From Capnocytophaga sp. oral taxon 878 (GTDB lineage: Bacteria; Bacteroidota; Bacteroidia; Flavobacteriales; Flavobacteriaceae): 64,000 bases of DNA. The stretch covers positions 1,570,001-1,634,000 of the forward strand of contig NZ_CP027229.1 of assembly GCF_002999135.1 (NCBI RefSeq), in the 5' to 3' direction. Of the stretch, positions 1-64,000 are shown one piece after another. The translations under genes and the position numbers were made by a program. The notes under the pieces were generated by a model. It made no database searches, was not told the origin of the DNA, and worked only from the letters and a program-made list of their open reading frames with translations. Position 1 is the stretch's first letter, and each line of letters starts with the position of its first letter.

Positions 1-45
1 TACATTTTTAGTTTGTTTTTAGTTTTTGATAATGTTTGTAATTTT

Positions 46-88
46 AGCTATAAGCCTTGTTTTAAGCTGTTTTACAAGGCTCATAGCT
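46..88. terminator. Hairpin downstream of PRTRC protein C
   Basis: Two 15-base arms at 46-60 and 74-88 are complementary except for one mismatch, with a 13-base loop. The hairpin lies just past the stop codon of the protein C gene. The T-run after the stem is weak on both strands, so it may be an attenuator or mRNA-stabilising stem rather than a full terminator. Confidence 0.45.
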
Positions 89-105
89 TTAGAATTAGTA
101 GAGAT

Positions 106-324
106 TTAGCCTTTTGTACCCATTGTGATTTGTAGGGGATAGACAACGCTGTCTCCCTCTACATAAGGTGTGCCTGCTTTGGCATTGGTGAGCAGGGGGT
201 AATGGGTGCTGTAAAAATTCTTGACTTGCTCTACTGACCACGATGGATTAGGGTCGGCAAGGTGAATAGTTTGTCGGTTTTCTTCAAAGACAAACATTCT
301 TTTCAGTTGGGTAGCTATGAGCAT
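106..324 (-). CDS. PRTRC system protein C
   Basis: This 72-residue protein matches the PRTRC protein C family from end to end by inspection: an N-terminal L-K-R-x-F segment, the central DPNPSWS motif (residues 25-31), a YP pair in the helix that follows, and the ending GTKG. PRTRC (ParB-related, ThiF-related cassette) genes travel together on plasmids and integrative elements; the role of the cassette is not established. It lies 27 bp after the protein E gene, in the order usual for the cassette, with the remaining members expected further left. Start is ATG at 324. Confidence 0.88.
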   Translation of the reverse strand: MLIATQLKRMFVFEENRQTIHLADPNPSWSVEQVKNFYSTHYPLLTNAKAGTPYVEGDSVVYPLQITMGTKG

Positions 325-351
325 AACAATACTTTTTTTAGGGGTTAATAC

Positions 352-849
352 TTATTCTTCAAACAAGGTAGGGGCAAAGTGTGTGGATAGTTCTGACCTT
401 TTTTTGCGGATTTTATCGGCATAGTTAGGGAACTCATCGGGAGGAGGTAGTTTTGACCACGCTTCTCGGTACTTGCCCTGCGCTTCTAAATCAGCTACTT
501 TTTTCATAGCCTCATCGTATTTCTTTTGTTGTTTCTCGGCTTTTTCTTTCTCCATAGCTGATTGCCTTTGGGCTTGCTTTTGCGCCTCGATGTACTGCTC
601 CATATTCACAAACAGAGAGGAGGTTTCTTCTAAGGGTTGGGTGATGCTTTGAAAAAAGCCTGCATCTAATTCTTCGGCAGTGCCTCTAAGTACTAAGGGA
701 GGCAAAAGGTGCTTGGCAGGGTCTGAACATTGTTCATTCTCAAGCAATACCGATACAACAAGCTGGCTATTTGCTTCTTGGGTTATGACTAAATGCAGTT
801 TGCCTTGTATGGCTAACTGAGCAATTTGATTGAAAAAATGGGTTTCCAT
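352..849 (-). CDS. PRTRC system protein E
   Basis: A 165-residue protein with the layout of PRTRC protein E: an N-terminal domain (about 1-85) containing the PPLVLRGTAEELD stretch and FFQSI, a charged coiled-coil-like helix (about 86-125, rich in K, E and Q), then a C-terminal YREAWSKLPPP segment (residues 132-142). It is the upstream neighbour of protein C, which supports the call. No enzymatic motif is visible. The family is known only as part of the cassette, so the function is unknown. Likely cotranscribed with the small genes above it, although a 50-bp gap separates it from the preceding gene. Confidence 0.85.
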   Translation of the reverse strand: METHFFNQIAQLAIQGKLHLVITQEANSQLVVSVLLENEQCSDPAKHLLPPLVLRGTAEELDAGFFQSITQPLEETSSLFVNMEQYIEAQKQAQRQSAMEKEKAEKQQKKYDEAMKKVADLEAQGKYREAWSKLPPPDEFPNYADKIRKKRSELSTHFAPTLFEE

Positions 850-898
850 TGGATACTTCGTTTTTAAATTGATACTTCTGTTTTTATATTCTTATCTT

Positions 899-1114
899 TT
901 AAGGGGCTTTTTTAATAGTGTTTTCAGTGCGATAACTCACTGTGTAGCCGTTTGCCTTTACGATAGCTTCTAAGGTTTGTCGGGCTTTGAGGGTTGCCTC
1001 TCGGTCTTGGTCGCTAAGGTTCATAAAGTGCAGTGGCTCAAAAGTTCGGATGATTATCCCTATATAGGACAGGGCTTGGGTGTCGGTTGTTAGGGGTTGT
1101 TTGAGTGGTTTCAT
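899..1114 (-). CDS. Small unknown element protein (71 aa)
   Basis: A 71-residue protein with no motif I recognise. It has a short hydrophobic patch near residues 17-24 and a basic C terminus ending in KKAP. It sits in the same orientation as the SSB and PRTRC genes with a 19-bp gap to its upstream neighbour, so it is probably part of the same transcript. Evidence for coding is its place in a tightly packed co-oriented series and the lack of a better frame. Confidence 0.6.
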   Translation of the reverse strand: MKPLKQPLTTDTQALSYIGIIIRTFEPLHFMNLSDQDREATLKARQTLEAIVKANGYTVSYRTENTIKKAP

Positions 1115-1133
1115 TGAGATACTCTTTTTTAGG

Positions 1134-1367
1134 TTAAACTACTTCTTGGGGTTCTATCTCAAACTCAATGCTTCTTTTGCTACATTGGGTTTGGTCGTAC
1201 CATTGCAAGTTGGTTAGGTCGTCTTGGGTAAAGGGTAGCTTGTACCGCTTGCAATAGGCTTTTATCACTTCGATTGCTTTGTACTTGCTTGTGCATACTT
1301 GCATAAGGACACGGCTACTCATATAGTGCCAGCTATCGGTTTTATAGACTAAGTAAACGCTTTCCAT
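1134..1367 (-). CDS. Small unknown element protein (77 aa)
   Basis: A 77-residue protein of mixed polarity, with aromatic residues clustered at the N terminus (YLVYKTDSWHYMS) and an acidic C terminus (EFEIEPQE). No domain is recognised. It begins 6 bp after the stop of the upstream gene in the same direction, which suggests translational coupling within the accessory operon. Possible roles such as an anti-restriction or regulatory protein would be guesses. Confidence 0.6.
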   Translation of the reverse strand: MESVYLVYKTDSWHYMSSRVLMQVCTSKYKAIEVIKAYCKRYKLPFTQDDLTNLQWYDQTQCSKRSIEFEIEPQEVV

Positions 1368-1373
1368 AGGCTG

Positions 1374-1580
1374 TTAGGTTTTATTAAGGGTTGAGTTTTG
1401 GGCTTCTTTGAGTTGCTTTAGTTTAATATATAAGTCCTGCCAATAGGCTTTTAGCCTCTTGTCTAACGCCTTGTGGGTGTTGTCAGTATGCTTATACCCT
1501 CTAAAGCTATCGGCTTGCGCTAAGGCTTTATCAAGGTCGGTTACCTCTATAGGTACGCCATTGAGGTCTGTTATTATCAT
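1374..1580 (-). CDS. Small unknown element protein (68 aa)
   Basis: A 68-residue, charged, probably helical protein. The start codon overlaps the end of the upstream 148-residue gene by four bases (1577-1580), a sign of translational coupling. The N terminus (MIITDLNGVPIEVTDLDKAL) resembles short DNA-element proteins of Bacteroidota but I cannot assign a family. It has no transmembrane or signal segment. Confidence 0.62.
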   Translation of the reverse strand: MIITDLNGVPIEVTDLDKALAQADSFRGYKHTDNTHKALDKRLKAYWQDLYIKLKQLKEAQNSTLNKT

Positions 1581-2023
1581 TTTTCAAAGGTTTTAAAAAG
1601 TTCATCAAAACGAATGTCGTCCGTCCAATACTCATCGGAGGAGTATTTTCCATAGGCTTTTATATAGAAATCATCGTATCGGGTAAATACGCTTCGGTAA
1701 ATATCCAAACGGCTTTCAGGCGTATTGAAAGAGGCTAATTCCTCCTCAGTGAGTTCCACAAAAGCCCAAGTACGTTCTTCCAAAAAGGATAAATCGGGCT
1801 GTTCCTCATCGCTGAGGGTATAAAAGTCGGTTCTTGCCTCATAGAAACTAAGGTTTACAAAATCGGGGTCGCTCTTTAGGGTAGATACTTGTTGGGCTAC
1901 ATTTTTCACTTTCTCAAGCCATTGCTTGGTAAGGCTGATAAGGGCAAAGTCGCAACTATCCCAATCGCTATTGGTATAGGCACGCACCAATAGGTGTGTT
2001 GTAGGTGTTTTGCTGATATTCAT
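1577..2023 (-). CDS. Unknown element protein (148 aa)
   Basis: A 148-residue acidic, aromatic-rich protein (many Y, F, W and D residues, for example YDDFYIKAYGKY), predicted soluble. No family is recognised. It lies 29 bp below the ssb gene and overlaps the next gene by 4 bp, so it belongs to the SSB-to-PRTRC operon. The highly acidic character would fit a DNA-mimic or anti-defence protein carried by a mobile element, but this is inference only. Confidence 0.65.
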   Translation of the reverse strand: MNISKTPTTHLLVRAYTNSDWDSCDFALISLTKQWLEKVKNVAQQVSTLKSDPDFVNLSFYEARTDFYTLSDEEQPDLSFLEERTWAFVELTEEELASFNTPESRLDIYRSVFTRYDDFYIKAYGKYSSDEYWTDDIRFDELFKTFEK

Positions 2024-2052
2024 TTTCTGTTCAATTTTAAAGGGTTATACAT

Positions 2053-2487
2053 TTAGAAAGGCAAATCGTCCTCGTCTTCCTCTGCGACTTGCCCTGCTGT
2101 GACTTGGGGCTTTGGCAAAGGTCTTATGGCATTTGTGTTATTTGTCTCACTTGCAGAGGTATTAGGTGTTACTTCTGCTTTCTTGCTAAAGTGGAATTTG
2201 ATTTTGGAGGTGTGAAAGTTCAAGCCTGCTTGAGGCTCTCCCTCACGATTGAGCCACGCTCTTGCCGATACTCGTCCTTCCAATTCAACCAATGTGCCTT
2301 TGGTAAGGTACGGAGCAACTCCCGTACTGAGCCAATAAGAACAGTCAAAAAAGGAGGTCTGTTGTACGTTTTCACCTGCTTTGTTTCGGTAGTTGTCGTT
2401 CACTGCTACAGAGAAATTAACTACTTGTTTGCCATTTGATAGGGTTTGCACTTGTGCATTTTCGGTAAGTCTTCCTACGATATTCAT
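2053..2487 (-). CDS. ssb: Single-stranded DNA-binding protein
   Basis: A 144-residue SSB. Residues 1-105 form the OB-fold, beginning MNIVGRLTENAQV, with the conserved VNFSVAV strand and an FFDCSYW segment. A low-complexity linker follows, and the protein ends in an acidic tail DEDDLPF, the tip that recruits replication and repair partners in this family. Being inside the element, it is the element's own copy rather than the chromosomal ssb and probably coats transferred single-stranded DNA during conjugation. Start ATG at 2487, 25 bp after the upstream gene. Confidence 0.93.
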   Translation of the reverse strand: MNIVGRLTENAQVQTLSNGKQVVNFSVAVNDNYRNKAGENVQQTSFFDCSYWLSTGVAPYLTKGTLVELEGRVSARAWLNREGEPQAGLNFHTSKIKFHFSKKAEVTPNTSASETNNTNAIRPLPKPQVTAGQVAEEDEDDLPF

Positions 2488-2512
2488 AAACGTTCTATTT
2501 GTTATTAGGTTA

Positions 2513-2848
2513 CTAAATTTCTACTATTTGGTCTATGCGCCCATAAAGATAGGCACGGAGGCTGGTGCGGTCGATAGCATAGTATTCATACCAAGTATTA
2601 TACTGCTTTACAATGAACTTTTTCAGTATATCGGAAAAATCAAATCGGTAGCCCAATAAGGGGATAGCATTCCTAAAAAAGCAGTTACTATTGACCGCTT
2701 GAGTAATCCAATTTTTCTCTGTTCGGGTGAGTTTCTCACCGCTATTGAGTTTTACACGGAGCTGATAGACTTGGCAGTCTTTCAGATGTTCTAAGGGGCT
2801 TATTTCGTGAGACACGAATTTAGTTGCGATACAGGGTTCTTTTTTCAT
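2513..2848 (-). CDS. Unknown element protein (111 aa)
   Basis: A 111-residue protein, first gene of the leftward accessory operon. A basic middle part contains KLNSGEKLTRTEKNWITQAV, which resembles a helix-rich segment seen in element-borne proteins of Bacteroidota next to ssb, but I cannot name the family. The C terminus is rich in tyrosine and arginine. The long upstream gap (2849-3438) presumably holds its promoter. Confidence 0.65.
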   Translation of the reverse strand: MKKEPCIATKFVSHEISPLEHLKDCQVYQLRVKLNSGEKLTRTEKNWITQAVNSNCFFRNAIPLLGYRFDFSDILKKFIVKQYNTWYEYYAIDRTSLRAYLYGRIDQIVEI

Positions 2849-3089
2849 CTTGTTGCATTTTAGGAGTTTTATACGGCTTTACGGCTTGTTTGGACACGAT
2901 ACGCACGATTTTCGGCTTTTAGGTTGTCTTTTTGAAATTTTTTATTCGACAATGGGAGGAAAAGCGGTATTCGTTTCAAAAAACAATCTGTAAGAAGCGG
3001 CATTTTTCTCATATTTGACATTTTTTTTATTCGCTTAAAGGTCGGAATGAGCTGGTTTCGTTTCGAGTGCCATAAAAGGTCTGTGTTTA

Positions 3090-3187
3090 GCTTCTGCAAG
3101 GTTTTTCAAAAAAATACTACCCGCAGGACAACGGACAAGGGCTGGAGATTTTTTTGAAAACCCATCGGGCTTGACCTTGCAAGAAGC
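3090..3187. repeat. Interrupted inverted repeat between integrase and accessory operon
   Basis: Left arm 3090-3115 (GCTTCTGCAAGG, then TTTTTCAAAAAAAT) is matched in inverse order by 3148-3160 (ATTTTTTTGAAAA) and 3173-3187 (GACCTTGCAAGAAGC). A 12-base insertion (3161-3172) interrupts the right arm. The spacer between the arms, 3116-3147, is GC-richer than its surroundings. Such a structure in the leader of an element operon could be an attenuator, an oriT-like hairpin or a protein-binding site; the sequence alone does not decide. It overlaps the end of a doubtful 76-residue reading frame that I do not accept as a gene. Confidence 0.6.
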
Positions 3188-3203
3188 GTTAATAACACAG
3201 AAA

Positions 3204-3211
3204 TACCTTTG
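3204..3211 (+). promoter_or_regulatory. Orphan rightward -7 element TACCTTTG
   Basis: TACCTTTG fits the Bacteroidota -7 consensus TAnnTTTG exactly, with TTG triplets upstream at 3171 and 3177. No rightward gene follows: the next feature is the integrase on the other strand. The hairpin at 3370-3413 also has T-rich sequence downstream on this strand, so a roughly 200-nt noncoding or antisense RNA is possible. Confidence 0.4.
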
Positions 3212-3363
3212 CACTCGAACAACGAACCGCCATTACGTGCCTTAAGTGTTTAAAACAGGGAAAATAGGTAAGTCTTAATGACGTATTTCTATTTGTGACA
3301 AACGAATACCCTTTTCCTTATTTGTTGAAGTCTTTTTCTCTTCTAATGGCTTTCTGTAAGGCA

Positions 3364-3413
3364 ACAAAAAAATCCATCGACACATCTCTTTTTGAAATGT
3401 TATCAATGGATTT
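3364..3413 (-). terminator. Terminator of the integrase gene
   Basis: Read on the minus strand, AAATCCAT... (3413 down to 3399) pairs with ...GATGGATTT (3384 down to 3370), allowing G-U pairs, and is followed by seven T residues (plus-strand A-run 3366-3372). It lies 25 bp beyond the integrase stop codon. Confidence 0.8.
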
Positions 3414-3438
3414 CTAATTTTTAAAAGACACTGAGAAG

Positions 3439-4674
3439 TTATCCTATCTTTAAGTTTTTTAATCGTTCGGCAGCAATTTCCATATCCTTGCTAATTTTCT
3501 CATTGGTGATTTTAGCATAAATCTGGGTGGTTTTGATATTCTTATGTCCCATCATCTTGCTAACGCTTTCCAAGGGAACCCCTTCTGTTAAGAACAGAGT
3601 ACCAAAGGTATGGCGTGCCCAGTGAAATGAAATGGGTTTTTCACGAATGATGTTACAATCTTTCATCATCTTTTTGATCAGGAGGTTGCAATTAGCATTG
3701 GAGGGCGTAGGAAACAGTGCCTCTGTACGAGTCGTACCCTCATATTTTTCAATAATTTTCTCGGCTATATCCAATAGGCGTACATTACAGGGTACATCAG
3801 ATTTCTGACGGCGTTTGATAAGCCATTTGTTGCCGTCAAAGAACGATTGTAAGTGACTTTTTTTGAGCTGCTTGATGTCAATATACGAAAAACCTGTAAA
3901 GCAACTAAAAACAAATAGGTCTCGTACTAATTCAGCAGAAGCACTCTTAGGGTGATATTGCAGAAGAGCTTCTACTTCCTCTCTAAGCAAATAACCTCTG
4001 TCTTTCTCCTCCATAGAACTTATATAATTCTTAAAAGGATTGCGATAGATAATTCCTTTGTCTATCGCTATTTCTACCATTTTACAAAGGGGCATCATAT
4101 AAACCCATATTGTGTTGTGAGTAAGACTTTTATTAACTCTAAGATAGAAGTCGAACTCATTGATAAAGACTTCTGTAAGCTCTTTGAAAGAAATATCACT
4201 TCTGCGGTATTTGTACTGGATAAATTCGCTCAAATGAGTATATACATTCTCATATTTGTTGAGCGTACTATAACTTCTAACACCTTTTTCTACCATCAAA
4301 ACAAAGTCCTCTTTGAACTTCTCATAGACTTTTAGCAAGGAATCTTCCATTACTCCTATGCCTAGGAAAGCAGCTTTTAGCTTCTGAGCAGTAACCACTC
4401 CCTCGTACTTCATCAGTTCCTCATAATGAGTAACCATACGTGAGCGAATCTCTTCCAGCTTGCGATTAAGTTGGGTAGCTTCTTCTGTTTTACCTGTTAC
4501 CCTTCCGTACTTCAAATCCCATTTCTGCGGAAGGATTTCAAGTTTGGTACTAAACTGAGCTACCTGATTGTCAATGGTAATACGCCCCATAATAGCAACC
4601 TTACCGTTCTTCTTTGGGGCATTCTTTTTAAGGTAAAACAATACCTTAAAGGTTGAGCGTTTTACTTTTTTCAT
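3439..4674 (-). CDS. int: CTnDOT-type tyrosine site-specific integrase
   Basis: A 411-residue tyrosine recombinase that inserts and excises the element. It has an N-terminal arm-binding domain (about 1-105), a SAM-like core-binding domain (about 110-215) and a catalytic domain (about 228-411). Visible catalytic residues are Lys291, the box HWAR (His351, Arg354), His377 in GHKN and nucleophile Tyr386. The first catalytic arginine is absent: the motif reads TGFSYID with Ser263 in its place, as is known for IntDOT, whose length is also 411. It is transcribed from its own promoter (4694-4724) and ends at a terminator (3364-3413). It defines the end of the integrated element. Confidence 0.95.
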   Translation of the reverse strand: MKKVKRSTFKVLFYLKKNAPKKNGKVAIMGRITIDNQVAQFSTKLEILPQKWDLKYGRVTGKTEEATQLNRKLEEIRSRMVTHYEELMKYEGVVTAQKLKAAFLGIGVMEDSLLKVYEKFKEDFVLMVEKGVRSYSTLNKYENVYTHLSEFIQYKYRRSDISFKELTEVFINEFDFYLRVNKSLTHNTIWVYMMPLCKMVEIAIDKGIIYRNPFKNYISSMEEKDRGYLLREEVEALLQYHPKSASAELVRDLFVFSCFTGFSYIDIKQLKKSHLQSFFDGNKWLIKRRQKSDVPCNVRLLDIAEKIIEKYEGTTRTEALFPTPSNANCNLLIKKMMKDCNIIREKPISFHWARHTFGTLFLTEGVPLESVSKMMGHKNIKTTQIYAKITNEKISKDMEIAAERLKNLKIG

Positions 4675-4693
4675 ACTCTAATTTTTTAATTTG

Positions 4694-4724
4694 CGAAAGT
4701 ACTTTTTATCAAGTTACTGTACAA
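4694..4724 (-). promoter_or_regulatory. Promoter of the integrase gene
   Basis: On the minus strand TTG (4724-4722) is followed after 20 bases by TACTTTCG (4701-4694), one base off the TAnnTTTG consensus, 19 bp before the integrase ATG. The near-consensus box suits a weak or regulated integrase promoter. Confidence 0.6.
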
Positions 4725-4909
4725 TATGAAAAAAGGTGTAAAACACTGAAATATAACCTATTAATAAAAATTATTTTTCAAGGTATTAGGTAACGATTTA
4801 GAAACCTAATTTTGAAAAAGCCTGTCCAAATCATCTAAGACTCTGTCTTCTCTTATCTTCCTATCAAAAAAATAATCCTCTTTGTATGAGCTAATTATAT
4901 TATTTTTTT

Positions 4910-4919
4910 GTAGTTTTGC
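4910..4919 (+). other. Candidate attachment-site core at the element-chromosome junction
   Basis: GTAGTTTTGC matches the 10-bp core GTANNTTTGC that CTnDOT-family integrases recombine. It lies between the integrase start (4674) and the end of panC (4971), where the junction is expected. The same letters also look like a rightward promoter box, but no rightward gene follows. Chromosomal promoters in this window often match the same pattern, so the match alone is not proof. The second copy would be outside the window. Confidence 0.45.
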
Positions 4920-4970
4920 ATTTTAAATTCTATTTTTTATAAAAGTAGTTGAAATTTTGCTTTATCTTCG

Positions 4971-5813
4971 TTACATACTCATATTGTCTATAAGTCTCAC
5001 CCCTTCAGCGTGTACCACAATAAAAGCACGATAGTTCTTCCCACCTTCTTTCTTAGTAATATGCTGTAAGGTATCAGCATCAGTAATCGTAAAATATTCC
5101 AAACTAAAATCACTTTCTTTGGCAAAAACCTCTTTTACCCACGCTTCAACCTCAGTAGGAGTATGAGTCGCAAAGCGCTCTTTAGCAGCCATAAGCGTAC
5201 GATAGATAAAAGTAGCACGCTTTTTCATTTCCTCACTAAGCAAGGCATTGCGTGAGCTTAGGGCTAAGCCCTCTTCATTGCGTACTATTGCACACGGAAC
5301 TATAGTTACTGGCAAACCTTTTTGCTCTACCATTTTCTTTATTATAAGCAGCTGTTGGTAGTCTTTTTCACCAAAATAAGCACGGTCAGGAAGTACTATT
5401 TCAAAAAGCTTGTTCACTATAGTACCCACACCATCAAAATGACCAGGACGAGAAGAACCTTCCATCTCCTTATCCAATTGCCCAAAATCAAAAGATTCCG
5501 AAGATACATCAGAGCCATAAATATCAGCCACTGTAGGAGCAAATATAAGCAGGTCAGGAGCTACAGTAGCCAGTAGCGCTGCATCAGCTTCAAGGGTCCT
5601 AGGGTATCGCTCCAAGTCAGTCGGATTATTGAACTGAGTAGGGTTCACAAAAATACTTACAACAGTAATATCATTCTCTTCTTTCGCTTTTTTTACAAGA
5701 GATAAATGCCCGTTGTGCAAGGCGCCCATAGTAGGTACTAAACCTATTGTTTTTCCCTGATTTTTAAGTGATTGCAGTGTGTTATGGAGCACATTTTGTT
5801 CAGTATAAATCAT
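4971..5813 (-). CDS. panC: Pantothenate synthetase
   Basis: A 280-residue enzyme that joins pantoate and beta-alanine with ATP to make pantothenate, the coenzyme A precursor. Family signatures include VPTMGALHNGHLSLV (residues 22-36, with the HxGH ATP motif), FVNPTQF (55-61), ERYPRT (67-72) and the FGEKDYQQ segment followed by the SSRN motif. Length is normal. It is divergent from the starch-synthase-like gene, with promoters for both in the 110-bp gap. Its partner gene panB is in the same window (35253-36071) but in a separate transcription unit; coaBC at 10630 acts later in the pathway. Confidence 0.97.
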   Translation of the reverse strand: MIYTEQNVLHNTLQSLKNQGKTIGLVPTMGALHNGHLSLVKKAKEENDITVVSIFVNPTQFNNPTDLERYPRTLEADAALLATVAPDLLIFAPTVADIYGSDVSSESFDFGQLDKEMEGSSRPGHFDGVGTIVNKLFEIVLPDRAYFGEKDYQQLLIIKKMVEQKGLPVTIVPCAIVRNEEGLALSSRNALLSEEMKKRATFIYRTLMAAKERFATHTPTEVEAWVKEVFAKESDFSLEYFTITDADTLQHITKKEGGKNYRAFIVVHAEGVRLIDNMSM

Positions 5814-5835
5814 TGTTTTAAAATCTTTTTGGGTG

Positions 5836-5843
5836 CAAACTTA
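5836..5843 (-). promoter_or_regulatory. Promoter -7 box of panC
   Basis: TAAGTTTG on the minus strand (5843 down to 5836) fits TAnnTTTG and lies 22 bp before the panC start codon. No clear -33 TTG is seen at the usual spacing. Confidence 0.55.
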
Positions 5844-5850
5844 TAAATAA

Positions 5851-5884
5851 TTTGTGGATATGTGCATATTTTTTTGTACTTTTG
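5851..5884 (+). promoter_or_regulatory. Promoter of the starch-synthase-like gene
   Basis: TTTG at 5851-5854 and TACTTTTG at 5877-5884 are separated by 22 bases, giving a 39-base leader before ATG 5924. This placement also rejects the upstream TTG start at 5852. Confidence 0.65.
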
Positions 5885-5923
5885 TCCCTTCTAAGGAGCT
5901 ATATTAAAAATAAAATACTTTTT

Positions 5924-6742
5924 ATGAAGGATAAAAAAGTACTCTATGTATCGTCAGAAGTGTTGCCTTACTCGCCTTATAGCGAGTTAGCGAGTATGTC
6001 GTTTGAAGCGCCAAGGATGGTGAATGCCAACGGAGGGCAAATACGAATTTTTATGCCTAAATTTGGCAACATTAATGAACGTCGGCATCAGCTACACGAA
6101 GTCATTAGGCTTTCAGGTATCAATATTGTTATTAACGATATTGATGTCCCACTGATTATCAAGGTAGCTTCTATTCCTAAAGAACGAATTCAGGTATATT
6201 TTATTGATAATGATGAATATTTTGATCGCACCGGCACACTATTTGATGAGGAAAATAATATGTATGCCGATAATGACGAACGTTGCATATTTTTCGCTAA
6301 AGGAATTGTCGAAACAGTAAAAAAACTGAATTGGTTACCCGATATCATTCATATACACGGTTGGGTATCAACCCTTTTGCCTTTGTACCTACGCACTTAT
6401 TACAAGGACGAACCTATTTTTTCAGAAAGTAAAATTATCACATCAGTAACCGATACTGATTATGAAGGAACTCTAAATAGTGCACTTATTAACAAAGTAG
6501 CTTTTGATGGTATGAGCAAAAAAACAATTGAACCACTCAAAAACCCCACATATTACAACCTAATGCGAATGTCTATCAAGCATTCCGATGGTGTGATTGT
6601 AGTCAGCAATCCTGAAAATATGCCTGCAGACTTTGTTACCTACCTTAAAAATTTGCGCAAACCGGTTCTATACAATCCCGATAAGGAGACTTTCCAAAAC
6701 TCTTATCGTGATTTTTATACCAAAATTCTAAATAAAAAATAA
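5924..6742 (+). CDS. Starch/glycogen synthase catalytic-domain-like protein
   Basis: A 272-residue protein resembling only the N-terminal Rossmann half of GT5 glycogen/starch synthases: it starts KKVLYVSSEVLPYSP and contains the acceptor-side segment DIIHIHGWVSTLLPLYL. The C-terminal ADP-glucose-binding half is absent, so it is unlikely to be a complete glycogen synthase. Short versions of this kind occur beside panC in many Bacteroidota. I place the start at ATG 5924; a longer frame from TTG 5852 would overlap the promoter. The stop is joined directly to the DUF4270 gene, implying cotranscription. Confidence 0.8.
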   Translation: MKDKKVLYVSSEVLPYSPYSELASMSFEAPRMVNANGGQIRIFMPKFGNINERRHQLHEVIRLSGINIVINDIDVPLIIKVASIPKERIQVYFIDNDEYFDRTGTLFDEENNMYADNDERCIFFAKGIVETVKKLNWLPDIIHIHGWVSTLLPLYLRTYYKDEPIFSESKIITSVTDTDYEGTLNSALINKVAFDGMSKKTIEPLKNPTYYNLMRMSIKHSDGVIVVSNPENMPADFVTYLKNLRKPVLYNPDKETFQNSYRDFYTKILNKK

Positions 6743-8257
6743 ATGAGAAAAATACATCTGTACCTATTTTTAACAGTATTTGGAGTACTTGCTTCTGCTT
6801 GTACTAATGATTCATTCAATGAAATTGATGGGGCTCTTCTTAAAGACCCTAACTTTAACACTGGTACCTTCACTGCTACCATTTCAGTTGCTAACATTAA
6901 AGAAGATGCTATCCAAACCAATGGTTTAGGAGGCTACTTATTAGGTCAATACACCCAAGCGCCTTTTGGCACCAAATCAGCTACTATTATTGCTCAAGTA
7001 GGACTTACAAGTGTAAATCCTACCTTCGGTAGCTACTCACAAGCCAATGAGGATAAAAATAACAAGCAAGAAAATGAAACTGTTACCGAGGCTTATCTCT
7101 ATATACCTTTTTATACCCCCTATACTAGCAGTAATAATTTTACCTATACAAAAGATACCGAATATCAATTGGATTCAATATATGGTAACAAAGCTGCTAC
7201 TTTTGGTATAGATATCAAAGAGTTAAATTACTTTTTAAGTAATATAGGTGCCGATCTAAAATCAAAAGAATATTACAGCAATGATAGCGCTCTTAGAACT
7301 CAGTTAGGTAACTCAATAGCAGCTACCAGCACAGCTACTTTTAGCATTAGTAATAAAGGGATAGTACGCTATGAGTTTGATAATCCTCAAACCACTGATG
7401 ATGAAAGCAAAAAACAACACGATGTGCTTGCTCCAGGCTTGCGTATTCCTCTAGATGCCAACTTCTTTCAATCAAAAATTATTAGCAAAGAAGGTAGTGC
7501 CGCTTTACAAAACCTAACCGATTTTCAGAAATATTTTCGCGGTATAGCCATTTCAGCCAATAACTTATCGGCAGAAGTAATGATGCTTTTAAATATGGCA
7601 AGTGCCAAGATTGAAATTGTATACACTTATAATGCAACTGTAAAAGGAGAAACAAAAGTACAGAAAAACCGATTTGAAATGCCTGTAAATGGTATTGCTA
7701 TCAATCTGTTTAACAACAGTGGCGAAACCCTTACCGATAGCAGCAAAATATACCTTAGCGGGGCTTTAGGGCAAATAGCTAACCTTACTATAGCCGATAC
7801 TGATATTGCACGTATGAAATCAGAAAAACTAATGGTAAGTGATGCTAGCCTATTACTATATATTGATACTGATGTCTCTTACCTAAAAGAACCTGAACGC
7901 TTGTATATCTACAATGCCAATACAGGTGCATCACTCGCCGATTACCAATATGACCCTACTAGCAATCAGGCATCAGCATCGGCAGAGTTAATACATTTAG
8001 GAAAGTTACACAAAGAAAATGGCAAAGGTACTTATTACCGCCTGCGCATTACCAATCACATACTAAACCTTATAAGCAGTAATACTGCCAATGTACCTTT
8101 GGCTATAAGCATAGGTTCCAATGTGAAAAATACAAATAGTGTAAATTACCAAAAGGGTTCCAATAAGAAAAAAGTTGCCGTACAAACTGCTGTAACACCT
8201 TTAGGTACTGTTATTAAAGATGTGAAATTAATAATTAACTACACTAAAGCTAAATAG
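6743..8257 (+). CDS. DUF4270 outer-membrane-type lipoprotein
   Basis: A 504-residue secreted lipoprotein. Residues 1-20 form a lipoprotein signal peptide with lipobox ASAC, so lipid would be attached to Cys20. The rest is rich in S, T, N and beta-type sequence, consistent with the DUF4270 family found downstream of the panC/starch-synthase pair in Bacteroidota. Function is unknown; a surface or periplasmic binding role is inferred. The ATG follows the preceding stop codon with no gap, so translation is probably coupled. Confidence 0.82.
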   Translation: MRKIHLYLFLTVFGVLASACTNDSFNEIDGALLKDPNFNTGTFTATISVANIKEDAIQTNGLGGYLLGQYTQAPFGTKSATIIAQVGLTSVNPTFGSYSQANEDKNNKQENETVTEAYLYIPFYTPYTSSNNFTYTKDTEYQLDSIYGNKAATFGIDIKELNYFLSNIGADLKSKEYYSNDSALRTQLGNSIAATSTATFSISNKGIVRYEFDNPQTTDDESKKQHDVLAPGLRIPLDANFFQSKIISKEGSAALQNLTDFQKYFRGIAISANNLSAEVMMLLNMASAKIEIVYTYNATVKGETKVQKNRFEMPVNGIAINLFNNSGETLTDSSKIYLSGALGQIANLTIADTDIARMKSEKLMVSDASLLLYIDTDVSYLKEPERLYIYNANTGASLADYQYDPTSNQASASAELIHLGKLHKENGKGTYYRLRITNHILNLISSNTANVPLAISIGSNVKNTNSVNYQKGSNKKKVAVQTAVTPLGTVIKDVKLIINYTKAK

Positions 8258-8262
8258 TAATT

Positions 8263-8586
8263 ATGGATTTGCGTGAGCAACTAAAAGCACTTTTCCCTGA
8301 ACACCAAGAGGAAGAAACTCCTACCCTACCCACCTCTAATGTATGGTTGCAAGACGACCCTTTGCTGTGCAAATACGAAAAACGCAAAGGCAAACCCATA
8401 ACTATTATTGAAGGGTACAATGGTGCCGATAATGATTTTAAAGTATTAGCTAAAGAGCTAAAAACTCATTTAGGCGTAGGTGGTACTGTCAAAGATGATA
8501 GTATTATCATACAAGGTGATTATCGAGATACCATTATGAAACTTTTAACCGAAAAAGGTTTTAAGGTAAAAAGAGTAGGAGGATAA
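8263..8586 (+). CDS. eIF1/SUI1-family translation factor homologue (YciH type)
   Basis: A 107-residue protein with a disordered N-terminal part and a SUI1 domain (about 38-107) containing KRKGKPITIIEGY, LAKELKTHLGVGGTVKDD and IIIQGD, the typical signatures of bacterial YciH/eIF1 proteins. These bind the small ribosomal subunit and affect initiation fidelity in related systems; the bacterial role is not essential. It is 5 bp below the DUF4270 gene and part of the same transcript. Confidence 0.92.
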   Translation: MDLREQLKALFPEHQEEETPTLPTSNVWLQDDPLLCKYEKRKGKPITIIEGYNGADNDFKVLAKELKTHLGVGGTVKDDSIIIQGDYRDTIMKLLTEKGFKVKRVGG

Positions 8587-8620
8587 CAATAATTAAACAA
8601 TTAATAATTAGTAATTATAT

Positions 8621-9367
8621 ATGAAATTATTAGAAGGAAAAACAGCTATTATCACAGGTGCCAGTCGTGGTATAGGGCGTGGTATAGCCGAAGTATTTGC
8701 AGCTCAAGGGGCTAATATTGCCTTTTCATATAGCTCATCAGTTGAGGCTGCTAAACGTTTAGAAGAGCAACTAAGCTCTTTAGGGGTCAAAGTAAAAGGC
8801 TACCAAAGTGATGCTTCAAGCTTTACCCAATCACAAGAGTTTGCTGATGCTGTAGCAGCCGAGTTTGGCAGTATCGATATATTGGTAAACAATGCTGGTA
8901 TCACAAAAGATAACCTACTGATGCGCATCACCGAAGAAGACTTTGATAAAGTAATCGAAGTGAATCTCAAATCAGTATTCAATATGACCAAAGCTGTACA
9001 ACGTGTAATGCTAAAACAGCGCAAAGGCTCTATTATTAATATGAGTAGTGTAGTAGGTGTTAAAGGAAATGCAGGACAATCTAACTACGCTGCCTCCAAG
9101 GCTGGTATTATTGGTTTTACCAAATCAATAGCACTGGAATTAGGCTCTCGTAACATACGTTGTAATGCAATTGCTCCTGGTTTTATTGAAACAGAAATGA
9201 CCGCTGTTCTTGATGAAAAAGTAATACAAGGCTGGCGTGATGCTATTCCTTTAAAACGCGGTGGGCAACCCGAAGATGTAGCCAATGCTTGTGTGTTTTT
9301 AGCCTCCGATATGTCGGCTTACATCACTGGCCAAGTGCTAAATGTCGATGGCGGAATGCTTACATAA
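8621..9367 (+). CDS. fabG: 3-oxoacyl-[acyl-carrier-protein] reductase
   Basis: A 248-residue short-chain dehydrogenase that reduces 3-oxoacyl-ACP with NADPH in fatty acid elongation. The cofactor motif TGASRGIG is at 12-19, NNAG at 90-93, and the catalytic set is a Ser in MSS (142-143), Tyr156 and Lys160. It ends ITGQVLNVDGGM, a FabG hallmark. It is co-oriented with the upstream genes, 34 bp after the SUI1 homologue, while fabD lies 2.5 kb downstream in the same orientation. Confidence 0.96.
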   Translation: MKLLEGKTAIITGASRGIGRGIAEVFAAQGANIAFSYSSSVEAAKRLEEQLSSLGVKVKGYQSDASSFTQSQEFADAVAAEFGSIDILVNNAGITKDNLLMRITEEDFDKVIEVNLKSVFNMTKAVQRVMLKQRKGSIINMSSVVGVKGNAGQSNYAASKAGIIGFTKSIALELGSRNIRCNAIAPGFIETEMTAVLDEKVIQGWRDAIPLKRGGQPEDVANACVFLASDMSAYITGQVLNVDGGMLT

Positions 9368-9391
9368 TTTTGTTATTTCAAAAAAACTATT

Positions 9392-9399
9392 TACTTTTG
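9392..9399 (+). promoter_or_regulatory. Promoter -7 box immediately before bamD
   Basis: TACTTTTG ends only 4 bases before the first bamD ATG (9404) and 10 before the second (9410). With transcription starting a few bases past the box, the message would have almost no leader, so a Shine-Dalgarno-independent start is likely. Confidence 0.6.
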
Positions 9400-9403
9400 C
9401 CGA

Positions 9404-10213
9404 ATGTTAATGAAAAAACTTATCATTATCGGTTGCTTAGCGGTGCTTTTCACTTCGTGTGGAGAGTACCAAAAGGCTTTAAAATCAACCGATAGCAGCG
9501 TCAAATACGCCGAAGCTGAAAAGCAATACAAAAACAAAAAATACAAAAAAGCCATTCGCCTTTTTGATAATATACAAAGTGAATATGCAGGTCGCCCACA
9601 GGGTGAACGCTTGTTTTTTCTCTTTGGCGATGCTTATTATCAAACAGGACAATACGGATTGGCTTCTTACCAGTTTGAACGCCTACAACGCCTCTACCCC
9701 CGTAGTGATAAAGCTATGGAATCGGCTTTTTTGGAGGCTAAGTGCTACTACCTCCAAGTACCTGTTTACAGTGTAGACCAAACCTATACAAACCAAGCAC
9801 TGGAAAAATTACAGTACTTTATAGATAGATATCCCAATTCAGATTATGCCAAAGAGGCTAATGAAATGATATTGGAACTGGTAACCCAATTAGAGAAAAA
9901 AGAGTTTGAAATAGCCAAACAGTACGACCTTATTCGCGACTATCAGGCTGCTATGAAAACTCTCGATAATTTTTTATCTAATAACCCCGGTAGTATATTT
10001 AGAGAGGAAGCTCTTTACACACGCTTGCACTCAGCCTATGAGTGGGCTATTAATAGTATTGAAAGCAAACAAGAAGAGCGCTTAAAAACCGCTAAAGAAG
10101 CTTATGATAACTTACTAATAGCTTTCCCCGAAACTAAGTATAGAAAAAACGCCGACTATATGCTTGGCAAAGTTAATAACGCACTGAAAAGTATTACAAC
10201 ATCACAAAAATAA
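9404..10213 (+). CDS. bamD: Outer membrane assembly lipoprotein BamD
   Basis: A 269-residue lipoprotein of the BAM complex, which inserts beta-barrel proteins into the outer membrane. The signal peptide ends in lipobox FTSC (Cys19), followed by TPR-like helical repeats: KYKKAIRLFDNIQSEY, FGDAYYQTGQYGLASYQFERL and SDYAKEAN. Length fits the family. Two in-frame ATGs (9404 and 9410) are possible; MKKLIII from 9410 gives the more usual signal peptide. It is followed after 9 bp by the RNA polymerase omega gene, the standard flavobacterial order bamD-rpoZ-coaBC. Confidence 0.93.
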   Translation: MLMKKLIIIGCLAVLFTSCGEYQKALKSTDSSVKYAEAEKQYKNKKYKKAIRLFDNIQSEYAGRPQGERLFFLFGDAYYQTGQYGLASYQFERLQRLYPRSDKAMESAFLEAKCYYLQVPVYSVDQTYTNQALEKLQYFIDRYPNSDYAKEANEMILELVTQLEKKEFEIAKQYDLIRDYQAAMKTLDNFLSNNPGSIFREEALYTRLHSAYEWAINSIESKQEERLKTAKEAYDNLLIAFPETKYRKNADYMLGKVNNALKSITTSQK

Positions 10214-10222
10214 GTATTCATT

Positions 10223-10537
10223 ATGGATTTTAAACGAATCGACGCTCCCACAACCACTGTTACTTACAACAAATCGGCTATAGAAGCTCCTACAGGCAAT
10301 ATCTATGAGGCTATCTCTATCATTGCTAAAAGAGCTAACCAAATTAATGCTGAAATTAAGAAGGAACTTGTTGAAAAATTAGAGGCTTTTGCTACTAATA
10401 ATGATACCTTAGAAGAGATATTTGAAAACAAAGAGCAGATAGAGGTGTCTCGCTTTTACGAGCGCTTACCTAAACCTCAGGCTATTGCTGTAAAAGAATG
10501 GTTGGAAGGGAAAGTATATTTTCGCGAAACTGAGTAG
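10223..10537 (+). CDS. rpoZ: RNA polymerase omega subunit, Bacteroidota type
   Basis: A 104-residue protein of the RpoZ/omega family in its Bacteroidota form: KSAIEAPTGNIYEAISIIAKRANQI contains the conserved helix that packs against the beta-prime subunit, followed by a long acidic helix. It helps assemble RNA polymerase. Its position between bamD and coaBC is conserved in Flavobacteriia. A terminator-like hairpin follows at 10572. Confidence 0.9.
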   Translation: MDFKRIDAPTTTVTYNKSAIEAPTGNIYEAISIIAKRANQINAEIKKELVEKLEAFATNNDTLEEIFENKEQIEVSRFYERLPKPQAIAVKEWLEGKVYFRETE

Positions 10538-10571
10538 TTTTTAATTTAACACATAAATTTGAATGTTATTT

Positions 10572-10614
10572 GGCTTTAAGCTGTAAGCACTAGCTTGCCG
10601 TTTAAAGCCTTTTT
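10572..10614 (+). terminator. Terminator after omega gene
   Basis: GGCTTTAA (10572-10579) pairs with TTAAAGCC (10602-10609), followed by five T residues. It separates the bamD-rpoZ transcript from coaBC, though the loop is long (22 bases). Confidence 0.6.
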
Positions 10615-10629
10615 ATATATTATTTAATT

Positions 10630-11808
10630 ATGAATATTGTTCTTGGTATTACGGCAGGTATTGCAGCCTACAAAACCCCTCAATTAGTACGGTTACTAAC
10701 CAAAAACGGACACACAGTAAAGGTTATTCTTACTGAAAATGCTAAAGAGTTTGTTACCCCTCTTACCCTAAGCACAGTATCTAAAAATACAGTGTTTTCT
10801 GCCTTTACCTCTGTTGAAAATGATTGGCATAGTCACGTAGAGCTAGCCTTATGGGCTGATGTAATGCTAATAGCACCCGCTACTGCTAATACCATAGCCA
10901 AAATGGCACACGGCATTTGTGATAATTTATTGCTTGCTACTTACTTTTCAGCCAAAGCACCTGTATTTGTAGCTCCTGCTATGGATTTGGATATGTATGC
11001 TCATCCTACTGTTACCGAGAATTTAAAACAATTACAATCCTTTGGTAATCATATAATCCCTGCAGCCTATGGTGAATTGGCAAGCGGACTCATAGGACAA
11101 GGACGTATGGCTGAACCTGAAGATATCGTAACTTTTCTAGAGAATACCCTCACCCCTAATCTTCCTTTAAAAGGTAAAAAAATACTTATTACTGCTGGCC
11201 CTACTTATGAGGCTATTGATCCTGTACGCTTTATAGGTAACTTCTCATCAGGAAAAATGGGAATTGCTCTTGCCAACGAGGCCATAACTCAAGGTGCAGA
11301 GGTGCACTTGGTATTGGGACCTTCTTCTGAAAAAAATATCAATCCTCATATCCACCTTCACAAAGTAGTAAGTGCACAGCAGATGTATGAAGCTACCATT
11401 GCACAGTTTTCTACTTGTAACATTGCTATTTTAGCTGCTGCCGTAGCCGATTTTACTCCCGAAGTAGTAGCCCCTGAAAAAATTAAAAAGAAAGGTGACC
11501 AGCTACATATAACTTTAGTTCCTACTGTTGATATATTAGCTTCTTTAGGCAAAATAAAAACTACCCAAACCCTTATTGGTTTTGCTTTAGAAACCGAAAA
11601 TGAGATAGAAAACGCACAAAACAAACTTAACAGAAAGAACTTAGATGCTATTGTACTAAACTCATTACGTGATGCCGGAGCAGGATTTGGCACTGATACC
11701 AATAAGATAACTTTTATCACTCCTGCTAAGCAAATAGCCTTCCCGTTAAAGAATAAACAAGAAGTAGCTTTTGATATTTTAGCACAAATCATTGCTATTT
11801 CAGAATAA
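10630..11808 (+). CDS. coaBC: Bifunctional phosphopantothenoylcysteine decarboxylase/phosphopantothenate-cysteine ligase
   Basis: A 392-residue fusion for two steps of coenzyme A synthesis. Residues 1-175 are the FMN-binding CoaC domain; about 185-392 the CoaB ligase. CoaB signatures are clear: AGPTYEAIDPVRFIGNFSSGKMG and EKIKKKG. CoaC keeps the catalytic His69 (DWHSHVE), but the usual PxMN motif reads PAMD (Asp119), and the position of the E. coli active-site Cys158 is Ser152 in ELASGLIGQGRM. These changes appear normal for Bacteroidota Dfp proteins as far as I recall. The product acts downstream of panB and panC in the same window. Confidence 0.95.
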   Translation: MNIVLGITAGIAAYKTPQLVRLLTKNGHTVKVILTENAKEFVTPLTLSTVSKNTVFSAFTSVENDWHSHVELALWADVMLIAPATANTIAKMAHGICDNLLLATYFSAKAPVFVAPAMDLDMYAHPTVTENLKQLQSFGNHIIPAAYGELASGLIGQGRMAEPEDIVTFLENTLTPNLPLKGKKILITAGPTYEAIDPVRFIGNFSSGKMGIALANEAITQGAEVHLVLGPSSEKNINPHIHLHKVVSAQQMYEATIAQFSTCNIAILAAAVADFTPEVVAPEKIKKKGDQLHITLVPTVDILASLGKIKTTQTLIGFALETENEIENAQNKLNRKNLDAIVLNSLRDAGAGFGTDTNKITFITPAKQIAFPLKNKQEVAFDILAQIIAISE

Positions 11809-11813
11809 ATTTA

Positions 11814-11821
11814 TAATTTTG
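11814..11821 (+). promoter_or_regulatory. Promoter -7 box of the fabD operon
   Basis: TAATTTTG, 29 bp before the fabD ATG. It suggests that fabD, the MlaF-type ATPase and the thioesterase form one transcript ending at the terminator at 14275. Confidence 0.5.
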
Positions 11822-11850
11822 TACTTCTAACAATAAAAAAATAGAAATAA

Positions 11851-12732
11851 ATGAAAGCATACATCTTCCCTGGCCAAGGTGCCCAGTTTGTAGGTATGGG
11901 TCTTGACTTATACGAAAAATCGGCTGAAGCCAAATCTCTTTTTGAAGAAGCTAATGGCATTTTAGGCTTTAGCATTACTGATATTATGTTCAGTGGTACT
12001 GATGAAGACCTAAAACAAACCAAAGTAACTCAACCAGCTATCTTCCTACACTCTGTAATACTAAGCAAAGTATTAGGTAAAGACTTTACTCCACAAATGG
12101 TAGCAGGACATTCTTTAGGTGAATTCTCGGCTTTAGTTGCTAATGGTGTTCTTTCATTTGCCGATGGGTTGCAATTAGTAGCTAAACGTGCTGCTGCTAT
12201 GCAAAAGGCTTGCGAATTACAACCTGGTACAATGGCTGCCGTGTTAGGTTTGGAGGATGCTAAAGTGGAAGAACTTTGTGCAGCTGTCAGCGGAATTGTA
12301 ACTCCTGCCAACTATAATTGTCCAGGTCAGTTAGTGATTTCAGGTGAACTCAAAGCAGTAGAAGCGGCTTGCGAAAAAATGAAAGAAGCAGGCGCTAAGA
12401 AAGCACTTATCTTATCTGTGAGTGGGGCTTTCCATTCTGTATTGATGAAACCTGCTGAAGAAGAATTAGCTGCAGCAATTGAACAAACAGCATTCCACAA
12501 ACCATTATGCCCTGTATATCAAAATGTAACCACTACAGCCGTAAACGATGAAAACGCTATCAAAACCAACCTTATCAAGCAACTTACTGCCCCTGTGAAA
12601 TGGACACAAAGCGTACAACAAATGATAGCCGATGGTGCTACCGAATTTGTAGAAGTAGGCCCTGGTAAGGTGTTGCAAGGTTTGGTGAAAAAGATAAATA
12701 AAGAGGCAGTGGTAGCCTCGGCTGAACTATGA
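11851..12732 (+). CDS. fabD: Malonyl-CoA:ACP transacylase
   Basis: A 293-residue enzyme that loads malonate from CoA onto acyl carrier protein for fatty acid synthesis. Motifs are FPGQGAQ (6-12) and GHSLGEF (86-92) with nucleophile Ser88, plus SGAFHS around residue 190-195 carrying the catalytic His. Length is standard. The stop codon overlaps the start of the following ABC ATPase gene by 4 bases, indicating coupled translation with a lipid-transport gene. Confidence 0.96.
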   Translation: MKAYIFPGQGAQFVGMGLDLYEKSAEAKSLFEEANGILGFSITDIMFSGTDEDLKQTKVTQPAIFLHSVILSKVLGKDFTPQMVAGHSLGEFSALVANGVLSFADGLQLVAKRAAAMQKACELQPGTMAAVLGLEDAKVEELCAAVSGIVTPANYNCPGQLVISGELKAVEAACEKMKEAGAKKALILSVSGAFHSVLMKPAEEELAAAIEQTAFHKPLCPVYQNVTTTAVNDENAIKTNLIKQLTAPVKWTQSVQQMIADGATEFVEVGPGKVLQGLVKKINKEAVVASAEL

Positions 12733-13499
12733 TACAAGTAGAAAATTTACATAAATCTTTTAATGGTACTGAGGTATTGAAAGGCATTTCTACCGTATTT
12801 GAAAAAGGCAAAACAAATCTTATCATTGGGCAAAGTGGTTCAGGAAAAACAGTATTTCTCAAATCACTCTTAGGACTCTTCACCCCCGACTCAGGCGATA
12901 TCATCTACGATGGGGTAAAATATGCCGATATGAAACGCAAAGAACAAGTAGCCCTCCGCCAAAAAATGGGAATGGTATTCCAAGGAAGTGCCTTATTCGA
13001 TTCTATGACAGTGTTGGAAAATGTGATGTTTCCTTTAAAAATGTTCTCGCAAAAATCAGCCGATGAAATCCGTGAACGTGCGAATACTGTATTAAGCCGC
13101 GTAAACCTCATAAATGCAGAAAATAAGCTGCCTTCAGAAATATCAGGAGGAATGCAAAAACGAGTAGCTATAGCACGCGCCATTGTAAACCAGCCTAATT
13201 ACCTTTTTTGCGATGAACCCAACTCGGGACTTGACCCTAAAACTTCTATTGTTATTGATAATCTCATTCAGGAGATAACGGAAGAATTTAACATTACTAC
13301 TGTTATCAACACTCACGATATGAACTCAGTAATGGAGATTGGGGCTAAGATAGTCTTCTTAAAAAATGGTTATAAAGAGTGGGAAGGTTCTAAAAACACT
13401 ATTTTCCACACCGATAATGAGGCGGTTACTGATTTTGTATATTCGTCTGAACTCTTTAAAAAAGTACGAAAAGCTTATTTAGATGAACACAATGAATAA
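12729..13499 (+). CDS. MlaF-type ABC transporter ATP-binding protein
   Basis: A 256-residue ABC ATPase of the Mla/Mce phospholipid-transport class. Walker A GQSGSGKT (34-41), signature ISGGMQKR (138-145) and Walker B YLFCDE (158-163) are intact; GGMQKR instead of GGQQQR is characteristic of MlaF/Mkl. It should power lipid movement between inner and outer membranes. Unusually, the MlaE permease and the MCE substrate-binding protein are not adjacent. It is translationally coupled to fabD (4-bp overlap) and overlaps the thioesterase gene by 17 bp. Confidence 0.85.
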   Translation: MIQVENLHKSFNGTEVLKGISTVFEKGKTNLIIGQSGSGKTVFLKSLLGLFTPDSGDIIYDGVKYADMKRKEQVALRQKMGMVFQGSALFDSMTVLENVMFPLKMFSQKSADEIRERANTVLSRVNLINAENKLPSEISGGMQKRVAIARAIVNQPNYLFCDEPNSGLDPKTSIVIDNLIQEITEEFNITTVINTHDMNSVMEIGAKIVFLKNGYKEWEGSKNTIFHTDNEAVTDFVYSSELFKKVRKAYLDEHNE

Positions 13500-14250
13500 A
13501 ACAATCTTTACAGAAACTTATAAAGTACGCAGTACACAAGTGAATCTTAATAACCAACTTGGGTTATATGGGGTATTAGGTATGCTACAAGATATAGCAG
13601 CTGAGCACGCCTCTTACTTAGGTTTCGGGTATAAACAATTAGTGAAAAAAGGCTTTTTTTGGGCTTTAATTCAACAGCACCTCAAAATGGATTACTGGCC
13701 TCAATGGAATGAGCAAATCACAATAAAAACATGGTCGTTACCTGTGCAAGGGGTCTATGCCTTTCGTGAATTTGAACTTTATTGGAAGGATAAAAAGATA
13801 GGTGAATGTACTAGTACTTGGATTACAATAGATATACAAAGTAGAAAACCTATTGAACTGAGTGAACAGCAAGAGATTTTCTTCCCGCGTACTGAAGGAG
13901 GACTCAATTTCAAAACCCAACGTATCACACTACCCGAAGATATGTATCAGGTAAATGAATTTCCTGTAAGGGTAAGTGACCTTGATATGAATTCACATGT
14001 AAATAATGTGAAATACAGCCAATGGGCATTAGATATGATGAATGAGCGCGCTCATAGAGAGTGGGTAATTAAGGAGTATGCTATTAACTTTTTATCAGAG
14101 ACTTTTATGGGTGACCAAATGCAAGGTTTTAAAAGTAAAGGTAGGTATTTAAACGAAGCTCATACTTTGGTAGAAACTTATCATTATGCTCAGAAAGTAG
14201 GTGGTGTAAAACCTGCTTTTATATCGCATTGGACTGCTGAAAATATTTAA
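13483..14250 (+). CDS. Acyl-ACP thioesterase
   Basis: A 255-residue member of the acyl-ACP thioesterase family (FatA/FatB-like double hotdog). Typical segments are YGVLGMLQDIAAEHA (N-terminal hotdog), the WALIQQHLKM core and VRVSDLDMNSHVNNVKY, where the DxNxHVNN motif carries the catalytic Asn and His. It releases free fatty acids from ACP. Its cotranscription with fabD and an MlaF-type ATPase points to a role in fatty acid or membrane-lipid balance. Start could be ATG 13483 or 13492. Confidence 0.92.
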   Translation: MNTMNKTIFTETYKVRSTQVNLNNQLGLYGVLGMLQDIAAEHASYLGFGYKQLVKKGFFWALIQQHLKMDYWPQWNEQITIKTWSLPVQGVYAFREFELYWKDKKIGECTSTWITIDIQSRKPIELSEQQEIFFPRTEGGLNFKTQRITLPEDMYQVNEFPVRVSDLDMNSHVNNVKYSQWALDMMNERAHREWVIKEYAINFLSETFMGDQMQGFKSKGRYLNEAHTLVETYHYAQKVGGVKPAFISHWTAENI

Positions 14251-14274
14251 ATAAGAAACAACAAAATAATTAAT

Positions 14275-14312
14275 GCTGAAAGGATTTTTATAATTCTTTC
14301 AGCTTTTTTTAT
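14275..14312 (+). terminator. Terminator after the thioesterase gene
   Basis: GCTGAAAG (14275-14282) pairs with CTTTCAGC (14296-14303), with a further four pairs apart from one mismatch, followed by seven T residues. Confidence 0.9.
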
Positions 14313-14417
14313 TTTATTTAGGTTTTAAGAAAATAGTTAACAATACTATCAGGTAATTAAAAGCGTTGTATAAATGAATAAATTTGGTTAGGATTAGTAT
14401 AATTTACAAATTTGTGG

Positions 14418-14577
14418 TTTTTCTATTTTTCAAGATAAAAATAGAAAAAAATCACTTTTTTATATTGTTTGACAGAAAATCGGAGTTTGACAACAGTATG
14501 TTTATCCTCCAACTAAGCTCCAAGATTCCTATAAGGTAGCTCCAAGATAGCTCCAACAGAAAATTTTTCTGTTTGCA
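14418..14577 (+). repeat. Structured intergenic element, copy I
   Basis: The element begins with a perfect 13-bp stem (14418-14430 with 14437-14449, loop CAAGAT), continues with TATATTGTTTGACAGAAA and ends in a palindrome ACAGAAAATTTTTCTGT (14556-14572). Copy II at 19171-19322 has the same order of parts with roughly 70 percent similarity by eye in the first 95 bases. In the middle are three AGCTCCAA repeats. No coding potential is visible. It could be a miniature mobile element remnant or a structured RNA; nothing identifies it further. The rest of the 14313-14667 gap is AT-rich without other features. Confidence 0.6.
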
Positions 14578-14667
14578 ATAGAATTGAATTTTTGGAGTTT
14601 TTAGCCTTATTTTTGTGTTTACTCCCCCTTTGTTAATTATTTAGTTGAAAAAAAAATTTAAGAAACA

Positions 14668-14700
14668 TTGTGTTTTTTTAATTTTTTTGTTGTAACTTTG
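14668..14700 (+). promoter_or_regulatory. Promoter of the two-component operon
   Basis: TTG (14668-14670) and TAACTTTG (14693-14700) with a 22-base spacer. The box ends 4 bases before the GTG start at 14705, so the message would be essentially leaderless unless translation starts further in. Confidence 0.65.
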
Positions 14701-14704
14701 CCGT

Positions 14705-16300
14705 GTGAACAAGAAGTTATACATACTCGTGATTGCTCTTACGAGTCTTTCGCTGATTGGTATTATCATTATTCAAGGCTATTGGATCAAGTCGGCAATA
14801 GATGATAAGGAGGAGGCTTTTACTTACTCTATTCAGCAGATACTCAATAGTGTAGCTAAACAAATTGAACAAGATGAAGTGGATAAGTATGTGGCTAAGT
14901 TTATCAGCTTACGTGAGAGTGATCATGCAATAAGCTTGAAAGAGAACCACTTGCGAGAATTTATCTATGTGCAAGAAAACAAAAATAATAAGGAAACTTT
15001 TATCTATAAACACGGAATCTTGGAGGAAGATTATATAATTCCTGCTAGCCAACAGTTGACTGATCAGTTCGGTATTGGCAATACTGAAGATAGTATTACT
15101 TTAAAGAATTATATTCTGCAAAAAAGTGTTCAAAAGGTGCTGAATGGTAATGATCTTGATGTTTCAGAATCAGAATCTGTAGCTTATAAAAAACTAAGTG
15201 AACTACCAGAAATAGAGCGGGTAATGATTGAGGAGTTGTTCAAAAGTATTATTAGCCAGCAGACAATTAGTGAGCGCGTAAGCAATGAACAATTACGGGG
15301 ATTGATAACAAAATTGCTAAAGGAAAGGGGACTGAATTTGCCTTTTGAGTTTGCCGTGTACAATAAGGGCGTACTTTCAAAAGTACATAGTAAATACTTT
15401 GAGCCTAATGAAACTAAGGAGTATAGTACATTACTATTCGGCAGTAATAGTCCTAGTGATTCACTTTATGAACTGACGGTAGTTTTCCCACAAAGAGAAC
15501 GGTTTGTACTATCGTCAATCATTGAAATAGCAACCTTATCAACTATTTTTGTACTGACAATTATTGGGGTATTCATTTTTACTATTCACCAATTACTTAC
15601 GCAACGGCGGATTTCTGAGATTAAAACGGATTTCATAAATAATATGACGCATGAGTTCAAAACACCTATTGCGACAATGAACTTGGTGCTAGACAGCTTA
15701 AAATCTCCTGCTGCAAGAGAAGATCCTAACAAAGTGTTACATTACGTACAAATATTAAAGCAGGAGAATAAGCGAATGTTATCGCAAGTAGAGAATATTT
15801 TACAAATTTCACGCTTAGAAAAAGATAATTTACAGTTGGAACGTGATCCTTTAGATGTACATGAAGTGATTATTACTGCTATTATGCATTTGCAACCTAT
15901 ACTAAATGAACGTAATGGGATCATTAGGCAGCATTTTTTAGCAAGTAATAGTGATATATCAGCTAATGAATCACATTTAACTAATGTTTTTGTGAATGTA
16001 ATTGAAAATGCTATTAAATATTCACCTAATTCGCCTGAAATAGATATTTATACTGAGAATATAAAAAATAGGATACTGATACGTGTGAAAGACAGAGGGC
16101 AAGGTATGAATAAACAGGCTGTACGTCATATTTTTGACAAGTTTTACCGTGAACATACTGGTGACTTGCATAATGTAAAAGGACACGGTTTAGGACTTGC
16201 TTACGTAAAAAGTATTGTGGAGTATCACCAAGGAACCATAACAGTACAAAGTGATAAAGATAAAGGCACTACTTTTTTTATCAAACTACCTATAATTTAA
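14705..16300 (+). CDS. Membrane sensor histidine kinase, RprX-like
   Basis: A 531-residue kinase. Transmembrane helices at about 5-26 and 270-295 enclose a 240-residue periplasmic sensor region; then HisKA with phosphoacceptor His316 in NNMTHEFKTPI and a HATPase_c domain with NVIENAIKYSP (N box), KDRGQGM (G1) and HGLGLAYVKSI (G2). The pairing with the response regulator 53 bp downstream and its architecture match the Bacteroides RprX/RprY system. Start is GTG at 14705; a promoter box only 4 bases away makes the start worth checking. The signal sensed is unknown. Confidence 0.9.
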   Translation: MNKKLYILVIALTSLSLIGIIIIQGYWIKSAIDDKEEAFTYSIQQILNSVAKQIEQDEVDKYVAKFISLRESDHAISLKENHLREFIYVQENKNNKETFIYKHGILEEDYIIPASQQLTDQFGIGNTEDSITLKNYILQKSVQKVLNGNDLDVSESESVAYKKLSELPEIERVMIEELFKSIISQQTISERVSNEQLRGLITKLLKERGLNLPFEFAVYNKGVLSKVHSKYFEPNETKEYSTLLFGSNSPSDSLYELTVVFPQRERFVLSSIIEIATLSTIFVLTIIGVFIFTIHQLLTQRRISEIKTDFINNMTHEFKTPIATMNLVLDSLKSPAAREDPNKVLHYVQILKQENKRMLSQVENILQISRLEKDNLQLERDPLDVHEVIITAIMHLQPILNERNGIIRQHFLASNSDISANESHLTNVFVNVIENAIKYSPNSPEIDIYTENIKNRILIRVKDRGQGMNKQAVRHIFDKFYREHTGDLHNVKGHGLGLAYVKSIVEYHQGTITVQSDKDKGTTFFIKLPII

Positions 16301-16353
16301 AAAAGGAACTAATAACACAGCTTATACATTTAACTTTTAAACATTAATGAAAT

Positions 16354-17103
16354 ATGAACGGAAACTATTACGGTGGTAAAGCACCCTCAGAAAACAAGCG
16401 TATATTGCTTGTGGAAGATGATCCTAACTTTGGGACTGTACTGAAAGATTACTTGGTTATGAGTGGCTTTGATGTAACCTTAGCCAAGAATGGTATGGAA
16501 GGATTTGAACGATTCAAAAAAGAGCCTTACGATATGTGTATTCTTGATGTAATGATGCCTTATAAAGACGGATTTACATTGGCAAAGGAAATACGTGAGA
16601 AGAATGAAAAAATTCCAATCATTTTCTTAACTGCGCGCACTATGCGCGAAGATGTAATAAAAGGATATAGATCGGGTGGTGATGACTACTTGAACAAACC
16701 TTTTGATTCAGAAATCTTATTAATGAAAATACGCTCGATGTTACAACGCAAAAACATTGAGACAATAGTAGACAGCAATAAGTTTGAATTTGAAATAGGT
16801 AAATTTTTCTTGAACACTAAATTGCGCATTTTAAAATACGCTAATGAAGAACCTGTAAAACTTTCACCTAAAGAAAATGAGTTATTGCGTTTATTAGCCT
16901 TGCATACTGACGACTTTATGTCACGCGAGTTGGCTCTTTCTAAAATCTGGAAAGATGATAATTACTTTACTTCACGCAGTATGGATGTGTATATTGCTAA
17001 ACTAAGAAAACTACTTAAAAAAGATGACAAAGTAGAAATCTTAAACATACACGGAGAAGGTTTCAGATTGGTAGCTGACAAGGAAGCTGAAGGATTTATT
17101 TAA
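16354..17103 (+). CDS. OmpR-family response regulator, RprY-like
   Basis: A 249-residue regulator. The receiver domain (about 15-130) has the acidic pocket E21, D22, D23, phosphoacceptor Asp65 in ILDVMMP, Thr in FLTAR and Lys in NKPF. The winged-helix DNA-binding domain (about 145-245) contains LSPKENELLRLLA and SRSMDVYIAKLRKLL. It is cotranscribed with the kinase and closely resembles RprY of Bacteroides by inspection. Target genes cannot be read from the sequence. Confidence 0.92.
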   Translation: MNGNYYGGKAPSENKRILLVEDDPNFGTVLKDYLVMSGFDVTLAKNGMEGFERFKKEPYDMCILDVMMPYKDGFTLAKEIREKNEKIPIIFLTARTMREDVIKGYRSGGDDYLNKPFDSEILLMKIRSMLQRKNIETIVDSNKFEFEIGKFFLNTKLRILKYANEEPVKLSPKENELLRLLALHTDDFMSRELALSKIWKDDNYFTSRSMDVYIAKLRKLLKKDDKVEILNIHGEGFRLVADKEAEGFI

Positions 17104-17121
17104 AAAAATATTCAATATTCA

Positions 17122-17151
17122 TTGTTAATTGAGAAAAGTTTTGTACTTTTG
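17122..17151 (+). promoter_or_regulatory. Promoter of yceD-rpmF
   Basis: TTG at 17122-17124, a 19-base spacer and TACTTTTG at 17144-17151, giving a 39-base leader before the ATG at 17191. It is among the best matches to the Bacteroidota consensus in the window. Confidence 0.8.
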
Positions 17152-17190
17152 CGCCCTGAAACTGAAAGTTAGGTAACGAACCTTACTAAA

Positions 17191-17727
17191 ATGAGAAAAT
17201 TAAAGGACTACGAGATTTCGTTTGCAGGATTAAAACAAGGGACACATCAATTTGATTATCAAATTGATAAGCATTTTTTAGAGCTGTTCAGTTTTGATGA
17301 AGTAAATGATATACATCAAACAGTTACAGTAGAACTTAACAAAAAGAGCACCCTTATGGAGTTGCACTTTCGTAATAAGGGTACGGTAAATGTAATTTGT
17401 GATGTTTCAGCTGAGCCTTTTGACTTGGAAGTAACTGGAGAGCTTTTTTTGGTAGTGAATTTTGGCGAAGAATATAATGATGACGAAGATGAACTGCTAA
17501 TATTGCCTCATGGGGAACACCAGATGAATGTGGCTCAGTACATATATGAACTAATAGTACTAAGTATTCCTGCTAAGCGAGTACATCCTGATGTATTAAA
17601 TGGTACTATGCACTCTGAAGTATTGGACAGATTAGAGGCTCTTACACCTAAAGAAACAGTGTATAGTCCTGCTGAAACTATAGACCCACGATGGGATAAT
17701 TTAAAGAATTTAATAACTGATAAATAA
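17191..17727 (+). CDS. YceD family protein (DUF177)
   Basis: A 178-residue protein of the YceD/DUF177 family, which lies directly upstream of rpmF in most bacteria and is implicated in 23S rRNA processing or large-subunit biogenesis. Visible features are the beta-rich domain with FRNKGTVNVICDVSAEPFDLEV, where only one of the usual CxxC cysteines is present (typical of Bacteroidota), and the C-terminal DPRWDNLKNL segment characteristic of the family. The 13-bp gap to rpmF indicates cotranscription. Confidence 0.9.
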   Translation: MRKLKDYEISFAGLKQGTHQFDYQIDKHFLELFSFDEVNDIHQTVTVELNKKSTLMELHFRNKGTVNVICDVSAEPFDLEVTGELFLVVNFGEEYNDDEDELLILPHGEHQMNVAQYIYELIVLSIPAKRVHPDVLNGTMHSEVLDRLEALTPKETVYSPAETIDPRWDNLKNLITDK

Positions 17728-17740
17728 AAAGAATTGAGTA

Positions 17741-17935
17741 ATGGCACATCCTAAACGAAGACAATCAAAAACAAGAAGAGATAAGAGAAGAACTCACGAC
17801 GTAGCAGTAGTTCCTCAAATTGCTAAAGACCCTGTAACAGGTGAGAATCACTTATATCATCGTGCTCACTGGCATGAAGGTAAATTATACTACCGCGGTC
17901 AAGTTCTTATTGATAATACTGAAAAAAGTGAATAA
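17741..17935 (+). CDS. rpmF: 50S ribosomal protein L32
   Basis: A 64-residue basic protein starting [20 protein letters not shown], the standard bL32 N terminus, with [19 protein letters not shown] after it. The zinc-binding cysteines found in some L32 proteins are absent, so this is the zinc-free form. It follows yceD as usual and ends at a strong terminator. Confidence 0.97.
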
Positions 17936-17936
17936 T

Positions 17937-17972
17937 AAAAGCTGCCTAATTAAGGCAGCTTTTATTTTTTTT
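17937..17972. terminator. Bidirectional terminator between rpmF and the DUF5606 gene
   Basis: AAAAGCTGCC (17937-17946) and GGCAGCTTTT (17954-17963) form a 10-bp perfect stem with a 7-base loop, followed by a T-run. The mirrored A-run lets it serve the minus-strand gene ending at 17993 as well. Confidence 0.93.
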
Positions 17973-17992
17973 AACTTCTACAAAAACTGATT

Positions 17993-18415
17993 TTATACTT
18001 CAGCAGGAGTTGTTTCTGTTGTTGTTGTTTCTTCTTCTAAAAAACCTTTTTTAAGCAGAAGGTTATACCATTGTATTACTTTTTTAATATCACTTGCGTA
18101 AACGCGATCACGGTCATAAGCGGGGAGTACTTGTGCAAAATATTCTTCAAGAGTAGCTCCGTCGGATTTGGGTGATATGCGTGCTTCCTTACCTTCTTCT
18201 AATTTCTTCATATTTTCAAATACTACTGATAAAGGTATTTCTTCGGTATCGGTGTAGATAGCGATTTCGGATAATAGGCTTACGTTATTGCGTATGCCTA
18301 CTGATATGCGTTTGTCATCGGCTAAAGATGTAGCTAAGAATCCTGAACGTGTTTGAGTTTCGAGATGGTATAAACCTGGCTTGCCTGATATGGCTAGTAT
18401 TTTCGTTAAATTCAT
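17993..18415 (-). CDS. DUF5606 protein
   Basis: A 140-residue protein beginning MNLTKILAISGKPGLYHL, with ETQTRSGFLATSLADDKR and EYFAQVLPAYDRDRVY, the pattern of DUF5606, found downstream of def in Bacteroidota. The N-terminal part looks like a small beta-barrel and the C-terminal part is helical with an acidic, Thr-rich tail. Function is unknown. The 16-bp gap to def shows that the two genes are one transcript. Confidence 0.88.
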   Translation of the reverse strand: MNLTKILAISGKPGLYHLETQTRSGFLATSLADDKRISVGIRNNVSLLSEIAIYTDTEEIPLSVVFENMKKLEEGKEARISPKSDGATLEEYFAQVLPAYDRDRVYASDIKKVIQWYNLLLKKGFLEEETTTTETTPAEV

Positions 18416-18431
18416 TTTATTTTTAATTAAG

Positions 18432-19010
18432 TTATTTTTGATAGAATTTCATTCGGTAATCTACTTTTACTTTTCCTTTGCTGATACTGATAAGCTTGTT
18501 TTTGATGATTTGCTTTTTGAATGTGGATAGCTTATCGGTAAATAGGATTCCTTCGATATGGTCATACTCGTGTTGTACTACGCGGGCTGCCAATCCGTTG
18601 AGGGTAAGGGTTTGTGGATTGAAATCTTCATCGAGAAAGGTGATGGTGATTTGTTCTGGGCGGCTTACATCTTCGCGTATTCCTGGTATGCTGAGGCATC
18701 CTTCATTAAAGTTCCAGTTTTTGCCTGTTTCTTCGGTTATTTTGGCGTTGATGAAAGTTTTCTTGAAGTTTTTCAAGAAGTTACGCTCGTCTTCGGTAAG
18801 GTCATCATCATCGGCAAAGGGTGCGGTATCGACTACGAAGAGGCGTATAGGCAACCCTATTTGTGGGGCTGCTAGCCCTACGCCGTTGGCGTAGTTCATA
18901 GTGTCGTACATATTGGCTATCAGTGCTTTGAGTTGTGGATAATCTGGAGTGATATCCTTTGCTACTTCTCTGAGTACTGGGTTGCCATAGGCTATTATTG
19001 GTAAGACCAT
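18432..19010 (-). CDS. def: Peptide deformylase
   Basis: A 192-residue iron enzyme that removes the formyl group from nascent proteins. All three motifs are intact: GVGLAAPQ (43-50), EGCLS (103-107, metal ligand Cys105) and HEYDH (147-151, ligands His147 and His151, catalytic Glu148). It carries an acidic insertion (DDDDLTEDE, about 67-75) common in Bacteroidota deformylases. It is the first gene of a two-gene operon with the DUF5606 gene. Confidence 0.97.
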   Translation of the reverse strand: MVLPIIAYGNPVLREVAKDITPDYPQLKALIANMYDTMNYANGVGLAAPQIGLPIRLFVVDTAPFADDDDLTEDERNFLKNFKKTFINAKITEETGKNWNFNEGCLSIPGIREDVSRPEQITITFLDEDFNPQTLTLNGLAARVVQHEYDHIEGILFTDKLSTFKKQIIKNKLISISKGKVKVDYRMKFYQK

Positions 19011-19035
19011 TGTGTTTTATATTTTTTTGAGGGGG

Positions 19036-19043
19036 CAAAGGTA
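19036..19043 (-). promoter_or_regulatory. Promoter -7 box of def
   Basis: TACCTTTG on the minus strand (19043 down to 19036), 25 bp before the def ATG, fits TAnnTTTG. Confidence 0.6.
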
Positions 19044-19170
19044 CGAAACAATTAACAATTAACAAATAATAATTTGAAAAATTGTAATTGGGGGATGTGT
19101 GGGTGGTAGGATTGGGGGTGGCTGTTTGGTGGTTAAAATAGGATGAAAAGTGGTGATAGAAGGAAGATGC

Positions 19171-19322
19171 TTTTTCTGTTTTTCGGGCGAAAAATAGAAA
19201 AAAGTACTATTTTTTTATATTTTTTGGTAGAAATTTGGGATTTGGTGATTGTATACTTATTATCCGATATTGATCGGACTTAGAAGCGAGATGGCTTCAG
19301 CAGAAAATTTTTCTTTTTTGCC
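19171..19322 (+). repeat. Structured intergenic element, copy II
   Basis: The same architecture as 14418-14577: a perfect 15-bp stem (19171-19185 with 19188-19202, two-base loop GG), a T-rich TATATTTTTTGGTAGAAA part, ATACTTATTATCC, and the terminal CAGAAAATTTTTC motif (19300-19312). The stem differs from copy I at a few positions but still pairs (one A-U pair becomes G-U, and two G-C pairs are added near the loop), which argues that the structure matters. The remaining 19044-19702 gap is T/G-rich with no gene. Confidence 0.6.
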
Positions 19323-19382
19323 GAAACTAAAAAACAAGAGATTAGTCTGCCAAAAATAAGGTTAATTATTGTTGGGGTGGGT

Positions 19383-19438
19383 GCTATCCTTCGTTTATAG
19401 TTCGTTTATCCTTCGTTATTCGTTCGTTCATTATAGGG
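19383..19438 (+). repeat. Dispersed TTCGTTTAT repeat, copy A
   Basis: Four near-11-base units in a row: TATCCTTCGTT, TATAGTTCGTT, TATCCTTCGTT and ATTCGTTCGTT, then a CATTATAGGG tail. Similar copies occur at 30749, 34273 (inverted), 39416 and 56095. It lies between the divergent def and sdhC promoters. Confidence 0.85.
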
Positions 19439-19702
19439 AATAGTTGGAAGGTGGTTGGGCTGGTATTTGGGGTGTGTTTGGTTGTGAGGAGTGGTTGTAC
19501 TTTGTTTGGTTGGCACATTGGATGGCTTTTATATTGGTATTTTTTGAATAATGGATAGGTGGAAGTTTATTAATTATTTGGACATAGATAAGAGTTTTTG
19601 GGATGTGGATAAGGGGTGTGGGGGGAATGTACTGACTGTTAAGTATCTGAGTTTTTTCTTCTTTAAATCAAATATAAATTAAGAAGTTTTTATGATATTT
19701 TA

Positions 19703-19733
19703 TTGCACAGTTTTGAAAAACTATGTACTTTTG
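19703..19733 (+). promoter_or_regulatory. Promoter of the sdh/frd operon
   Basis: TTG (19703-19705), 20-base spacer and TACTTTTG (19726-19733), leaving a 46-base leader before ATG 19780. It excludes the upstream in-frame ATG at 19723. Confidence 0.78.
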
Positions 19734-19779
19734 TACCGAAAATTTTAACGTATTACATTATATAAAAACTATAAAACGA

Positions 19780-20457
19780 ATGGCAGGATTATTTAAAACA
19801 TCTGTTGCACGGAAAGTGATGATGGCACTCTCAGCACTTTTCCTCGTTCTCTTCTTAATTATTCACTTTGCGGTGAATATTACCTCGGTGATTAGTGAGA
19901 ACATCTTTAATGAGTTGTCCCATTTTATGGGGACTAACCCTTTGATTCAGTTTGCTTTGCAACCTGTATTGCTTATTGGGGTTTTGTTCCACTTTATTAT
20001 GGGATTTGTTTTGGAGCTTCAAAATAGGAAGGCTCGTGGAGGTGAGGCGTATTACAGATACAATGGTGGGGCAAACTCTACTTGGATGTCGCGTAATATG
20101 ATCATTTCGGGGGTGATGATTCTTTTGTTTTTGGGTCTTCACCTTTATGATTTTTGGGTAGGAGAGATGAATTACAAGTACATTGAGCAATTGGCTCCGA
20201 ACCCTGATCGTTATTATCACGAATTGGTTGAGAAGTTTCATGACCCTATCCATGTTGGATTTTATGTATTGTGCTTTGTGTTTTTAGCATTGCACTTGTT
20301 ACATGGTTTCCAATCGGCTTTTCAATCGATGGGGTGGAAAGATGATGCGAGGAAGAAAGTTATTAGCCAAATAGGTAATTGGTATACCTTTATTATTTGT
20401 GGGGGCTTTATTTTCATTGCTCTTTTCCATTATTTTAATCACTTATTAACAGCTTAA
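19780..20457 (+). CDS. sdhC: Succinate dehydrogenase/fumarate reductase cytochrome b subunit
   Basis: A 225-residue integral membrane protein with five hydrophobic helices (about 15-40, 60-85, 105-125, 155-180 and 198-220), the fold of diheme cytochrome b558 subunits (type B) of Bacteroidota and epsilon-proteobacteria. Candidate heme-ligand histidines lie in [24 protein letters not shown] and LHLLHGF. It anchors SdhAB to the membrane and exchanges electrons with menaquinone. The start at ATG 19780 (MAGLFKTSV) is preferred because the longer frame runs through the promoter. The type B complex has a single anchor protein, so no sdhD is expected. Confidence 0.93.
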
Positions 20458-20461
20458 TTTT

Positions 20462-22492
20462 ATGAGTACATTAGATTCTAAAATTCCTGAAGGTCCTATA
20501 GCGGACAAATGGACAAAATATAAAGACCATATTAACCTTGTAAACCCTGCTAACAAACGTAATATTGATGTGATTGTGGTGGGTACTGGTTTGGCTGGTG
20601 GCTCGGCAGCTGCTACTTTGGCAGAATTGGGTTATAATGTAAAGGCTTTTGCTTACCAAGATTCGCCACGCCGTGCGCACTCAATTGCTGCGCAGGGAGG
20701 TATTAATGCTGCTAAGAACTATATGGGTGATGGTGACTCAAACTATCGCTTATTTTACGATACTGTAAAGGGTGGTGACTATCGCGCTCGTGAGGCTAAC
20801 GTATATCGTCTTGCTGAAGTGTCAGGCAACATCATTGACCAGTGTGTGGCTCAAGGGGTACCTTTTGCTCGTGACTACGGCGGGCTACTTGATAACCGTT
20901 CTTTTGGTGGGGTGTTGGTATCGCGTACTTTTTATGCTAAAGGACAAACAGGGCAACAGCTTTTACTTGGTTGTTACTCGGCTATGAACCGCCAAATTGC
21001 TCGTGGTAAGATTGATATGTACAACCGCCACGAAATGCTTGATGTGGTAATAGTAGACGGCAAAGCGCGTGGTATCATTGCTCGTAACTTGGTAACAGGA
21101 GAGATTGAGCGTCACTCGGCTCACGCGGTGGTTATCGCTTCGGGTGGTTATGGTAACGTATACTTCCTTTCAACCAATGCAATGGGCTCTAACGCTACTG
21201 CTGCATGGAAGATACATAAAAAAGGTGCTTACTTTGCTAACCCTTGCTTCACTCAAATCCACCCTACTTGTATTCCTCGTTCAGGTGACTATCAGTCTAA
21301 ATTGACCTTGATGTCGGAATCATTACGTAATGATGGACGTATTTGGGTACCTAAGCATATGGAGGATGCAGTGGCTATTCGTGAAAAACGCAAGAAACCT
21401 ACTGATATACCTGAAGAAGACCGCGATTACTACTTAGAGCGTCGTTATCCTGCGTTTGGTAACCTTGTGCCTCGTGACGTGGCTTCGCGTGCCGCTAAAG
21501 AGCGTTGCGATGCAGGTTATGGAGTAAACGAGACTGGTGAGGCAGTATACCTTGACTTTGCTTCAGCTATTGAGCGTTATGGTAAAGAACAATGTAAGAT
21601 ACACGGTGTTGAAAATCCTACTAAAGAGGAAATTATCAAACGCGGTGAGAAGATAGTAGAAGCTAAGTATGGTAACCTTTTCCAAATGTACGAAAAAATC
21701 GTAGCTGAAAACCCATATAAAACGCCAATGATGATTTATCCTGCAACCCACTATACTATGGGGGGTATTTGGGTAGATTACAACTTGATGACTACTATCC
21801 CTGGTTGTTATGCTATCGGTGAGGCTAACTTCTCAGACCACGGCGCTAACCGTTTAGGGGCTTCTGCTTTGATGCAAGGTTTGGCTGATGGTTACTTTGT
21901 ATTGCCTTATACTATTGGTGACTACTTGGCTGCTGATATTCGTACTGGTAAAATACCTACTGATACTCCTGAGTTTGACGAAGCTGAGCGCATAGTAAAA
22001 GAGCGTTTGGCTTACTTCATCAACAATAAAGGTACGCACTCTGTAGATTACTTCCACAAAAAACTCGGTAAAGTGATGTGGGATAAAGTAGGTATGGCGC
22101 GTAATGCTGAGGGCTTGAAAGAGGCTATCAAGGAAATACGTGAAATACGTGAAGACTTCTGGAAGAACGTAAAAGTACCAGGAGAGCTAACCGGAATGAA
22201 CGTAGAGCTTGAAAAAGCAGGACGTGTGGCTGACTTCCTTGAACTTGGTGAGCTATTTGCTAAAGACGCTTTAGAGCGTAACGAGTCTTGTGGAGGTCAC
22301 TTCCGTGAAGAGTATCAAACGCCTGATGGGGAAGCTCTTCGTGATGACGTAAACTATGCTTATGTAGCCGCTTGGCAGTACACAGGTAACCCTAAAGAGG
22401 TGGTGAATACTTACAACCCAAGTGAGGAGATAATGCATAAGGAAGCGCTTGAATTTAAAGATATTGAACTAAAACAACGTAGTTATAAATAG
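20462..22492 (+). CDS. sdhA: Succinate dehydrogenase/fumarate reductase flavoprotein subunit
   Basis: A 676-residue catalytic subunit. The FAD-binding [10 protein letters not shown] is at 41-50, and [15 protein letters not shown] begins at His73, the expected site of covalent FAD attachment. The active-site region HPT with surrounding residues and the ANRLGAS motif are present. It interconverts succinate and fumarate in the TCA cycle or in anaerobic fumarate respiration. The length and order C-A-B fit the Bacteroidota type B enzyme. It follows sdhC by 4 bp. Confidence 0.97.
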
Positions 22493-22498
22493 AAAGAT

Positions 22499-23251
22499 AT
22501 GGCAACAATGAACCTAACACTAAAAGTGTGGCGACAAAAAAACTCGCAAGAGAAAGGTCGTATGGTAGATTATAAAGTAACCAACATTTCAGACCATATG
22601 TCTTTTTTGGAAATGTTGGATGTACTCAATGAGCAACTCATCGAACAAGGTGAAGAACCTGTGGCTTTTGACCACGATTGCCGCGAAGGTATTTGTGGTA
22701 TGTGCTCTCTCTTCATCAACGGTGAAGCCCACGGACCTGACCGTGGGGTAACTACTTGTCAGTTGCATATGCGTATGTTTAAAGATGGTGATACTATCAC
22801 TATCGAACCTTGGCGCGCTACTGCTTTCCCTGTTATTAAAGACTTGATGGTAGATAGAACTGCTTTTGAACGTATTCAACAAGCAGGAGGATATATCTCT
22901 GTAAATACTTCGGGTAATACACAAGATGCTAACGCTATTCCTATTCCTAAACGCGATGCTGACCGCTCTATGGATGCTGCAGCTTGTATAGGTTGTGGTG
23001 CTTGTGTGGCTACTTGTAAAAACTCTTCAGCTATGCTGTTTGTGGCTGCTAAAGTGTCGCAATTTGCTCTCCTTCCTCAAGGTCGTGTAGAGGCTACTGA
23101 ACGCGTACTGAATATGGTAAACCAAATGGAACACGAAGGTTTTGGTAACTGTACCAATACAGGTGCCTGCGAAGTAGAATGCCCTAAAGGTATTTCGCTT
23201 GAAAATATCGCACGCCTCAACCGTGAGTACTTAAAAGCAAGCATTAGATAA
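22499..23251 (+). CDS. sdhB: Succinate dehydrogenase/fumarate reductase iron-sulfur subunit
   Basis: A 250-residue electron-transfer subunit. The [2Fe-2S] site is formed by Cys61, Cys66 and Cys69 (CREGICGMC) with Cys81 region following, and the [4Fe-4S]/[3Fe-4S] sites by the [11 protein letters not shown] and [15 protein letters not shown] motifs in the C-terminal half. It passes electrons between the flavin of SdhA and the hemes of SdhC. It is the last gene of the operon and is followed by a terminator at 23293. Confidence 0.97.
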
Positions 23252-23292
23252 TTTGTCGATTTGCTGATTTGCTGATTTGGCAATGTAGTAAT

Positions 23293-23330
23293 AAAAAAAC
23301 TGCCCTAAAATAATTTGGGGTAGTTTTTTT
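23293..23330 (+). terminator. Terminator of the sdh operon
   Basis: AAAAAACTGCCC (23294-23305) pairs with GGGTAGTTTTTT (23318-23329) with one mismatched pair, then more T. It lies about 45 bp after the sdhB stop. Confidence 0.85.
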
Positions 23331-23334
23331 GTTG

Positions 23335-23342
23335 TATATTTG
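23335..23342 (+). promoter_or_regulatory. Promoter -7 box beyond the sdh terminator
   Basis: TATATTTG fits TAnnTTTG. The only start nearby is ATG 23364, which opens a 13-codon frame, so the promoter now serves either a micro-ORF leader or the large gene at 23580, about 240 bp downstream. Confidence 0.5.
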
Positions 23343-23363
23343 TGCCTTAAACTTATAACACCA

Positions 23364-23405
23364 ATGGAAACAACCGATAAAACTCTCTCGGATTTTAGAA
23401 CGTAA
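23364..23405 (+). pseudogene. 13-codon remnant or leader peptide (METTDKTLSDFRT)
   Basis: A promoter-proximal ATG with a reading frame that stops after 13 codons. The peptide looks like the N terminus of a normal soluble protein cut short, which would fit replacement of the original gene by the accessory insert that follows. It could equally be a regulatory leader peptide. No further homology-like stretch is seen up to 23579. Confidence 0.35.
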
Positions 23406-23579
23406 CAAGTCACAAAGATAACTGCTTTTATAAAGTTTAATTTTAAAAATAAAAAAATATCAGTAAGACTGACATAACCCATTTTTAAGACGTAATATTT
23501 AAAAATACTAAATCTATAAGCAACAAACATACTATCATAGAGTAAAGAATACTACTTTAAATACAAATAAAACAACAAA

Positions 23580-26500
23580 ATGATAATCATACTTAATATA
23601 TTTTTAGCTTTACTACTCTTACTACTCTTATGGAGTATCATACAAACAGCTTCGCTCATTCTTGTTATAAAAAAGGTGCGAAAAGCTAATTGGAAAGAAT
23701 GGATTAATATAATTATAGCATTTCTAAAGACAAGAACTGAACGTAAAGTTTTTTATAGATTTATGGCAGCAGAACTTATTCTTGCAGGAGGAGTAATACC
23801 GGAAATACCTAAAATTGTACTTAAGTTTAGACATGCTGATACAGAAGTAAACTTATGGCTTGAATTATCTCAAAACTCTGAATGGTTGAGTTTTGGGGTA
23901 GCAGTGCTAATTGCTTTTGGTTATTTTATCTATCTTTGGCTGTCTAATAAAAAGAAACCTGAAGAGTGGCAAAGAATAGTTGAGGCATGTAGTTTGATAG
24001 ATGAAGAATTTAACTTTATCCCTACACAGAAGTGGTTTGAGGATCAAAATGCCAAACAGATTAGAAATCTAGATAAGCGTTACTCAGAAGAAAGAAATTT
24101 TCCATTTGAGGATATGGATTTTGCGTTAGCTTCATTGCATATTGCTGATAGATTCAAGCCCTTGCTTAAAAAAGATATAAGCAAATTCAAAAATACACTT
24201 CGGACATTTATTGAAAGTATAGATAAAGAACCTTATTATTCTGACTTATCTACTCAGTGTAAATTCCTTGCTGAAAAGATAGATAGCTTAAGTGGAACAG
24301 CAACTTCTTATATTGAATTAAGAGAATCAGTAAATGGATTCCTCTCTATATTTAACAATTTCTACTACGATTCTCAAAATAACAATAGAAATGACATTCT
24401 AACAAAAGGGAATTTTATTCGTGAAGATGGATATATCTTACAGAAAGTGCTTTCCAATAGTTGGATTGGGTTCAGGAAGCATCATACAATTATAATTACA
24501 GGTGTTGCCGGTGCAGGAAAGTCTCATCTTATAGGTGACATGGTTACTCAACGTAAACGTGCTAATGAACCATCTATATTACTTTTAGGACAACATTTTA
24601 CATCGTCATCTGATCCGCTCTCCCAAATTCGAGAGTTGTTGGATGTAAAATGTAGAAAGGAAAGGTTACTTGGACAGCTTGACAATTATGGTAAACGAAT
24701 AGGGAAACCGGTAGTCATATTTATTGATGCTATTAACGAAGGAGCTGGTGATGACTTATGGAGCAAATTTCTGTTGAACCTTCTGCAAAGTATAGAGTCA
24801 TATGAGTATCTGCGGCTCGTTATAAGTTTTCGTATATCTGATCGCAAAAATTGGTTTTATGATATTGCTCATAATTTTGAATACGCAGTATATCAACATC
24901 ATGGATTTAAAGGACATGAGAGAGAAGCATGTGAGTACATGTTTTCGTCTTTTGGTATAGAGCAGCCAACTTGGCCTGTATATGGAGAAGAATTCTCAAA
25001 TCCTCTTTTCTTAATCAAATATTGTCGCAATCATGAAAGAAGTCAACGCCCACTGGTGTTTACAAATTTCTGGACAACTATTCTAGAATATTGTGATGAT
25101 ACCAATCATGAAATAGCGATAAGTTTTAAGTATAACGAAGCTCAAAATCTTGTAACTAAAGCACTACGTTCGGTAGCAGAGTTAATGGTTACAGCTCGTA
25201 GTCGTTATAATATTGAATATCAAGTTATAATGAAACGGTTGGCTCAGGATGCTCAATACACTAAGGCTCCTAATGAATTCTTTGAATTGCTGATAGATGA
25301 GGGATTATTAAGAACGGATATCCATAATGGTGTCACATATGTAAATTTTGGTTTTGAAAGGATAGGCGATTATTTTATCGCAGAACATCTGATTTCAAAT
25401 GCTCCAGCGAAGGAATGGTTCAAATATAATTTGGGAAATCTTTCTGAAGCTTTAGCAATTCTTGTTCCCTCAATTAAAGATAAAGAACTAATAGAACTAG
25501 TTGAGAAAAATGATAAGGAAAAAGCGCTTCAAGCATTTATTGATAGTGCAATGTGGAGAGATAGTTTCACTGTGAAAGGAGATGAATTGATATCTAAAAT
25601 AATAGAGGTAAAAGAATATGGTTTGATGTTTGAAATTATATTATCTTGCCCTTACAGAACAGATGTAGCTTCAAACGGATTTGCTTTGTATGATATGTTA
25701 TGGAATTTAAGTATGGTGCAACGAGACGCTATATGGACTATTTTAATTTCCTCTCCTTCTTCACATCAAAGTAGTCAACTTATGGATTTGGCACGATGGG
25801 GGTGCGAAGCTTCGGAAAATACTCTAAATTCGATAGATAATCAGATAGCTAAGGCATGTCTTGAGACTTTGGTATGGACACTATCCACTACTTGGCGAGA
25901 ACTGAGAGATTGTGCTACACATGCCATTGTAAATATTTTAGTTCAGCATAAAAAACTTCTTCTACCATTACTAGAGAAATACTATTTTGTTAATGATCCT
26001 TACATTCAAGAACGTTTGTGGTGTGCTGTCTATGGAGCGTTACTCCTAATGCAAGATGATAAAAATAGCTGTACAGTTGCACAGTGGGTATATAGTAACG
26101 TCTTCGTCAAGAAACATGTACCTGAACACATTTTGGTGCGTGACTATGCTTGTAATATTGTAGAGTTTGGTATTAGTAGAGGTTTGGATATAAGGATAGA
26201 ACAGGGACACATAAAAGTTCCCTTTACAGACGGGACCTTACCTCCCATTCCTTCAAACGATGAAATTACTGCAAAGTATGATAGAGATTGGAAAACAGTT
26301 CCAGAAAATGAACGAGATGTATATATGGTTCAGCACTCAATATTATCGTCTATGGCTCCAGAGTATGGAGTAAGAAGTTATGGAGATTTTGGAAGATATG
26401 TATTCCAATCTAATCTTGGTGGCTTTGGGGAGAATGTAGAGATGTTGTCGAATTGGGCCATACATATGATATTTGAAGAGTATGGATATGATCCTAATGT

Positions 26501-27635
26501 TTTTGTTCACTTCGATAAGAACAACGATAGCCATAATCGGTCTCATGGCAAAATTGAACGTATAGGAAAGAAATATCAGTGGATAGCCATGTATCGCATT
26601 ATGGCTCGGATGTTAGACAAATACCCTGATAAAGATTGGAGTAATGAATGGTCTGATCCTGTACGAAGAGCCAGAACTATTGACCCTACAATATATCCTG
26701 GGCGTAAGTCATTACATCATCAGAGCAAATATAAACTTCCTGATTTTGATATATCGGTACCGAAAAATGATCTCAAATGGTTGAAGACGTGGAAAAATAT
26801 GCCAAGAATTAGGGAGTATGTTCTTATTACTGATGAAGATGGAATTGAATGGGTAAATTTATTTTCATACAGCAAGTTTGTGCATGAACCAGATGACGAT
26901 AAAGCTCTTATAAGAGATTTATGGACTTTCATACAGGCATATGTTGTCAATAAGGAGGCCTTGAGTACTGTGTGTGACAACTTATACCATATAGGAATTG
27001 AAGGACGTTTCTTTCATGAGAATAACGAGATTTACAATGTATTTACTCGTGAATTTTATTGGTCGACAGCTTATAAGAATGCTGTAAGTATTGAGAACCA
27101 CAAAAGAATACCATTCTCTGTAGGACATAAGATTTTCGATGAAATTATCATGGAACCTGCTTATTTGCAGTACACCCTCTCATATGACGATGATGTGTCA
27201 TCCGATGATTTTGTCAATCTGCTTCTGCCTAATGAGTGGTTATTCAATGGGCTCCAATTGAAATTTTCTAATGATGTTGGAGTATGGGTGAATGATAAAA
27301 ATGAGATTGTTGTATTGGATAACTATATGTTCTCAAGTGGTCATAGTGCATTATTAGTTCGTAAGGACTATCTTCTCAATTATCTCAATGCTAATGGGAA
27401 GGTAATGTTTTGGCCTATATTAACAGAGAGAATGATTCGTTCAAAAAAGATGGGGTATGCTAATCGTACTCAGAATGGGGGATATGCTTATATGGATGAA
27501 AGAGGTATTATACATCAAAAAATTAGATGTTATGAGCCTTCAAATATAGAAAAGAAATATTTAAAGCTTAAAAGTCTTATTGACAAGAAAACTAATATTG
27601 TTCTATTTTGGCTGCACAAACACCATTTTATTTAG
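23580..27635 (+). CDS. Membrane-anchored STAND-like NTPase, candidate anti-phage defence protein
   Basis: A 1351-residue protein. A first hydrophobic helix (3-30) and a second (about 104-121) anchor the N terminus. Then come a helical linker, an NTPase core with Walker A GVAGAGKS (308-315), Walker B VVIFIDAINEG (378-388) and sensor-like VISFR, a winged-helix-like segment ending in ERIGDYFIAEHLI, and a roughly 700-residue helical C-terminal part containing ERIGKKYQW (993-1001). I recall similar segments in very large bacterial ATP-binding proteins of the Avs/STAND kind. By analogy the C-terminal part would sense an invader and the membrane segment would be the effector; this is inference. It is a lone AT-rich gene between core operons with no obvious partner. 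Confidence 0.75.
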   Translation: MIIILNIFLALLLLLLLWSIIQTASLILVIKKVRKANWKEWINIIIAFLKTRTERKVFYRFMAAELILAGGVIPEIPKIVLKFRHADTEVNLWLELSQNSEWLSFGVAVLIAFGYFIYLWLSNKKKPEEWQRIVEACSLIDEEFNFIPTQKWFEDQNAKQIRNLDKRYSEERNFPFEDMDFALASLHIADRFKPLLKKDISKFKNTLRTFIESIDKEPYYSDLSTQCKFLAEKIDSLSGTATSYIELRESVNGFLSIFNNFYYDSQNNNRNDILTKGNFIREDGYILQKVLSNSWIGFRKHHTIIITGVAGAGKSHLIGDMVTQRKRANEPSILLLGQHFTSSSDPLSQIRELLDVKCRKERLLGQLDNYGKRIGKPVVIFIDAINEGAGDDLWSKFLLNLLQSIESYEYLRLVISFRISDRKNWFYDIAHNFEYAVYQHHGFKGHEREACEYMFSSFGIEQPTWPVYGEEFSNPLFLIKYCRNHERSQRPLVFTNFWTTILEYCDDTNHEIAISFKYNEAQNLVTKALRSVAELMVTARSRYNIEYQVIMKRLAQDAQYTKAPNEFFELLIDEGLLRTDIHNGVTYVNFGFERIGDYFIAEHLISNAPAKEWFKYNLGNLSEALAILVPSIKDKELIELVEKNDKEKALQAFIDSAMWRDSFTVKGDELISKIIEVKEYGLMFEIILSCPYRTDVASNGFALYDMLWNLSMVQRDAIWTILISSPSSHQSSQLMDLARWGCEASENTLNSIDNQIAKACLETLVWTLSTTWRELRDCATHAIVNILVQHKKLLLPLLEKYYFVNDPYIQERLWCAVYGALLLMQDDKNSCTVAQWVYSNVFVKKHVPEHILVRDYACNIVEFGISRGLDIRIEQGHIKVPFTDGTLPPIPSNDEITAKYDRDWKTVPENERDVYMVQHSILSSMAPEYGVRSYGDFGRYVFQSNLGGFGENVEMLSNWAIHMIFEEYGYDPNVFVHFDKNNDSHNRSHGKIERIGKKYQWIAMYRIMARMLDKYPDKDWSNEWSDPVRRARTIDPTIYPGRKSLHHQSKYKLPDFDISVPKNDLKWLKTWKNMPRIREYVLITDEDGIEWVNLFSYSKFVHEPDDDKALIRDLWTFIQAYVVNKEALSTVCDNLYHIGIEGRFFHENNEIYNVFTREFYWSTAYKNAVSIENHKRIPFSVGHKIFDEIIMEPAYLQYTLSYDDDVSSDDFVNLLLPNEWLFNGLQLKFSNDVGVWVNDKNEIVVLDNYMFSSGHSALLVRKDYLLNYLNANGKVMFWPILTERMIRSKKMGYANRTQNGGYAYMDERGIIHQKIRCYEPSNIEKKYLKLKSLIDKKTNIVLFWLHKHHFI

Positions 27636-27769
27636 TCATCAAAAAAATAAGAAGGCGGAGTTATATTATAGCATAGGCTATATGCATTTAAGAAGTTCTA
27701 AAATATATGTCCTATCTATTATATGTCAAGACTTAGAATTGTCTATAAAGAGTTTAATTATTTGGGTCA

Positions 27770-27791
27770 AAAGAGTTTTTAGAAACTCTTT
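27770..27791. terminator. Hairpin downstream of the NTPase gene
   Basis: AAAGAGTTT (27770-27778) and AAACTCTTT (27783-27791) form a 9-bp perfect stem with a 4-base loop, 135 bp beyond the stop codon. There is no strong T-run, so termination is uncertain. The rest of 27636-27929 shows nothing else I can support. Confidence 0.4.
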
Positions 27792-27929
27792 GAGTAAATT
27801 ATTTATTGTTCTGAAATCAACGGTAGTATAACCCAAAAGTTACATAAAAACAGATGTTTTCATTTAAGACTTGGGCTATTTTAATGAAAGAATAAATATT
27901 AGAAAAATAGCCATAGAAGAGTATTTTTG

Positions 27930-28121
27930 TCATTGTACAAGGGTGGTAGGCAGAACAGCTCCTCCCTTATATTTTTTGAGAATATCAGTTATATCTAATT
28001 GATTAACAAGAACCATTTCTACTAATTTAGTAGAATGGTTATTATCTATCCTATCAAACATATTTTCGGAAGGGGTATTGAAAATTTTGCCTATTTCAGT
28101 TTTAAATGATACTTTTGTCAT
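27930..28121 (-). CDS. Small unknown protein (63 aa)
   Basis: A 63-residue soluble protein starting MTKVSFKTEIGKIFNTP and ending VLPTTLVQ. The longer frame back to 28199 is not used because a near-consensus promoter box (TATTTCTG on the minus strand, about 28149-28156) lies just before ATG 28121. It sits between the NTPase gene and DUF4254, on the opposite strand to the NTPase. I do not recognise a family. It may be part of the accessory insertion, for example a fragment of a larger gene or a small regulator. Confidence 0.5.
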   Translation of the reverse strand: MTKVSFKTEIGKIFNTPSENMFDRIDNNHSTKLVEMVLVNQLDITDILKKYKGGAVLPTTLVQ

Positions 28122-28168
28122 AGTGTTTTGGGAGCAACAGAAATACAAAAATTGTGATATAATGGATA

Positions 28169-28206
28169 AAAATGAGGCTATTCGAAAAAATAACCTCATT
28201 ATTTTT
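28169..28206. terminator. Bidirectional terminator below DUF4254
   Basis: TGAGGCTATT (28173-28182) pairs with AATAACCTCA (28189-28198) with one mismatch. T-runs flank it on both strands. It can end the DUF4254 transcript on the minus strand. Confidence 0.7.
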
Positions 28207-28269
28207 TTAACTTAACCAAAACCGTTCTAAAACTTTTTAAGCAGGCTCTTTTTTTACTTCAAAAATTGG

Positions 28270-28872
28270 TTATTTTTTTCTTAAGATGGGGTTTAACTCC
28301 TCATCATTGTACATCTTCATTTGTTTATAGACTTTCATATACTTGCGACCTGCGGCGATATCGTCTAAAAGCTGGTTGAGAGCCGTTGAAAGGTCTTTTT
28401 TCTGTTCGAGGAGTACGTTGAGCTTTTCTTGGCATTTGGCGCGATGCTCGGGTGTGGCATCGGGGCGGTTTACTTCTTCCTGCATGTGGTATATTTTGAG
28501 GGCTAAGATAGAAAGCCTATCGACTGCCCACGCGGGACTCTCGGTATTGATGGTGGCTGTAGGAAGAGGCTTGACATCTTTATAGAAATCTAGAAAATAG
28601 CTATCGATGTATTCGACCATATCGGTGCGATCTTGGTTGGATGAATCGATTTTGCGTTTGAGGTCGAGAGCAGCGACAGGATCGATGTGAGGGTCGCGAA
28701 TGATATCCTCATAATGCCACTGTACGGTATCAATCCAATTCTTTCGATAAAGCAAGTGATTGAGGAGATCGGTAGAGGGATAGGGGTTGGTGAAGGGTTG
28801 GTATACATCATCGGCAATGTGGTATTGTGCGATGCTTTCTTCAAATACTTTAAATGCTTTTTCGCTGAACAT
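28270..28872 (-). CDS. DUF4254 protein
   Basis: A 200-residue, largely helical, soluble protein with the DUF4254 pattern: YPSTDLLNHLLYRKNWIDTVQWHYEDIIRDP near the N terminus, then DLKRKIDSSNQDRTDMVEYID and the LSILALKIYHMQEEV helix. The family is widespread in Bacteroidota, often near lipopolysaccharide glycosyltransferase genes, but has no assigned function. Here it is divergent from glutathione peroxidase, with a promoter box TATATTTG at 28890-28897. Confidence 0.88.
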   Translation of the reverse strand: MFSEKAFKVFEESIAQYHIADDVYQPFTNPYPSTDLLNHLLYRKNWIDTVQWHYEDIIRDPHIDPVAALDLKRKIDSSNQDRTDMVEYIDSYFLDFYKDVKPLPTATINTESPAWAVDRLSILALKIYHMQEEVNRPDATPEHRAKCQEKLNVLLEQKKDLSTALNQLLDDIAAGRKYMKVYKQMKMYNDEELNPILRKK

Positions 28873-28889
28873 AAGTTGTAATTTTTTTG

Positions 28890-28897
28890 CAAATATA
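28890..28897 (-). promoter_or_regulatory. Promoter -7 box of DUF4254 gene
   Basis: TATATTTG on the minus strand (28897 down to 28890), 17 bp before the DUF4254 ATG. Confidence 0.55.
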
Positions 28898-28930
28898 TAT
28901 CATTTTCTTTAATAAATCAATGTTTTTGTG

Positions 28931-28938
28931 TAACTTTG
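28931..28938 (+). promoter_or_regulatory. Promoter -7 box of glutathione peroxidase
   Basis: TAACTTTG, 20 bp before ATG 28959. It places the transcription start inside the longer frame that begins at 28887, so the shorter protein is correct. Confidence 0.6.
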
Positions 28939-28958
28939 CCAAAAATTATTGTTATAGT

Positions 28959-29513
28959 ATGAGATTTTTAGTTTTTTTTATTAGCTTTTTTAGTTTTTGT
29001 AATATGAGTGTTATAGCACAGAACAGTTCTGATAATCAGACAATTTACCAATTTACTGTAGAGGACATCAACGGTAAAGATTTTGCTTTTTCAGCCCTTA
29101 AAGGGAAGAAAATTATGATTGTGAATACGGCTTCGAAATGTGGCCTTACTCCGCAATATAAAGATTTGGAGGCCTTGTATGAGAAGTACAAGGATAAGGA
29201 TTTTGTGATTGTGGGCTTTCCTGCTAATAACTTTTTGGGGCAGGAACCTGGTAGTAATGAGCAGATTGCTACGTTTTGCAGTTTGAATTACGGTGTTACA
29301 TTCCCTATGATGGCAAAGATTTCGGTTAAGGGAAAGAATATGCACCCTGTGTATGAGTTTTTGACGCAGAAGGCTAAGAATGGCTTGGAGGATAGCAAGG
29401 TGCAGTGGAATTTTCAGAAGTACCTAATTGGCAGGGATGGCAAATTAGAGAAAGTAATTGGCCCGAGAACGCTTCCTTTTGCAGAAGAGATTGTGCAATG
29501 GATAGAGGAGTAG
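28959..29513 (+). CDS. Secreted glutathione peroxidase family thiol peroxidase
   Basis: A 184-residue peroxidase of the GPx family. Residues 1-20 are a signal peptide ending near VIAQ, so it acts in the periplasm. The catalytic motif NTASKCG places peroxidatic Cys61 where animal enzymes use selenocysteine; the FPANNF segment and the WNFQKYLI motif (Trp and Asn of the catalytic tetrad) are present. Bacterial enzymes of this type usually use thioredoxin-like donors; bshB1 nearby shows that this organism makes bacillithiol, not glutathione. The glycosyltransferase gene starts 4 bp after its stop. Confidence 0.93.
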   Translation: MRFLVFFISFFSFCNMSVIAQNSSDNQTIYQFTVEDINGKDFAFSALKGKKIMIVNTASKCGLTPQYKDLEALYEKYKDKDFVIVGFPANNFLGQEPGSNEQIATFCSLNYGVTFPMMAKISVKGKNMHPVYEFLTQKAKNGLEDSKVQWNFQKYLIGRDGKLEKVIGPRTLPFAEEIVQWIEE

Positions 29514-29517
29514 TGTA

Positions 29518-30672
29518 ATGATGAAGAGGTTTTTGGCGGATTACCGTTACATTACTATTTTGTGGTTTGCGCTGGCTTTTGTGCCGGTGCTGCTGAATGT
29601 TTGGATTGCGGGGCGCTTCAATAATTATCTTATTTTTGATGGGGTTTTTTGGCATACTATTAGGCAGTTACCGTTGTATGTGGCTTATCCTGATGAGTAT
29701 TTTGATACGAACCATTATGGGGTACTGTTTAGTGCGGTGATTGCTCCGTTTGCTATTTTGCCTAAGTGGTTGGGCTGTAGCTTGTGGATTATTGCCAATG
29801 CGGGCTTTTTATACTGGGCTGTGCGGCAGTTACCTTTATCAAAAAAGGGGATTATTGTGGTGCTGCTGATTGCTGCTCATGATTTATATACGGCGGCATC
29901 GATGCAGCAGTTTAACATCAGTGTGATAGGGCTGCTGGTGGGTGCTTTTGTATTTGTGGAGCGCAAACAGAGCCATTGGGCGACGCTGCTCATTGTGATA
30001 GGTACGCTTACTAAGCTATATGGCATAGTGGGGTTGGCTTTCTTTTTTTTCGCCCAAGATAAGTGGCGATTTGTATGGAGTGGACTGCTATGGCTGGGGG
30101 CGCTGTTTTGCTTACCAATGTTATATTCATCGGGGGAGTATGTGGTTCAGGCGTATTACGATTGGTATGCCTCACTTTCGGAAAAGAATGTATCGAACTT
30201 AGGGACAGCTACTTACAACTTGCAGAACTTATCGGTTTTGGGTTTTTTGCAGCGCACGGGGATTTACAATAATAATGGGGTGGTGATATTGATTGGCTTG
30301 TTATTATTGGGTTTGTGCTTTTTGAAATTCAAAAAATATAAGGATTTGGATTTCAGGCTGCTAATGTTATCGGCTGTGAGTATGTTTTTGTGTTTGTTCA
30401 GTACTGGAACTGAAAATAGTACTTATGTGGTGGCTTATGTGGGGATTGGTATATGGTTTGCGGTGAGTAGACTGCCACAATGGCTGAAAGTTGTGCTATT
30501 GGTGGGGGCGATATTGGGCTCATTATCACCAACGGATATTTTTAAGCCTTTGAAAGAGGGGTATATTATTAGATATTCACTGCGGGCTGTGCCTGTGATG
30601 CTTGTGTGGCTGGCTGTGATATGGGAAGGTTTTTGGGGCGTAGGAGATACTAAGGAAATGAGAAAAATATAG
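29518..30672 (+). CDS. GT87-type (DUF2029) polyprenol-dependent glycosyltransferase
   Basis: A 384-residue integral membrane protein with roughly nine or ten hydrophobic helices, including YITILWFALAFVPVLLNVW, GIIVVLLIAAHDLYT and VVILIGLLLLGLCFL. The first loop carries the aspartate/tyrosine-rich stretch (YVAYPDEYFDTNHYG) found in GT87/DUF2029 mannosyltransferase-like proteins. It probably transfers a sugar from a lipid-linked donor in the periplasmic leaflet. It follows glutathione peroxidase by 4 bp, and a GT2 glycosyltransferase of the DPM1/GtrB type, which makes lipid-linked sugars, follows after 447 bp. Confidence 0.8.
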   Translation: MMKRFLADYRYITILWFALAFVPVLLNVWIAGRFNNYLIFDGVFWHTIRQLPLYVAYPDEYFDTNHYGVLFSAVIAPFAILPKWLGCSLWIIANAGFLYWAVRQLPLSKKGIIVVLLIAAHDLYTAASMQQFNISVIGLLVGAFVFVERKQSHWATLLIVIGTLTKLYGIVGLAFFFFAQDKWRFVWSGLLWLGALFCLPMLYSSGEYVVQAYYDWYASLSEKNVSNLGTATYNLQNLSVLGFLQRTGIYNNNGVVILIGLLLLGLCFLKFKKYKDLDFRLLMLSAVSMFLCLFSTGTENSTYVVAYVGIGIWFAVSRLPQWLKVVLLVGAILGSLSPTDIFKPLKEGYIIRYSLRAVPVMLVWLAVIWEGFWGVGDTKEMRKI

Positions 30673-31119
30673 CGTTTTGTTATTTTTTTTGTGATTTTTG
30701 CAAAAAGAAGGTTTAGGTATAAAACGGCTGACTATCAGCAAAGTAAGGCTTATCCTTCGTTTATAGTTCGTTTATAGTTCGTTATTCGTTCGTTTATCCA
30801 TCATTCATTCTCTATATTTTTTTTGCTTATCTTAGCTGTAAGGTGATTGATTATTAAGGGATTGCTTTTTTATACTTAAAGGGAAACTAAGGTGAGAAAA
30901 AATTGAAAGATTGGCAATAAAAATGGAAAAAAGATGATAATTTCTCATTTTTTGGGTTTGGGGTAATAGGTTTTATGGCTATAGGGGTTGGGAAGGCTGT
31001 GTGTTTTTGTGTGGAAATTTATGGTAGAAGCGACAAGAACAGAGGTTATAGGGACGATAGTGAGACTAAGACTACTTATATGGGGAAAGTTATAATTAAA
31101 TTTAGTTAGAGAAAAATAT
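30673..31119. other. Intergenic region, 447 bp
   Basis: Contains dispersed repeat copy B (30749-30798). The rest is T/G-rich on the plus strand, without a convincing reading frame, RNA or promoter match. The region just before the GT2 gene (31020-31119) has no clear TAnnTTTG box. Confidence 0.6.
30749..30798 (+). repeat. Dispersed TTCGTTTAT repeat, copy B
   Basis: Units TATCCTTCGTT, TATAGTTCGTT, TATAGTTCGTT and ATTCGTTCGTT, ending TTATCCA. Same orientation as copies A, D and E. Confidence 0.85.
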
Positions 31120-32046
31120 ATGAAAACAATAGAAATTGTAGTGCCTTGTTACAATGAAAGTGGTAATATTAGGGCGCTGTATGAGGGAGTGAGTAGTGTT
31201 TTTAAGGAAAAACTATCGGGATATGCCCTGAAAATGTTGTTTGTAGATGATGGGAGCCGTGATGGGACGTTGGAACTACTTAAAAACTTATCGGAGAGTG
31301 ATGATAGGGTGAGTTATTTGTCGTTTTCGCGTAATTTTGGGCATCAATTGGCTGTGAAAGCAGGTTTGGACTACTCGGAAGGGGATGCGGTAATATCAAT
31401 GGACTGTGATTTGCAACATCCGCCAGCACTTATACCAGATATGGTAGCTAAGTGGGAACAAGGTTATGAGGTGGTAGCTACCCTGCGCACTTATCCTAAG
31501 GAGACGCCTAAGAAGAAGAGGAAGAGCTCTGAACATTTTTATAAACTATTGAATTTGCTATCGGATGTGGAGATAAAAGAAGGTAGTGCAGACTTTAGAT
31601 TACTGAGTAAGAAGGTGGTAGAAGTGATTAAGGAGATGGATGAGAAGGAACCTTTCTTGCGAGGTATGGTGCCTTGGGTAGGGTTCAAGCAGGTGTATAT
31701 ACCTTATATGGCTGAACAACGCTTTGCTGGTGAAAGTAAGTATACAGTAAAGAAGATGCTGCAACTGGCTATCACAGGGGTTACTGCTTTTAGTGTGAAG
31801 CCTTTGTACTTTGCGGTATTTTTAGGTTTTGGGTTTTCATTGCTCTCACTGCTATATATTCCGTATGTAATTTACTCTTTTCTAAATGGTTCGGAGATAT
31901 CAGGCTGGGCTTCGCTCATTATGACTATTGTGTTCTTTGGAGGATTGCAGTTGATTATTTTGGGGATTATAGGGGTGTATATTGGTAAGATTTTTAAGCA
32001 GACAAAAGAAAGACCGAGCTATATTGTGAGCAAACATAACAAGTAA
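31120..32046 (+). CDS. GT2 glycosyltransferase, DPM1/GtrB type
   Basis: A 308-residue inverting glycosyltransferase. The N-terminal GT-A domain has VPCYNESGN (8-16), FVDDGSRDGT (41-50) and the metal-binding SMDCDLQHP with Asp95 and Asp97; two C-terminal helices (about 226-250 and 263-290) fix it in the membrane. Proteins of this layout add a sugar to undecaprenyl phosphate, providing the donor for GT-C enzymes such as the GT87 protein upstream. It is followed after 17 bp by a deacetylase gene, suggesting a short glycolipid or polysaccharide modification operon. Confidence 0.9.
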   Translation: MKTIEIVVPCYNESGNIRALYEGVSSVFKEKLSGYALKMLFVDDGSRDGTLELLKNLSESDDRVSYLSFSRNFGHQLAVKAGLDYSEGDAVISMDCDLQHPPALIPDMVAKWEQGYEVVATLRTYPKETPKKKRKSSEHFYKLLNLLSDVEIKEGSADFRLLSKKVVEVIKEMDEKEPFLRGMVPWVGFKQVYIPYMAEQRFAGESKYTVKKMLQLAITGVTAFSVKPLYFAVFLGFGFSLLSLLYIPYVIYSFLNGSEISGWASLIMTIVFFGGLQLIILGIIGVYIGKIFKQTKERPSYIVSKHNK

Positions 32047-32063
32047 GAGATAAGAAATAGAAA

Positions 32064-32831
32064 ATGATATATTTAAGTTTTGATATTGAGGAATTTGATA
32101 TGCCTAAGGAATATGGGTATGATATCCCGTTTGGGCAACAAATAAGTGTTTCGAGGGAGGGGTTAATAGCAATATTAGACCTTTTAAAAAAGTACGATAT
32201 ACGGGCTACCTTCTTTTCGACAGTTATTTTTGCTGAACAAGTGGCGGATCTTATTCATAGGCTGATAGATGAAGGACATGAACTAGCATCACATTCATAT
32301 TATCATTCGGAGTTTAAAATAGATGATTTGGAAAACTCACGCGAAACGCTAGAAGGGCTTTTTAAAGTACCTATTACGGGCTTGCGGATGCCACGAATGA
32401 AAGAAGTAAATGCTGAGGATGTGAAAAGAGCGGGATTTGAATACAACTCATCTATCAACCCTACCTATTTACCTGGGAGGTATAACAAATTGAGTAGCCC
32501 TAAGCGTTATTTTAAGGAGGGAGATCTTTGGCAGATACCCGCAGCTGTGAGTTGGTTTAGGATTCCGCTGTTCTGGCTTTCATTTCATAACTTTCCACTG
32601 TGGTTGTACAAATTTTTGCTAAAAAGGTGTGTGGCTTCGGTAGGATATGCTGCTTTGTATTTTCATCCTTGGGAATTTACAGATTTACATCAAAAAGAGT
32701 ATAATTTCCCTAGTTATGTAATGCGTAATAGTGGTGAGCTGATGATAGCGCGATTTGAACAATTATTGCAGTACATTAAAAAACAAGGATGGAAGACAGG
32801 AACTTACAACCAAATAATTACTAATAAGTAA
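32064..32831 (+). CDS. Polysaccharide deacetylase (carbohydrate esterase 4 type)
   Basis: A 255-residue NodB-fold deacetylase. It opens with SFDIEEFD (5-12), supplying the catalytic aspartate, and has the metal-binding HSYYH (His77 and His81) after the HELASHS segment. RMPRMKEVN matches the third motif (usually RxPxG/W). It lacks a signal peptide, so it probably acts on a lipid-linked sugar at the cytoplasmic face or is a soluble enzyme. The neighbouring GT2 gene suggests that it removes an acetyl group from the same glycan. Confidence 0.85.
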   Translation: MIYLSFDIEEFDMPKEYGYDIPFGQQISVSREGLIAILDLLKKYDIRATFFSTVIFAEQVADLIHRLIDEGHELASHSYYHSEFKIDDLENSRETLEGLFKVPITGLRMPRMKEVNAEDVKRAGFEYNSSINPTYLPGRYNKLSSPKRYFKEGDLWQIPAAVSWFRIPLFWLSFHNFPLWLYKFLLKRCVASVGYAALYFHPWEFTDLHQKEYNFPSYVMRNSGELMIARFEQLLQYIKKQGWKTGTYNQIITNK

Positions 32832-32842
32832 TAATTAACAAT

Positions 32843-33481
32843 ATGACAGAAAAGTTATTTATTTGGTTTATGACCACTACAAGGTGGAAAAGTGGAGTAC
32901 CACAGTTTTTCTATAATTCTGAACTTTTAGATTTCACAAATCCTAATAATTCTGACTGGAAATACATGAAGAACATCCCTCCTAAAATGCTTCTTAAATA
33001 TAAAAGTAAAGGGACTGTTAAGTTTGATTGGGTTATCTATAGAAATAGAATAATGGTTATCTCAGAAGAGTTTCTATCTTTTATTAGAAAATATTGGAGT
33101 GAAAACCGTTATACATTGTCTGATTGTATTGTGCAAAACTCAAAAGGAGAGAGTTGTTCTAACAAGAAATACTTTGTCCTTTTTGTTTTAGAAACTGACA
33201 ATACGCTTTTTACTATTGATGAAGAAGGAAAGAAACGTATAGCAGGTAATAGTTTTGAATATTTATACCCTAATATTTCAGTAAAAAGTGAGAAAGAAGG
33301 TTTTTTCTATTATGATAAATGTGCTTATGACGAGGGACTGATACTAACCACAGAAATAAAAGATATCATTTTAAAATCATTTTATAAGCCTGAAATATAT
33401 GAGATAAAAGATTTCCCTACGGCTTATAATAATATGAATAAGAAAGAGGAGTTTTTACCTAAAGTAGTAATTAACAATTAA
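32843..33481 (+). CDS. Unknown protein, possible DUF1629/Imm11-like immunity protein
   Basis: A 212-residue soluble protein, AT-richer than its neighbours. The segment FDWVIYRNRIMVISEEFLSFIRKY followed by a YFVLFVLET strand recalls the immunity-type DUF1629 pattern, but the match is weak and made by eye. It interrupts an otherwise coherent run (GT2, deacetylase, bshB1), with only 11 and 4 bp to its neighbours, which suggests recent insertion of a single accessory gene into the operon. No toxin is adjacent. Confidence 0.45.
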   Translation: MTEKLFIWFMTTTRWKSGVPQFFYNSELLDFTNPNNSDWKYMKNIPPKMLLKYKSKGTVKFDWVIYRNRIMVISEEFLSFIRKYWSENRYTLSDCIVQNSKGESCSNKKYFVLFVLETDNTLFTIDEEGKKRIAGNSFEYLYPNISVKSEKEGFFYYDKCAYDEGLILTTEIKDIILKSFYKPEIYEIKDFPTAYNNMNKKEEFLPKVVINN

Positions 33482-33485
33482 CAAA

Positions 33486-34202
33486 ATGAAATTAGATATA
33501 TTAGCTTTTGGCGCGCATCCTGACGATGTAGAACTAGGTGCTGCTGGTACCATAGCAAAAGAGATTAGTACAGGCAAAAGTGTAGGTATTATTGACCTCA
33601 CTCAAGGGGAGTTGGGCACACGTGGGAGCGCCGAAATACGCCATCAGGAAGCAACAAAAGCCCAAGAACTACTAGGCGTGAAAGTACGTGAAAACCTAAA
33701 GTTTCGAGATGGCTTTTTTGTAAATGATGAAATACACCAACTGGAGATTATTAAAAGAATACGAAAATACCAACCCGAAATTGTACTATGCAATGCAATT
33801 GATGACCGACATATTGACCACGGAAAAGGCAGTAAGCTGGTAAGTGACGCCTGCTTCCTTAGTGGGTTACGACGTATAGAAACCGAACTAGATGGCGTAA
33901 AGCAAACTGCTTGGCGCCCTAAAGTAGTATACCATTACATTCAATGGAAAAATATAGAGCCTGATTTTGTTGTAGATATCAAAGGCTTTATGGAAGCAAA
34001 GGTAGCAGCTGTATTAGCCTATAGCTCACAATTTTACGATAGCAACAGTAATGAACCCACTACCCCTATCTCTGATAGAAACTTCTTGGACAGCGTTACA
34101 TACCGCGCTCGAGATTTGGGCAGACTTATTGGTACAGATTTTGCGGAAGGTTTTACAACCGAGAGAGTCCCTGCCGTAGAAAGCCTTTTCCAATTAAAGT
34201 AA
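33486..34202 (+). CDS. bshB1: Bacillithiol biosynthesis deacetylase BshB1
   Basis: A 238-residue LmbE-family zinc deacetylase that removes acetyl from GlcNAc-malate in bacillithiol synthesis. Zinc motif GAHPDDVELG (residues 9-18, with the HPDD box), DLTQGELGTRGS and RHIDHGKGS are all typical of the BshB1 subgroup. It implies that this organism uses bacillithiol as a low-molecular-weight thiol. It follows the unknown gene by 4 bp. Confidence 0.95.
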   Translation: MKLDILAFGAHPDDVELGAAGTIAKEISTGKSVGIIDLTQGELGTRGSAEIRHQEATKAQELLGVKVRENLKFRDGFFVNDEIHQLEIIKRIRKYQPEIVLCNAIDDRHIDHGKGSKLVSDACFLSGLRRIETELDGVKQTAWRPKVVYHYIQWKNIEPDFVVDIKGFMEAKVAAVLAYSSQFYDSNSNEPTTPISDRNFLDSVTYRARDLGRLIGTDFAEGFTTERVPAVESLFQLK

Positions 34203-34272
34203 AAAACAAATCACAAGATAACAAACATACAATCCACCCCCATCCATATCCAAATAACATTAAATCCATCTT

Positions 34273-34325
34273 ATAGGTTGAACGAACGAATAACGAAGGA
34301 TAAACGAACTATAAACGAAGGATAG
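34273..34325 (-). repeat. Dispersed TTCGTTTAT repeat, copy C (inverted)
   Basis: The only copy in reverse orientation. Read on the minus strand it gives TATCCTTCGTT, TATAGTTCGTT, TATCCTTCGTT and ATTCGTTCGTT, then CAACCTATAAG. It lies in the 240-bp gap after bshB1; the gap shows nothing else. Confidence 0.85.
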
Positions 34326-34442
34326 TTGGCCAGCTGTGCAGTTTCGCATTTGCATTTAATAAGCAAAAAAACATCTAATCCACACAGCCTCCTAAATATC
34401 CTACTGCATATTTAAAATCACATACAAAATTAAATAAAAAGA

Positions 34443-34634
34443 ATGAAATTAGCATTTTTAACCATTGGCATACTGCTGCTATGTGTAGCCGGAATGGCAA
34501 TTAAAATATGGGGCAAAAAAGGCGGCAAATTTTCTGGTACCTGCGCCAGCCAAAACCCACACCTAAACCCAGAAGGTGAGGCTTGTAGCTTTTGCGGGCG
34601 CACCCCCGATGAACAAGAATGCCGTAACAAATAA
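34443..34634 (+). CDS. Small cysteine-rich membrane protein
   Basis: A 63-residue protein with one N-terminal transmembrane helix (about 3-20, LAFLTIGILLLCVAGMAI), a basic stretch KIWGKKGGK, and four cysteines in the tail (GTCASQ, EACSFCGRT, QECRN). The arrangement resembles NqrM-like proteins that help mature the Na+-NQR complex and similar membrane-or-secreted small proteins of Bacteroidota; metal binding is a plausible inference. It precedes the ECF sigma gene by 9 bp and is likely cotranscribed. Confidence 0.72.
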   Translation: MKLAFLTIGILLLCVAGMAIKIWGKKGGKFSGTCASQNPHLNPEGEACSFCGRTPDEQECRNK

Positions 34635-34643
34635 AAAAAGGCT

Positions 34644-35189
34644 ATGCTTGGTAACCTTTCCGAGAAAATAGCAGAAGCAAAAAAAGGCAACCAGCGAGCT
34701 TTTAGCTGGTTGCTAGATGAGTTTTGGGCTGAAGTGTACGCCTTTCAGCTAAAAAGAGTGAATGACGAGGCCGAAGCTGAAGATATTACAGTACAAACAT
34801 TTGCACGTGCTTTTGATAAAATAGGAAGCTTTGATGAACAATATTCATTCAGAACTTGGCTATTCACTATCTCAAAAAACATCCATATTGACTCACTAAG
34901 GCGACAAGCAGAGCCAATACTACATTTAGACTCAGAAGAAAAGGAATCTAAGCGCATTGCCGACGATACCCCTACCATTGAGGATAGCCTCATTATGGAA
35001 CAACAGTTTGATTACTTGCTAAAAAGTATCAAGCAGCTAAAAGAACCCTACCGAACAGCAATACAGTTGCGCTACTTACAAGAAAAAAGCTATAAAGAAA
35101 TAGCCGATGAGATGAAAAGCACAATGAACAACGTCAAAATCACACTGCTACGAGCCAAGAAAATGCTCATCAGCAAATTTAATAATTAG
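34644..35189 (+). CDS. ECF-type RNA polymerase sigma factor
   Basis: A 181-residue sigma-70 family factor with region 2 (about 25-90, including DEAEAEDITVQTFARAF and FRTWLFTISKNIHID) and region 4 (about 120-175, with YRTAIQLRYLQEKSYKEIADEM and VKITLLRAKK). No anti-sigma gene follows, so it may be controlled in another way, or the cysteine-rich membrane protein cotranscribed upstream may take part; that link is a guess. The stop codon lies inside the left arm of a perfect inverted repeat at 35181-35214. Confidence 0.92.
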   Translation: MLGNLSEKIAEAKKGNQRAFSWLLDEFWAEVYAFQLKRVNDEAEAEDITVQTFARAFDKIGSFDEQYSFRTWLFTISKNIHIDSLRRQAEPILHLDSEEKESKRIADDTPTIEDSLIMEQQFDYLLKSIKQLKEPYRTAIQLRYLQEKSYKEIADEMKSTMNNVKITLLRAKKMLISKFNN

Positions 35190-35214
35190 CAAATTTGCCA
35201 ATTTGCTAATTATT
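35181..35214 (+). terminator. Perfect 15-bp inverted repeat ending the sigma factor gene
   Basis: AATAATTAGCAAATT (35181-35195), loop TGCC, AATTTGCTAATTATT (35200-35214). The left arm includes the sigma gene stop codon. The right side meets the panB promoter, so the hairpin may be a terminator or an operator. No T-run follows. Confidence 0.55.
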
Positions 35215-35216
35215 CG

Positions 35217-35224
35217 TAAATTTG
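35217..35224 (+). promoter_or_regulatory. Promoter -7 box of panB
   Basis: TAAATTTG fits TAnnTTTG, 28 bp before the panB ATG and two bases after the inverted repeat at 35181-35214, which could therefore influence it. Confidence 0.6.
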
Positions 35225-35252
35225 CCGCCAAATTAAAAAAAATAATAAAAAA

Positions 35253-36071
35253 ATGTCAGCAGTTAGAAAAGATTACAAAAGAGTAACTACCAAGTCGGTA
35301 GTAGAGATGAAAGCTAATGGAGAGAAGATTTCGATGCTTACAGCCTACGATTATACTTTTGCAAAATTATTGGATAGCGCAGGGATTGATGTTATTTTGG
35401 TAGGTGACTCGGCTAGCAATGTAATGGCTGGTCACGAAACCACATTGCCCATTACGTTAGACCAAATGATTTACCACGCTTCATCAGTAGTACGTGGCGC
35501 AAACCGTGCTCTTATAGTGGTCGATTTGCCTTTTGGTACCTACCAATCCGATCCTAAAAAGGCACTGCGTTCAGCCATCAAAATAATGAAAGAAAGTGGC
35601 GCACACGCCATTAAATTGGAAGGTGGTAAAGAAGAAGCCGAAAGCATTAAGCGAATAGTAAATGCAGGCATCCCTGTAATGGGACACTTAGGACTTACAC
35701 CCCAATCAATACACCAATTCGGCTCATTTGCATTACGTGCTAAAGAAGAAGCTGAAGCTCAAAAACTAAAAGAAGATGCAAAACTATTAGAACAATTAGG
35801 CTGCTTTGCAATAGTGTTAGAAAAAATACCTGCCAAATTAGCCGAAGAAGTAGCTAAAAGCGTACGCATCCCTATCATTGGTATTGGTGCAGGTAGCGCC
35901 GTTGATGGGCAAGTACTTGTAATGCAAGATATGTTAGGAATGAGCAATGAGTTCCAGCCACGTTTCTTGCGCAAATACGCCAATTTGCAAGAAGTAGTTA
36001 CTGCCGCAGTATCACATTACATCGAAGATGTGAAAAGCGTTGATTTCCCTAACGAAAAAGAGCAATATTAA
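35253..36071 (+). CDS. panB: 3-methyl-2-oxobutanoate hydroxymethyltransferase
   Basis: A 272-residue enzyme making ketopantoate from ketoisovalerate with methylene-tetrahydrofolate, first step of pantothenate synthesis. Family motifs: [33 protein letters not shown] (metal-binding Asp in VGDS), [19 protein letters not shown] and [14 protein letters not shown]. Length is normal. Its stop shares bases with the DUF1275 start (TAATG), so the two are coupled. The partner panC is 30 kb away on the other strand. Confidence 0.97.
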
Positions 36072-36910
36072 TGTTCCGACATCAGGGGAAAAGCCGTACT
36101 GCCAAACATAATTTACAAATAGCCGTAGTGCTCTCATTCGTAGCAGGAATGGTGAACGTTACCGGCTTTTTGTTTGTGGGTAAGCTTACCACCAATGTTA
36201 CTGGCCACTTCGCTTATTTCATCTATGATGTATCAGTAGCCGAGTTTTGGAAAGGGCTCATCTATTTTCTGTATATTTTTGCCTTTTTGATAGGCTCATT
36301 CACTTCGGGACTTTTAATTGAAAACGCTAATTATAAGCGTAATCATAACAAATACCTCGCCCCTACCCTATTAGAGTGCTTTGCACTACTAATGGTGGTG
36401 GGGCTTTGTTTTTTCTTCCAAGAAGCTATTCCGGCAGATGTAACGGCTTGCATACTACTATTTGCTATGGGGTTACAGAATGCTTTTGTTACAAAGATAT
36501 CAAACTCTGTAGTGCGTACTACACACCTTACGGGTTTGTTCACCGACTTAGGAATTGAACTGGCTCAACTACTTTACCTGAACCGCAACCACTATGAAAA
36601 CCAGCTTACTCATATTAAGAATACTATTAAGCTGAGACTTTTTATCATTACCTTTTTCTTTTTAGGAGGCTTTAGTGCTGGGTATTTTTATATCGCACAG
36701 GGGCTTTCTATCTATACGTTACTCATTTCGGTAGGGATTCTTCTGTTGGGACTTTTTTACGATGGATTGAGGTTCTTCTATTTTACTAATAAACGTCATT
36801 ATGAGACTTATAACAAACGCAGGAAACGTAGACGTGCTTTACGAAGACAATCACGTTATAGGCGTAAGCAAGCGAGCGGGCGACATCGTGCAGGGCGACA
36901 AGACGGGTGA
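36071..36910 (+). CDS. DUF1275 (YoaK-type) membrane protein
   Basis: A 279-residue protein with six or seven hydrophobic helices (for example AVVLSFVAGMVNVTGFLFV, LIYFLYIFAFLIGSF, and LLISVGILLLGLF) and the family motifs GMVNVTGF and HLTGLFTDLG. The family is of unknown function, possibly a transporter. The last 37 or so residues are extremely arginine-rich and are encoded in the bases that also encode the start of the next gene in another frame, so this tail is probably a by-product of the overlap or a recent extension. It begins at the panB stop. Confidence 0.85.
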   Translation: MFRHQGKSRTAKHNLQIAVVLSFVAGMVNVTGFLFVGKLTTNVTGHFAYFIYDVSVAEFWKGLIYFLYIFAFLIGSFTSGLLIENANYKRNHNKYLAPTLLECFALLMVVGLCFFFQEAIPADVTACILLFAMGLQNAFVTKISNSVVRTTHLTGLFTDLGIELAQLLYLNRNHYENQLTHIKNTIKLRLFIITFFFLGGFSAGYFYIAQGLSIYTLLISVGILLLGLFYDGLRFFYFTNKRHYETYNKRRKRRRALRRQSRYRRKQASGRHRAGRQDG

Positions 36911-37484
36911 TACGCCTTTAAGTGATATTATTAAGCAGTATCTAAAAGAGAAATACAACAAGCCTGGTGAGGTGTTCTTGGGCGTGGTACATAGGTTGGA
37001 CCGCCCTACTACTGGTGTTGTGCTTTTTGCTAAAACTTCAAAAGCTTTATCACGGCTCAATGCTATGTTTGCCAATAAAGAAGAGGTGCGAAAAACCTAC
37101 TGGGCTTTGGTAGATGCTATGCCTCCTGCTGAAGAGGGTACGCTTACCCATTGGCTGGTGCGCAATGAAAAGCAAAACAAATCGGTGGGATATAATAAAG
37201 AAGTGCAGCACAGCAAGAAGGCTGTACTGCACTATAAGTTATTAAAGGCTTTTGATAGATATTATCTGCTGGAAATAGACCTTATTACAGGGCGACATCA
37301 CCAGATTAGGGCGCAGCTGGCTGCTATTGGGCTACATATTAAAGGCGACCTTAAATATGGGGCTAAACGCTCTAACCCTGATGGGGGTATTTGCTTGCAC
37401 GCTTATAGCTTGGATTTTGTACATCCTGTGAAGAAGGAGGAGATTCATATTAGTGTTACGCCTGAATGGGGCTTACCTAATTGA
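36801..37484 (+). CDS. RluA-family pseudouridine synthase
   Basis: A 227-residue RNA pseudouridine synthase. The catalytic motif HRLDRPTTG has Asp67, and the LITGRHHQIRAQLAAIGLHI segment is the conserved RNA-binding and folding motif. It has no S4 domain. Start is ATG 36801, or GTG 36834, which gives the N terminus (LYEDNHVIG) usual for Bacteroidota homologues. Even with the later start it overlaps the DUF1275 gene by 77 bp out of frame. The target RNA is unknown. It converges on the acyl-CoA synthetase with a 2-bp gap. Confidence 0.92.
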   Translation: MRLITNAGNVDVLYEDNHVIGVSKRAGDIVQGDKTGDTPLSDIIKQYLKEKYNKPGEVFLGVVHRLDRPTTGVVLFAKTSKALSRLNAMFANKEEVRKTYWALVDAMPPAEEGTLTHWLVRNEKQNKSVGYNKEVQHSKKAVLHYKLLKAFDRYYLLEIDLITGRHHQIRAQLAAIGLHIKGDLKYGAKRSNPDGGICLHAYSLDFVHPVKKEEIHISVTPEWGLPN

Positions 37485-37486
37485 TT

Positions 37487-39286
37487 TTATTTGTACATTG
37501 CTTCTATTTCGCGGCTGTAATTGGCGTAGATTACTTTTCGCCTTAGCTTTAATGAGGGTGTTATTTCATTTCGCTCGATAGTGAAAGCGGTAGGCAAGAG
37601 TGTGAACTTCTTGATTTGTTCATAGTCGGGGAGGTCTTTTTGGAACTTTTGTAGTTGCTTACCTATGTACTCTATTACCTGACTATGTTTTATCATATCG
37701 GTGGTGTTTTTGTATTTGATGTTCAGGTCTTTTAGGGCTTGTGCTAGCATTTCATAGTTGGGTACTATGAGTGCTGACACGAATTTTTTTCCATCGGCGA
37801 TAACTGCTATCTGCTCGATGAGGTTGTATTTACCCACTTTTCCTTCTATCATTTGTGGGGCTATGTATTTTCCGTTGGAGGTTTTCATTAATTCTTTGAT
37901 TCGTTCGGTAATAAATAGGTTATTATTACCGTCGAGTTTACCTGCATCGCCGGTGCGTAGGTAGCCATCGGGGGTGAATACTTTGGCGGTTTCTTCTGGA
38001 TTTTTGAAGTATCCTTTCATCACCATTCCTCCTTTTACGAGTATTTCATTTTCTTCGCCTATGCGTACTTGTACGTTGGGCATTACGTTTCCTACGGATT
38101 GTGGGTTGATGCGGTCGTCGTCCCAGCAGGAGATTGTGGCTACGGTTTCGGTCATTCCGTATCCTAATTTGAGGTTGATTCCTATTGATTGGAAGAATCG
38201 GCCTATGCTGGGTTCGAGGTTGGCGCCTCCGCAGGGCATAAATTTGATGCGGCCTCCGAGTGCTTCTTTTAGTTTTTTATAGACGATTTTATCGAATAGG
38301 TTATAGGCTTTTTGGAGTATTAGTGATGGTTTTTTGCCTTGTTCGCGTAGGTTGAGTACGCGCTTTCCGGTGGCTATTGCTAGGCGGAATAGTTTTCGTT
38401 TTAGGAAGGTGGCTGCATCGGCTTTGTCGTGTACGGTGGCGAATATTTTTTCGTAGAATCGTGGTACGGCGCACATTAGTGTGGGGCGTACTTGTGTTAG
38501 GGTTTCTTTTACGAGGTTGGTATCGTCGAGGTAGTATATTGTTACGCCTCTGTTTAGGCAGAAGTATGTCCAGGCGCGTTCAAAGACGTGGGACAGTGGT
38601 AGGAATGCGAGTGAGATATCGGTATCATCGACTGTGGAGAGGCGCTCGTTATGGCCTACCATTTGGAATGCGAGGTTTTCATAGGATAGCATTACTCCTT
38701 TGGGGTCGCCGGTGGTGCCTGAGGTGTAGATGATTGTAAAGAGGTCGTCTAGATTTTGGTCGTTGATGCGTTTTTGTAGTTCGGCGTCGTACTGGGGTGT
38801 GCTTCCGAGTGAGAGGAAGTTGTCCCAATGGATGGAGTATTGTTGTTCGGTAAGTGGGATGTTATTCTCCATCACTACGATCATTTGTAGTGAGGGGCAT
38901 TGTGGTGCTATTTGGAGTGCTTTGTGGTATTGTTTTTGGTCGCCTACGAATAGTACTTTTACCTCGGCGTGGTTCATTACGTAGAGGGCTTGTGGTGGGG
39001 TGTTGGTGGTGTATATGGGTACTGTGATGGCGCGTATTTGGAGGCAGGCCAGATCGGTAAGTGACCATTGTGGTGTGTTTTGTGATAGTATGCCGATGGT
39101 GTCTTGTGGTTGTATGCCTAATGATATGAGGGCTTTGGAGAGGAGGGTGGTTGTGGTTCCTACTTCTGCCCAAGTAATAGCCTGCCACTGAGATGATTGT
39201 GTTCGTTTCATCAGGGCGTCTTTTTGTGAGTACTTCTGCACATTATGGCGGAAGATTGATACAAAGTGATAGGCTGTTAAATCCAT
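37487..39286 (-). CDS. Long-chain fatty-acid-CoA ligase (AMP-forming)
   Basis: A 599-residue adenylating enzyme activating fatty acids. P-loop motif YTSGTTGDPKGV, the GYGMTET motif, YLRTGDAGKLD and ITERIKELMKTSNGKYIAP are the standard A-domain signatures of the FadD15/long-chain class. No signal peptide. It is monocistronic, driven by a promoter at 39318-39347. It may recycle the free fatty acids released by the thioesterase at 13483, but they are far apart and the link is inferred. Confidence 0.94.
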   Translation of the reverse strand: MDLTAYHFVSIFRHNVQKYSQKDALMKRTQSSQWQAITWAEVGTTTTLLSKALISLGIQPQDTIGILSQNTPQWSLTDLACLQIRAITVPIYTTNTPPQALYVMNHAEVKVLFVGDQKQYHKALQIAPQCPSLQMIVVMENNIPLTEQQYSIHWDNFLSLGSTPQYDAELQKRINDQNLDDLFTIIYTSGTTGDPKGVMLSYENLAFQMVGHNERLSTVDDTDISLAFLPLSHVFERAWTYFCLNRGVTIYYLDDTNLVKETLTQVRPTLMCAVPRFYEKIFATVHDKADAATFLKRKLFRLAIATGKRVLNLREQGKKPSLILQKAYNLFDKIVYKKLKEALGGRIKFMPCGGANLEPSIGRFFQSIGINLKLGYGMTETVATISCWDDDRINPQSVGNVMPNVQVRIGEENEILVKGGMVMKGYFKNPEETAKVFTPDGYLRTGDAGKLDGNNNLFITERIKELMKTSNGKYIAPQMIEGKVGKYNLIEQIAVIADGKKFVSALIVPNYEMLAQALKDLNIKYKNTTDMIKHSQVIEYIGKQLQKFQKDLPDYEQIKKFTLLPTAFTIERNEITPSLKLRRKVIYANYSREIEAMYK

Positions 39287-39317
39287 TTTTTTTGTTATCT
39301 GAATTGATTATTCGGGG

Positions 39318-39347
39318 CAAAGGTATGAATATTTTTTAAATTGGCAA
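39318..39347 (-). promoter_or_regulatory. Promoter of the acyl-CoA ligase gene
   Basis: On the minus strand TTG (near 39347-39345), a 19-base spacer and TACCTTTG (39325-39318), 31 bp before the ATG. Confidence 0.7.
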
Positions 39348-39415
39348 GTGTGTGGAAAGAAATGGGTATGGGGAGGTTTTTGGGGGGTGTGGTATGTGGT
39401 TGGGATGGTTTTGCT

Positions 39416-39466
39416 GCTATCCTTCGTTTATAGTTCGTTTATAGTTCGTTATTCGTTCGTTCATCT
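39416..39466 (+). repeat. Dispersed TTCGTTTAT repeat, copy D
   Basis: Units TATCCTTCGTT, TATAGTTCGTT, TATAGTTCGTT and ATTCGTTCGTT, then CATCTTAGGGG. It lies between the divergent promoters of the acyl-CoA ligase and DUF5723 genes and is flanked by T/G-rich sequence with several runs of four to six G. Confidence 0.88.
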
Positions 39467-39531
39467 TAGGGGTTATGGGGGTGGTATGTGGTTGGGGTGT
39501 GGTGTGTGGTGTTAATTTTGTTAATTATTAT

Positions 39532-39561
39532 TTGGATATTGGTATTTTATTTCTATCTTTG
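39532..39561 (+). promoter_or_regulatory. Promoter of the DUF5723 gene
   Basis: TTG (39532-39534), 19-base spacer and TATCTTTG (39554-39561), 28 bp before the ATG. Confidence 0.8.
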
Positions 39562-39589
39562 TGCCCTAATTTAAAATGTTTTTTATACG

Positions 39590-40975
39590 ATGAGAAAAGT
39601 AATTTTATCAGTTCTTTTGTTGGGCTCGATGGCTATGGAGGCGCAACAATCATTTGCTGGTTTTCGTGAGAGTCCGTATGCTGGTGTGCTACAAGCTACT
39701 ACGAATCCGGCTTATATGATTAGTAGTAAGCGTTCGTGGGATGCGAGTTTATTTGTAGCGAATGTTGGTTTTGGTAATAGTGCGATGAACCTTACTTCGG
39801 ACATTACTAAGGATTTTAACAATTACACTAAACTGGACAGAACCAATGGTTTGTTGCAAAATAATGACATTAATGCGCGTTTGAATGTGGATGTTTTGGG
39901 GCCATCGGTGTTTTTGAAGATTAATGACAAGCATTCGGTTGGGGTATTGACTAGGGTTCGTGCTATGGTAAACATCAATAAGTTTGATGCGAAGATGCTT
40001 CAGTCATACATTGATGATGCGAATAACTTAAATTTGACTACTCCTTATAATTTGAATATTAATGATCAAGAGGTTGTGGGTCATGGTTTTTCGGAAGTTG
40101 GTTTTTCATGGGCTGGTGAGCTTTATTTTGATGGGCATAATGCTTTGAAAGCTGGGGCTACTATAAAATATTTGATGGGGGCTGGTAATATTTATGCTGG
40201 TTTTCGTGATTTTAGTGGTACTGCGAGTATTACTTATGACCAGGTTAGCAAGAAGGCTACTTTGAATATTAACTCTACCTCGGGTACACTGGAGGTGATT
40301 AACGGTGGTTCGGACTTTTTGAAGTTTAATAACTTCCAAGCAAGCAGCCTTACTGGTAAAGAAGCTGCGGGTGTGGGACTAGACCTTGGTTTGATTTATG
40401 AGTATCGTTTTGATGGCTGCCAAAGTTGTCATAACAAGCCTCACGATTTGAGGATAGGCTTTTCATTAATGGATATTGGTAGACTTAGTTACAATACTAA
40501 CAGTGGTTCATCACGTTACACTATGCAAGGGGGTACTGCTAATTTGCCTCTTGAAGACCTTAGTGAGGATACTTTGAAGAATATTTTCCAACAGCATTAC
40601 GTAGTAGGTAAAAAGGTGAAATCATCATTGCCTACGACTATGAACTTAAGTGCTGATTATCGTATTTGGGATGGTTTTTATGTGAATGCTTCGGGGCTTT
40701 TTAACTTGGTAAGCAAGAGCAAGAATGATTTATACAACCCTCATTACTCTAATACTTTTTCAGTAACACCGCGTTTTGATACGAGTGGTTTTGGGGCTTA
40801 CTTGCCTATATCATACGATAGTATGACTAAGACTAATGTGGGTGTTGGGTTGAGATTAGGCCCGCTTACTTTGGGTTCGAGTTCGGCTATTAGTAATTTC
40901 ATAACTAAATCGGGCAAGGATTTGAATTTCTTTGTTGGGGTAAGATTTGGACACTTGGCATATCCTATGAATTAA
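39590..40975 (+). CDS. DUF5723 outer membrane beta-barrel-like protein
   Basis: A 461-residue exported protein. The signal peptide (about 1-18, LSVLLLGSMAMEAQQ) is followed by the DUF5723 pattern: FRESPYAGVLQATTNPAYM, AGELYFDGHNALKAGATIKYLMG and the terminal FFVGVRFGHLAY, with many alternating hydrophobic and polar strands typical of an outer membrane barrel. A pair of cysteines (CQSCH) lies near residue 285. Function is unknown. It is monocistronic, with a strong terminator at 41013. Confidence 0.87.
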   Translation: MRKVILSVLLLGSMAMEAQQSFAGFRESPYAGVLQATTNPAYMISSKRSWDASLFVANVGFGNSAMNLTSDITKDFNNYTKLDRTNGLLQNNDINARLNVDVLGPSVFLKINDKHSVGVLTRVRAMVNINKFDAKMLQSYIDDANNLNLTTPYNLNINDQEVVGHGFSEVGFSWAGELYFDGHNALKAGATIKYLMGAGNIYAGFRDFSGTASITYDQVSKKATLNINSTSGTLEVINGGSDFLKFNNFQASSLTGKEAAGVGLDLGLIYEYRFDGCQSCHNKPHDLRIGFSLMDIGRLSYNTNSGSSRYTMQGGTANLPLEDLSEDTLKNIFQQHYVVGKKVKSSLPTTMNLSADYRIWDGFYVNASGLFNLVSKSKNDLYNPHYSNTFSVTPRFDTSGFGAYLPISYDSMTKTNVGVGLRLGPLTLGSSSAISNFITKSGKDLNFFVGVRFGHLAYPMN

Positions 40976-41012
40976 TAAATAGGCAATTGAACAAATTAAT
41001 AAGTAATATAAA

Positions 41013-41046
41013 GGCTGTACAGCGAGGTGCTGTACAGCCTTTTTTG
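41013..41046 (+). terminator. Terminator of the DUF5723 gene
   Basis: GGCTGTACAGC (41013-41023) and GCTGTACAGCC (41029-41039) form a perfect 11-bp stem with loop GAGGT, followed by T residues. Confidence 0.96.
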
Positions 41047-41073
41047 TTAATTGTTATTTGTTTTGTATCTTTG
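41044..41073 (+). promoter_or_regulatory. Promoter of the GH92 gene
   Basis: TTG (41044-41046), 19-base spacer and TATCTTTG (41066-41073), 20 bp before ATG 41094. It overlaps the T-run of the preceding terminator and excludes the upstream ATG at 41058. Confidence 0.75.
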
Positions 41074-41093
41074 CAGAAAATAATTATTACTTT

Positions 41094-43358
41094 ATGAAGC
41101 GACTATTACTTTTAACTATTTGGGGTAGTTTGGTGGGTTGTAATACACCTGCTACTGAAGAAAAAGAGACTGCTATTGAAACACAAAATACTGCTGTAGT
41201 AGCTGAAACAACGTATTTGGAGTATGTAAATACGCTGATGGGGACGGATTCTAAATTTAGCCTTTCTAACGGTAATACGTATCCGGCGATAGCTGTGCCT
41301 TGGGGTATGCATTTCTACACTCCTCAAACTAATAAGATGGGTGATGGCTGGGCGTATCAGTACCACGCTGATAAGATTGTGGGCTTTAAACAAACACACC
41401 AACCGAGTCCGTGGATTAATGACTATGGGGCTTTTGCACTAATGCCGGTAGTAGGCGACTTAAAAATTAAAGAAGAGGAAAGGGCTTCGTGGTTTTCGCA
41501 CAAGGCAGAAACGGCTCAGCCTCATTATTATAAGGTATATTTGGCTGATTATGATACATCGGTAGAGATTACTCCTACTAATAGGGCGGCGCAGTTTCGT
41601 ATTACTTTCCCTGAAACGGATAAGGCTTATTTATTATTAGATGCTTATTTTAAGGGGTCGATGGTGCAGGTATTGCCTAAAGAGCGGAAGATTATAGGTT
41701 ATGCACGCAATAACAGCGGAGGGGTGCCCGAGAACTTTCATAATTACTTTGTTCTTACCTTTGACAAGGACTTTGAGACTGTACAAACCTGGGGTGATGG
41801 CTTTAAACTATCTAAAAATACTGAGAGCAAGGGTGAACATACTGGGGCTGTAATAGGTTTCAGTACGAAACGCGGTGAACAGGTAACAGTAAAGGTAGCA
41901 TCATCATTTATTTCGGCAGAACAAGCCTTATTAAACTTACAAACAGAGATAGGCAACGATACTTTTGAACAGACTAAAGAAAAAGCTGTTGCTCTTTGGG
42001 AGAGTGAACTGGGCAAAATACAAGTGGAAGATGAGAACATAGACCACTTACGCACTTTCTACTCTTGTTTGTACCGCATATTGCTCTTCCCTCGTACTTT
42101 CTATGAATACAACAAGGAAGGAGAAATAGTGCATTACAGCCCATATAACGGGAAAATAGAAAAGGGTTATATGTTCACCGACAATGGCTTTTGGGATACT
42201 TTCCGCGCTGTATTTCCACTATTTAACCTATTGTACCCCGAAATGAACCAACAGATGATGAAGGGATTGGTGAATGCTTATAAAGAATCGGGCTGGTTAC
42301 CCGAGTGGGCAAGTCCGGGGCATAGGGATTGTATGATAGGTTCAAACTCGGCTTCTATTATTGCTGATGCTTACCTAAAAGGTAATATAGATGATGCTGA
42401 TGCCGAAATACTTTTAGAGGCAATGCTGAAGAACGCTACCCAAAACGATGGGCGACCCGTAAAATCGGTAGGGCGTGAAGGAGTAGATTACTATAATACA
42501 CTGGGCTATGTGCCTTATGATGTGAAAATTAATGAGAATGTAGCACGTACCCTTGAGTATGCTTATGCCGATTATTGCATTGCACGTATGGCAGAGAAGA
42601 TGGGCAAGACTGATATAGCTAAACAATACTATGAACAGTCCAAACGCTATAAAAATGTATTTGACCCCGAAACTAAGTGGATGCGAGGCAAGAATAAGGA
42701 CGGCAAGTTCCAGTCACCATTTAATCCGCTGAAATGGGGAGATGCATTTACGGAAGGAAATAGTTTGCACTACACTTGGTCGGTATTTCAGGATTTTGAA
42801 GGACTCATACAACTGATGGGTGGCAAAGAGGCTTTTGAGAAAAAGATAGATGAAGTATTTGAAATGCCGCCTTTGTTTGACGATTCGTACTACGGATTTA
42901 CCATACACGAAATACGTGAGATGCAAATTATGGATATGGGTAACTACGCTCACGGCAATCAGCCTATCCAACATCTTATTTACCTATATAACTATGCTGG
43001 CAAACCACATAAGGCTCAAGCTAAACTGCGGGAGGTAATGGAAAAACTGTACTCCCCTACCCCTGATGGTTATTGCGGTGATGAGGATAATGGGCAAACC
43101 TCGGCATGGTATGTGTTTTCGGCCTTGGGTTTTTACCCTGTAACCCCTGCTAGTGATACTTATATTTTGGGTAACCCTTTATTTAAAACAGTGAGCCTGC
43201 AACTGCCTGAAGGCAAAAAGTTTTTAATTAAGAGTGTAGCACGCAACAGCACTAATAACTTAGTAGAGTACATTCAGCTAAACGGCAAGAAAATAGAAGG
43301 TTTTGAAATACCTTTTGGAGCTTTTAGAGAGAATGGGACATTGACTTTTTTTAGGTAA
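41094..43358 (+). CDS. GH92 family alpha-mannosidase lipoprotein
   Basis: A 754-residue lipoprotein (lipobox LVGC, lipidated Cys at about residue 16) of glycoside hydrolase family 92, calcium-dependent exo-alpha-mannosidases. Family signatures are GTDSKFSLSNGNTYPAI, NDNGFWDTF-like DNGFWDTFRAVFP, PGHRDCMIGSNSASIIADAY, GNQPIQHLIYLYN and DNGQTSAWYVFSALGFYPV. It should trim mannose from host N-glycans or yeast mannan at the cell surface. It is the only gene of its transcript; no SusC/D pair is in the window. Confidence 0.94.
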   Translation: MKRLLLLTIWGSLVGCNTPATEEKETAIETQNTAVVAETTYLEYVNTLMGTDSKFSLSNGNTYPAIAVPWGMHFYTPQTNKMGDGWAYQYHADKIVGFKQTHQPSPWINDYGAFALMPVVGDLKIKEEERASWFSHKAETAQPHYYKVYLADYDTSVEITPTNRAAQFRITFPETDKAYLLLDAYFKGSMVQVLPKERKIIGYARNNSGGVPENFHNYFVLTFDKDFETVQTWGDGFKLSKNTESKGEHTGAVIGFSTKRGEQVTVKVASSFISAEQALLNLQTEIGNDTFEQTKEKAVALWESELGKIQVEDENIDHLRTFYSCLYRILLFPRTFYEYNKEGEIVHYSPYNGKIEKGYMFTDNGFWDTFRAVFPLFNLLYPEMNQQMMKGLVNAYKESGWLPEWASPGHRDCMIGSNSASIIADAYLKGNIDDADAEILLEAMLKNATQNDGRPVKSVGREGVDYYNTLGYVPYDVKINENVARTLEYAYADYCIARMAEKMGKTDIAKQYYEQSKRYKNVFDPETKWMRGKNKDGKFQSPFNPLKWGDAFTEGNSLHYTWSVFQDFEGLIQLMGGKEAFEKKIDEVFEMPPLFDDSYYGFTIHEIREMQIMDMGNYAHGNQPIQHLIYLYNYAGKPHKAQAKLREVMEKLYSPTPDGYCGDEDNGQTSAWYVFSALGFYPVTPASDTYILGNPLFKTVSLQLPEGKKFLIKSVARNSTNNLVEYIQLNGKKIEGFEIPFGAFRENGTLTFFR

Positions 43359-43368
43359 ATCACGATAG

Positions 43369-43494
43369 ACGAATTACGAGGTAAGAACTAGAAATTTTAT
43401 TTCCCTAATAGATGAAAGTGATTATCCCGATAACTTAATCAAAAAGAGAAGTATTTTTCACATACAAGCAGTAGAAAAACTTATTAAAATATAA
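43369..43494 (+). pseudogene. Startless coding remnant at the left edge of the immunity array
   Basis: An open frame of about 41 codons with no start codon. It ends in a plausible protein tail (DESDYPDNLIKKRS, then AVEKLIKI). It lies just after the GH92 gene, where the accessory array begins. It looks like the C-terminal end of a gene whose front is lost, for instance a toxin or an immunity gene. The frame could also be chance. Confidence 0.3.
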
Positions 43495-43504
43495 CTGAGA
43501 GAAT

Positions 43505-44104
43505 ATGGAAAAGACAAGAGATTGTCAGCTGTTTATGACTCCTAATGACGAACATTTATTTTGTAAAACACTGAGAGAGTTTAATCCTAATATTTATTTT
43601 TTAGACACCACTCCTTCTTTTGAAGCAGATATAGATAAAAGACTTTTTGAGGATGTTTCTATACTTGATAGTAAGTTCTTCTCTATAGTTAACTTTGATT
43701 TAATAAATAAAGAAGAACTACAGAAAAACTATAAAATGTATGGTGATTATTATCATTTTGATTGTTTAGGAAGAGCTCAAATGCAATTTTTACGTTCTCA
43801 TCCGGATATTTATGAGAAAGGTTGCTTGCAACATGGTAGAATAGCCGATTCTTATCACACAGAAGATGAGGAAGAAAAGAAATGGAAAAATAAGGTTTAT
43901 AATATTCTTAGAAAACTAGGAGAAAAAGTGTATTGGTACTATTCTCTCCCTAATGGAGGAAAAGAAATAAATGAGAAACCTCAAAGCAATTTAGTAGCCC
44001 TTCCTGATGCAATTATGATGTATAATGGTACAAAAGAGAACTTTATGCTTAATAGTGCGGCTAAATATGTGCCTAAAGGAATTACTATCAATGATTTAAT
44101 ATAA
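43505..44104 (+). CDS. Unknown protein (199 aa), possible immunity protein
   Basis: A 199-residue soluble protein with acidic N-terminal half and basic middle. Stretches such as DCLGRAQMQFLRSHPDIYEKGCLQHGRIADSY stand out, but I recognise no family. Codon use is AT-rich like the rest of the 43.5-52.9 kb array. The position at the head of a run of SUKH genes suggests an immunity protein against an unseen toxin; that is inference from context only. Confidence 0.55.
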   Translation: MEKTRDCQLFMTPNDEHLFCKTLREFNPNIYFLDTTPSFEADIDKRLFEDVSILDSKFFSIVNFDLINKEELQKNYKMYGDYYHFDCLGRAQMQFLRSHPDIYEKGCLQHGRIADSYHTEDEEEKKWKNKVYNILRKLGEKVYWYYSLPNGGKEINEKPQSNLVALPDAIMMYNGTKENFMLNSAAKYVPKGITINDLI

Positions 44105-44122
44105 CTATAAAAATAAAGCTAA

Positions 44123-44376
44123 ATGGAAAAAGTAAATGATTTTACTATAAGAAAAGAATACCCAAGGGAGAAAGATTATATAGTTTGGGAATATGAAGAT
44201 AGCTTTAAAACAGTCTTCAAGAATTATGGATTAATACATGCAAATATATTTCCAGCTGGGAATTTCTTTTAGAAATGAAATCTTTGAAAAAATTGAGTCT
44301 TTTTAGCTGTGGAAAGATATATCCTAATGAAAAGATTCTTTCAACTCTGAAAGGAAGAGGGGTGAAAGTATTTTAG
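44123..44376 (+). pseudogene. Frameshifted small gene with leucine-rich tail
   Basis: From ATG 44123 the frame reads MEKVNDFTIRKEYPREKDY and on to a stop near 44270. Around 44243-44255 the likely original frame shifts, after which it continues SSWEFLLEMKSLKKLSLFSCG and ends at 44376 (GRGVKVF). The two halves join into one product of about 83 residues whose second part resembles a terminal leucine-rich segment. One indel would restore it, so decay is recent or a sequencing error is possible. Confidence 0.55.
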
Positions 44377-44406
44377 CTTTATTGCCTCAATTAATGCTAT
44401 ATAGAA

Positions 44407-44820
44407 ATGAAAAATATTATAAAGGACTTAGAAAAAGGAGGCTGGAATAGTAATAAAGGAGCAAATTTAAATAATATAGGTATAGCTCAGAAGCAATTAC
44501 ATATTGCATTTCCAGAAGATTATTTAGAGTTTTTAAAATGGAACAATGGTGGGGAGGGATATATAGGGGAAAACTATATTTCATTTTGGAAAGTAGAAGA
44601 TTTAGAAGTTTTGAATAGAGAATATCAAATTCAAACTTATTTATCAAAAGGATACTTAGGGATTGGTACTGATGGAGGGGGAATTTGTTATGGCTTTTGT
44701 TTGGGAAAAGGATTTGCTATTTTCAAATGTTCTTTGGGAGATTTAGATATCAAGGAAATAACTATTGTAGCTAATTCCATAAAAGATTTTTTTGGTAACG
44801 CCTTAGTTTCAGAATTATAG
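44407..44820 (+). CDS. SMI1/KNR4 (SUKH) family immunity-type protein
   Basis: A 137-residue SUKH-superfamily protein. Typical elements are IAFPEDYLEFLKWNNGGEGY (residues about 34-53, the family helix followed by NGG), ISFWKVEDLEVLNREY, and GYLGIGTDGGGICYGFC. SUKH proteins are common immunity proteins of bacterial polymorphic toxins, especially nuclease toxins. The gene is one of at least three SUKH-like genes in this array. Confidence 0.88.
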   Translation: MKNIIKDLEKGGWNSNKGANLNNIGIAQKQLHIAFPEDYLEFLKWNNGGEGYIGENYISFWKVEDLEVLNREYQIQTYLSKGYLGIGTDGGGICYGFCLGKGFAIFKCSLGDLDIKEITIVANSIKDFFGNALVSEL

Positions 44821-44848
44821 AAAAATAACCATAACAACAAGTAATAGA

Positions 44849-45397
44849 ATGACCCCTTTATATGCACAATGTATCCCCTATAACAAAAGTATTAAGGGAC
44901 GTATAGGAGGAAACCCTCCCATAAGTATAGAAACTGAAATCCCTGAAGGATATGCTTTCTATGCAACACTTGTTCATCCAGAGAAAGAAAATAAGATGTT
45001 ATCTATTTTGATTTCCAATGATTTTAATCAATTGATACATCATCAATCTTATCCAAACATTCTTATCAAAGTAGTTGAACATAGTTTTTCTTATGAAGGA
45101 GATAAATATAATCTTTCATTACCTCAGATAGGAAAAACTTCCTCAATTAGTGATTATAGTAGGAACAAACAAAAGTTTAATTTGGTACAAGTAGGAGGAA
45201 GACCTGACTTTATAGATGATGATCCTGTATATTATGAAGAATTATTAGCAGATGATTACAGTTTCTACTTATCAATAGATGAAGAAGGTTATGATGTACC
45301 ATCTATGAAAATGGTTATATTTTCTTATGGTGCAGTTTATCTTTACAAACATAATAAAACAGGCGAAATTATAGCTGGTTTTTGGCAATATACATAA
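44849..45397 (+). CDS. Unknown protein (182 aa), DUF1963-like
   Basis: A 182-residue soluble protein. The segment VQVGGRPDFIDDDPVYYEELLADDYSFYLSIDEEGY resembles the glycine-rich GGxPxW turn and following acidic strands of DUF1963/YwqG proteins, which are frequent in toxin-immunity loci. The beta-rich N-terminal half (GGNPPISIETEIPEGYAFYATL) would fit. The assignment is by eye and uncertain. It is 28 bp after the SUKH gene in the same orientation. Confidence 0.6.
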   Translation: MTPLYAQCIPYNKSIKGRIGGNPPISIETEIPEGYAFYATLVHPEKENKMLSILISNDFNQLIHHQSYPNILIKVVEHSFSYEGDKYNLSLPQIGKTSSISDYSRNKQKFNLVQVGGRPDFIDDDPVYYEELLADDYSFYLSIDEEGYDVPSMKMVIFSYGAVYLYKHNKTGEIIAGFWQYT

Positions 45398-45472
45398 ATG
45401 AAAGTTGGAAGATAACAAATTGATAATTAGTAGCAGAATTATAGAAAAAAATAACCTCAATAAATATAAGTA

Positions 45473-45910
45473 ATGACAAACAATTTTAAAAATAAGGTAG
45501 ATTCCTACCTTTCTTCAGAAGTAGGTAGACTTTTTATTCGGTATAAGAATGAAGCTAAAGATATTGATTGTACTGAGAAAGAATTGGGTATTACGATAGA
45601 TGATGCTCTCAAATATGTACTATTGACCTATGGAGGGGCTTATATAGGGGTAGATTTGTTACCTTGTTCTGAGGATCCTAATAATAAAAATCAAGAGACC
45701 ATTTTAGATTATACAAAATCTATAAGAGACTATTATAAAGAAATAAATGTTTGCCATAGTATTCAAAGGGGATATGTTATATCAATAGAAGGGAATGGGG
45801 ATATTATCTTTATAAATTCAGCAAATGAAGTAATAATATTCTACCACGATACTAATGAAGAAGAACTTTTAGCAAAGGACTTTGAATCTTTTATAATAGA
45901 GCTGATATAG
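45473..45910 (+). CDS. SUKH-like immunity-type protein
   Basis: A 145-residue protein with a SUKH-type layout: IDCTEKELGITIDDALKYVLLTYGGAYIG gives the helix and GG turn of the family, and later strands GYVISIEGNGDIIFINSANEVIIFYHD plus a terminal helix DFESFIIELI complete the fold. A role as an immunity protein is likely from family and context. No paralogous toxin is adjacent. Confidence 0.72.
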   Translation: MTNNFKNKVDSYLSSEVGRLFIRYKNEAKDIDCTEKELGITIDDALKYVLLTYGGAYIGVDLLPCSEDPNNKNQETILDYTKSIRDYYKEINVCHSIQRGYVISIEGNGDIIFINSANEVIIFYHDTNEEELLAKDFESFIIELI

Positions 45911-45942
45911 TAAAATATTGTATTTTAAGTTGTTAATTAAAA

Positions 45943-46392
45943 ATGATAACAAATAGATTAAAGAAACTACTTCTTGAGAACAATATGGTTATTGATTATA
46001 AAATTAGCCCCACAGAGTTTAATACTAAGAAAGACTTTATAATCAACTTGTACCAATCAAAGGGATATGAGCAAATCAATGACTCACTGATACTCTTTTT
46101 GGGATTTTTCCTAAATAAAAGTTTCTCAGCAAGAGGTAATCATATAGATTTTACCTTAGAAAAAGTATTGACAAACAATAATAAAGGTCATTATTCTTAT
46201 ATAGAGAGTTGTTTTGACTTAAAAAACTTAATCCCTTTTGCAAATGTATATGATAATTATTACACATTACTTATCAATGAAGATAATAGTGTCTATGCAG
46301 AAGGGTTTGAACTTCTCTTTTATGGAAGTGATCCGTTTGAAGCTTTGGAAAACTTGCTACAAGGTACTCCTTTAGAGACATTTAAATTATAA
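45943..46392 (+). CDS. SUKH-3-like immunity protein
   Basis: A 149-residue protein. The C-terminal pattern INEDNSVYAEGFELLFYGSDPFEALENLLQGT (a strand, VYxEGF, GxDPxEALExL) is the hallmark of SUKH-3 immunity domains, and the N terminus LYQSKGYEQINDSLILFLGFF fits as well. It is predicted to be a cytoplasmic partner of a YwqJ-deaminase-like or other polymorphic toxin; the toxin is not here. Confidence 0.75.
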   Translation: MITNRLKKLLLENNMVIDYKISPTEFNTKKDFIINLYQSKGYEQINDSLILFLGFFLNKSFSARGNHIDFTLEKVLTNNNKGHYSYIESCFDLKNLIPFANVYDNYYTLLINEDNSVYAEGFELLFYGSDPFEALENLLQGTPLETFKL

Positions 46393-46416
46393 TCTGTAAA
46401 TTTCATACAATAACTA

Positions 46417-46824
46417 ATGAAAAGAAATACAACAATTTTATCTGTATTTATCAGTCTTTTAGTCATAAGTTGTGATGACTCAAAAAGGGAATTTGAGGTA
46501 CTCCAGACCGAGAAGGTGAGTAACACTTATGAATATAACCCTGATGGCTTTATAAAAAACAATTACGGAAAGTTGATTATCAAAACGATTTCACATTATG
46601 ATAAGGAAGGAAAACTAAAAAAAGTTTTTTGGAATAGGGCGAATGGCTTTGTAGAATACACTCTATCAGAACTTAAAGAGGATGTAGCCTTATTCAATAG
46701 CTTGGGTGTTGACACTGTATATACTGATAAAAAATACAGAGATTATATAGTAGAGAAAAAGAATGATACTATTTTCTATTTGTTGGGTGATAAAGTTGTG
46801 ATGATGTACTATCCAATAAAATGA
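46417..46824 (+). CDS. Small unknown lipoprotein
   Basis: A 135-residue lipoprotein: signal peptide ILSVFISLLVISC with lipobox VISC (Cys19), followed by a beta-rich domain (YNPDGFIKNNYGKLIIKTISHYDKEGKL) resembling MORN-like or toxin-antidote lipoproteins. Within an immunity array, a periplasmic lipoprotein could neutralise a toxin acting in the periplasm or membrane. This is inference from position. Confidence 0.65.
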   Translation: MKRNTTILSVFISLLVISCDDSKREFEVLQTEKVSNTYEYNPDGFIKNNYGKLIIKTISHYDKEGKLKKVFWNRANGFVEYTLSELKEDVALFNSLGVDTVYTDKKYRDYIVEKKNDTIFYLLGDKVVMMYYPIK

Positions 46825-47000
46825 AAATAGTCTCTGTGGTGTTTTTTTAGCTTATATCTTCTTTTGCCTTGTAAACTGGCTAAATTGTCGGCTCTCAATA
46901 TTGACATAAAACACACAATAAAATGCCTAAATATCTGTGGTGATATAGAAATTGAAAAAAGAATTAACTCTTTAGAAAAAAAGAAAAAAATAAAATACCT
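46825..47000 (+). other. Spacer with possible leucine-rich coding remnant
   Basis: An open frame without start codon runs across the spacer into the next gene and would encode LPCKLAKLSALNIDIKH and KRINSLEKKKKIKYLCI. The pattern of leucines and isoleucines recalls the tail of the pseudogene at 44123. It may be another decayed immunity gene, or chance. Confidence 0.25.
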
Positions 47001-48053
47001 ATGTATAATTATTACGATATAAGAAAATCTATAGAACAAAATGATCTGCTTCAATTAGAAAAGATTTATGAAGCACAGCCCTCTTTATTCTTTGAAAATT
47101 ATAAGGAAGTTTTTGAGTCTGCTTTGCATTCTATGGCTGCTTTTGGTAATCCTGAAATGTTAGACTGGCTTTACTCAAAAGTAAAGTTTGACATAGACTT
47201 ATCTGATAAGGGATATCTATCGCCATTGGGAGAAGCTACTGGTTATGGAAACATAGCTACAGTCCGCTGGCTTTTATCTCATAATGCAAAAGTAGATGGA
47301 AAAGATACCGACTTGCTTTCTCCCTTAATGTGTGCTGTAATGAAAGGATATACAGATATTGTAAAACTTCTTATAGAGCACAATGCCAATGTGAATAGAA
47401 TGCACCGAAAGTTGGGAATATTACCCTTAGACTATGCAAAATCTTTCACAGAAATAGCGCGATTACTGAAAAGTAAAGGCGCAAAGGCGCTTTCTCAGCT
47501 TCCTGATTGGGTAGATAACCCCATTGAAGGAGTTGGCATACTCACTTATATCACTGTGCAATTAGGCAAAATCTTCCCTTTAGATATAGAAAATAGAGGG
47601 AATGTCGCTATAAAAATGGTACAAGGAAGCAAGATAAAGAGAAGAGTACTCTTCACTTTTGGCTTGTATGCCTTACAGAAACCAATGATTGAGTTATGCC
47701 TTGTATTGCCTGAATACTGGAACTTTTATGACACCAGAGGCACTAACCTTTTCCCCGTACATTTTTTGAAAGAAGCTATTGCGTTGATACAAAGCGGAAA
47801 GTCTATCAAAGAAGGGGATTACCTGCTCTTAGACACTCCTCCTTTCAATACCCTTACAGCGCCTGAAGGTTTAGCAGGATTTTATGTAAGTGATGTAACT
47901 TGGAATAAAACCCAAGAGGATGAAGAAGATATAGATGATGAAGTAACCATTTTATCTTTAATACCTATCAAAAAGACGAAGAAAGGCTTTAGCCCTCTCG
48001 ACAAAGAGAAAGCAAGAAATGCAGGCTGGGCTAAACTAACGCTGAATGTATAA
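47001..48053 (+). CDS. Ankyrin-repeat protein with SUFU-like C-terminal domain, copy 1
   Basis: A 350-residue protein. Residues about 20-160 contain ankyrin repeats (for example LSPLGEATGYGNIATVRWLL, LSPLMCAVMKGYTDIVKLLIEHNANVN). Residues about 165-350 form a domain beginning WVDNPIEGVGILTYIT that resembles suppressor-of-fused (SUFU) immunity domains. The second half is almost identical to that of the gene at 48390. Bacterial SUFU proteins act as immunity proteins in polymorphic toxin systems, and the ankyrin part would supply another binding surface. The SUFU call is by eye. Confidence 0.72.
   Translation: MYNYYDIRKSIEQNDLLQLEKIYEAQPSLFFENYKEVFESALHSMAAFGNPEMLDWLYSKVKFDIDLSDKGYLSPLGEATGYGNIATVRWLLSHNAKVDGKDTDLLSPLMCAVMKGYTDIVKLLIEHNANVNRMHRKLGILPLDYAKSFTEIARLLKSKGAKALSQLPDWVDNPIEGVGILTYITVQLGKIFPLDIENRGNVAIKMVQGSKIKRRVLFTFGLYALQKPMIELCLVLPEYWNFYDTRGTNLFPVHFLKEAIALIQSGKSIKEGDYLLLDTPPFNTLTAPEGLAGFYVSDVTWNKTQEDEEDIDDEVTILSLIPIKKTKKGFSPLDKEKARNAGWAKLTLNV
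47484..48053 (+). repeat. Direct repeat, copy 1: SUFU-like 3' half
   Basis: About 570 bp, from GGCGCTTTCTCAGCTTCCT to the stop, is repeated at 48880-49457 with only a handful of substitutions and a three-codon insertion in an acidic linker. The upstream halves of the two genes are much more diverged. Confidence 0.9.
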
Positions 48054-48205
48054 TAGGTAATGTATCAGATGTGTTGTTAAAAATTTTATCACTTTAAAAA
48101 TCAACACAATACAAAAGAACTGCCCTACTATTTCCTTTTACCCATCATAGAGATAAGCGTTTTTAAAGCCTATAATGGCTTTAGATAGTGTAAAAGGAAT
48201 TATGA

Positions 48206-48382
48206 ATTTTGAATTGTGGGACTAGGAGAAACTCCTTTCTTATGAGAAGGGTAGCTAATGGCAATGGAGCACATACAAAAGAAGCTGCTAAGCATGTATA
48301 CAAGAAATTAAGTCAAAGCGATGATATAGAGGCTACTCTTAAAGAGTTAGCAGAAAATATGAATAAAGGAATTTTTTTCTGA
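48206..48382 (+). pseudogene. Orphan C-terminal coding remnant between the ankyrin-SUFU genes
   Basis: An open frame, closed upstream by a stop at 48203-48205, that encodes FLMRRVANGNGAHTKEAAK, then HVYKKLSQSDD and ENMNKGIFF before the stop at 48380. An ATG exists at 48242 (46 codons) but there is no gene-like start region. The sequence has the look of a conserved protein C terminus, such as the tip of a polymorphic toxin left behind by recombination. The preceding part of the 336-bp gap (48054-48205) shows nothing. Confidence 0.45.
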
Positions 48383-48389
48383 TTATAAT

Positions 48390-49457
48390 ATGAATTATAA
48401 ATATACTGATATAAGCAAAGCTGTTCAAGAAAATAATATATCTCAATTAGAAATTATCTATACTGATTTTCCTAGTTTATTCTTTGAAGATTACAAAGGA
48501 GATTTCTTATCTGCGGTTCATTATATAGCTGCTTATGGAACTCAAGAAATGTTGGAGTGGCTTTATGCTAAGGTAAGATTTAACATTGATTACTCTAAAG
48601 GAAAAGGAACTGCTCTTAGTGCGGCTTGTTACTATGGAAATATAGAGAATGTTCAATGGTTTTTGGCTCATAATGCAAAGATAGAGGGAGAATGTTTGGA
48701 TATACTTTCTCCATTATTAGAAGCGGTTATAGGAGGTCATACTCAAATCGTAAAACTTCTTATAGAACATAAAGCTAATTTAAATAGAATGCATTTAAGA
48801 AGTGGCTTATTGCCTTTGGATTATGCCAAATCAAGAGGGTTTAAGGAAATACAAGATCTACTTATAGACAAAAGAGCGAAGGCGCTTTCTCAGCTTCCTT
48901 ATTGGGTAGATAACCCCATTGAGGGAGTTGGTATACTCACTTATATCACTTTGCAGTTAGGCAAAATCTTTCCTTTAGATATAGAAAATAGAGGGAATGT
49001 CGCCATAAAAATGGTACAAGGAAGCAAGATAAAGAGAAGGGTACTCTTCACTTTTGGCTTGTATGCCTTACAGAAACCAATGATTGAGTTATGCCTTGTA
49101 TTACCTGAATACTGGAACTTTTATGACACCAGAGGCACTAACCTTTTCCCTATACATTTCTTAAAAGAAGCCATTGCATTGATACAAAGCGGAGCATCTA
49201 TCAAAGAAGGGGACTATCTGCTCTTAGACACTCCTCCTTTCAATACCCTTACAGCGCCTGAAGGCTTGGCAGGATTTTACGTAAGTGATGTAACTTGGAA
49301 TAAAACCCAAGAGGAAGAAGAACCTGAAGAAGACACAGATGATGAAGTAACCATTTTATCTTTAATACCTATCAAAAAGACAAAGAAAGGCTTTAGCCCT
49401 CTCGACAAGGAGAAAGCCAGAAATACAGGCTGGGCTAAACTAACAGTAAATGTATAA
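48390..49457 (+). CDS. Ankyrin-repeat protein with SUFU-like C-terminal domain, copy 2
   Basis: A 355-residue paralogue of the protein at 47001. Ankyrin repeats occupy about 20-165 (LSAACYYGNIENVQWFLAHNAKIEG, LLEAVIGGHTQIVKLLIEHKANLN); they are roughly half identical to copy 1 by eye. The SUFU-like domain (about 170-355) differs from copy 1 at only about seven positions plus a longer acidic linker (EEEEPEEDTDDE). This mosaic divergence indicates gene conversion of the 3' half or diversifying selection on the ankyrin half. Confidence 0.72.
   Translation: MNYKYTDISKAVQENNISQLEIIYTDFPSLFFEDYKGDFLSAVHYIAAYGTQEMLEWLYAKVRFNIDYSKGKGTALSAACYYGNIENVQWFLAHNAKIEGECLDILSPLLEAVIGGHTQIVKLLIEHKANLNRMHLRSGLLPLDYAKSRGFKEIQDLLIDKRAKALSQLPYWVDNPIEGVGILTYITLQLGKIFPLDIENRGNVAIKMVQGSKIKRRVLFTFGLYALQKPMIELCLVLPEYWNFYDTRGTNLFPIHFLKEAIALIQSGASIKEGDYLLLDTPPFNTLTAPEGLAGFYVSDVTWNKTQEEEEPEEDTDDEVTILSLIPIKKTKKGFSPLDKEKARNTGWAKLTVNV
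48880..49457 (+). repeat. Direct repeat, copy 2: SUFU-like 3' half
   Basis: Partner of 47484-48053. Near identity over more than 550 bp makes the pair a likely substrate for homologous recombination, which would delete the toxin-like remnant between them. Confidence 0.9.
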
Positions 49458-49502
49458 TTACTATGAATCATCAATCTGTTAGTTGCCAAATTCACTAATT
49501 CT

Positions 49503-50579
49503 ATGGACTTAAACAAAATATTGCATTTCACCCTGTTGAGGTTTTGCGGGGAGCAGCAGGAAGAAAAAGAGGAACTTTTGAAAATTACAAACTACCAAAA
49601 TGAGGAAGGTGATTTTCTGTTGGCTACACTGCCTAAAAAGAGAGAACTCGATGAACTGCTATATGCACTGAAAAACGATGCCTTATATAATAAACTACAA
49701 ACAGAGATTTCTCGTTCTTGTTTTGAGGACATTTTTTCTCTTTTAGAAGTCTGTTTAAGAGCCTTTTATTACTACGACAATCATTATATCAATGATAGGT
49801 TACAGTTCTTTTCGTTGATTCAGTTACTTAAAAAAGAGAATACTGAATACGCCTTTAAGTATTTATTGTTCTTTAACCCTTGTGGAGAAACTTTTATAGA
49901 TAGTAACCAACTCACAAAGCAGGGGTATTTTATGGATAACATAGCTATCGATATAAAAGAGGTTTTTGAAAAGCTGTTTTCTGCTGTCTTTGAGTTAAAA
50001 AACAAGAAAGAATGTTATCACCGAGTAGCCAAAAAGGATATAGAGTGCTTGTATTATCTGTTAAGAGAAATTGTATATACTATTTTTGGAGCGCAAACGC
50101 TTACACTTTCGCAGGCTGTAAAAACGTTTTTTGAGATAGACGAGGATAGAGAGAAGCTATACTTATCTCTTTCAAAAGCTATTGATTTATACAAGTTAGT
50201 TAGCTTTGATAATGAAGATAATAGTGCCTCTCATTATTATATGAGAGATTATATGGGAGAAGAAATTCCTACTATAGAAAACAAAGTTTGCAGGAGTGCT
50301 AAAACTAAATATAAAAGTGAATGCTTGATAGATAGTTATCTTTTTAAGTATGCCAAAACTCCTGATGAGTTCATAGCTTTTTTGGGCTTTTTAAAAGCGC
50401 ATAATTTTCAGCAATATATAAAATTCTCTATACTCCTATTTTCACACCCTCTTATTATTTTCAATTGGGAGTTTAGAAGGGCTTTATGCCATTCTAAAAT
50501 AAGAGAAGTTTTGCCCCAAGGAGGATATGCTATGAATCTATTGGACAAACTTAAAGCAATCATACAAAAGAACAACTAA
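49503..50579 (+). CDS. Unknown protein (358 aa)
   Basis: A 358-residue, strongly helical, soluble protein rich in F, Y, L, K and E, with no recognised motif. Phrases such as LKKENTEYAFKYLLFFNPCGETFID and EFIAFLGFLKAHNFQQYI suggest alpha-helical repeats. It lies 45 bp after the second ankyrin-SUFU gene. It may be an immunity protein or a decoy of the array; no direct evidence. Confidence 0.6.
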   Translation: MDLNKILHFTLLRFCGEQQEEKEELLKITNYQNEEGDFLLATLPKKRELDELLYALKNDALYNKLQTEISRSCFEDIFSLLEVCLRAFYYYDNHYINDRLQFFSLIQLLKKENTEYAFKYLLFFNPCGETFIDSNQLTKQGYFMDNIAIDIKEVFEKLFSAVFELKNKKECYHRVAKKDIECLYYLLREIVYTIFGAQTLTLSQAVKTFFEIDEDREKLYLSLSKAIDLYKLVSFDNEDNSASHYYMRDYMGEEIPTIENKVCRSAKTKYKSECLIDSYLFKYAKTPDEFIAFLGFLKAHNFQQYIKFSILLFSHPLIIFNWEFRRALCHSKIREVLPQGGYAMNLLDKLKAIIQKNN

Positions 50580-50595
50580 TATATTTTTACAATTT

Positions 50596-51129
50596 ATGAA
50601 AGAATTATTTTCAATAAAGTCTTTTCCTGCTGAAGGGTTAAACAAACGAGATGTTGAGGATAGTACTGTAAGTGAGGCTTTGCAAACTATCTATCCTAAA
50701 AATAAATCGTCGAACTTATGTATGATATGGAATGGGGTGGCTTTGGATTTAGAAATGCACGATGAGGTTGCCGATATTTATTGGGATATTGTCAAAATGC
50801 TATACGATATGTATGAACAACCTTTATCCGAAACAAAAGTGCATTGGGGTAGTAATGTATTTATGGCAGAATGGATAATAAAACCTTACAATGATATGCT
50901 TTGCATTAGTGCTTATTGGACTGCTTTAAAACACAAAAAGCATCTTTTGCCTGAGCTGAACACTCCTAATGATACTGTTCATATCAAAAGAGAGGTTTTT
51001 ATTGCTTATTGGTTGGAATTACTGAGAAAAATACAGGTTGATTTAAAGCAACAAGGTTATAATGAAAGTAATTTAGAAGATTTTTACCATATCGATACTA
51101 TTTTTAGACATTATTATTCCCATATTTAA
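50596..51129 (+). CDS. Unknown protein (177 aa)
   Basis: A 177-residue soluble protein with many tryptophans (MIWNGVALDLEM, IYWDIVKMLYDMY, KVHWGSNVFMAEWIIKPYNDML) and a C-terminal helix with LELLRKIQVDLKQQGY. I recognise no family. The size, AT-rich codon use and 16-bp spacing from the previous gene match the rest of the array, so an immunity function is possible. Confidence 0.6.
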   Translation: MKELFSIKSFPAEGLNKRDVEDSTVSEALQTIYPKNKSSNLCMIWNGVALDLEMHDEVADIYWDIVKMLYDMYEQPLSETKVHWGSNVFMAEWIIKPYNDMLCISAYWTALKHKKHLLPELNTPNDTVHIKREVFIAYWLELLRKIQVDLKQQGYNESNLEDFYHIDTIFRHYYSHI

Positions 51130-51141
51130 ATTAAAACTACA

Positions 51142-51777
51142 ATGAGAACCGTAAAGAAAAAAGCAACTAATATACAATTAAAATATACTCCATCAGCGGG
51201 TTGGTTAGATATCAATTTTGGTGGAGAGATTTTTCGTTTGCTAAAAGGGGAGGTAATGCTCGACAAAACCCCTTATAGTGATGAAACTTTAGCGCCTATT
51301 GAAAATCCAACCATAGAAGGTGATATCTTCTCCTATCAGGTAGGGAAAACCTTATATAAAATGGACTGCTCCACTATGGAAGGAGCTATAGATTTGGCTC
51401 TGCTGGTGCAAAAGCTAAAGAATGAAACCAAAATAATAGAAAATTCTATTGATGAGAATTTTGAAATTATTTTGGAAGAAAGAGATTTTAGTTTTAGTAT
51501 TGGTGATTTCAATAGAAGGATATTGATAGACTATAATGAATACGGGAATGAATTTACAGAACGTTTTCCTGAACCAACGAAGTGTTATGCAATGGGAGAT
51601 TATCACGTGGAAAATGGTATTATCTATATACAAACAGTAGGGAGAAATTTAGATGATGAAAATGACCCTGTTGTAGATTATCAATACCAATGGCAGCTGA
51701 AACTAAATAAGGTACTGCAAACTACTCTTGAGCGATTGCTAGAAATAGGTAGAGGGAAGAAGCATATTGAAATATAA
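51142..51777 (+). CDS. Unknown protein (211 aa)
   Basis: A 211-residue soluble, beta-rich, acidic protein. It starts MRTVKKKATNIQLKYTPSAGW, and contains ISAYN-like strand patterns and the terminal helix LQTTLERLLEIGRGKKH. No family recognised. It follows the previous gene by 12 bp, and its stop codon directly precedes the TTG start of the next gene, so the three genes 50596-52119 are likely one operon. Confidence 0.6.
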   Translation: MRTVKKKATNIQLKYTPSAGWLDINFGGEIFRLLKGEVMLDKTPYSDETLAPIENPTIEGDIFSYQVGKTLYKMDCSTMEGAIDLALLVQKLKNETKIIENSIDENFEIILEERDFSFSIGDFNRRILIDYNEYGNEFTERFPEPTKCYAMGDYHVENGIIYIQTVGRNLDDENDPVVDYQYQWQLKLNKVLQTTLERLLEIGRGKKHIEI

Positions 51778-52119
51778 TTGTACTTTAATCATTATAGTAA
51801 GTTGTTAGAGGAGAAAATATACCTATTACAGCTGGTAAAGGAACTCAATAAGGGGGGAGAAGTTTCTGTCCCCAGTATAGATAGGTGCCTTATTAGAAAA
51901 TATCCTGAAATAATATACCAAGGCAAGCTAAAAACCTATCTATCGGACTTAAAAGAAGAGGAGTATCTGATTTTTGTAGATGCCATTAGCTTACAACTTA
52001 CCCCAAAAGGGGAATGTTACCTCTGTGAAGTAAGCAAAAGAACACTTAGAGCGAAAGAAGAAGGCACTTTTGATGTATATAGAAATGGAAACACAGACCT
52101 TTCGGTATCTGCGGAGTAG
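51778..52119 (+). CDS. Unknown protein (113 aa), winged-helix-like, TTG start
   Basis: A frame of 113 codons that begins with TTG immediately after the upstream TAA; there is no ATG within its first part. Residues about 8-75 (LLEEKIYLLQLVKELNKGGEV, then YLSDLKEEEYLIF and LQLTPKGECYL) have the helix-helix-wing pattern of a small winged-helix domain. It may be translated by coupling, or it may be the body of a gene that has lost its start. The C-terminal tail is polar. Confidence 0.5.
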   Translation: MYFNHYSKLLEEKIYLLQLVKELNKGGEVSVPSIDRCLIRKYPEIIYQGKLKTYLSDLKEEEYLIFVDAISLQLTPKGECYLCEVSKRTLRAKEEGTFDVYRNGNTDLSVSAE

Positions 52120-52177
52120 AAAGATTATATAGATAAAGAGCTGATATGTTTTGAGAATTTTGAAAGAATTATTACTG

Positions 52178-52232
52178 AAAAAGAGTATTACTCAAGTCCT
52201 AAAAAATGGGAATGAGTAATACTCTTTTTTTA
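52178..52232 (+). terminator. Strong terminator inside the immunity array
   Basis: AAAAAGAGTATTACTCA (52178-52194) pairs perfectly with TGAGTAATACTCTTTTT (52213-52229), followed by further T. It separates the 50596-52119 genes from the last SUKH gene. The rest of the 52120-52426 gap holds nothing recognisable. Confidence 0.92.
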
Positions 52233-52426
52233 TAAGCTACAGAAGTGATTTTAGCCTTATAGCTATGTGATGATACCACATACCCTATTGAGATAGAAAG
52301 CTGCTTATACTAGCCTCAAAATAGAATTGGCAGGGAGGTATGATAGTAGTGTACTGAAAAATAATGCTTTAAAAATTTGTATATAGATATATGAATGTAT
52401 ACTTTTGCGAGGTTAAAATATTGAAA

Positions 52427-52915
52427 ATGAAAAGACTTTTAGAAATATTATCGATTATAGAGCAATCGGGGGAGTGTGTGGTGCATAAATACCCCCAACC
52501 TATTAGCTTGCCTTTTGATTTTGCCCTACCTGAAGACCTTACTTATTACTTGCAACATTATGCTGGTATTGAGCTTTTTAGAGAAGAACTATACGCTATA
52601 AAGATAGTAGGCATTAGTGAATTTAGAAGAGCTAACCCTGTTATTATAGGCGAAGAGGCTGCTTATGATAGGAGTTACCATTGGTTTATTATTGCTGATG
52701 ATGACAATAGCCAATACATTACCATTGATACTGATAAAGACAGATTGGGGTATTGTTATGATAGTTTTTGGGACGTATATGGCATAGTGGGATCGCAGGG
52801 GATTATTGCGAAGAGCTTTACTGAACTATTGGAACGGTTATACCACTCCAAAGGAATGGAATGGTATTGGACAGGCAGGGAATTCAGCTCTTATGGTGAT
52901 GCTTATGACGAATGA
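52427..52915 (+). CDS. SMI1/KNR4 (SUKH) family immunity-type protein
   Basis: A 162-residue SUKH protein. The key pattern is ISLPFDFALPEDLTYYLQHYAGIELF (residues about 27-52: LPxDLxxYLxxYxG), followed by IVGISEFRRANP, a WFIIADDDNSQYITID strand pair and a terminal helix SFTELLERLY. Start is taken at ATG 52427 (MKRLLEIL) rather than the upstream ATG 52391, because the family begins near there. It is the last gene of the array before core sequence resumes. Confidence 0.82.
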   Translation: MKRLLEILSIIEQSGECVVHKYPQPISLPFDFALPEDLTYYLQHYAGIELFREELYAIKIVGISEFRRANPVIIGEEAAYDRSYHWFIIADDDNSQYITIDTDKDRLGYCYDSFWDVYGIVGSQGIIAKSFTELLERLYHSKGMEWYWTGREFSSYGDAYDE

Positions 52916-53027
52916 AAAAGAAGGTATAATGGGAGTAATTTGTTCATTTTTAGGATTATAAAGGTTAAATAAAACAGATTTTTGGCATACTAATTGTTGA
53001 TTTGTATTTATAAAATAGATTATTACT

Positions 53028-55949
53028 ATGAAAAAATTTTTAATTACAATGTTTTTATTACTTCCTTTTGCTGTTATGGCACAAAAAACAGTGATGCCTA
53101 CAGTAAAAGTAGTAAGAGAACTGAATGCTAACCCTATGGTGTTACAAGAGCTTTCGGTAGATATTTTAGTAGTAGGACAAACTGCTGTTACTACTATGGA
53201 AATGATATTCTATAACCCTAAAAGTATAGTTATGGAAGGTGAATTTGAGTTTCCGCTTGCTGATGGGCAACAGGTATCACGCTTTGCCCTTGATATTAAT
53301 GGCAAGATGCGTGAAGGGGTGGTAGTGGATAAGGCTTTGGGACGTAAAACTTTTGAGACTATTGTGCGCAAGAATGTAGACCCAGGATTATTGGAAAAGA
53401 CTGAAGGCAATAATTTCAAAGCCCGCATATACCCTATGCCTGCAAAAGGTACAAGGCGGGTGCTTATTGCTTTTGAGCAGGAACTAAATGAGCGCAATGG
53501 TGAGGATTTTTATTTTTTGCCTATAGCTACTGATATACAACTACGACACTTTAAACTGCGTACTGAAGTAGTATCACGATTGGTAAAGGCTGATATACAA
53601 AACAGCTTGGCATTGGACTTTAAACAAGCAAGGCATAGCTATATAAGCGAGGTAAGCAAAGAAAATTACACTCTGAACCAAAATATTGCCCTTACCTTTC
53701 CTAAATTGGAGAAACCCCAAAGCATAGTGGCTACAAAAGATAAACAAACTTATTTTTACGGTACTATTGCTTTGGGTGAAATAACTTCACAAAGCAGACC
53801 TCAGCCTAAGGAAATAGGGCTATTGTGGGATATATCACAATCGGGTGCTAATAGAGACAGAGCCAAAGAGTTTGCTTTTTTGGATGCGTATTTTGCTGCG
53901 GTGAAAGATGCGAAAGTAACCCTTAGTTGCTTTAACATTAAGACAGCTAAACCTGTTACTTTTGAAGTAAAAAATGGACAGTGGAGAGCCTTACGCAATG
54001 CATTAGAAACAGACTTAGCATACGATGGGGGTACTGATGGTAATGCCATTAACTTTGACTTAAAAGCTGATGAGCTGTTGCTTTTTACTGATGGTATTTT
54101 TAATTTCGGCAGTAAAGATTTTTTGATAGAAGAGGTGGTAAAACAAGCTAAAACACCTGTAATAGCGGTAAATGCCACTGCTGTGGCTAATACTACTAAA
54201 ATGCAATATATAGGCAATAGTACTGGTGGTTGCTTTGTGGATTTGACAACTCTTACGACTGAACAAGCCCTAAAAACAGCGCGTACTGTGCCTTTCCAGC
54301 TACTGAATGTAGAAGTAAAAAGCGGTAAAGTAGCTAATGTATTCCCTGAGAAAGGAGTGAGTATAAAGAAAAGCAATTTCACCCTTGCAGGAGAATTAGA
54401 GAGTGAGAAAGCTACTTTGGTGCTTACCTTTGGTTATCACAAGCAACCCTTAGTACAGAAAGAAATAAGTTTATTGGCTAATAGAGATGCTACTGAAAGT
54501 ACTTTTGAGCTTTTGCGCCGTGTGTGGGCGGAAAAACAAATAGAGCAGTTACAGCGCTTGGGAGCTGAACAAAAACAGATAGATGCCGTAGGACGGGAGT
54601 ATGGCATTGTAACGGAAGGCAATTCACTTATAGTATTGGAGACTTTAGAAGACTATTTGCGCTGCCATATTACTCCGCCTAAAGAATTATTAGAGGCATA
54701 TAATGAGGAAGAGAGTGAAGAGAGTGAAGAGAAAGAGATAACGGTAGAAGAAATCTTGGAAGAGGTAGTTGAACTATCGGAGAGGCAGACTGAATGGTGG
54801 AAAACTGAATATCCGCTAAAGAAAAAAACAAAAAGCCCTGTTGTTATTAGAGGTGCTGCTAATATTAATGATGGAGTTGTAACAGAGGAAAACGTGAGTG
54901 AAGAGGTAGTAGAAGAAAGAATAAATAATGAGGCAAAAAACATTCAGCTAGAAGAAAGCTATGATACAAGTGCAAATGAAAAAGCTTTGCAGGGTGAAAT
55001 CAAACATTTGAAGGCATCGGTACAGGCTATAGAGGTTATAGAAGTTACTGGTGATATTGTTTTGAACGATTTTAACCCTGATACGCCTTACCTAAAGGTA
55101 ATGGAATACGCTGATAAAGGTAAAGAGATAGAAACCTATTACAGACTGAAAAAAGAGTATGAGAATACGCCTTCTTTTTATGTAGATGTGGCTGATTTTT
55201 TTGCCAAAAAAGGTAATAAAGAACAAGCTATTTTGGTAATTTCTAACTTGGCTGAACTGGGCTTGGAAGCCCCTGAGCTATTACGCGTATTAGGTTATAA
55301 ACTTAGCAGCTATGGAGCTAAGAAAGAAGCGGTACAAGCATTTAGAAAAGTGGTGAAACTGAGAGAAGAAGAACCGCAATCGTTCCGAGATTTGGGCTTA
55401 GCCTTAGCCGGTGATGCACAATACAATGAGGCGGTGAAAACCCTTTATAAAGTAGTAACAAGTGTATGGGATGAACGTTTTAAAGACATACGACTTATAG
55501 CGATGAACGAAATTAACAACCTTATTGCACGTTATAAAGATATTGATGTGAGCTATATAGATAAGCGCTTGGTGAAAAAAGAGCCTGTGGATGTGCGGGT
55601 GGTATTGAGCTGGGATAGTGACAACTGCGATATGGACTTATGGGTAACTGACCCTAAAGGAGATATATGTAATTTTGAACATGAGCTTACTAATTTAGGG
55701 GGTAAAATATCGGAAGATATTATAGAAGGGTATGGCCCTGAAGAGTTTATGCTTAAAAAGGCTATAAAAGGTAAGTACAAAGTGGAAGTGAATTACTATA
55801 ATATTACTTCACAAAAGCAACTGATGCCTGTGAACTTGCGTATTACTTTCTATACCCACTACGGCACCCCTAAGCAAAAACAACAAGAAACTACCGTGAG
55901 GCTAAGCGATATACAAGAGGTGATAGAGGTAGGTAGTTTTGAGTTTTAA
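53028..55949 (+). CDS. Secreted VIT/vWA/TPR/DUF2135 protein
   Basis: A 973-residue exported protein. Residues 1-18 are a signal peptide. A VIT (vault inter-alpha-trypsin) domain spans about 20-160, including YNPKSIVMEGEFEFPLADG and FKARIYPMPAKGTRRV. A von Willebrand A-like domain (about 255-420) carries DISQS, a DxSxS MIDAS motif, and LLFTDGIFNFG. An acidic linker follows (EEESEESEEKE), then TPR-like repeats (about 700-830) and a C-terminal DUF2135 domain with VVLSWDSDNCDMDLWVTDPKGD. It is likely periplasmic or surface-exposed and involved in protein-protein binding; function is unknown. Confidence 0.87.
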   Translation: MKKFLITMFLLLPFAVMAQKTVMPTVKVVRELNANPMVLQELSVDILVVGQTAVTTMEMIFYNPKSIVMEGEFEFPLADGQQVSRFALDINGKMREGVVVDKALGRKTFETIVRKNVDPGLLEKTEGNNFKARIYPMPAKGTRRVLIAFEQELNERNGEDFYFLPIATDIQLRHFKLRTEVVSRLVKADIQNSLALDFKQARHSYISEVSKENYTLNQNIALTFPKLEKPQSIVATKDKQTYFYGTIALGEITSQSRPQPKEIGLLWDISQSGANRDRAKEFAFLDAYFAAVKDAKVTLSCFNIKTAKPVTFEVKNGQWRALRNALETDLAYDGGTDGNAINFDLKADELLLFTDGIFNFGSKDFLIEEVVKQAKTPVIAVNATAVANTTKMQYIGNSTGGCFVDLTTLTTEQALKTARTVPFQLLNVEVKSGKVANVFPEKGVSIKKSNFTLAGELESEKATLVLTFGYHKQPLVQKEISLLANRDATESTFELLRRVWAEKQIEQLQRLGAEQKQIDAVGREYGIVTEGNSLIVLETLEDYLRCHITPPKELLEAYNEEESEESEEKEITVEEILEEVVELSERQTEWWKTEYPLKKKTKSPVVIRGAANINDGVVTEENVSEEVVEERINNEAKNIQLEESYDTSANEKALQGEIKHLKASVQAIEVIEVTGDIVLNDFNPDTPYLKVMEYADKGKEIETYYRLKKEYENTPSFYVDVADFFAKKGNKEQAILVISNLAELGLEAPELLRVLGYKLSSYGAKKEAVQAFRKVVKLREEEPQSFRDLGLALAGDAQYNEAVKTLYKVVTSVWDERFKDIRLIAMNEINNLIARYKDIDVSYIDKRLVKKEPVDVRVVLSWDSDNCDMDLWVTDPKGDICNFEHELTNLGGKISEDIIEGYGPEEFMLKKAIKGKYKVEVNYYNITSQKQLMPVNLRITFYTHYGTPKQKQQETTVRLSDIQEVIEVGSFEF

Positions 55950-56094
55950 GTTGGGATTTAGGCAGAGAGGGGGAGTAATAAAAATAGAGGAAAAAGGGGA
56001 AAAGATTGAGAAAAACGTGAGGTTTGGGGGATTTTGTTGCGGATTTGGCAAAGGGAAGATTGAGGAATGGAAAGGCTGATAATGAGGGAAGTAA

Positions 56095-56150
56095 TGCTTA
56101 TACTTCGTTTACAGTTCGTTTATCCTTCGTTTAGAGTTCGCTCAACCTAA
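56095..56150 (+). repeat. Dispersed TTCGTTTAT repeat, copy E (diverged)
   Basis: Units TATACTTCGTT, TACAGTTCGTT, TATCCTTCGTT and TAGAGTTCGCT, then CAACCTAAGGG. It is the most diverged copy, but the 11-base spacing is kept. Confidence 0.75.
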
Positions 56151-56484
56151 GGGATAGCTGGGGAGTGCTTGGGGGAAGGATGGGTGAGAACATGCTTGAT
56201 TATGAGCAGATTGTGGTTTTGAGAGAGAACGGAGGTAGGAGCTTGGTATTTTTGAAGAATTCGCAATTTGGCAAAGAGATAAAAGGTGAGAAGTAAAAAG
56301 AGGGTGGTGACGAGTGGGATTGTTTATTAAAGGTTGGGGAGATTATGTAATTAAAATATAGAATATATTGTTGTTTTTCAAGGTTATATGGGGGTAGGAT
56401 TGGGTGAATTTATGGGATGCAAAGAGGGATATTTTGGACAAAAAAGTTTTTTACTGAAAAGTTTTTCATTTCAATTTTTTTTAT

Positions 56485-56492
56485 TAATTTTG
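56485..56492 (+). promoter_or_regulatory. Promoter -7 box of the ROK gene
   Basis: TAATTTTG, 34 bp before ATG 56527. No TTG is seen at the normal -33 spacing. Confidence 0.5.
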
Positions 56493-56526
56493 CCACGTTA
56501 ATTTAAACGAATAAAAAAACTCTGAT

Positions 56527-57738
56527 ATGGCACTAAAATTTTTAGAAGAAATAAAGGCTGGCATTCGTAGTGCCTCGATGAAGAAAGATATTATTTGTCA
56601 TTATATAAATAATGGCGATACGACCCTTGCGGACTTGGGGAGGGAGCTTGACCTTAGTATTCCGACAGTTACTAAGATGGTAGGCGAACTTAGTGAGGAT
56701 GGTATTGTTATTGATTTGGGCAAGATAGAAACCCCTGGCGGACGTAGGCCTAATGTGTATGGGCTTAATGAGAGTTCGGGGTACTTCATAGGGGTGGATA
56801 TATCGCACTTTAATGTGCATATAGGGCTGATTAACTTTAAAGGAGACCTCATTGATGAAAAGATGAATATTCATTTTAGTGAAGATCAGCTTCCGCAACA
56901 GCGTTTTGAACAGTTGTGTGAGATTATAGAAGAGTTTATAGCTAATACTGTAGTTCCTAAAGAGAAAATACTGAGTATTGGTATTAATATTTCGGGACGT
57001 GTGAATACGCAGATAGGGCATAGTTACACAAACTTCTACTTTGATGAACAGCCCCTTACGGAGGCTTTTGAGCAACGATTGGGCATTAACGTTTCGATAG
57101 ACAATGACTCACGAGCTATGGCTTATGGAGAATTGATTAAGGGTTGTGTGAAGAGTGAGAAAGATGTGCTTTACGTGAATTTGAGCTGGGGCTTGGGCTT
57201 AGGTATTATTATTGATGGGAACTTGTACTATGGAAAGTCGGGCTTTTCGGGAGAGTTTGGTCATATAACATCTTTTAATAATGAGATTCTCTGTCATTGT
57301 GGTAAAAAGGGTTGTTTGGAGACGGAAGTTTCGGGCTTGGCACTTCATAGGAAGATACTTGAAAATCTTAGAAATGGGCATTCATCATTATTACAGAAAA
57401 AGAATGGAGTGGATGGAAACTTCACGCTAAATGACATTATTAATGCAGCACTACAGGAAGATATGCTTGCTATTGAACTGATTGAAGAGACAGGAAATAC
57501 CTTAGGGAAGCATATTGCAGGGCTTATTAACCTTTTCAACCCTGAACTCGTGGTATTAGGAGGTACTCTTGCTAATGCTGGTGATTACTTGATGCTGCCT
57601 TTGCGCAGTGCAATTAAGAAGCACTCACTGAATTTGGTGAATAAGGATTCTAGCATAAAACTATCAAAATTAGGAGATAAGGCAGGCTTATGGGGAGCAA
57701 GCCTTCTTGCTCGTAGCAAATTCATTGGATTGATTTAA
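56527..57738 (+). CDS. ROK-family transcriptional regulator/sugar kinase
   Basis: A 403-residue NagC/Mlc-like protein. The N-terminal winged helix (about 17-75, TLADLGRELDLSIPTVTKMVGEL) binds DNA. The ROK domain follows with the phosphate-binding IGVDISHFN strand, INISGRV, IDNDSRAMAYGE, the GFSGEFGH motif and the zinc site CHCGKKGCLE. It probably senses a sugar or sugar phosphate and controls catabolic genes; target unknown. The mazG gene begins 1 bp after its stop. Confidence 0.93.
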   Translation: MALKFLEEIKAGIRSASMKKDIICHYINNGDTTLADLGRELDLSIPTVTKMVGELSEDGIVIDLGKIETPGGRRPNVYGLNESSGYFIGVDISHFNVHIGLINFKGDLIDEKMNIHFSEDQLPQQRFEQLCEIIEEFIANTVVPKEKILSIGINISGRVNTQIGHSYTNFYFDEQPLTEAFEQRLGINVSIDNDSRAMAYGELIKGCVKSEKDVLYVNLSWGLGLGIIIDGNLYYGKSGFSGEFGHITSFNNEILCHCGKKGCLETEVSGLALHRKILENLRNGHSSLLQKKNGVDGNFTLNDIINAALQEDMLAIELIEETGNTLGKHIAGLINLFNPELVVLGGTLANAGDYLMLPLRSAIKKHSLNLVNKDSSIKLSKLGDKAGLWGASLLARSKFIGLI

Positions 57739-57739
57739 A

Positions 57740-58504
57740 ATGAAGAAAGAACTTGAAGCCTTCCAACGGCTTTTGAATATAATGAACGACCTGCGTGCGC
57801 AATGCCCGTGGGATAAGAAACAAACAATGCAGTCATTACGGCACCTGACTATTGAGGAGACTTATGAGCTTGGTGATGCTATCTTATCGGGAGACCTTCA
57901 AGAGGTAAAGAAAGAGCTGGGCGACCTGCTGTTACATATTGTATTCTACGCTAAAATAGGTAGTGAAACTAATGATTTTGATATAGCTGATGTAGCTAAT
58001 ACTGTATGTGATAAGCTGATAGAAAGACATCCGCACATTTATGGTGATGTGAAGGTGAATGATGAGGAGGATGTGAAGCGCAATTGGGAAAAGATAAAAC
58101 TTAAAGAAGGGAATAAAAGCGTACTTGGAGGGGTGCCTAAAAGTTTGCCTGCCTTGGTAAAAGCAACTAGGATACAAGATAAAGTAGCTGGTGTGGGATT
58201 TGATTGGGCGCATATAGACGATGTATTTGCTAAAATAAAAGAAGAGATTGACGAACTACACGCTGAGGTAAAAGCCCAAAAACAAGCAGATATAGAGGGA
58301 GAATTTGGTGATGTACTTTTCAGCCTTATAAACTACGCACGATTCTTAAAAGTAAATCCTGAAGATGCTTTGGAACGCACTAACCGGAAGTTTATAAATC
58401 GTTTTCAGTACTTGGAGCGACAAGCTACTGCACAAGGAAAATCACTTAAAGATATGAGCTTGCAAGAGATGGAATCGTACTGGCAAGAAGCTAAAGAACA
58501 ATAA
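57740..58504 (+). CDS. mazG: Nucleoside triphosphate pyrophosphohydrolase MazG
   Basis: A 254-residue house-cleaning enzyme hydrolysing noncanonical NTPs. Two MazG domains are visible: [27 protein letters not shown] with [17 protein letters not shown] (metal-binding ExxE and ExxD), and a second copy with EIDELHAEV and [18 protein letters not shown]. The length fits two-domain MazG. It is coupled to the ROK gene and followed by hisS after 19 bp. Confidence 0.95.
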
Positions 58505-58523
58505 AAACAAGAAAGACAAAACA

Positions 58524-59900
58524 ATGGCAATACAAAAACCAAGCATACCCAAAGGTACTCGTGATTTTTCACCTATTGAAGTAGCTAAACGCAATTACCT
58601 TATCAATACACTGAAAAACGCTTTTACTACCTTTGGCTTTCAACCAATTGAAACACCAAGCTTTGAGAACTATGATACCCTAATGGGTAAATATGGTGAA
58701 GAAGGAGACCGATTGATATTTAAGATACTTAATTCTGGAGACTTTACACAAGGTGTAAAACAAGAGGATTGGGAGACTAAAAACCCTCAAAAGCTAACGC
58801 CTCAAATATCGGAGAAGGCATTGCGCTATGACCTTACTGTACCCTTTGCACGCTATGTAGTGCAGCACCAAAATGAACTTACCTTCCCTTTTAAACGTTA
58901 CCAGATACAACCAGTATGGCGTGCCGACCGTCCGCAGAAAGGACGTTTTAGAGAGTTTTACCAATGTGATGCGGATGTGGTAGGAAGTACAAGCCTATGG
59001 CAAGAGGTAGAGTTTGTAAAACTTTATGATACGGTATTTACCGCTTTGAACCTTAAAGGGGTAACTATTAAGATAAACAACAGAAAGATATTGAGTGGTT
59101 TTGCCGAAATGATAGGCGAAAGTGATAAGCTAACTGACTTTACTGTTGCCCTTGACAAACTGGATAAAATAGGAGAAGAAGGGGTTATAAAAGAAATGAA
59201 AGAAAGAGGCATAAGTGAGGAAGCTATTACTAAACTGCAACCTATTTTTGCCCTTAAAGGGAGCTTTGCAGAGAAACTTATTGCCTTAAAAGAGATTCTA
59301 AAAACATCGGAGGTGGGGTTGAAAGGTATTGAAGAATTGACCTTTATTGAACAGCAAATAGCACAAATAGGATTACAAACAGCTTTCTTGAGCCTTGATG
59401 TTACGCTTGCCCGTGGACTGAATTACTACACTGGAGCTATATTTGAAATTGCTGCCCCTGAAGGTGTACAAATGGGCTCGATAGGTGGTGGTGGACGCTA
59501 CGACGATTTGACTAGTATTTTTGGACTTAAAGGAATGAGTGGTATAGGTATCTCTTTTGGGTTAGACCGTATTGGGCTGGTAATGGAAGAGCTAAACTTA
59601 TTCCCTGAAAATATTAGCGGTACAGTACAGGTGCTTTGTATTAACTTTGGAGATGCTGAAGCCTTACAAAGTATGAAGCTGTTACAACAGCTACGCTCAT
59701 TAGGCATAAAAGCTGAACTATACCCTGATGCTGCAAAAATAAAGAAACAGATGGATTACGCTAATAAACGTAGTATTCCTTTTGTGATAATTATAGGAGA
59801 AAGTGAGCTTGCTAATGGTACTTTTGTACTAAAAAATATGCTTACTGGCTCACAGGAAGAATACCATATAAATGAAGTAAAAGCCTCGATATTTGAATAA
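58524..59900 (+). CDS. hisS: Histidyl-tRNA synthetase
   Basis: A 458-residue class II aminoacyl-tRNA synthetase. Motif 1 region PKGTRDFSP and the following helix, motif 2 with [24 protein letters not shown], the histidine-binding [14 protein letters not shown] and motif 3 GGGRYDDL with FGLDRIGL are all present. The C-terminal anticodon-binding domain (about 365-458) ends after [12 protein letters not shown]. Length is normal. A strong bidirectional terminator separates it from lysC. Confidence 0.97.
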
Positions 59901-59933
59901 AAGAAAAAGGGATAAACTTCAATCATAAAAATA

Positions 59934-59974
59934 AAAATAGGCCACTTGATATACTCAAGCGGCCTATTTTTTTT
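59934..59974. terminator. Bidirectional terminator between hisS and aspartate kinase
   Basis: A 16-bp stem (59934-59949 with 59955-59970, one mismatch) around AATAGGCC/GGCCTATT, loop TATAC, with T-runs on both sides. It serves the convergent hisS and lysC genes. Confidence 0.95.
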
Positions 59975-59987
59975 GTGTTTATACGTT

Positions 59988-61238
59988 TTATTTTACAACT
60001 ATCTGTACGGTATCTTGAGCTACTTGTTTTAGTAGCACCTCTTTGCCGGTTTCTATCTCCTGAATGGCTTCGGGGGTAGCGTGGCGAATGGTGTACAAGG
60101 TTACTTTTTGGGTTACTGATACTTTAAAGCGCTCTTCTAACTTCTCTAATAACTGCGGTAGGGTATCGAACTTGTTATCGACGCATACTGAAAAGCTAAT
60201 AGCTGAATTTTGTATTACGCTAACCTTCATTTGATATTTGTGCAGGCTATTGAATATATAACTAATACCTTCTTCCATAATGAAAGAAAAATCACGAGAA
60301 GAGAAAGAAAGCAGAATTTGATCCTTTTTCAATATAAAGCAAGGTACCTTAGGAGTAAGCTCGGGAGTGTTACATACTGCACTGCCCGCTGCTGTAGGAT
60401 TCACAAAGGAACGTACATAAAGAGGGATTTCTTTTTGTTGTAAAGGCTGTAATGTTTTGGGGTGAATTACTGATGCCCCATAAAAAGCTAACTCAATGGC
60501 TTCTTTATATGGTATTTTGTGCAAGAGCTGGGTGTGCTGAAAGTAACGAGGATCGGCATTGAGTACGCCAGGTACATCTTTCCATATTGTTACGCTTTCG
60601 GCATCTAGGCAATAGGCAAAAATAGCTGCAGTATAATCGGAACCTTCACGACCTAAGGTAGTGGTGAAGAAATTGGCATCGCTGCCTAAAAAGCCTTGTG
60701 TGATATTCAATAAACTTTTATTGACGTGGCTGCTGATATTACTTTGTGTTTCTTCCCAATTAATAGCGGCATCGCGGTAGTTACTATCGGTTTTAACTAA
60801 GTTACGTACATCAATCCAGTTGTTTTTAATGCCGTTATCATTAAGGTACTGACTTATTATGGTAGTAGAGATAAGCTCGCCATAGCCTATAATTTGGTCA
60901 TATACAAAGCTGTGCTTGGGTGATTTGTTTCGTTCTAAAAATGAAGTAAGTTCGGCAAATAGCCCATCTACCTTCCAATAGACAGGGTGGTTTTCATCAG
61001 TAAAAAGCTCTTTGATGATGTTATAATGGAAGTTTCTTACTTCGGTAATACTTTCTGTAAGTTTATCTTTTTCTTTAAAATAGCTATTGACTACCACCTC
61101 TAAGGCGTTGGTAGTTTTGCCCATAGCAGAAATTACGATAAGGGTATTGGCATATCCTACCGTTTCTAATATTTTAGCGACATTGCGCACGCCTGCAGCA
61201 TCTTTGACTGAGGCACCTCCAAATTTAAATATTTGCAT
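59988..61238 (-). CDS. lysC: Aspartate kinase
   Basis: A 416-residue monofunctional aspartokinase, first step of lysine, threonine and methionine synthesis. KFGGASV (residues 5-11) is the kinase signature, followed by GEL (about 118), TLGREGSDYTAA and WKDVPGVLNADPR. The C-terminal third (about 300-400) carries ACT domains (ISYIFNSLHKYQMKVSVIQNSAISFSVCVD) for feedback regulation. It lies downstream of ridA on the same strand, with a hairpin between the two. Confidence 0.95.
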   Translation of the reverse strand: MQIFKFGGASVKDAAGVRNVAKILETVGYANTLIVISAMGKTTNALEVVVNSYFKEKDKLTESITEVRNFHYNIIKELFTDENHPVYWKVDGLFAELTSFLERNKSPKHSFVYDQIIGYGELISTTIISQYLNDNGIKNNWIDVRNLVKTDSNYRDAAINWEETQSNISSHVNKSLLNITQGFLGSDANFFTTTLGREGSDYTAAIFAYCLDAESVTIWKDVPGVLNADPRYFQHTQLLHKIPYKEAIELAFYGASVIHPKTLQPLQQKEIPLYVRSFVNPTAAGSAVCNTPELTPKVPCFILKKDQILLSFSSRDFSFIMEEGISYIFNSLHKYQMKVSVIQNSAISFSVCVDNKFDTLPQLLEKLEERFKVSVTQKVTLYTIRHATPEAIQEIETGKEVLLKQVAQDTVQIVVK

Positions 61239-61272
61239 CTTTCTAAGTGAGAAGTAAGAGTTAAAGGGTAAG

Positions 61273-61310
61273 AAAGAGGGTATCTGTTTTTTCAGGATAC
61301 CCTCTTTTTT
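61273..61310 (-). terminator. Hairpin between ridA and aspartate kinase
   Basis: AAAGAGGGTATC (61273-61284) pairs with GATACCCTCTTT (61296-61307), with a small bulge and a loop of about ten bases. On the minus strand it follows the ridA stop; the T-run there is short, so termination may be partial. Confidence 0.7.
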
Positions 61311-61314
61311 AATA

Positions 61315-61695
61315 CTACTTAAGTACAGCTATACAAGAGATTTCGACCTCTACCCCTTTGGGGAGTTTGGCTACTTGTACTGTTTCGCGAGCAGGAGCTG
61401 TTTTTTCATCGAAATAGCGAGCATATACCTCATTCATAGGTACGAACTGCCCCATATCGGCTAGGAAGATAGTGGTTTTAACCACGTTACTAAAATCAGC
61501 GCCAGCTTTGTGCAAGATAGCTTTGAGGTTTTCCATTACTTGCTGGGTAGCGGCTTGAATGCCGGTTACTACTTCGCCAGTAGCTGGGTTTACAGGTATT
61601 TGACCTGATACGTAAAGTGTGTTGCCTGCAATGATAGCTTGGGTGTAGGGACCAATAGGCGCAGGCGCATTTTCAGTGAATACTACTTGTTTCAT
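61315..61695 (-). CDS. ridA: RidA family reactive imine/enamine deaminase
   Basis: A 126-residue protein of the YjgF/YER057c/UK114 family. Characteristic segments are APAPIGPYTQAI, NTLYVSGQIPVNP, the VVKTTIFLADMGQF strand-helix and PARETVQVAKLPKGVEVEISCIA, with the active-site Arg in PARETV and a late Glu. It hydrolyses reactive enamines made by PLP enzymes such as threonine dehydratase. Its neighbour lysC belongs to the same amino acid family. Confidence 0.96.
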   Translation of the reverse strand: MKQVVFTENAPAPIGPYTQAIIAGNTLYVSGQIPVNPATGEVVTGIQAATQQVMENLKAILHKAGADFSNVVKTTIFLADMGQFVPMNEVYARYFDEKTAPARETVQVAKLPKGVEVEISCIAVLK

Positions 61696-61731
61696 ATAAT
61701 CAGTTTTTAGTTACTGTTTAGGTGATTATTT

Positions 61732-63411
61732 TTAGGTATTAGGGCGGGTGAAGGTAGCTTTTAGGGTACCTACATTGCCGACTTTATCAAAGGCTTTTAC
61801 TTCGAGCTCATAGCTATTAGTTATAGAGGTATCTATATCGCTAAAGCGGAAGGTAAGGGTGTGGTTTTTGGGTTCGTACTCGAAAAGAATCCATTGGCCA
61901 TTAAGGGTAGCTGAACAGGAAGCAAAACCGCTAAGATTATCACTTACGGTGAGCTTAAGCACTTCTGTTTTGACAACTCCTTTATCTTTAAAATTGAGTG
62001 TTTTTAGTGTAGGAGGGGTAGTATCTTTGCGGAGGCTGAACCTACCTAAGCTACGGGCGCGTGTAGTGAACTCGCCGTCCTTATATATGGTAGGGGCTGT
62101 CCATCCGCCAGAAGCGGCAATGAATACTTGTGGTATTTCATCTTCGGTAAACTCTTTGTTTTTCATTGTTACAGTGAAGTACTTATGTACTGGTACGCTG
62201 CTATTGCCGATGATGAGGCTTTTACCTTCGTCTTCAATATCTAAGCGTACATCATTATAGAAAGTATTTTCGGGGAAATAGACGGTTCCGTTTTGTAACT
62301 GATAATAGTTATCACGAGAGGCTATGAGTTGCTTGCCTTGTAGGGCTTGAGAGCGTGGTGTTTTCAGTTCGAGTTTTTTACCTCTTACGGGGATATGAAT
62401 GGTAGTTGCATTTCCTTTAAAATCTTCGGCTATGATGGTTACCATATAGTCTTTACCTTCTTGAAAAGTAAGGTATCCTTTGTTGCTTTTTAGGACAGGA
62501 TATACGCTTTCCAGCAGGTTATTAGGCAGCTTATAGAGCAGCTGTATAAAGCCTTTTTTCTGGGTATAGCGCTCATAATCGATAAGGGCATTGAGGTAGC
62601 GGCTTTCGTCCATATTAACCTTATCAAAGACGGTTTGTAGTTGTGGTTCTTTATCGAGCAATAGGGTTACTTTATAAGTGCCGTTTTTGTTCATAGTGCC
62701 GTCTTGCCTATCGAAGGACTGGATGCCGAAGCCTATTGTACCGAAGACGTTAAGTGTATCGGTAAGGAAGGAGCCATCGGGTTGTATTTTTTTGGCTATT
62801 TGGCGTGATAGCTGAGTGTCATCGACTTGGGACTCGTCGGTTAATGGGTAGGCGATGACTTGTTGTACCTCGGGTGAGGTGGTATCATCGACATCATTGA
62901 AGCCGAAAAGCAGTGGGTTATAGCCGTTATTACTGGTATCGCGGACTTCGAAGTGTAGGTGAGGTCCTTGGCTGCTACCGGTATTACCGCTTACTCCTAC
63001 CCAATCGCCTTGTTTTACTACAAAGTCGGTTTCGGAGGGGAGTATATCGATGTCATAGGTTTGTTTTTCGTATTGTTTTTTCTTGACATAAGCCTCGATT
63101 TGTGGGGCGTATTTTTGCAAGTGTGCATACGTGGTTACATAGCCGTTGGCGTGGGTGATGTATAGCATTTTGCCATAGCCGAAGGGGCTGACTTTGATGC
63201 GTGATACATAGCCATCGGCGGCGGCTAGGACTTGTAGGCCTTCTTTGCCTAAGGTTTTTAAATCGATACCTCCGTGAAAGTGATTGGGGCGAAGCTCGGC
63301 AAAGTTACCGGCTAACAGAGGAGGTGTATTGAGAGGGTTGGCAGGTGCAAAGGACTGCGCTATAGTGATAAAAGGTAATATATAAGTGATTAGTGTTAGG
63401 ATTTTTTTCAT
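61732..63411 (-). CDS. Exported M23 family metallopeptidase
   Basis: A 559-residue secreted peptidase. A signal peptide (1-19, ending TIAQ) precedes the LytM/M23 domain (about 40-165) with zinc motif HFHGGID (His46, Asp50) and HLHFEVRD (His151, His153). The remaining roughly 390 residues are beta-rich with no known motif apart from a possible Ig-like region near 460-555. M23 enzymes of this type cut peptidoglycan cross-links during growth or division, or activate partner hydrolases. It is 21 bp downstream of the UPF0173 gene, and ridA follows after 36 bp. Confidence 0.94.
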   Translation of the reverse strand: MKKILTLITYILPFITIAQSFAPANPLNTPPLLAGNFAELRPNHFHGGIDLKTLGKEGLQVLAAADGYVSRIKVSPFGYGKMLYITHANGYVTTYAHLQKYAPQIEAYVKKKQYEKQTYDIDILPSETDFVVKQGDWVGVSGNTGSSQGPHLHFEVRDTSNNGYNPLLFGFNDVDDTTSPEVQQVIAYPLTDESQVDDTQLSRQIAKKIQPDGSFLTDTLNVFGTIGFGIQSFDRQDGTMNKNGTYKVTLLLDKEPQLQTVFDKVNMDESRYLNALIDYERYTQKKGFIQLLYKLPNNLLESVYPVLKSNKGYLTFQEGKDYMVTIIAEDFKGNATTIHIPVRGKKLELKTPRSQALQGKQLIASRDNYYQLQNGTVYFPENTFYNDVRLDIEDEGKSLIIGNSSVPVHKYFTVTMKNKEFTEDEIPQVFIAASGGWTAPTIYKDGEFTTRARSLGRFSLRKDTTPPTLKTLNFKDKGVVKTEVLKLTVSDNLSGFASCSATLNGQWILFEYEPKNHTLTFRFSDIDTSITNSYELEVKAFDKVGNVGTLKATFTRPNT

Positions 63412-63432
63412 TCAGTTAGTGATAATAATTTT

Positions 63433-64000
63433 TTAAAGGGTACTGATATTAAGGTCTTTTAGTTCGATAGACTCGCCGATGGGTAATAGGTGTAGGCGGC
63501 GGTGGTCGTCTTTAAATTTGTGTTTGGCGGCTTCTTTATCGATAGTGATTACGGGGAAGGTATCATAATGTACCCCGAGTATGTTATTTACCTCGACAAA
63601 GCGTGCGGCGGTGAGGGCATCGCGGATGCCCATAGTATAGTTATTGCCTATGGGGAATATGGCTAAATTGACGCGGTATTGGTGGGGTATGATTTTCATA
63701 TCGTAATGGAGGGCTGTATCGCCAGATATATATATGGTTTCTTCATTACAATCGATAAGGAAGCCTGCTGGGTTACCGCCATAGGAGCCATCGGGGAAGG
63801 ATGATGAGTGTTCGGCTTTAATCATTTTTATTTTGACTTTGCCATCGAGAAAGCGGTGTGAGCCGCCGAGGTTCATAGCGTGACCGGTAAGCCCGAGAGC
63901 CTCATAATGCGCTAATATTTCGGGGTTGGTAATGAGCTGTGCTCCTGTTCGTTTGGCTATGGTTTCGACATCTAAGATATGATCGGCATGGGCGTGGGTG
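63433..64000 (-). CDS. UPF0173 metal-dependent hydrolase (cut by the window edge)
   Basis: The reading frame continues off the right edge. The visible C-terminal 188 residues include the metal motif HAHADH at about 63981-63998, FPDGSYGGNPAGFLI, ISGDTALHYDMK and HYDTFP, which identify the UPF0173 subgroup of the metallo-beta-lactamase fold. An internal ATG at 63876 is not the true start because the conserved THAHADH part lies upstream of it. Function in the cell is unknown. It is probably cotranscribed with the M23 peptidase. Confidence 0.93.
   Translation of the reverse strand, partial: THAHADHILDVETIAKRTGAQLITNPEILAHYEALGLTGHAMNLGGSHRFLDGKVKIKMIKAEHSSSFPDGSYGGNPAGFLIDCNEETIYISGDTALHYDMKIIPHQYRVNLAIFPIGNNYTMGIRDALTAARFVEVNNILGVHYDTFPVITIDKEAAKHKFKDDHRRLHLLPIGESIELKDLNISTL

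Follow-up and report, generated by a model that had tools for sequence, protein, structure and literature searches.

Results

A lone gene between sdhB and a DUF4254 gene

The window, that is, the whole stretch of 64,000 nucleotides analyzed here, contains an ATG-started open reading frame (ORF) of 1351 amino acids without internal stop (Table 1), which matched the whole genome at G000:C1:1593580-1597632. The limits of this ORF and the positions of Walker A (GVAGAGKS, residues 308-315) and FIDAINEG (381-388) given in the initial annotation were exact, and ERIGKKYQW was located at 993-1001. A chance ORF is excluded, because its motifs are conserved and its full-length homologues reach down to 38% identity. 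As had been claimed, the gene is AT-rich (GC 34.6%, GC3 27.3%; the window as a whole has 37.4%, sdhA and sdhB 43-44%) and lies between core genes, with sdhCAB on one side and the DUF4254 gene on the other.

Table 1 Features of the locus (positions in the window)
Feature	Position	Strand	Basis
Hairpin with T-run after sdhB, terminator-like	23290..23333		inverted repeat I2, sequence
METTDKTLSDF, remnant of the start of a gene present here in G009 as a 402-aa ORF; left insertion edge	23364..23396	+	comparison, sequence
Insertion between sdhB and the DUF4254 gene, approximate extent	23397..28242		similarity to relatives lost after 23396 (L058) and regained from 28243 (L061)
Avs2-type STAND gene with N-terminal membrane module, 1351 aa	23580..27635	+	ORF; PADLOC Avs2 716 bits; PDB 9o4e (Avs2) E 1.7e-96
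Predicted N-terminal membrane module, residues 1-137: helices 2-33, 38-69 and 100-123, with a beta hairpin of low confidence at 79-94	23580..23990	+	hydropathy, alignment of 43, AF2 model, charge pattern; outside Avs2 matches
Helical linker, residues 149-300, already inside the Avs2 match	24024..24479	+	profile match, model
Walker A GVAGAGKS, residues 308-315	24501..24524	+	sequence
Walker B VVIFIDAINEG, residues 378-388	24711..24743	+	sequence
Region resembling the C-terminal part of terminase-bound Avs3, residues 640-1316, presumed sensor	25497..27527	+	best structural match
Recombinant block, residues 752-1247	25833..27319	+	5 mismatches in 1487 nt against the Prevotella sp. HJM029 gene (L006)
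ERIGKKYQW, residues 993-1001	26556..26582	+	also conserved across Avs2 relatives and 9o4e

Of the 20 genomes examined in the genus, one, its own, carries the gene, as do 2 of 149 in the family and 6 of 395 in the phylum; among these six, only the window's own match extends into the N-terminal module. In relatives this site is either empty or occupied by other sequence, as the proposed defense insertion would lead one to expect. No convincing direct repeat indicating a target-site duplication was found at the two insertion edges. In Porphyromonas relatives, type I restriction genes precede the gene, and relaxase and integrase genes are found further on. The Prevotella disiens copy is flanked by integrase genes on one side and by VirE-like, Toprim and relaxase genes on the other. 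The window has no co-oriented ORF immediately next to the gene; in the relatives L002 and L004 it comes after type I restriction genes. Two phage records were retrieved, at a coverage of 50-56% and no more than 27.3% identity, and the 53 plasmid records were all below 60% identity. A scan of viral contigs gave no relative, which is a weak negative as confirmation used residues 1-300 only. A housekeeping membrane ATPase with no part in defense is opposed by the sporadic presence of the gene, its variable site, the mobile-element context in relatives and the homology to Avs2 presented below. Because of the sporadic distribution and the variable insertion site, with no conservation of the gene at this site in relatives, we rejected such a role as extremely improbable; no observation spoke in its favor.

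An Avs2-type STAND core

The STAND-type NTPase proposed from the letters of the gene was supported and could be assigned to the Avs2 group by profile matches, a solved structure and structural comparison. Residues 149-1315 form an Avs2-type (AVAST type 2) STAND core, which was matched by six PADLOC Avs2 models (230.9-716.3 bits, the best being 716.3), while no PADLOC model of another Avs type matched at E <= 1. The protein is therefore an Avs2 in the sense of PADLOC, for which the core has to match Avs2 profiles and not those of other Avs types, as judged from these scores rather than from PADLOC's own cut-offs. Its score with the NCBIfam Avs2 equivalog NF041813 was 647.7 bits, below the cut-off of 1000 bits. 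The sequence match to the solved Avs2 in PDB 9o4e (E 1.7e-96) covers residues 138-903 and 966-1289, and with a family profile 9o4e scored 1052.6 bits. The Pfam models AAA_22 (26.5 bits, cut-off 27) and NACHT (12.5 bits, cut-off 26.7) both stayed under their thresholds, and a generic NACHT identity is disfavored because Avs2 models dominate.

The structure model of the core (pLDDT 88.2, pTM 0.84) had among its top structural matches Avs3 with terminase, NLRC4, NOD2 and Avs4; 9o4e was absent among the Foldseek and VIA rows listed, in spite of its strong sequence match. The architecture is that of the STAND superfamily, in which a NACHT/NLR-like P-loop NTPase is preceded by another domain and followed by a large C-terminal region.

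A predicted membrane module in the effector position

Hydropathy in 19-residue windows gave two strong segments, at residues 2-20 and 103-121, in agreement with the two N-terminal hydrophobic helices first described. Many homologues, however, show a third, weaker hydrophobic segment near 55-77, and the AF2 model has one long helix at 38-69, so the number should probably read three. The model, the alignment and the charge pattern suggest three membrane helices, probably with a glutamate in the second. Within the 43 aligned rows, E65 is conserved in 39, G71 in 41 and P74 in 42, and loop 1 carries a net positive charge in all 29 modules. The 81 module-bearing proteins form one clade (support 0.999) in a tree that excluded P0002, 11 proteins of <=1250 aa and the loci L008, L016, L029 and L037; L010, with an N terminus like that of the presumed nucleases, was left out of this count. 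The membrane label is the default class of the tree: all 81 show at least one hydrophobic N-terminal segment, and P0017, P0030 and P0072 have a late start and a single segment.

The view that membrane helices fill the effector position is borne out by hydropathy and model, where the characterized Avs1-4 are nucleases (PMC12931631). Profile matches place other N-terminal domains in this position in relatives: L017 has a Trypsin match (21.6 bits against a cut-off of 20.6) and P0088 an HNH_2 match just below cut-off. The protease label of L022 has no Pfam match. The nuclease labels of the tree were assigned by eye from a sequence pattern of such nucleases and, like the protease labels, are provisional; Pfam named no nuclease in the N terminus of the protein studied here, nor in any of the nine presumed-nuclease N termini (P0090, L009, L011, L013, L014, L018, L019, L031 and L036).

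A search with residues 1-140 listed 24 proteins, each an already known Avs2-type relative. Using the module by itself as query gave five proteins of 96-165 aa, which are pieces of the same module; both searches need shared exact words and could therefore miss distant carriers. DUF4231 (PF14015) gave a weak match to residues 50-133 (E 0.038) and to three of the 29 modules (E 0.0016 at best). The protein here reaches 14.8 bits against a gathering score of 24.7, and membership was rejected, a relationship not being demonstrated. Other Avs2 relatives (P0093, P0094, P0099-P0101, P0103 and P0106) also carry membrane helices before an Avs2-type core, in their case one or two hydrophobic segments; homology of the module to this second type was rejected, with a probability of 7-12% in one profile comparison (global and local). 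P0121 possibly has another membrane-type N terminus.

It is conceivable, though unlikely, that the helices are an anchor only, placing the sensor at the membrane, where phage DNA enters, while another activity or a partner does the harm. In Pseudomonas Avs5, protection depends on an N-terminal hydrophobic localization segment, and the protein accumulates at membrane-associated sites (PMC12931631). The module has no recognized effector fold; a model of the 300 N-terminal residues gave no structure match at E <= 0.001. Against such an anchor, no further effector domain turned up in the protein in profile searches, no co-oriented ORF is directly adjacent, and the module stands where relatives carry their trypsin-like or HNH_2-like matches.

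A mosaic gene

The recombinant block (gene nucleotides 2254-3740) makes the likely sensing half of the gene near-identical to that of the distantly related Prevotella, and the parts flanking it group with other, Capnocytophaga-like proteins. The gene is a mosaic that underwent a recent exchange within its C-terminal region. The protein and P0003 are near-alike over membrane module and NTPase and strongly different at residues 900-1250. An assembly artefact is disfavored because P0002, with 8 residue differences from the window protein, has the matching pattern and both Prevotella genes come from named strains. Other apparent mosaics rest on metagenome entries that may be assembly chimeras, and were excluded as evidence.

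Another reading is that of a decaying former defense gene, non-functional in this strain. The protein has lost its C-terminal tail, of which a remnant persists in another frame. Among relatives, shorter proteins of about 950-980 and 804 aa occur, some possibly fragments, and the copy of a Prevotella metagenome-assembled genome (L008) has a broken frame. By contrast, all 1351 codons are open, both Walker motifs are intact, a length of exactly 1351 aa recurs in 8 protein entries (including this protein), the Avs2 match stops at residue 1315 and does not take in the lost tail, and the reading frame survived the block exchange. Decay is a quite improbable reading.

Discussion

Our results favor, with reasonable though not high confidence, a putative single-gene anti-phage STAND sensor of Avs2 type that carries a membrane effector and acts by abortive infection. 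The protein would sit waiting in the inner membrane until a phage protein produced during infection is bound by the sensor. By analogy with other Avs proteins, ATP-dependent oligomerization would follow and might cluster the helices into a pore or otherwise break the membrane barrier, so that the infected cell shuts down ahead of phage release. The clade sharing this conserved module would then broaden bacterial STAND immunity by a membrane outcome, similar to the membrane-directed ends of certain NLR pathways in animals and plants.

The trigger would most likely be the large subunit of the phage terminase, an analogy drawn from the C-terminal part, whose best structural match is Avs3 bound to terminase (PDB 8dgc). 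The architecture and effector might be as proposed and the trigger nevertheless another phage protein, such as the portal, which we consider less probable. Avs4 recognizes the portal, and an Avs2 of Klebsiella also appears to bind Ksap1 (PMC12724215; PMC12931631). The clade is moreover distant from annotated avs2 genes, and its C-terminal region is undergoing exchange. A terminase trigger is in turn favored by the sequence similarity to Avs2, which extends through this region, and by the structural match to terminase-bound Avs3.

More tentatively, and with somewhat less than even confidence, the membrane-effector Avs2 genes of oral Bacteroidota might form a recombining allele pool across orders. 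Phage-sensing halves would be swapped by homologous recombination within the gene, with membrane effector and NTPase kept, so that the receptor is retargeted with the sensor of a distant species; the module would then be a pore-forming effector type without described relative. The protein and P0003, as a natural domain swap, offer a direct test of the residues that set phage specificity.

Compared with known systems, the protein is closest to Avs2 (PADLOC PDLC02162/02164; NF041813; 9o4e), homology to which covers the STAND NTPase and the C-terminal region, roughly residues 140-1315, and takes in ERIGKKYQW. It differs by a membrane module at the N terminus, in contrast to the nuclease reported for characterized Avs1-4, which kill by cutting DNA (PMC12931631), and annotated avs2 genes on plasmids share 27-29% identity with the clade among the 15 of 53 plasmid matches listed. 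No sequence match to Avs3 with terminase (8dgc) was reported for the protein, and the Avs3 chain is longer. Avs5 (SIR2-STAND; PDB 9jap, 9nc9) is likewise a STAND defense protein, with an NTPase match among the structural rows, and PaAvs5 shares an N-terminal hydrophobic localization segment; in contrast to our protein, which no Avs5 model matched, it has a SIR2 NADase effector (PMC12931631).

A mosaic gene

The most surprising result of our analysis is an internal block (residues 752-1247) that is near-identical to a gene from another order and lies within a membrane-type Avs2 gene. Between nucleotides 2254-3740 of the gene (window 25833-27319) and their counterpart in Prevotella sp. HJM029 (locus L006), 5 of 1487 positions differ, and 494 of 496 residues are identical at the protein level; nucleotides 2101-2253 contain 26 differing positions, gaps included. 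Outside the gene, the window and L006 are 30-64% identical in 200-base bins on the upstream side and 44-46% on the downstream side. Between the two genes, concordant polymorphic sites form a run of up to 101, while 2000 permutations never exceeded 33; the test took in 15 pairs of six genes and placed several other pairs above chance too. In the tree of residues 1-740 the window protein groups with the related proteins P0003 (support 0.974) and P0005 (1.0); with residues 760-1245 it groups with L006 and L005, the Prevotella disiens locus (1.0), then with Bacteroides L003 and P0013 (0.965); and with residues 1255-1340 it joins P0003 again, with no support value. The placement of residues 760-1245 suggests that the block was transferred from Bacteroidales to Capnocytophaga. 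P0002, which differs from the window protein by 8 residues, has the same mosaic pattern. The block falls within a region resembling that of Avs3. Among closely related alleles, variability extends beyond the block, residues 76-100 and 201-275 being equally or more variable, and selection on the sensor is thus not established.

Distribution, insertion site and gene integrity

The gene was found in only one of 20 genomes of the genus, that of the window itself (2.99 Mb, completeness 99.97%), in 2 of 149 genomes of the family, the second copy being 30% identical with a match from residue 139, and in 6 of 395 genomes of the phylum at E <= 1e-60, where the other five matches show 29-32% identity and do not begin before residue 150. 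A protein from Capnocytophaga sp. oral taxon 903 is 84% identical to the window protein over 98% of the query.

Features of the inserted DNA
Feature	Position	Strand	Basis or remark
Avs2-type ORF, 1351 aa	23580-27635	+	ORF reading
ORF, 89 aa, within inserted DNA	27930-28199	-	no Pfam match

The upstream neighbour sdhB is present in all 20 genomes of the genus, and the stretch downstream of it was compared in 10 of the 19 relatives. The DUF4254 gene still lies downstream in five of these, directly or within 100 bases in L061 and L067, at distances of roughly 0.85 and 1.26 kb in L059 and L060 (a 260-aa ORF in each) and of 6.65 kb in L058; in the other five stretches nothing similar to the window's copy was detected. 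L058 encodes a UvrD-like helicase that gives partial matches to GajB (best E 1.3e-8), a helicase of L062 matches DpdF (E 4.5e-95), and the 402-, 407- and 260-aa ORFs at the site match nothing in PADLOC. In the window, the L058 gene, which is the 402-aa ORF at the site in genome G009, survives as its initial codons (METTDKTLSDF) at 23364-23396, just ahead of the inserted DNA. The site is variable; at least two relatives carry helicases there that are akin to defence families, and it is a candidate defence hotspot in the genus. Different genes follow sdhB in L058 (812-7177) and L062 (1557-9901), the UvrD-like and DpdF-like helicases among them. Elsewhere in the window, the stretch 44001-47000 stands apart from the remainder in being very AT-rich (27-30% GC) and poor in long ORFs.

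Relatives with 76-88% identity in their best segment occur in Prevotella, Porphyromonas and Bacteroides, which belong to a different order from Capnocytophaga. By Pfam matches, the gene in L002 (Porphyromonas) is preceded by a methylase and an R subunit of type I restriction and followed by a relaxase and a phage-type integrase; a relaxase also occurs in L004, and in L005 two integrases precede the gene and VirE-like, Toprim and relaxase proteins follow it.

The window ORF ends (27600-27700) about 54 residues short of relatives such as L005 and L006, and beyond it the missing tail can still be recognised as a remnant in a different reading frame. The 1351-aa length is common to eight protein entries, and P0003 and P0009 have the same kind of ending. 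Protein clusters of ~950-980 and of 804 aa may represent fragments or additional broken alleles. The reading frame is broken in a Prevotella MAG copy (L008, 8001-13410), which extends over 5.4 kb.

The N-terminal membrane module

Among the 121 proteins examined, strong hydrophobicity around residues 1-25 and 98-118 marks most relatives with at least 38% identity, and many have a weaker segment near residues 55-77; the exceptions are mainly proteins with late listed starts, such as P0020, P0023, P0080 and P0086, which have none. The initial annotation had proposed two N-terminal hydrophobic helices: the predicted membrane character holds, and the number is probably three, the AF2 model of residues 1-300 (mean pLDDT 79.2) having helices at 2-33, 38-69 and 100-123 with a low-confidence hairpin at 79-94. 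A net positive charge is found in loop 1 of all 29 modules, in the hairpin loop of 5 and in the stretch following the third helix of 14. Net-positive loops lie on the inner side under the positive-inside rule, so that loop 1 is predicted inside, and with three helices the N terminus should be outside and the NTPase inside; the neutral last stretch brings no further support. Of 43 aligned rows, 39 retain E65, 41 G71 and 42 P74; an acidic residue conserved within a membrane helix would be suited to a channel or a helix contact. The module matched no Pfam or PADLOC family above cut-off, and a structure search with the N-terminal model returned no solved fold that accounts for it.

Relation to known Avs systems

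Within the passages covered by the literature search, no paper described a membrane effector of Avs2 or dealt with recombination in Avs sensors; the first of these negatives is limited by Gao et al. 2022, who reportedly list many N-terminal domain types, membrane helices possibly among them. The literature drawn on was PMC12931631, PMC10013915, PMC12724215, PMC12799240, PMC12904381 and PMC10907252.

The tree covered 141 cores, from 109 proteins and 32 loci, after 12 proteins and 4 loci had been left out. Its 81 membrane-type proteins fall into a single clade (support 0.999), whose neighbour comprises 12 proteins of presumed nuclease type; 11 of these come from records that carry a Bacillota name. 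In none of the nine presumed nuclease N termini tested did Pfam identify a nuclease. In the rest of the tree, a second membrane type, a MEPVS... N terminus and an HNH-like type (HNH_2, 20.8 bits against a Pfam cut-off of 21) are intermixed at short distances, class labels apart from profile hits being assigned by eye. Given this interspersion, effectors seem to have been exchanged among Avs2-type genes. P0094, P0099-P0101, P0103, P0106 and P0108-P0112 are close Avs2-type cores with a two-segment membrane or MEPVS-type N terminus, intermixed in the tree.

The idea of a membrane-anchored STAND-like NTPase as a defence candidate, proposed to act as a single gene, was right in substance. All motifs lie where they had been placed, and the STAND/Avs-type NTPase is borne out by six PADLOC Avs2 models (230.9 to 716.3 bits) and the solved Avs2 9o4e (1484 aa), which matches residues 138-903 and 966-1289 and scores 1052.6 bits with a family profile. 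PADLOC gave no other Avs type at E <= 1, and the NCBIfam Avs2 model scored 647.7 bits, under its cut-off of 1000. Avs2 matches from PADLOC, NCBIfam and 9o4e start at residues 138-288, which leaves the first 137 residues outside them. The protein is therefore classed as an Avs2-type STAND core joined to a different effector, and not as a canonical nuclease Avs2.
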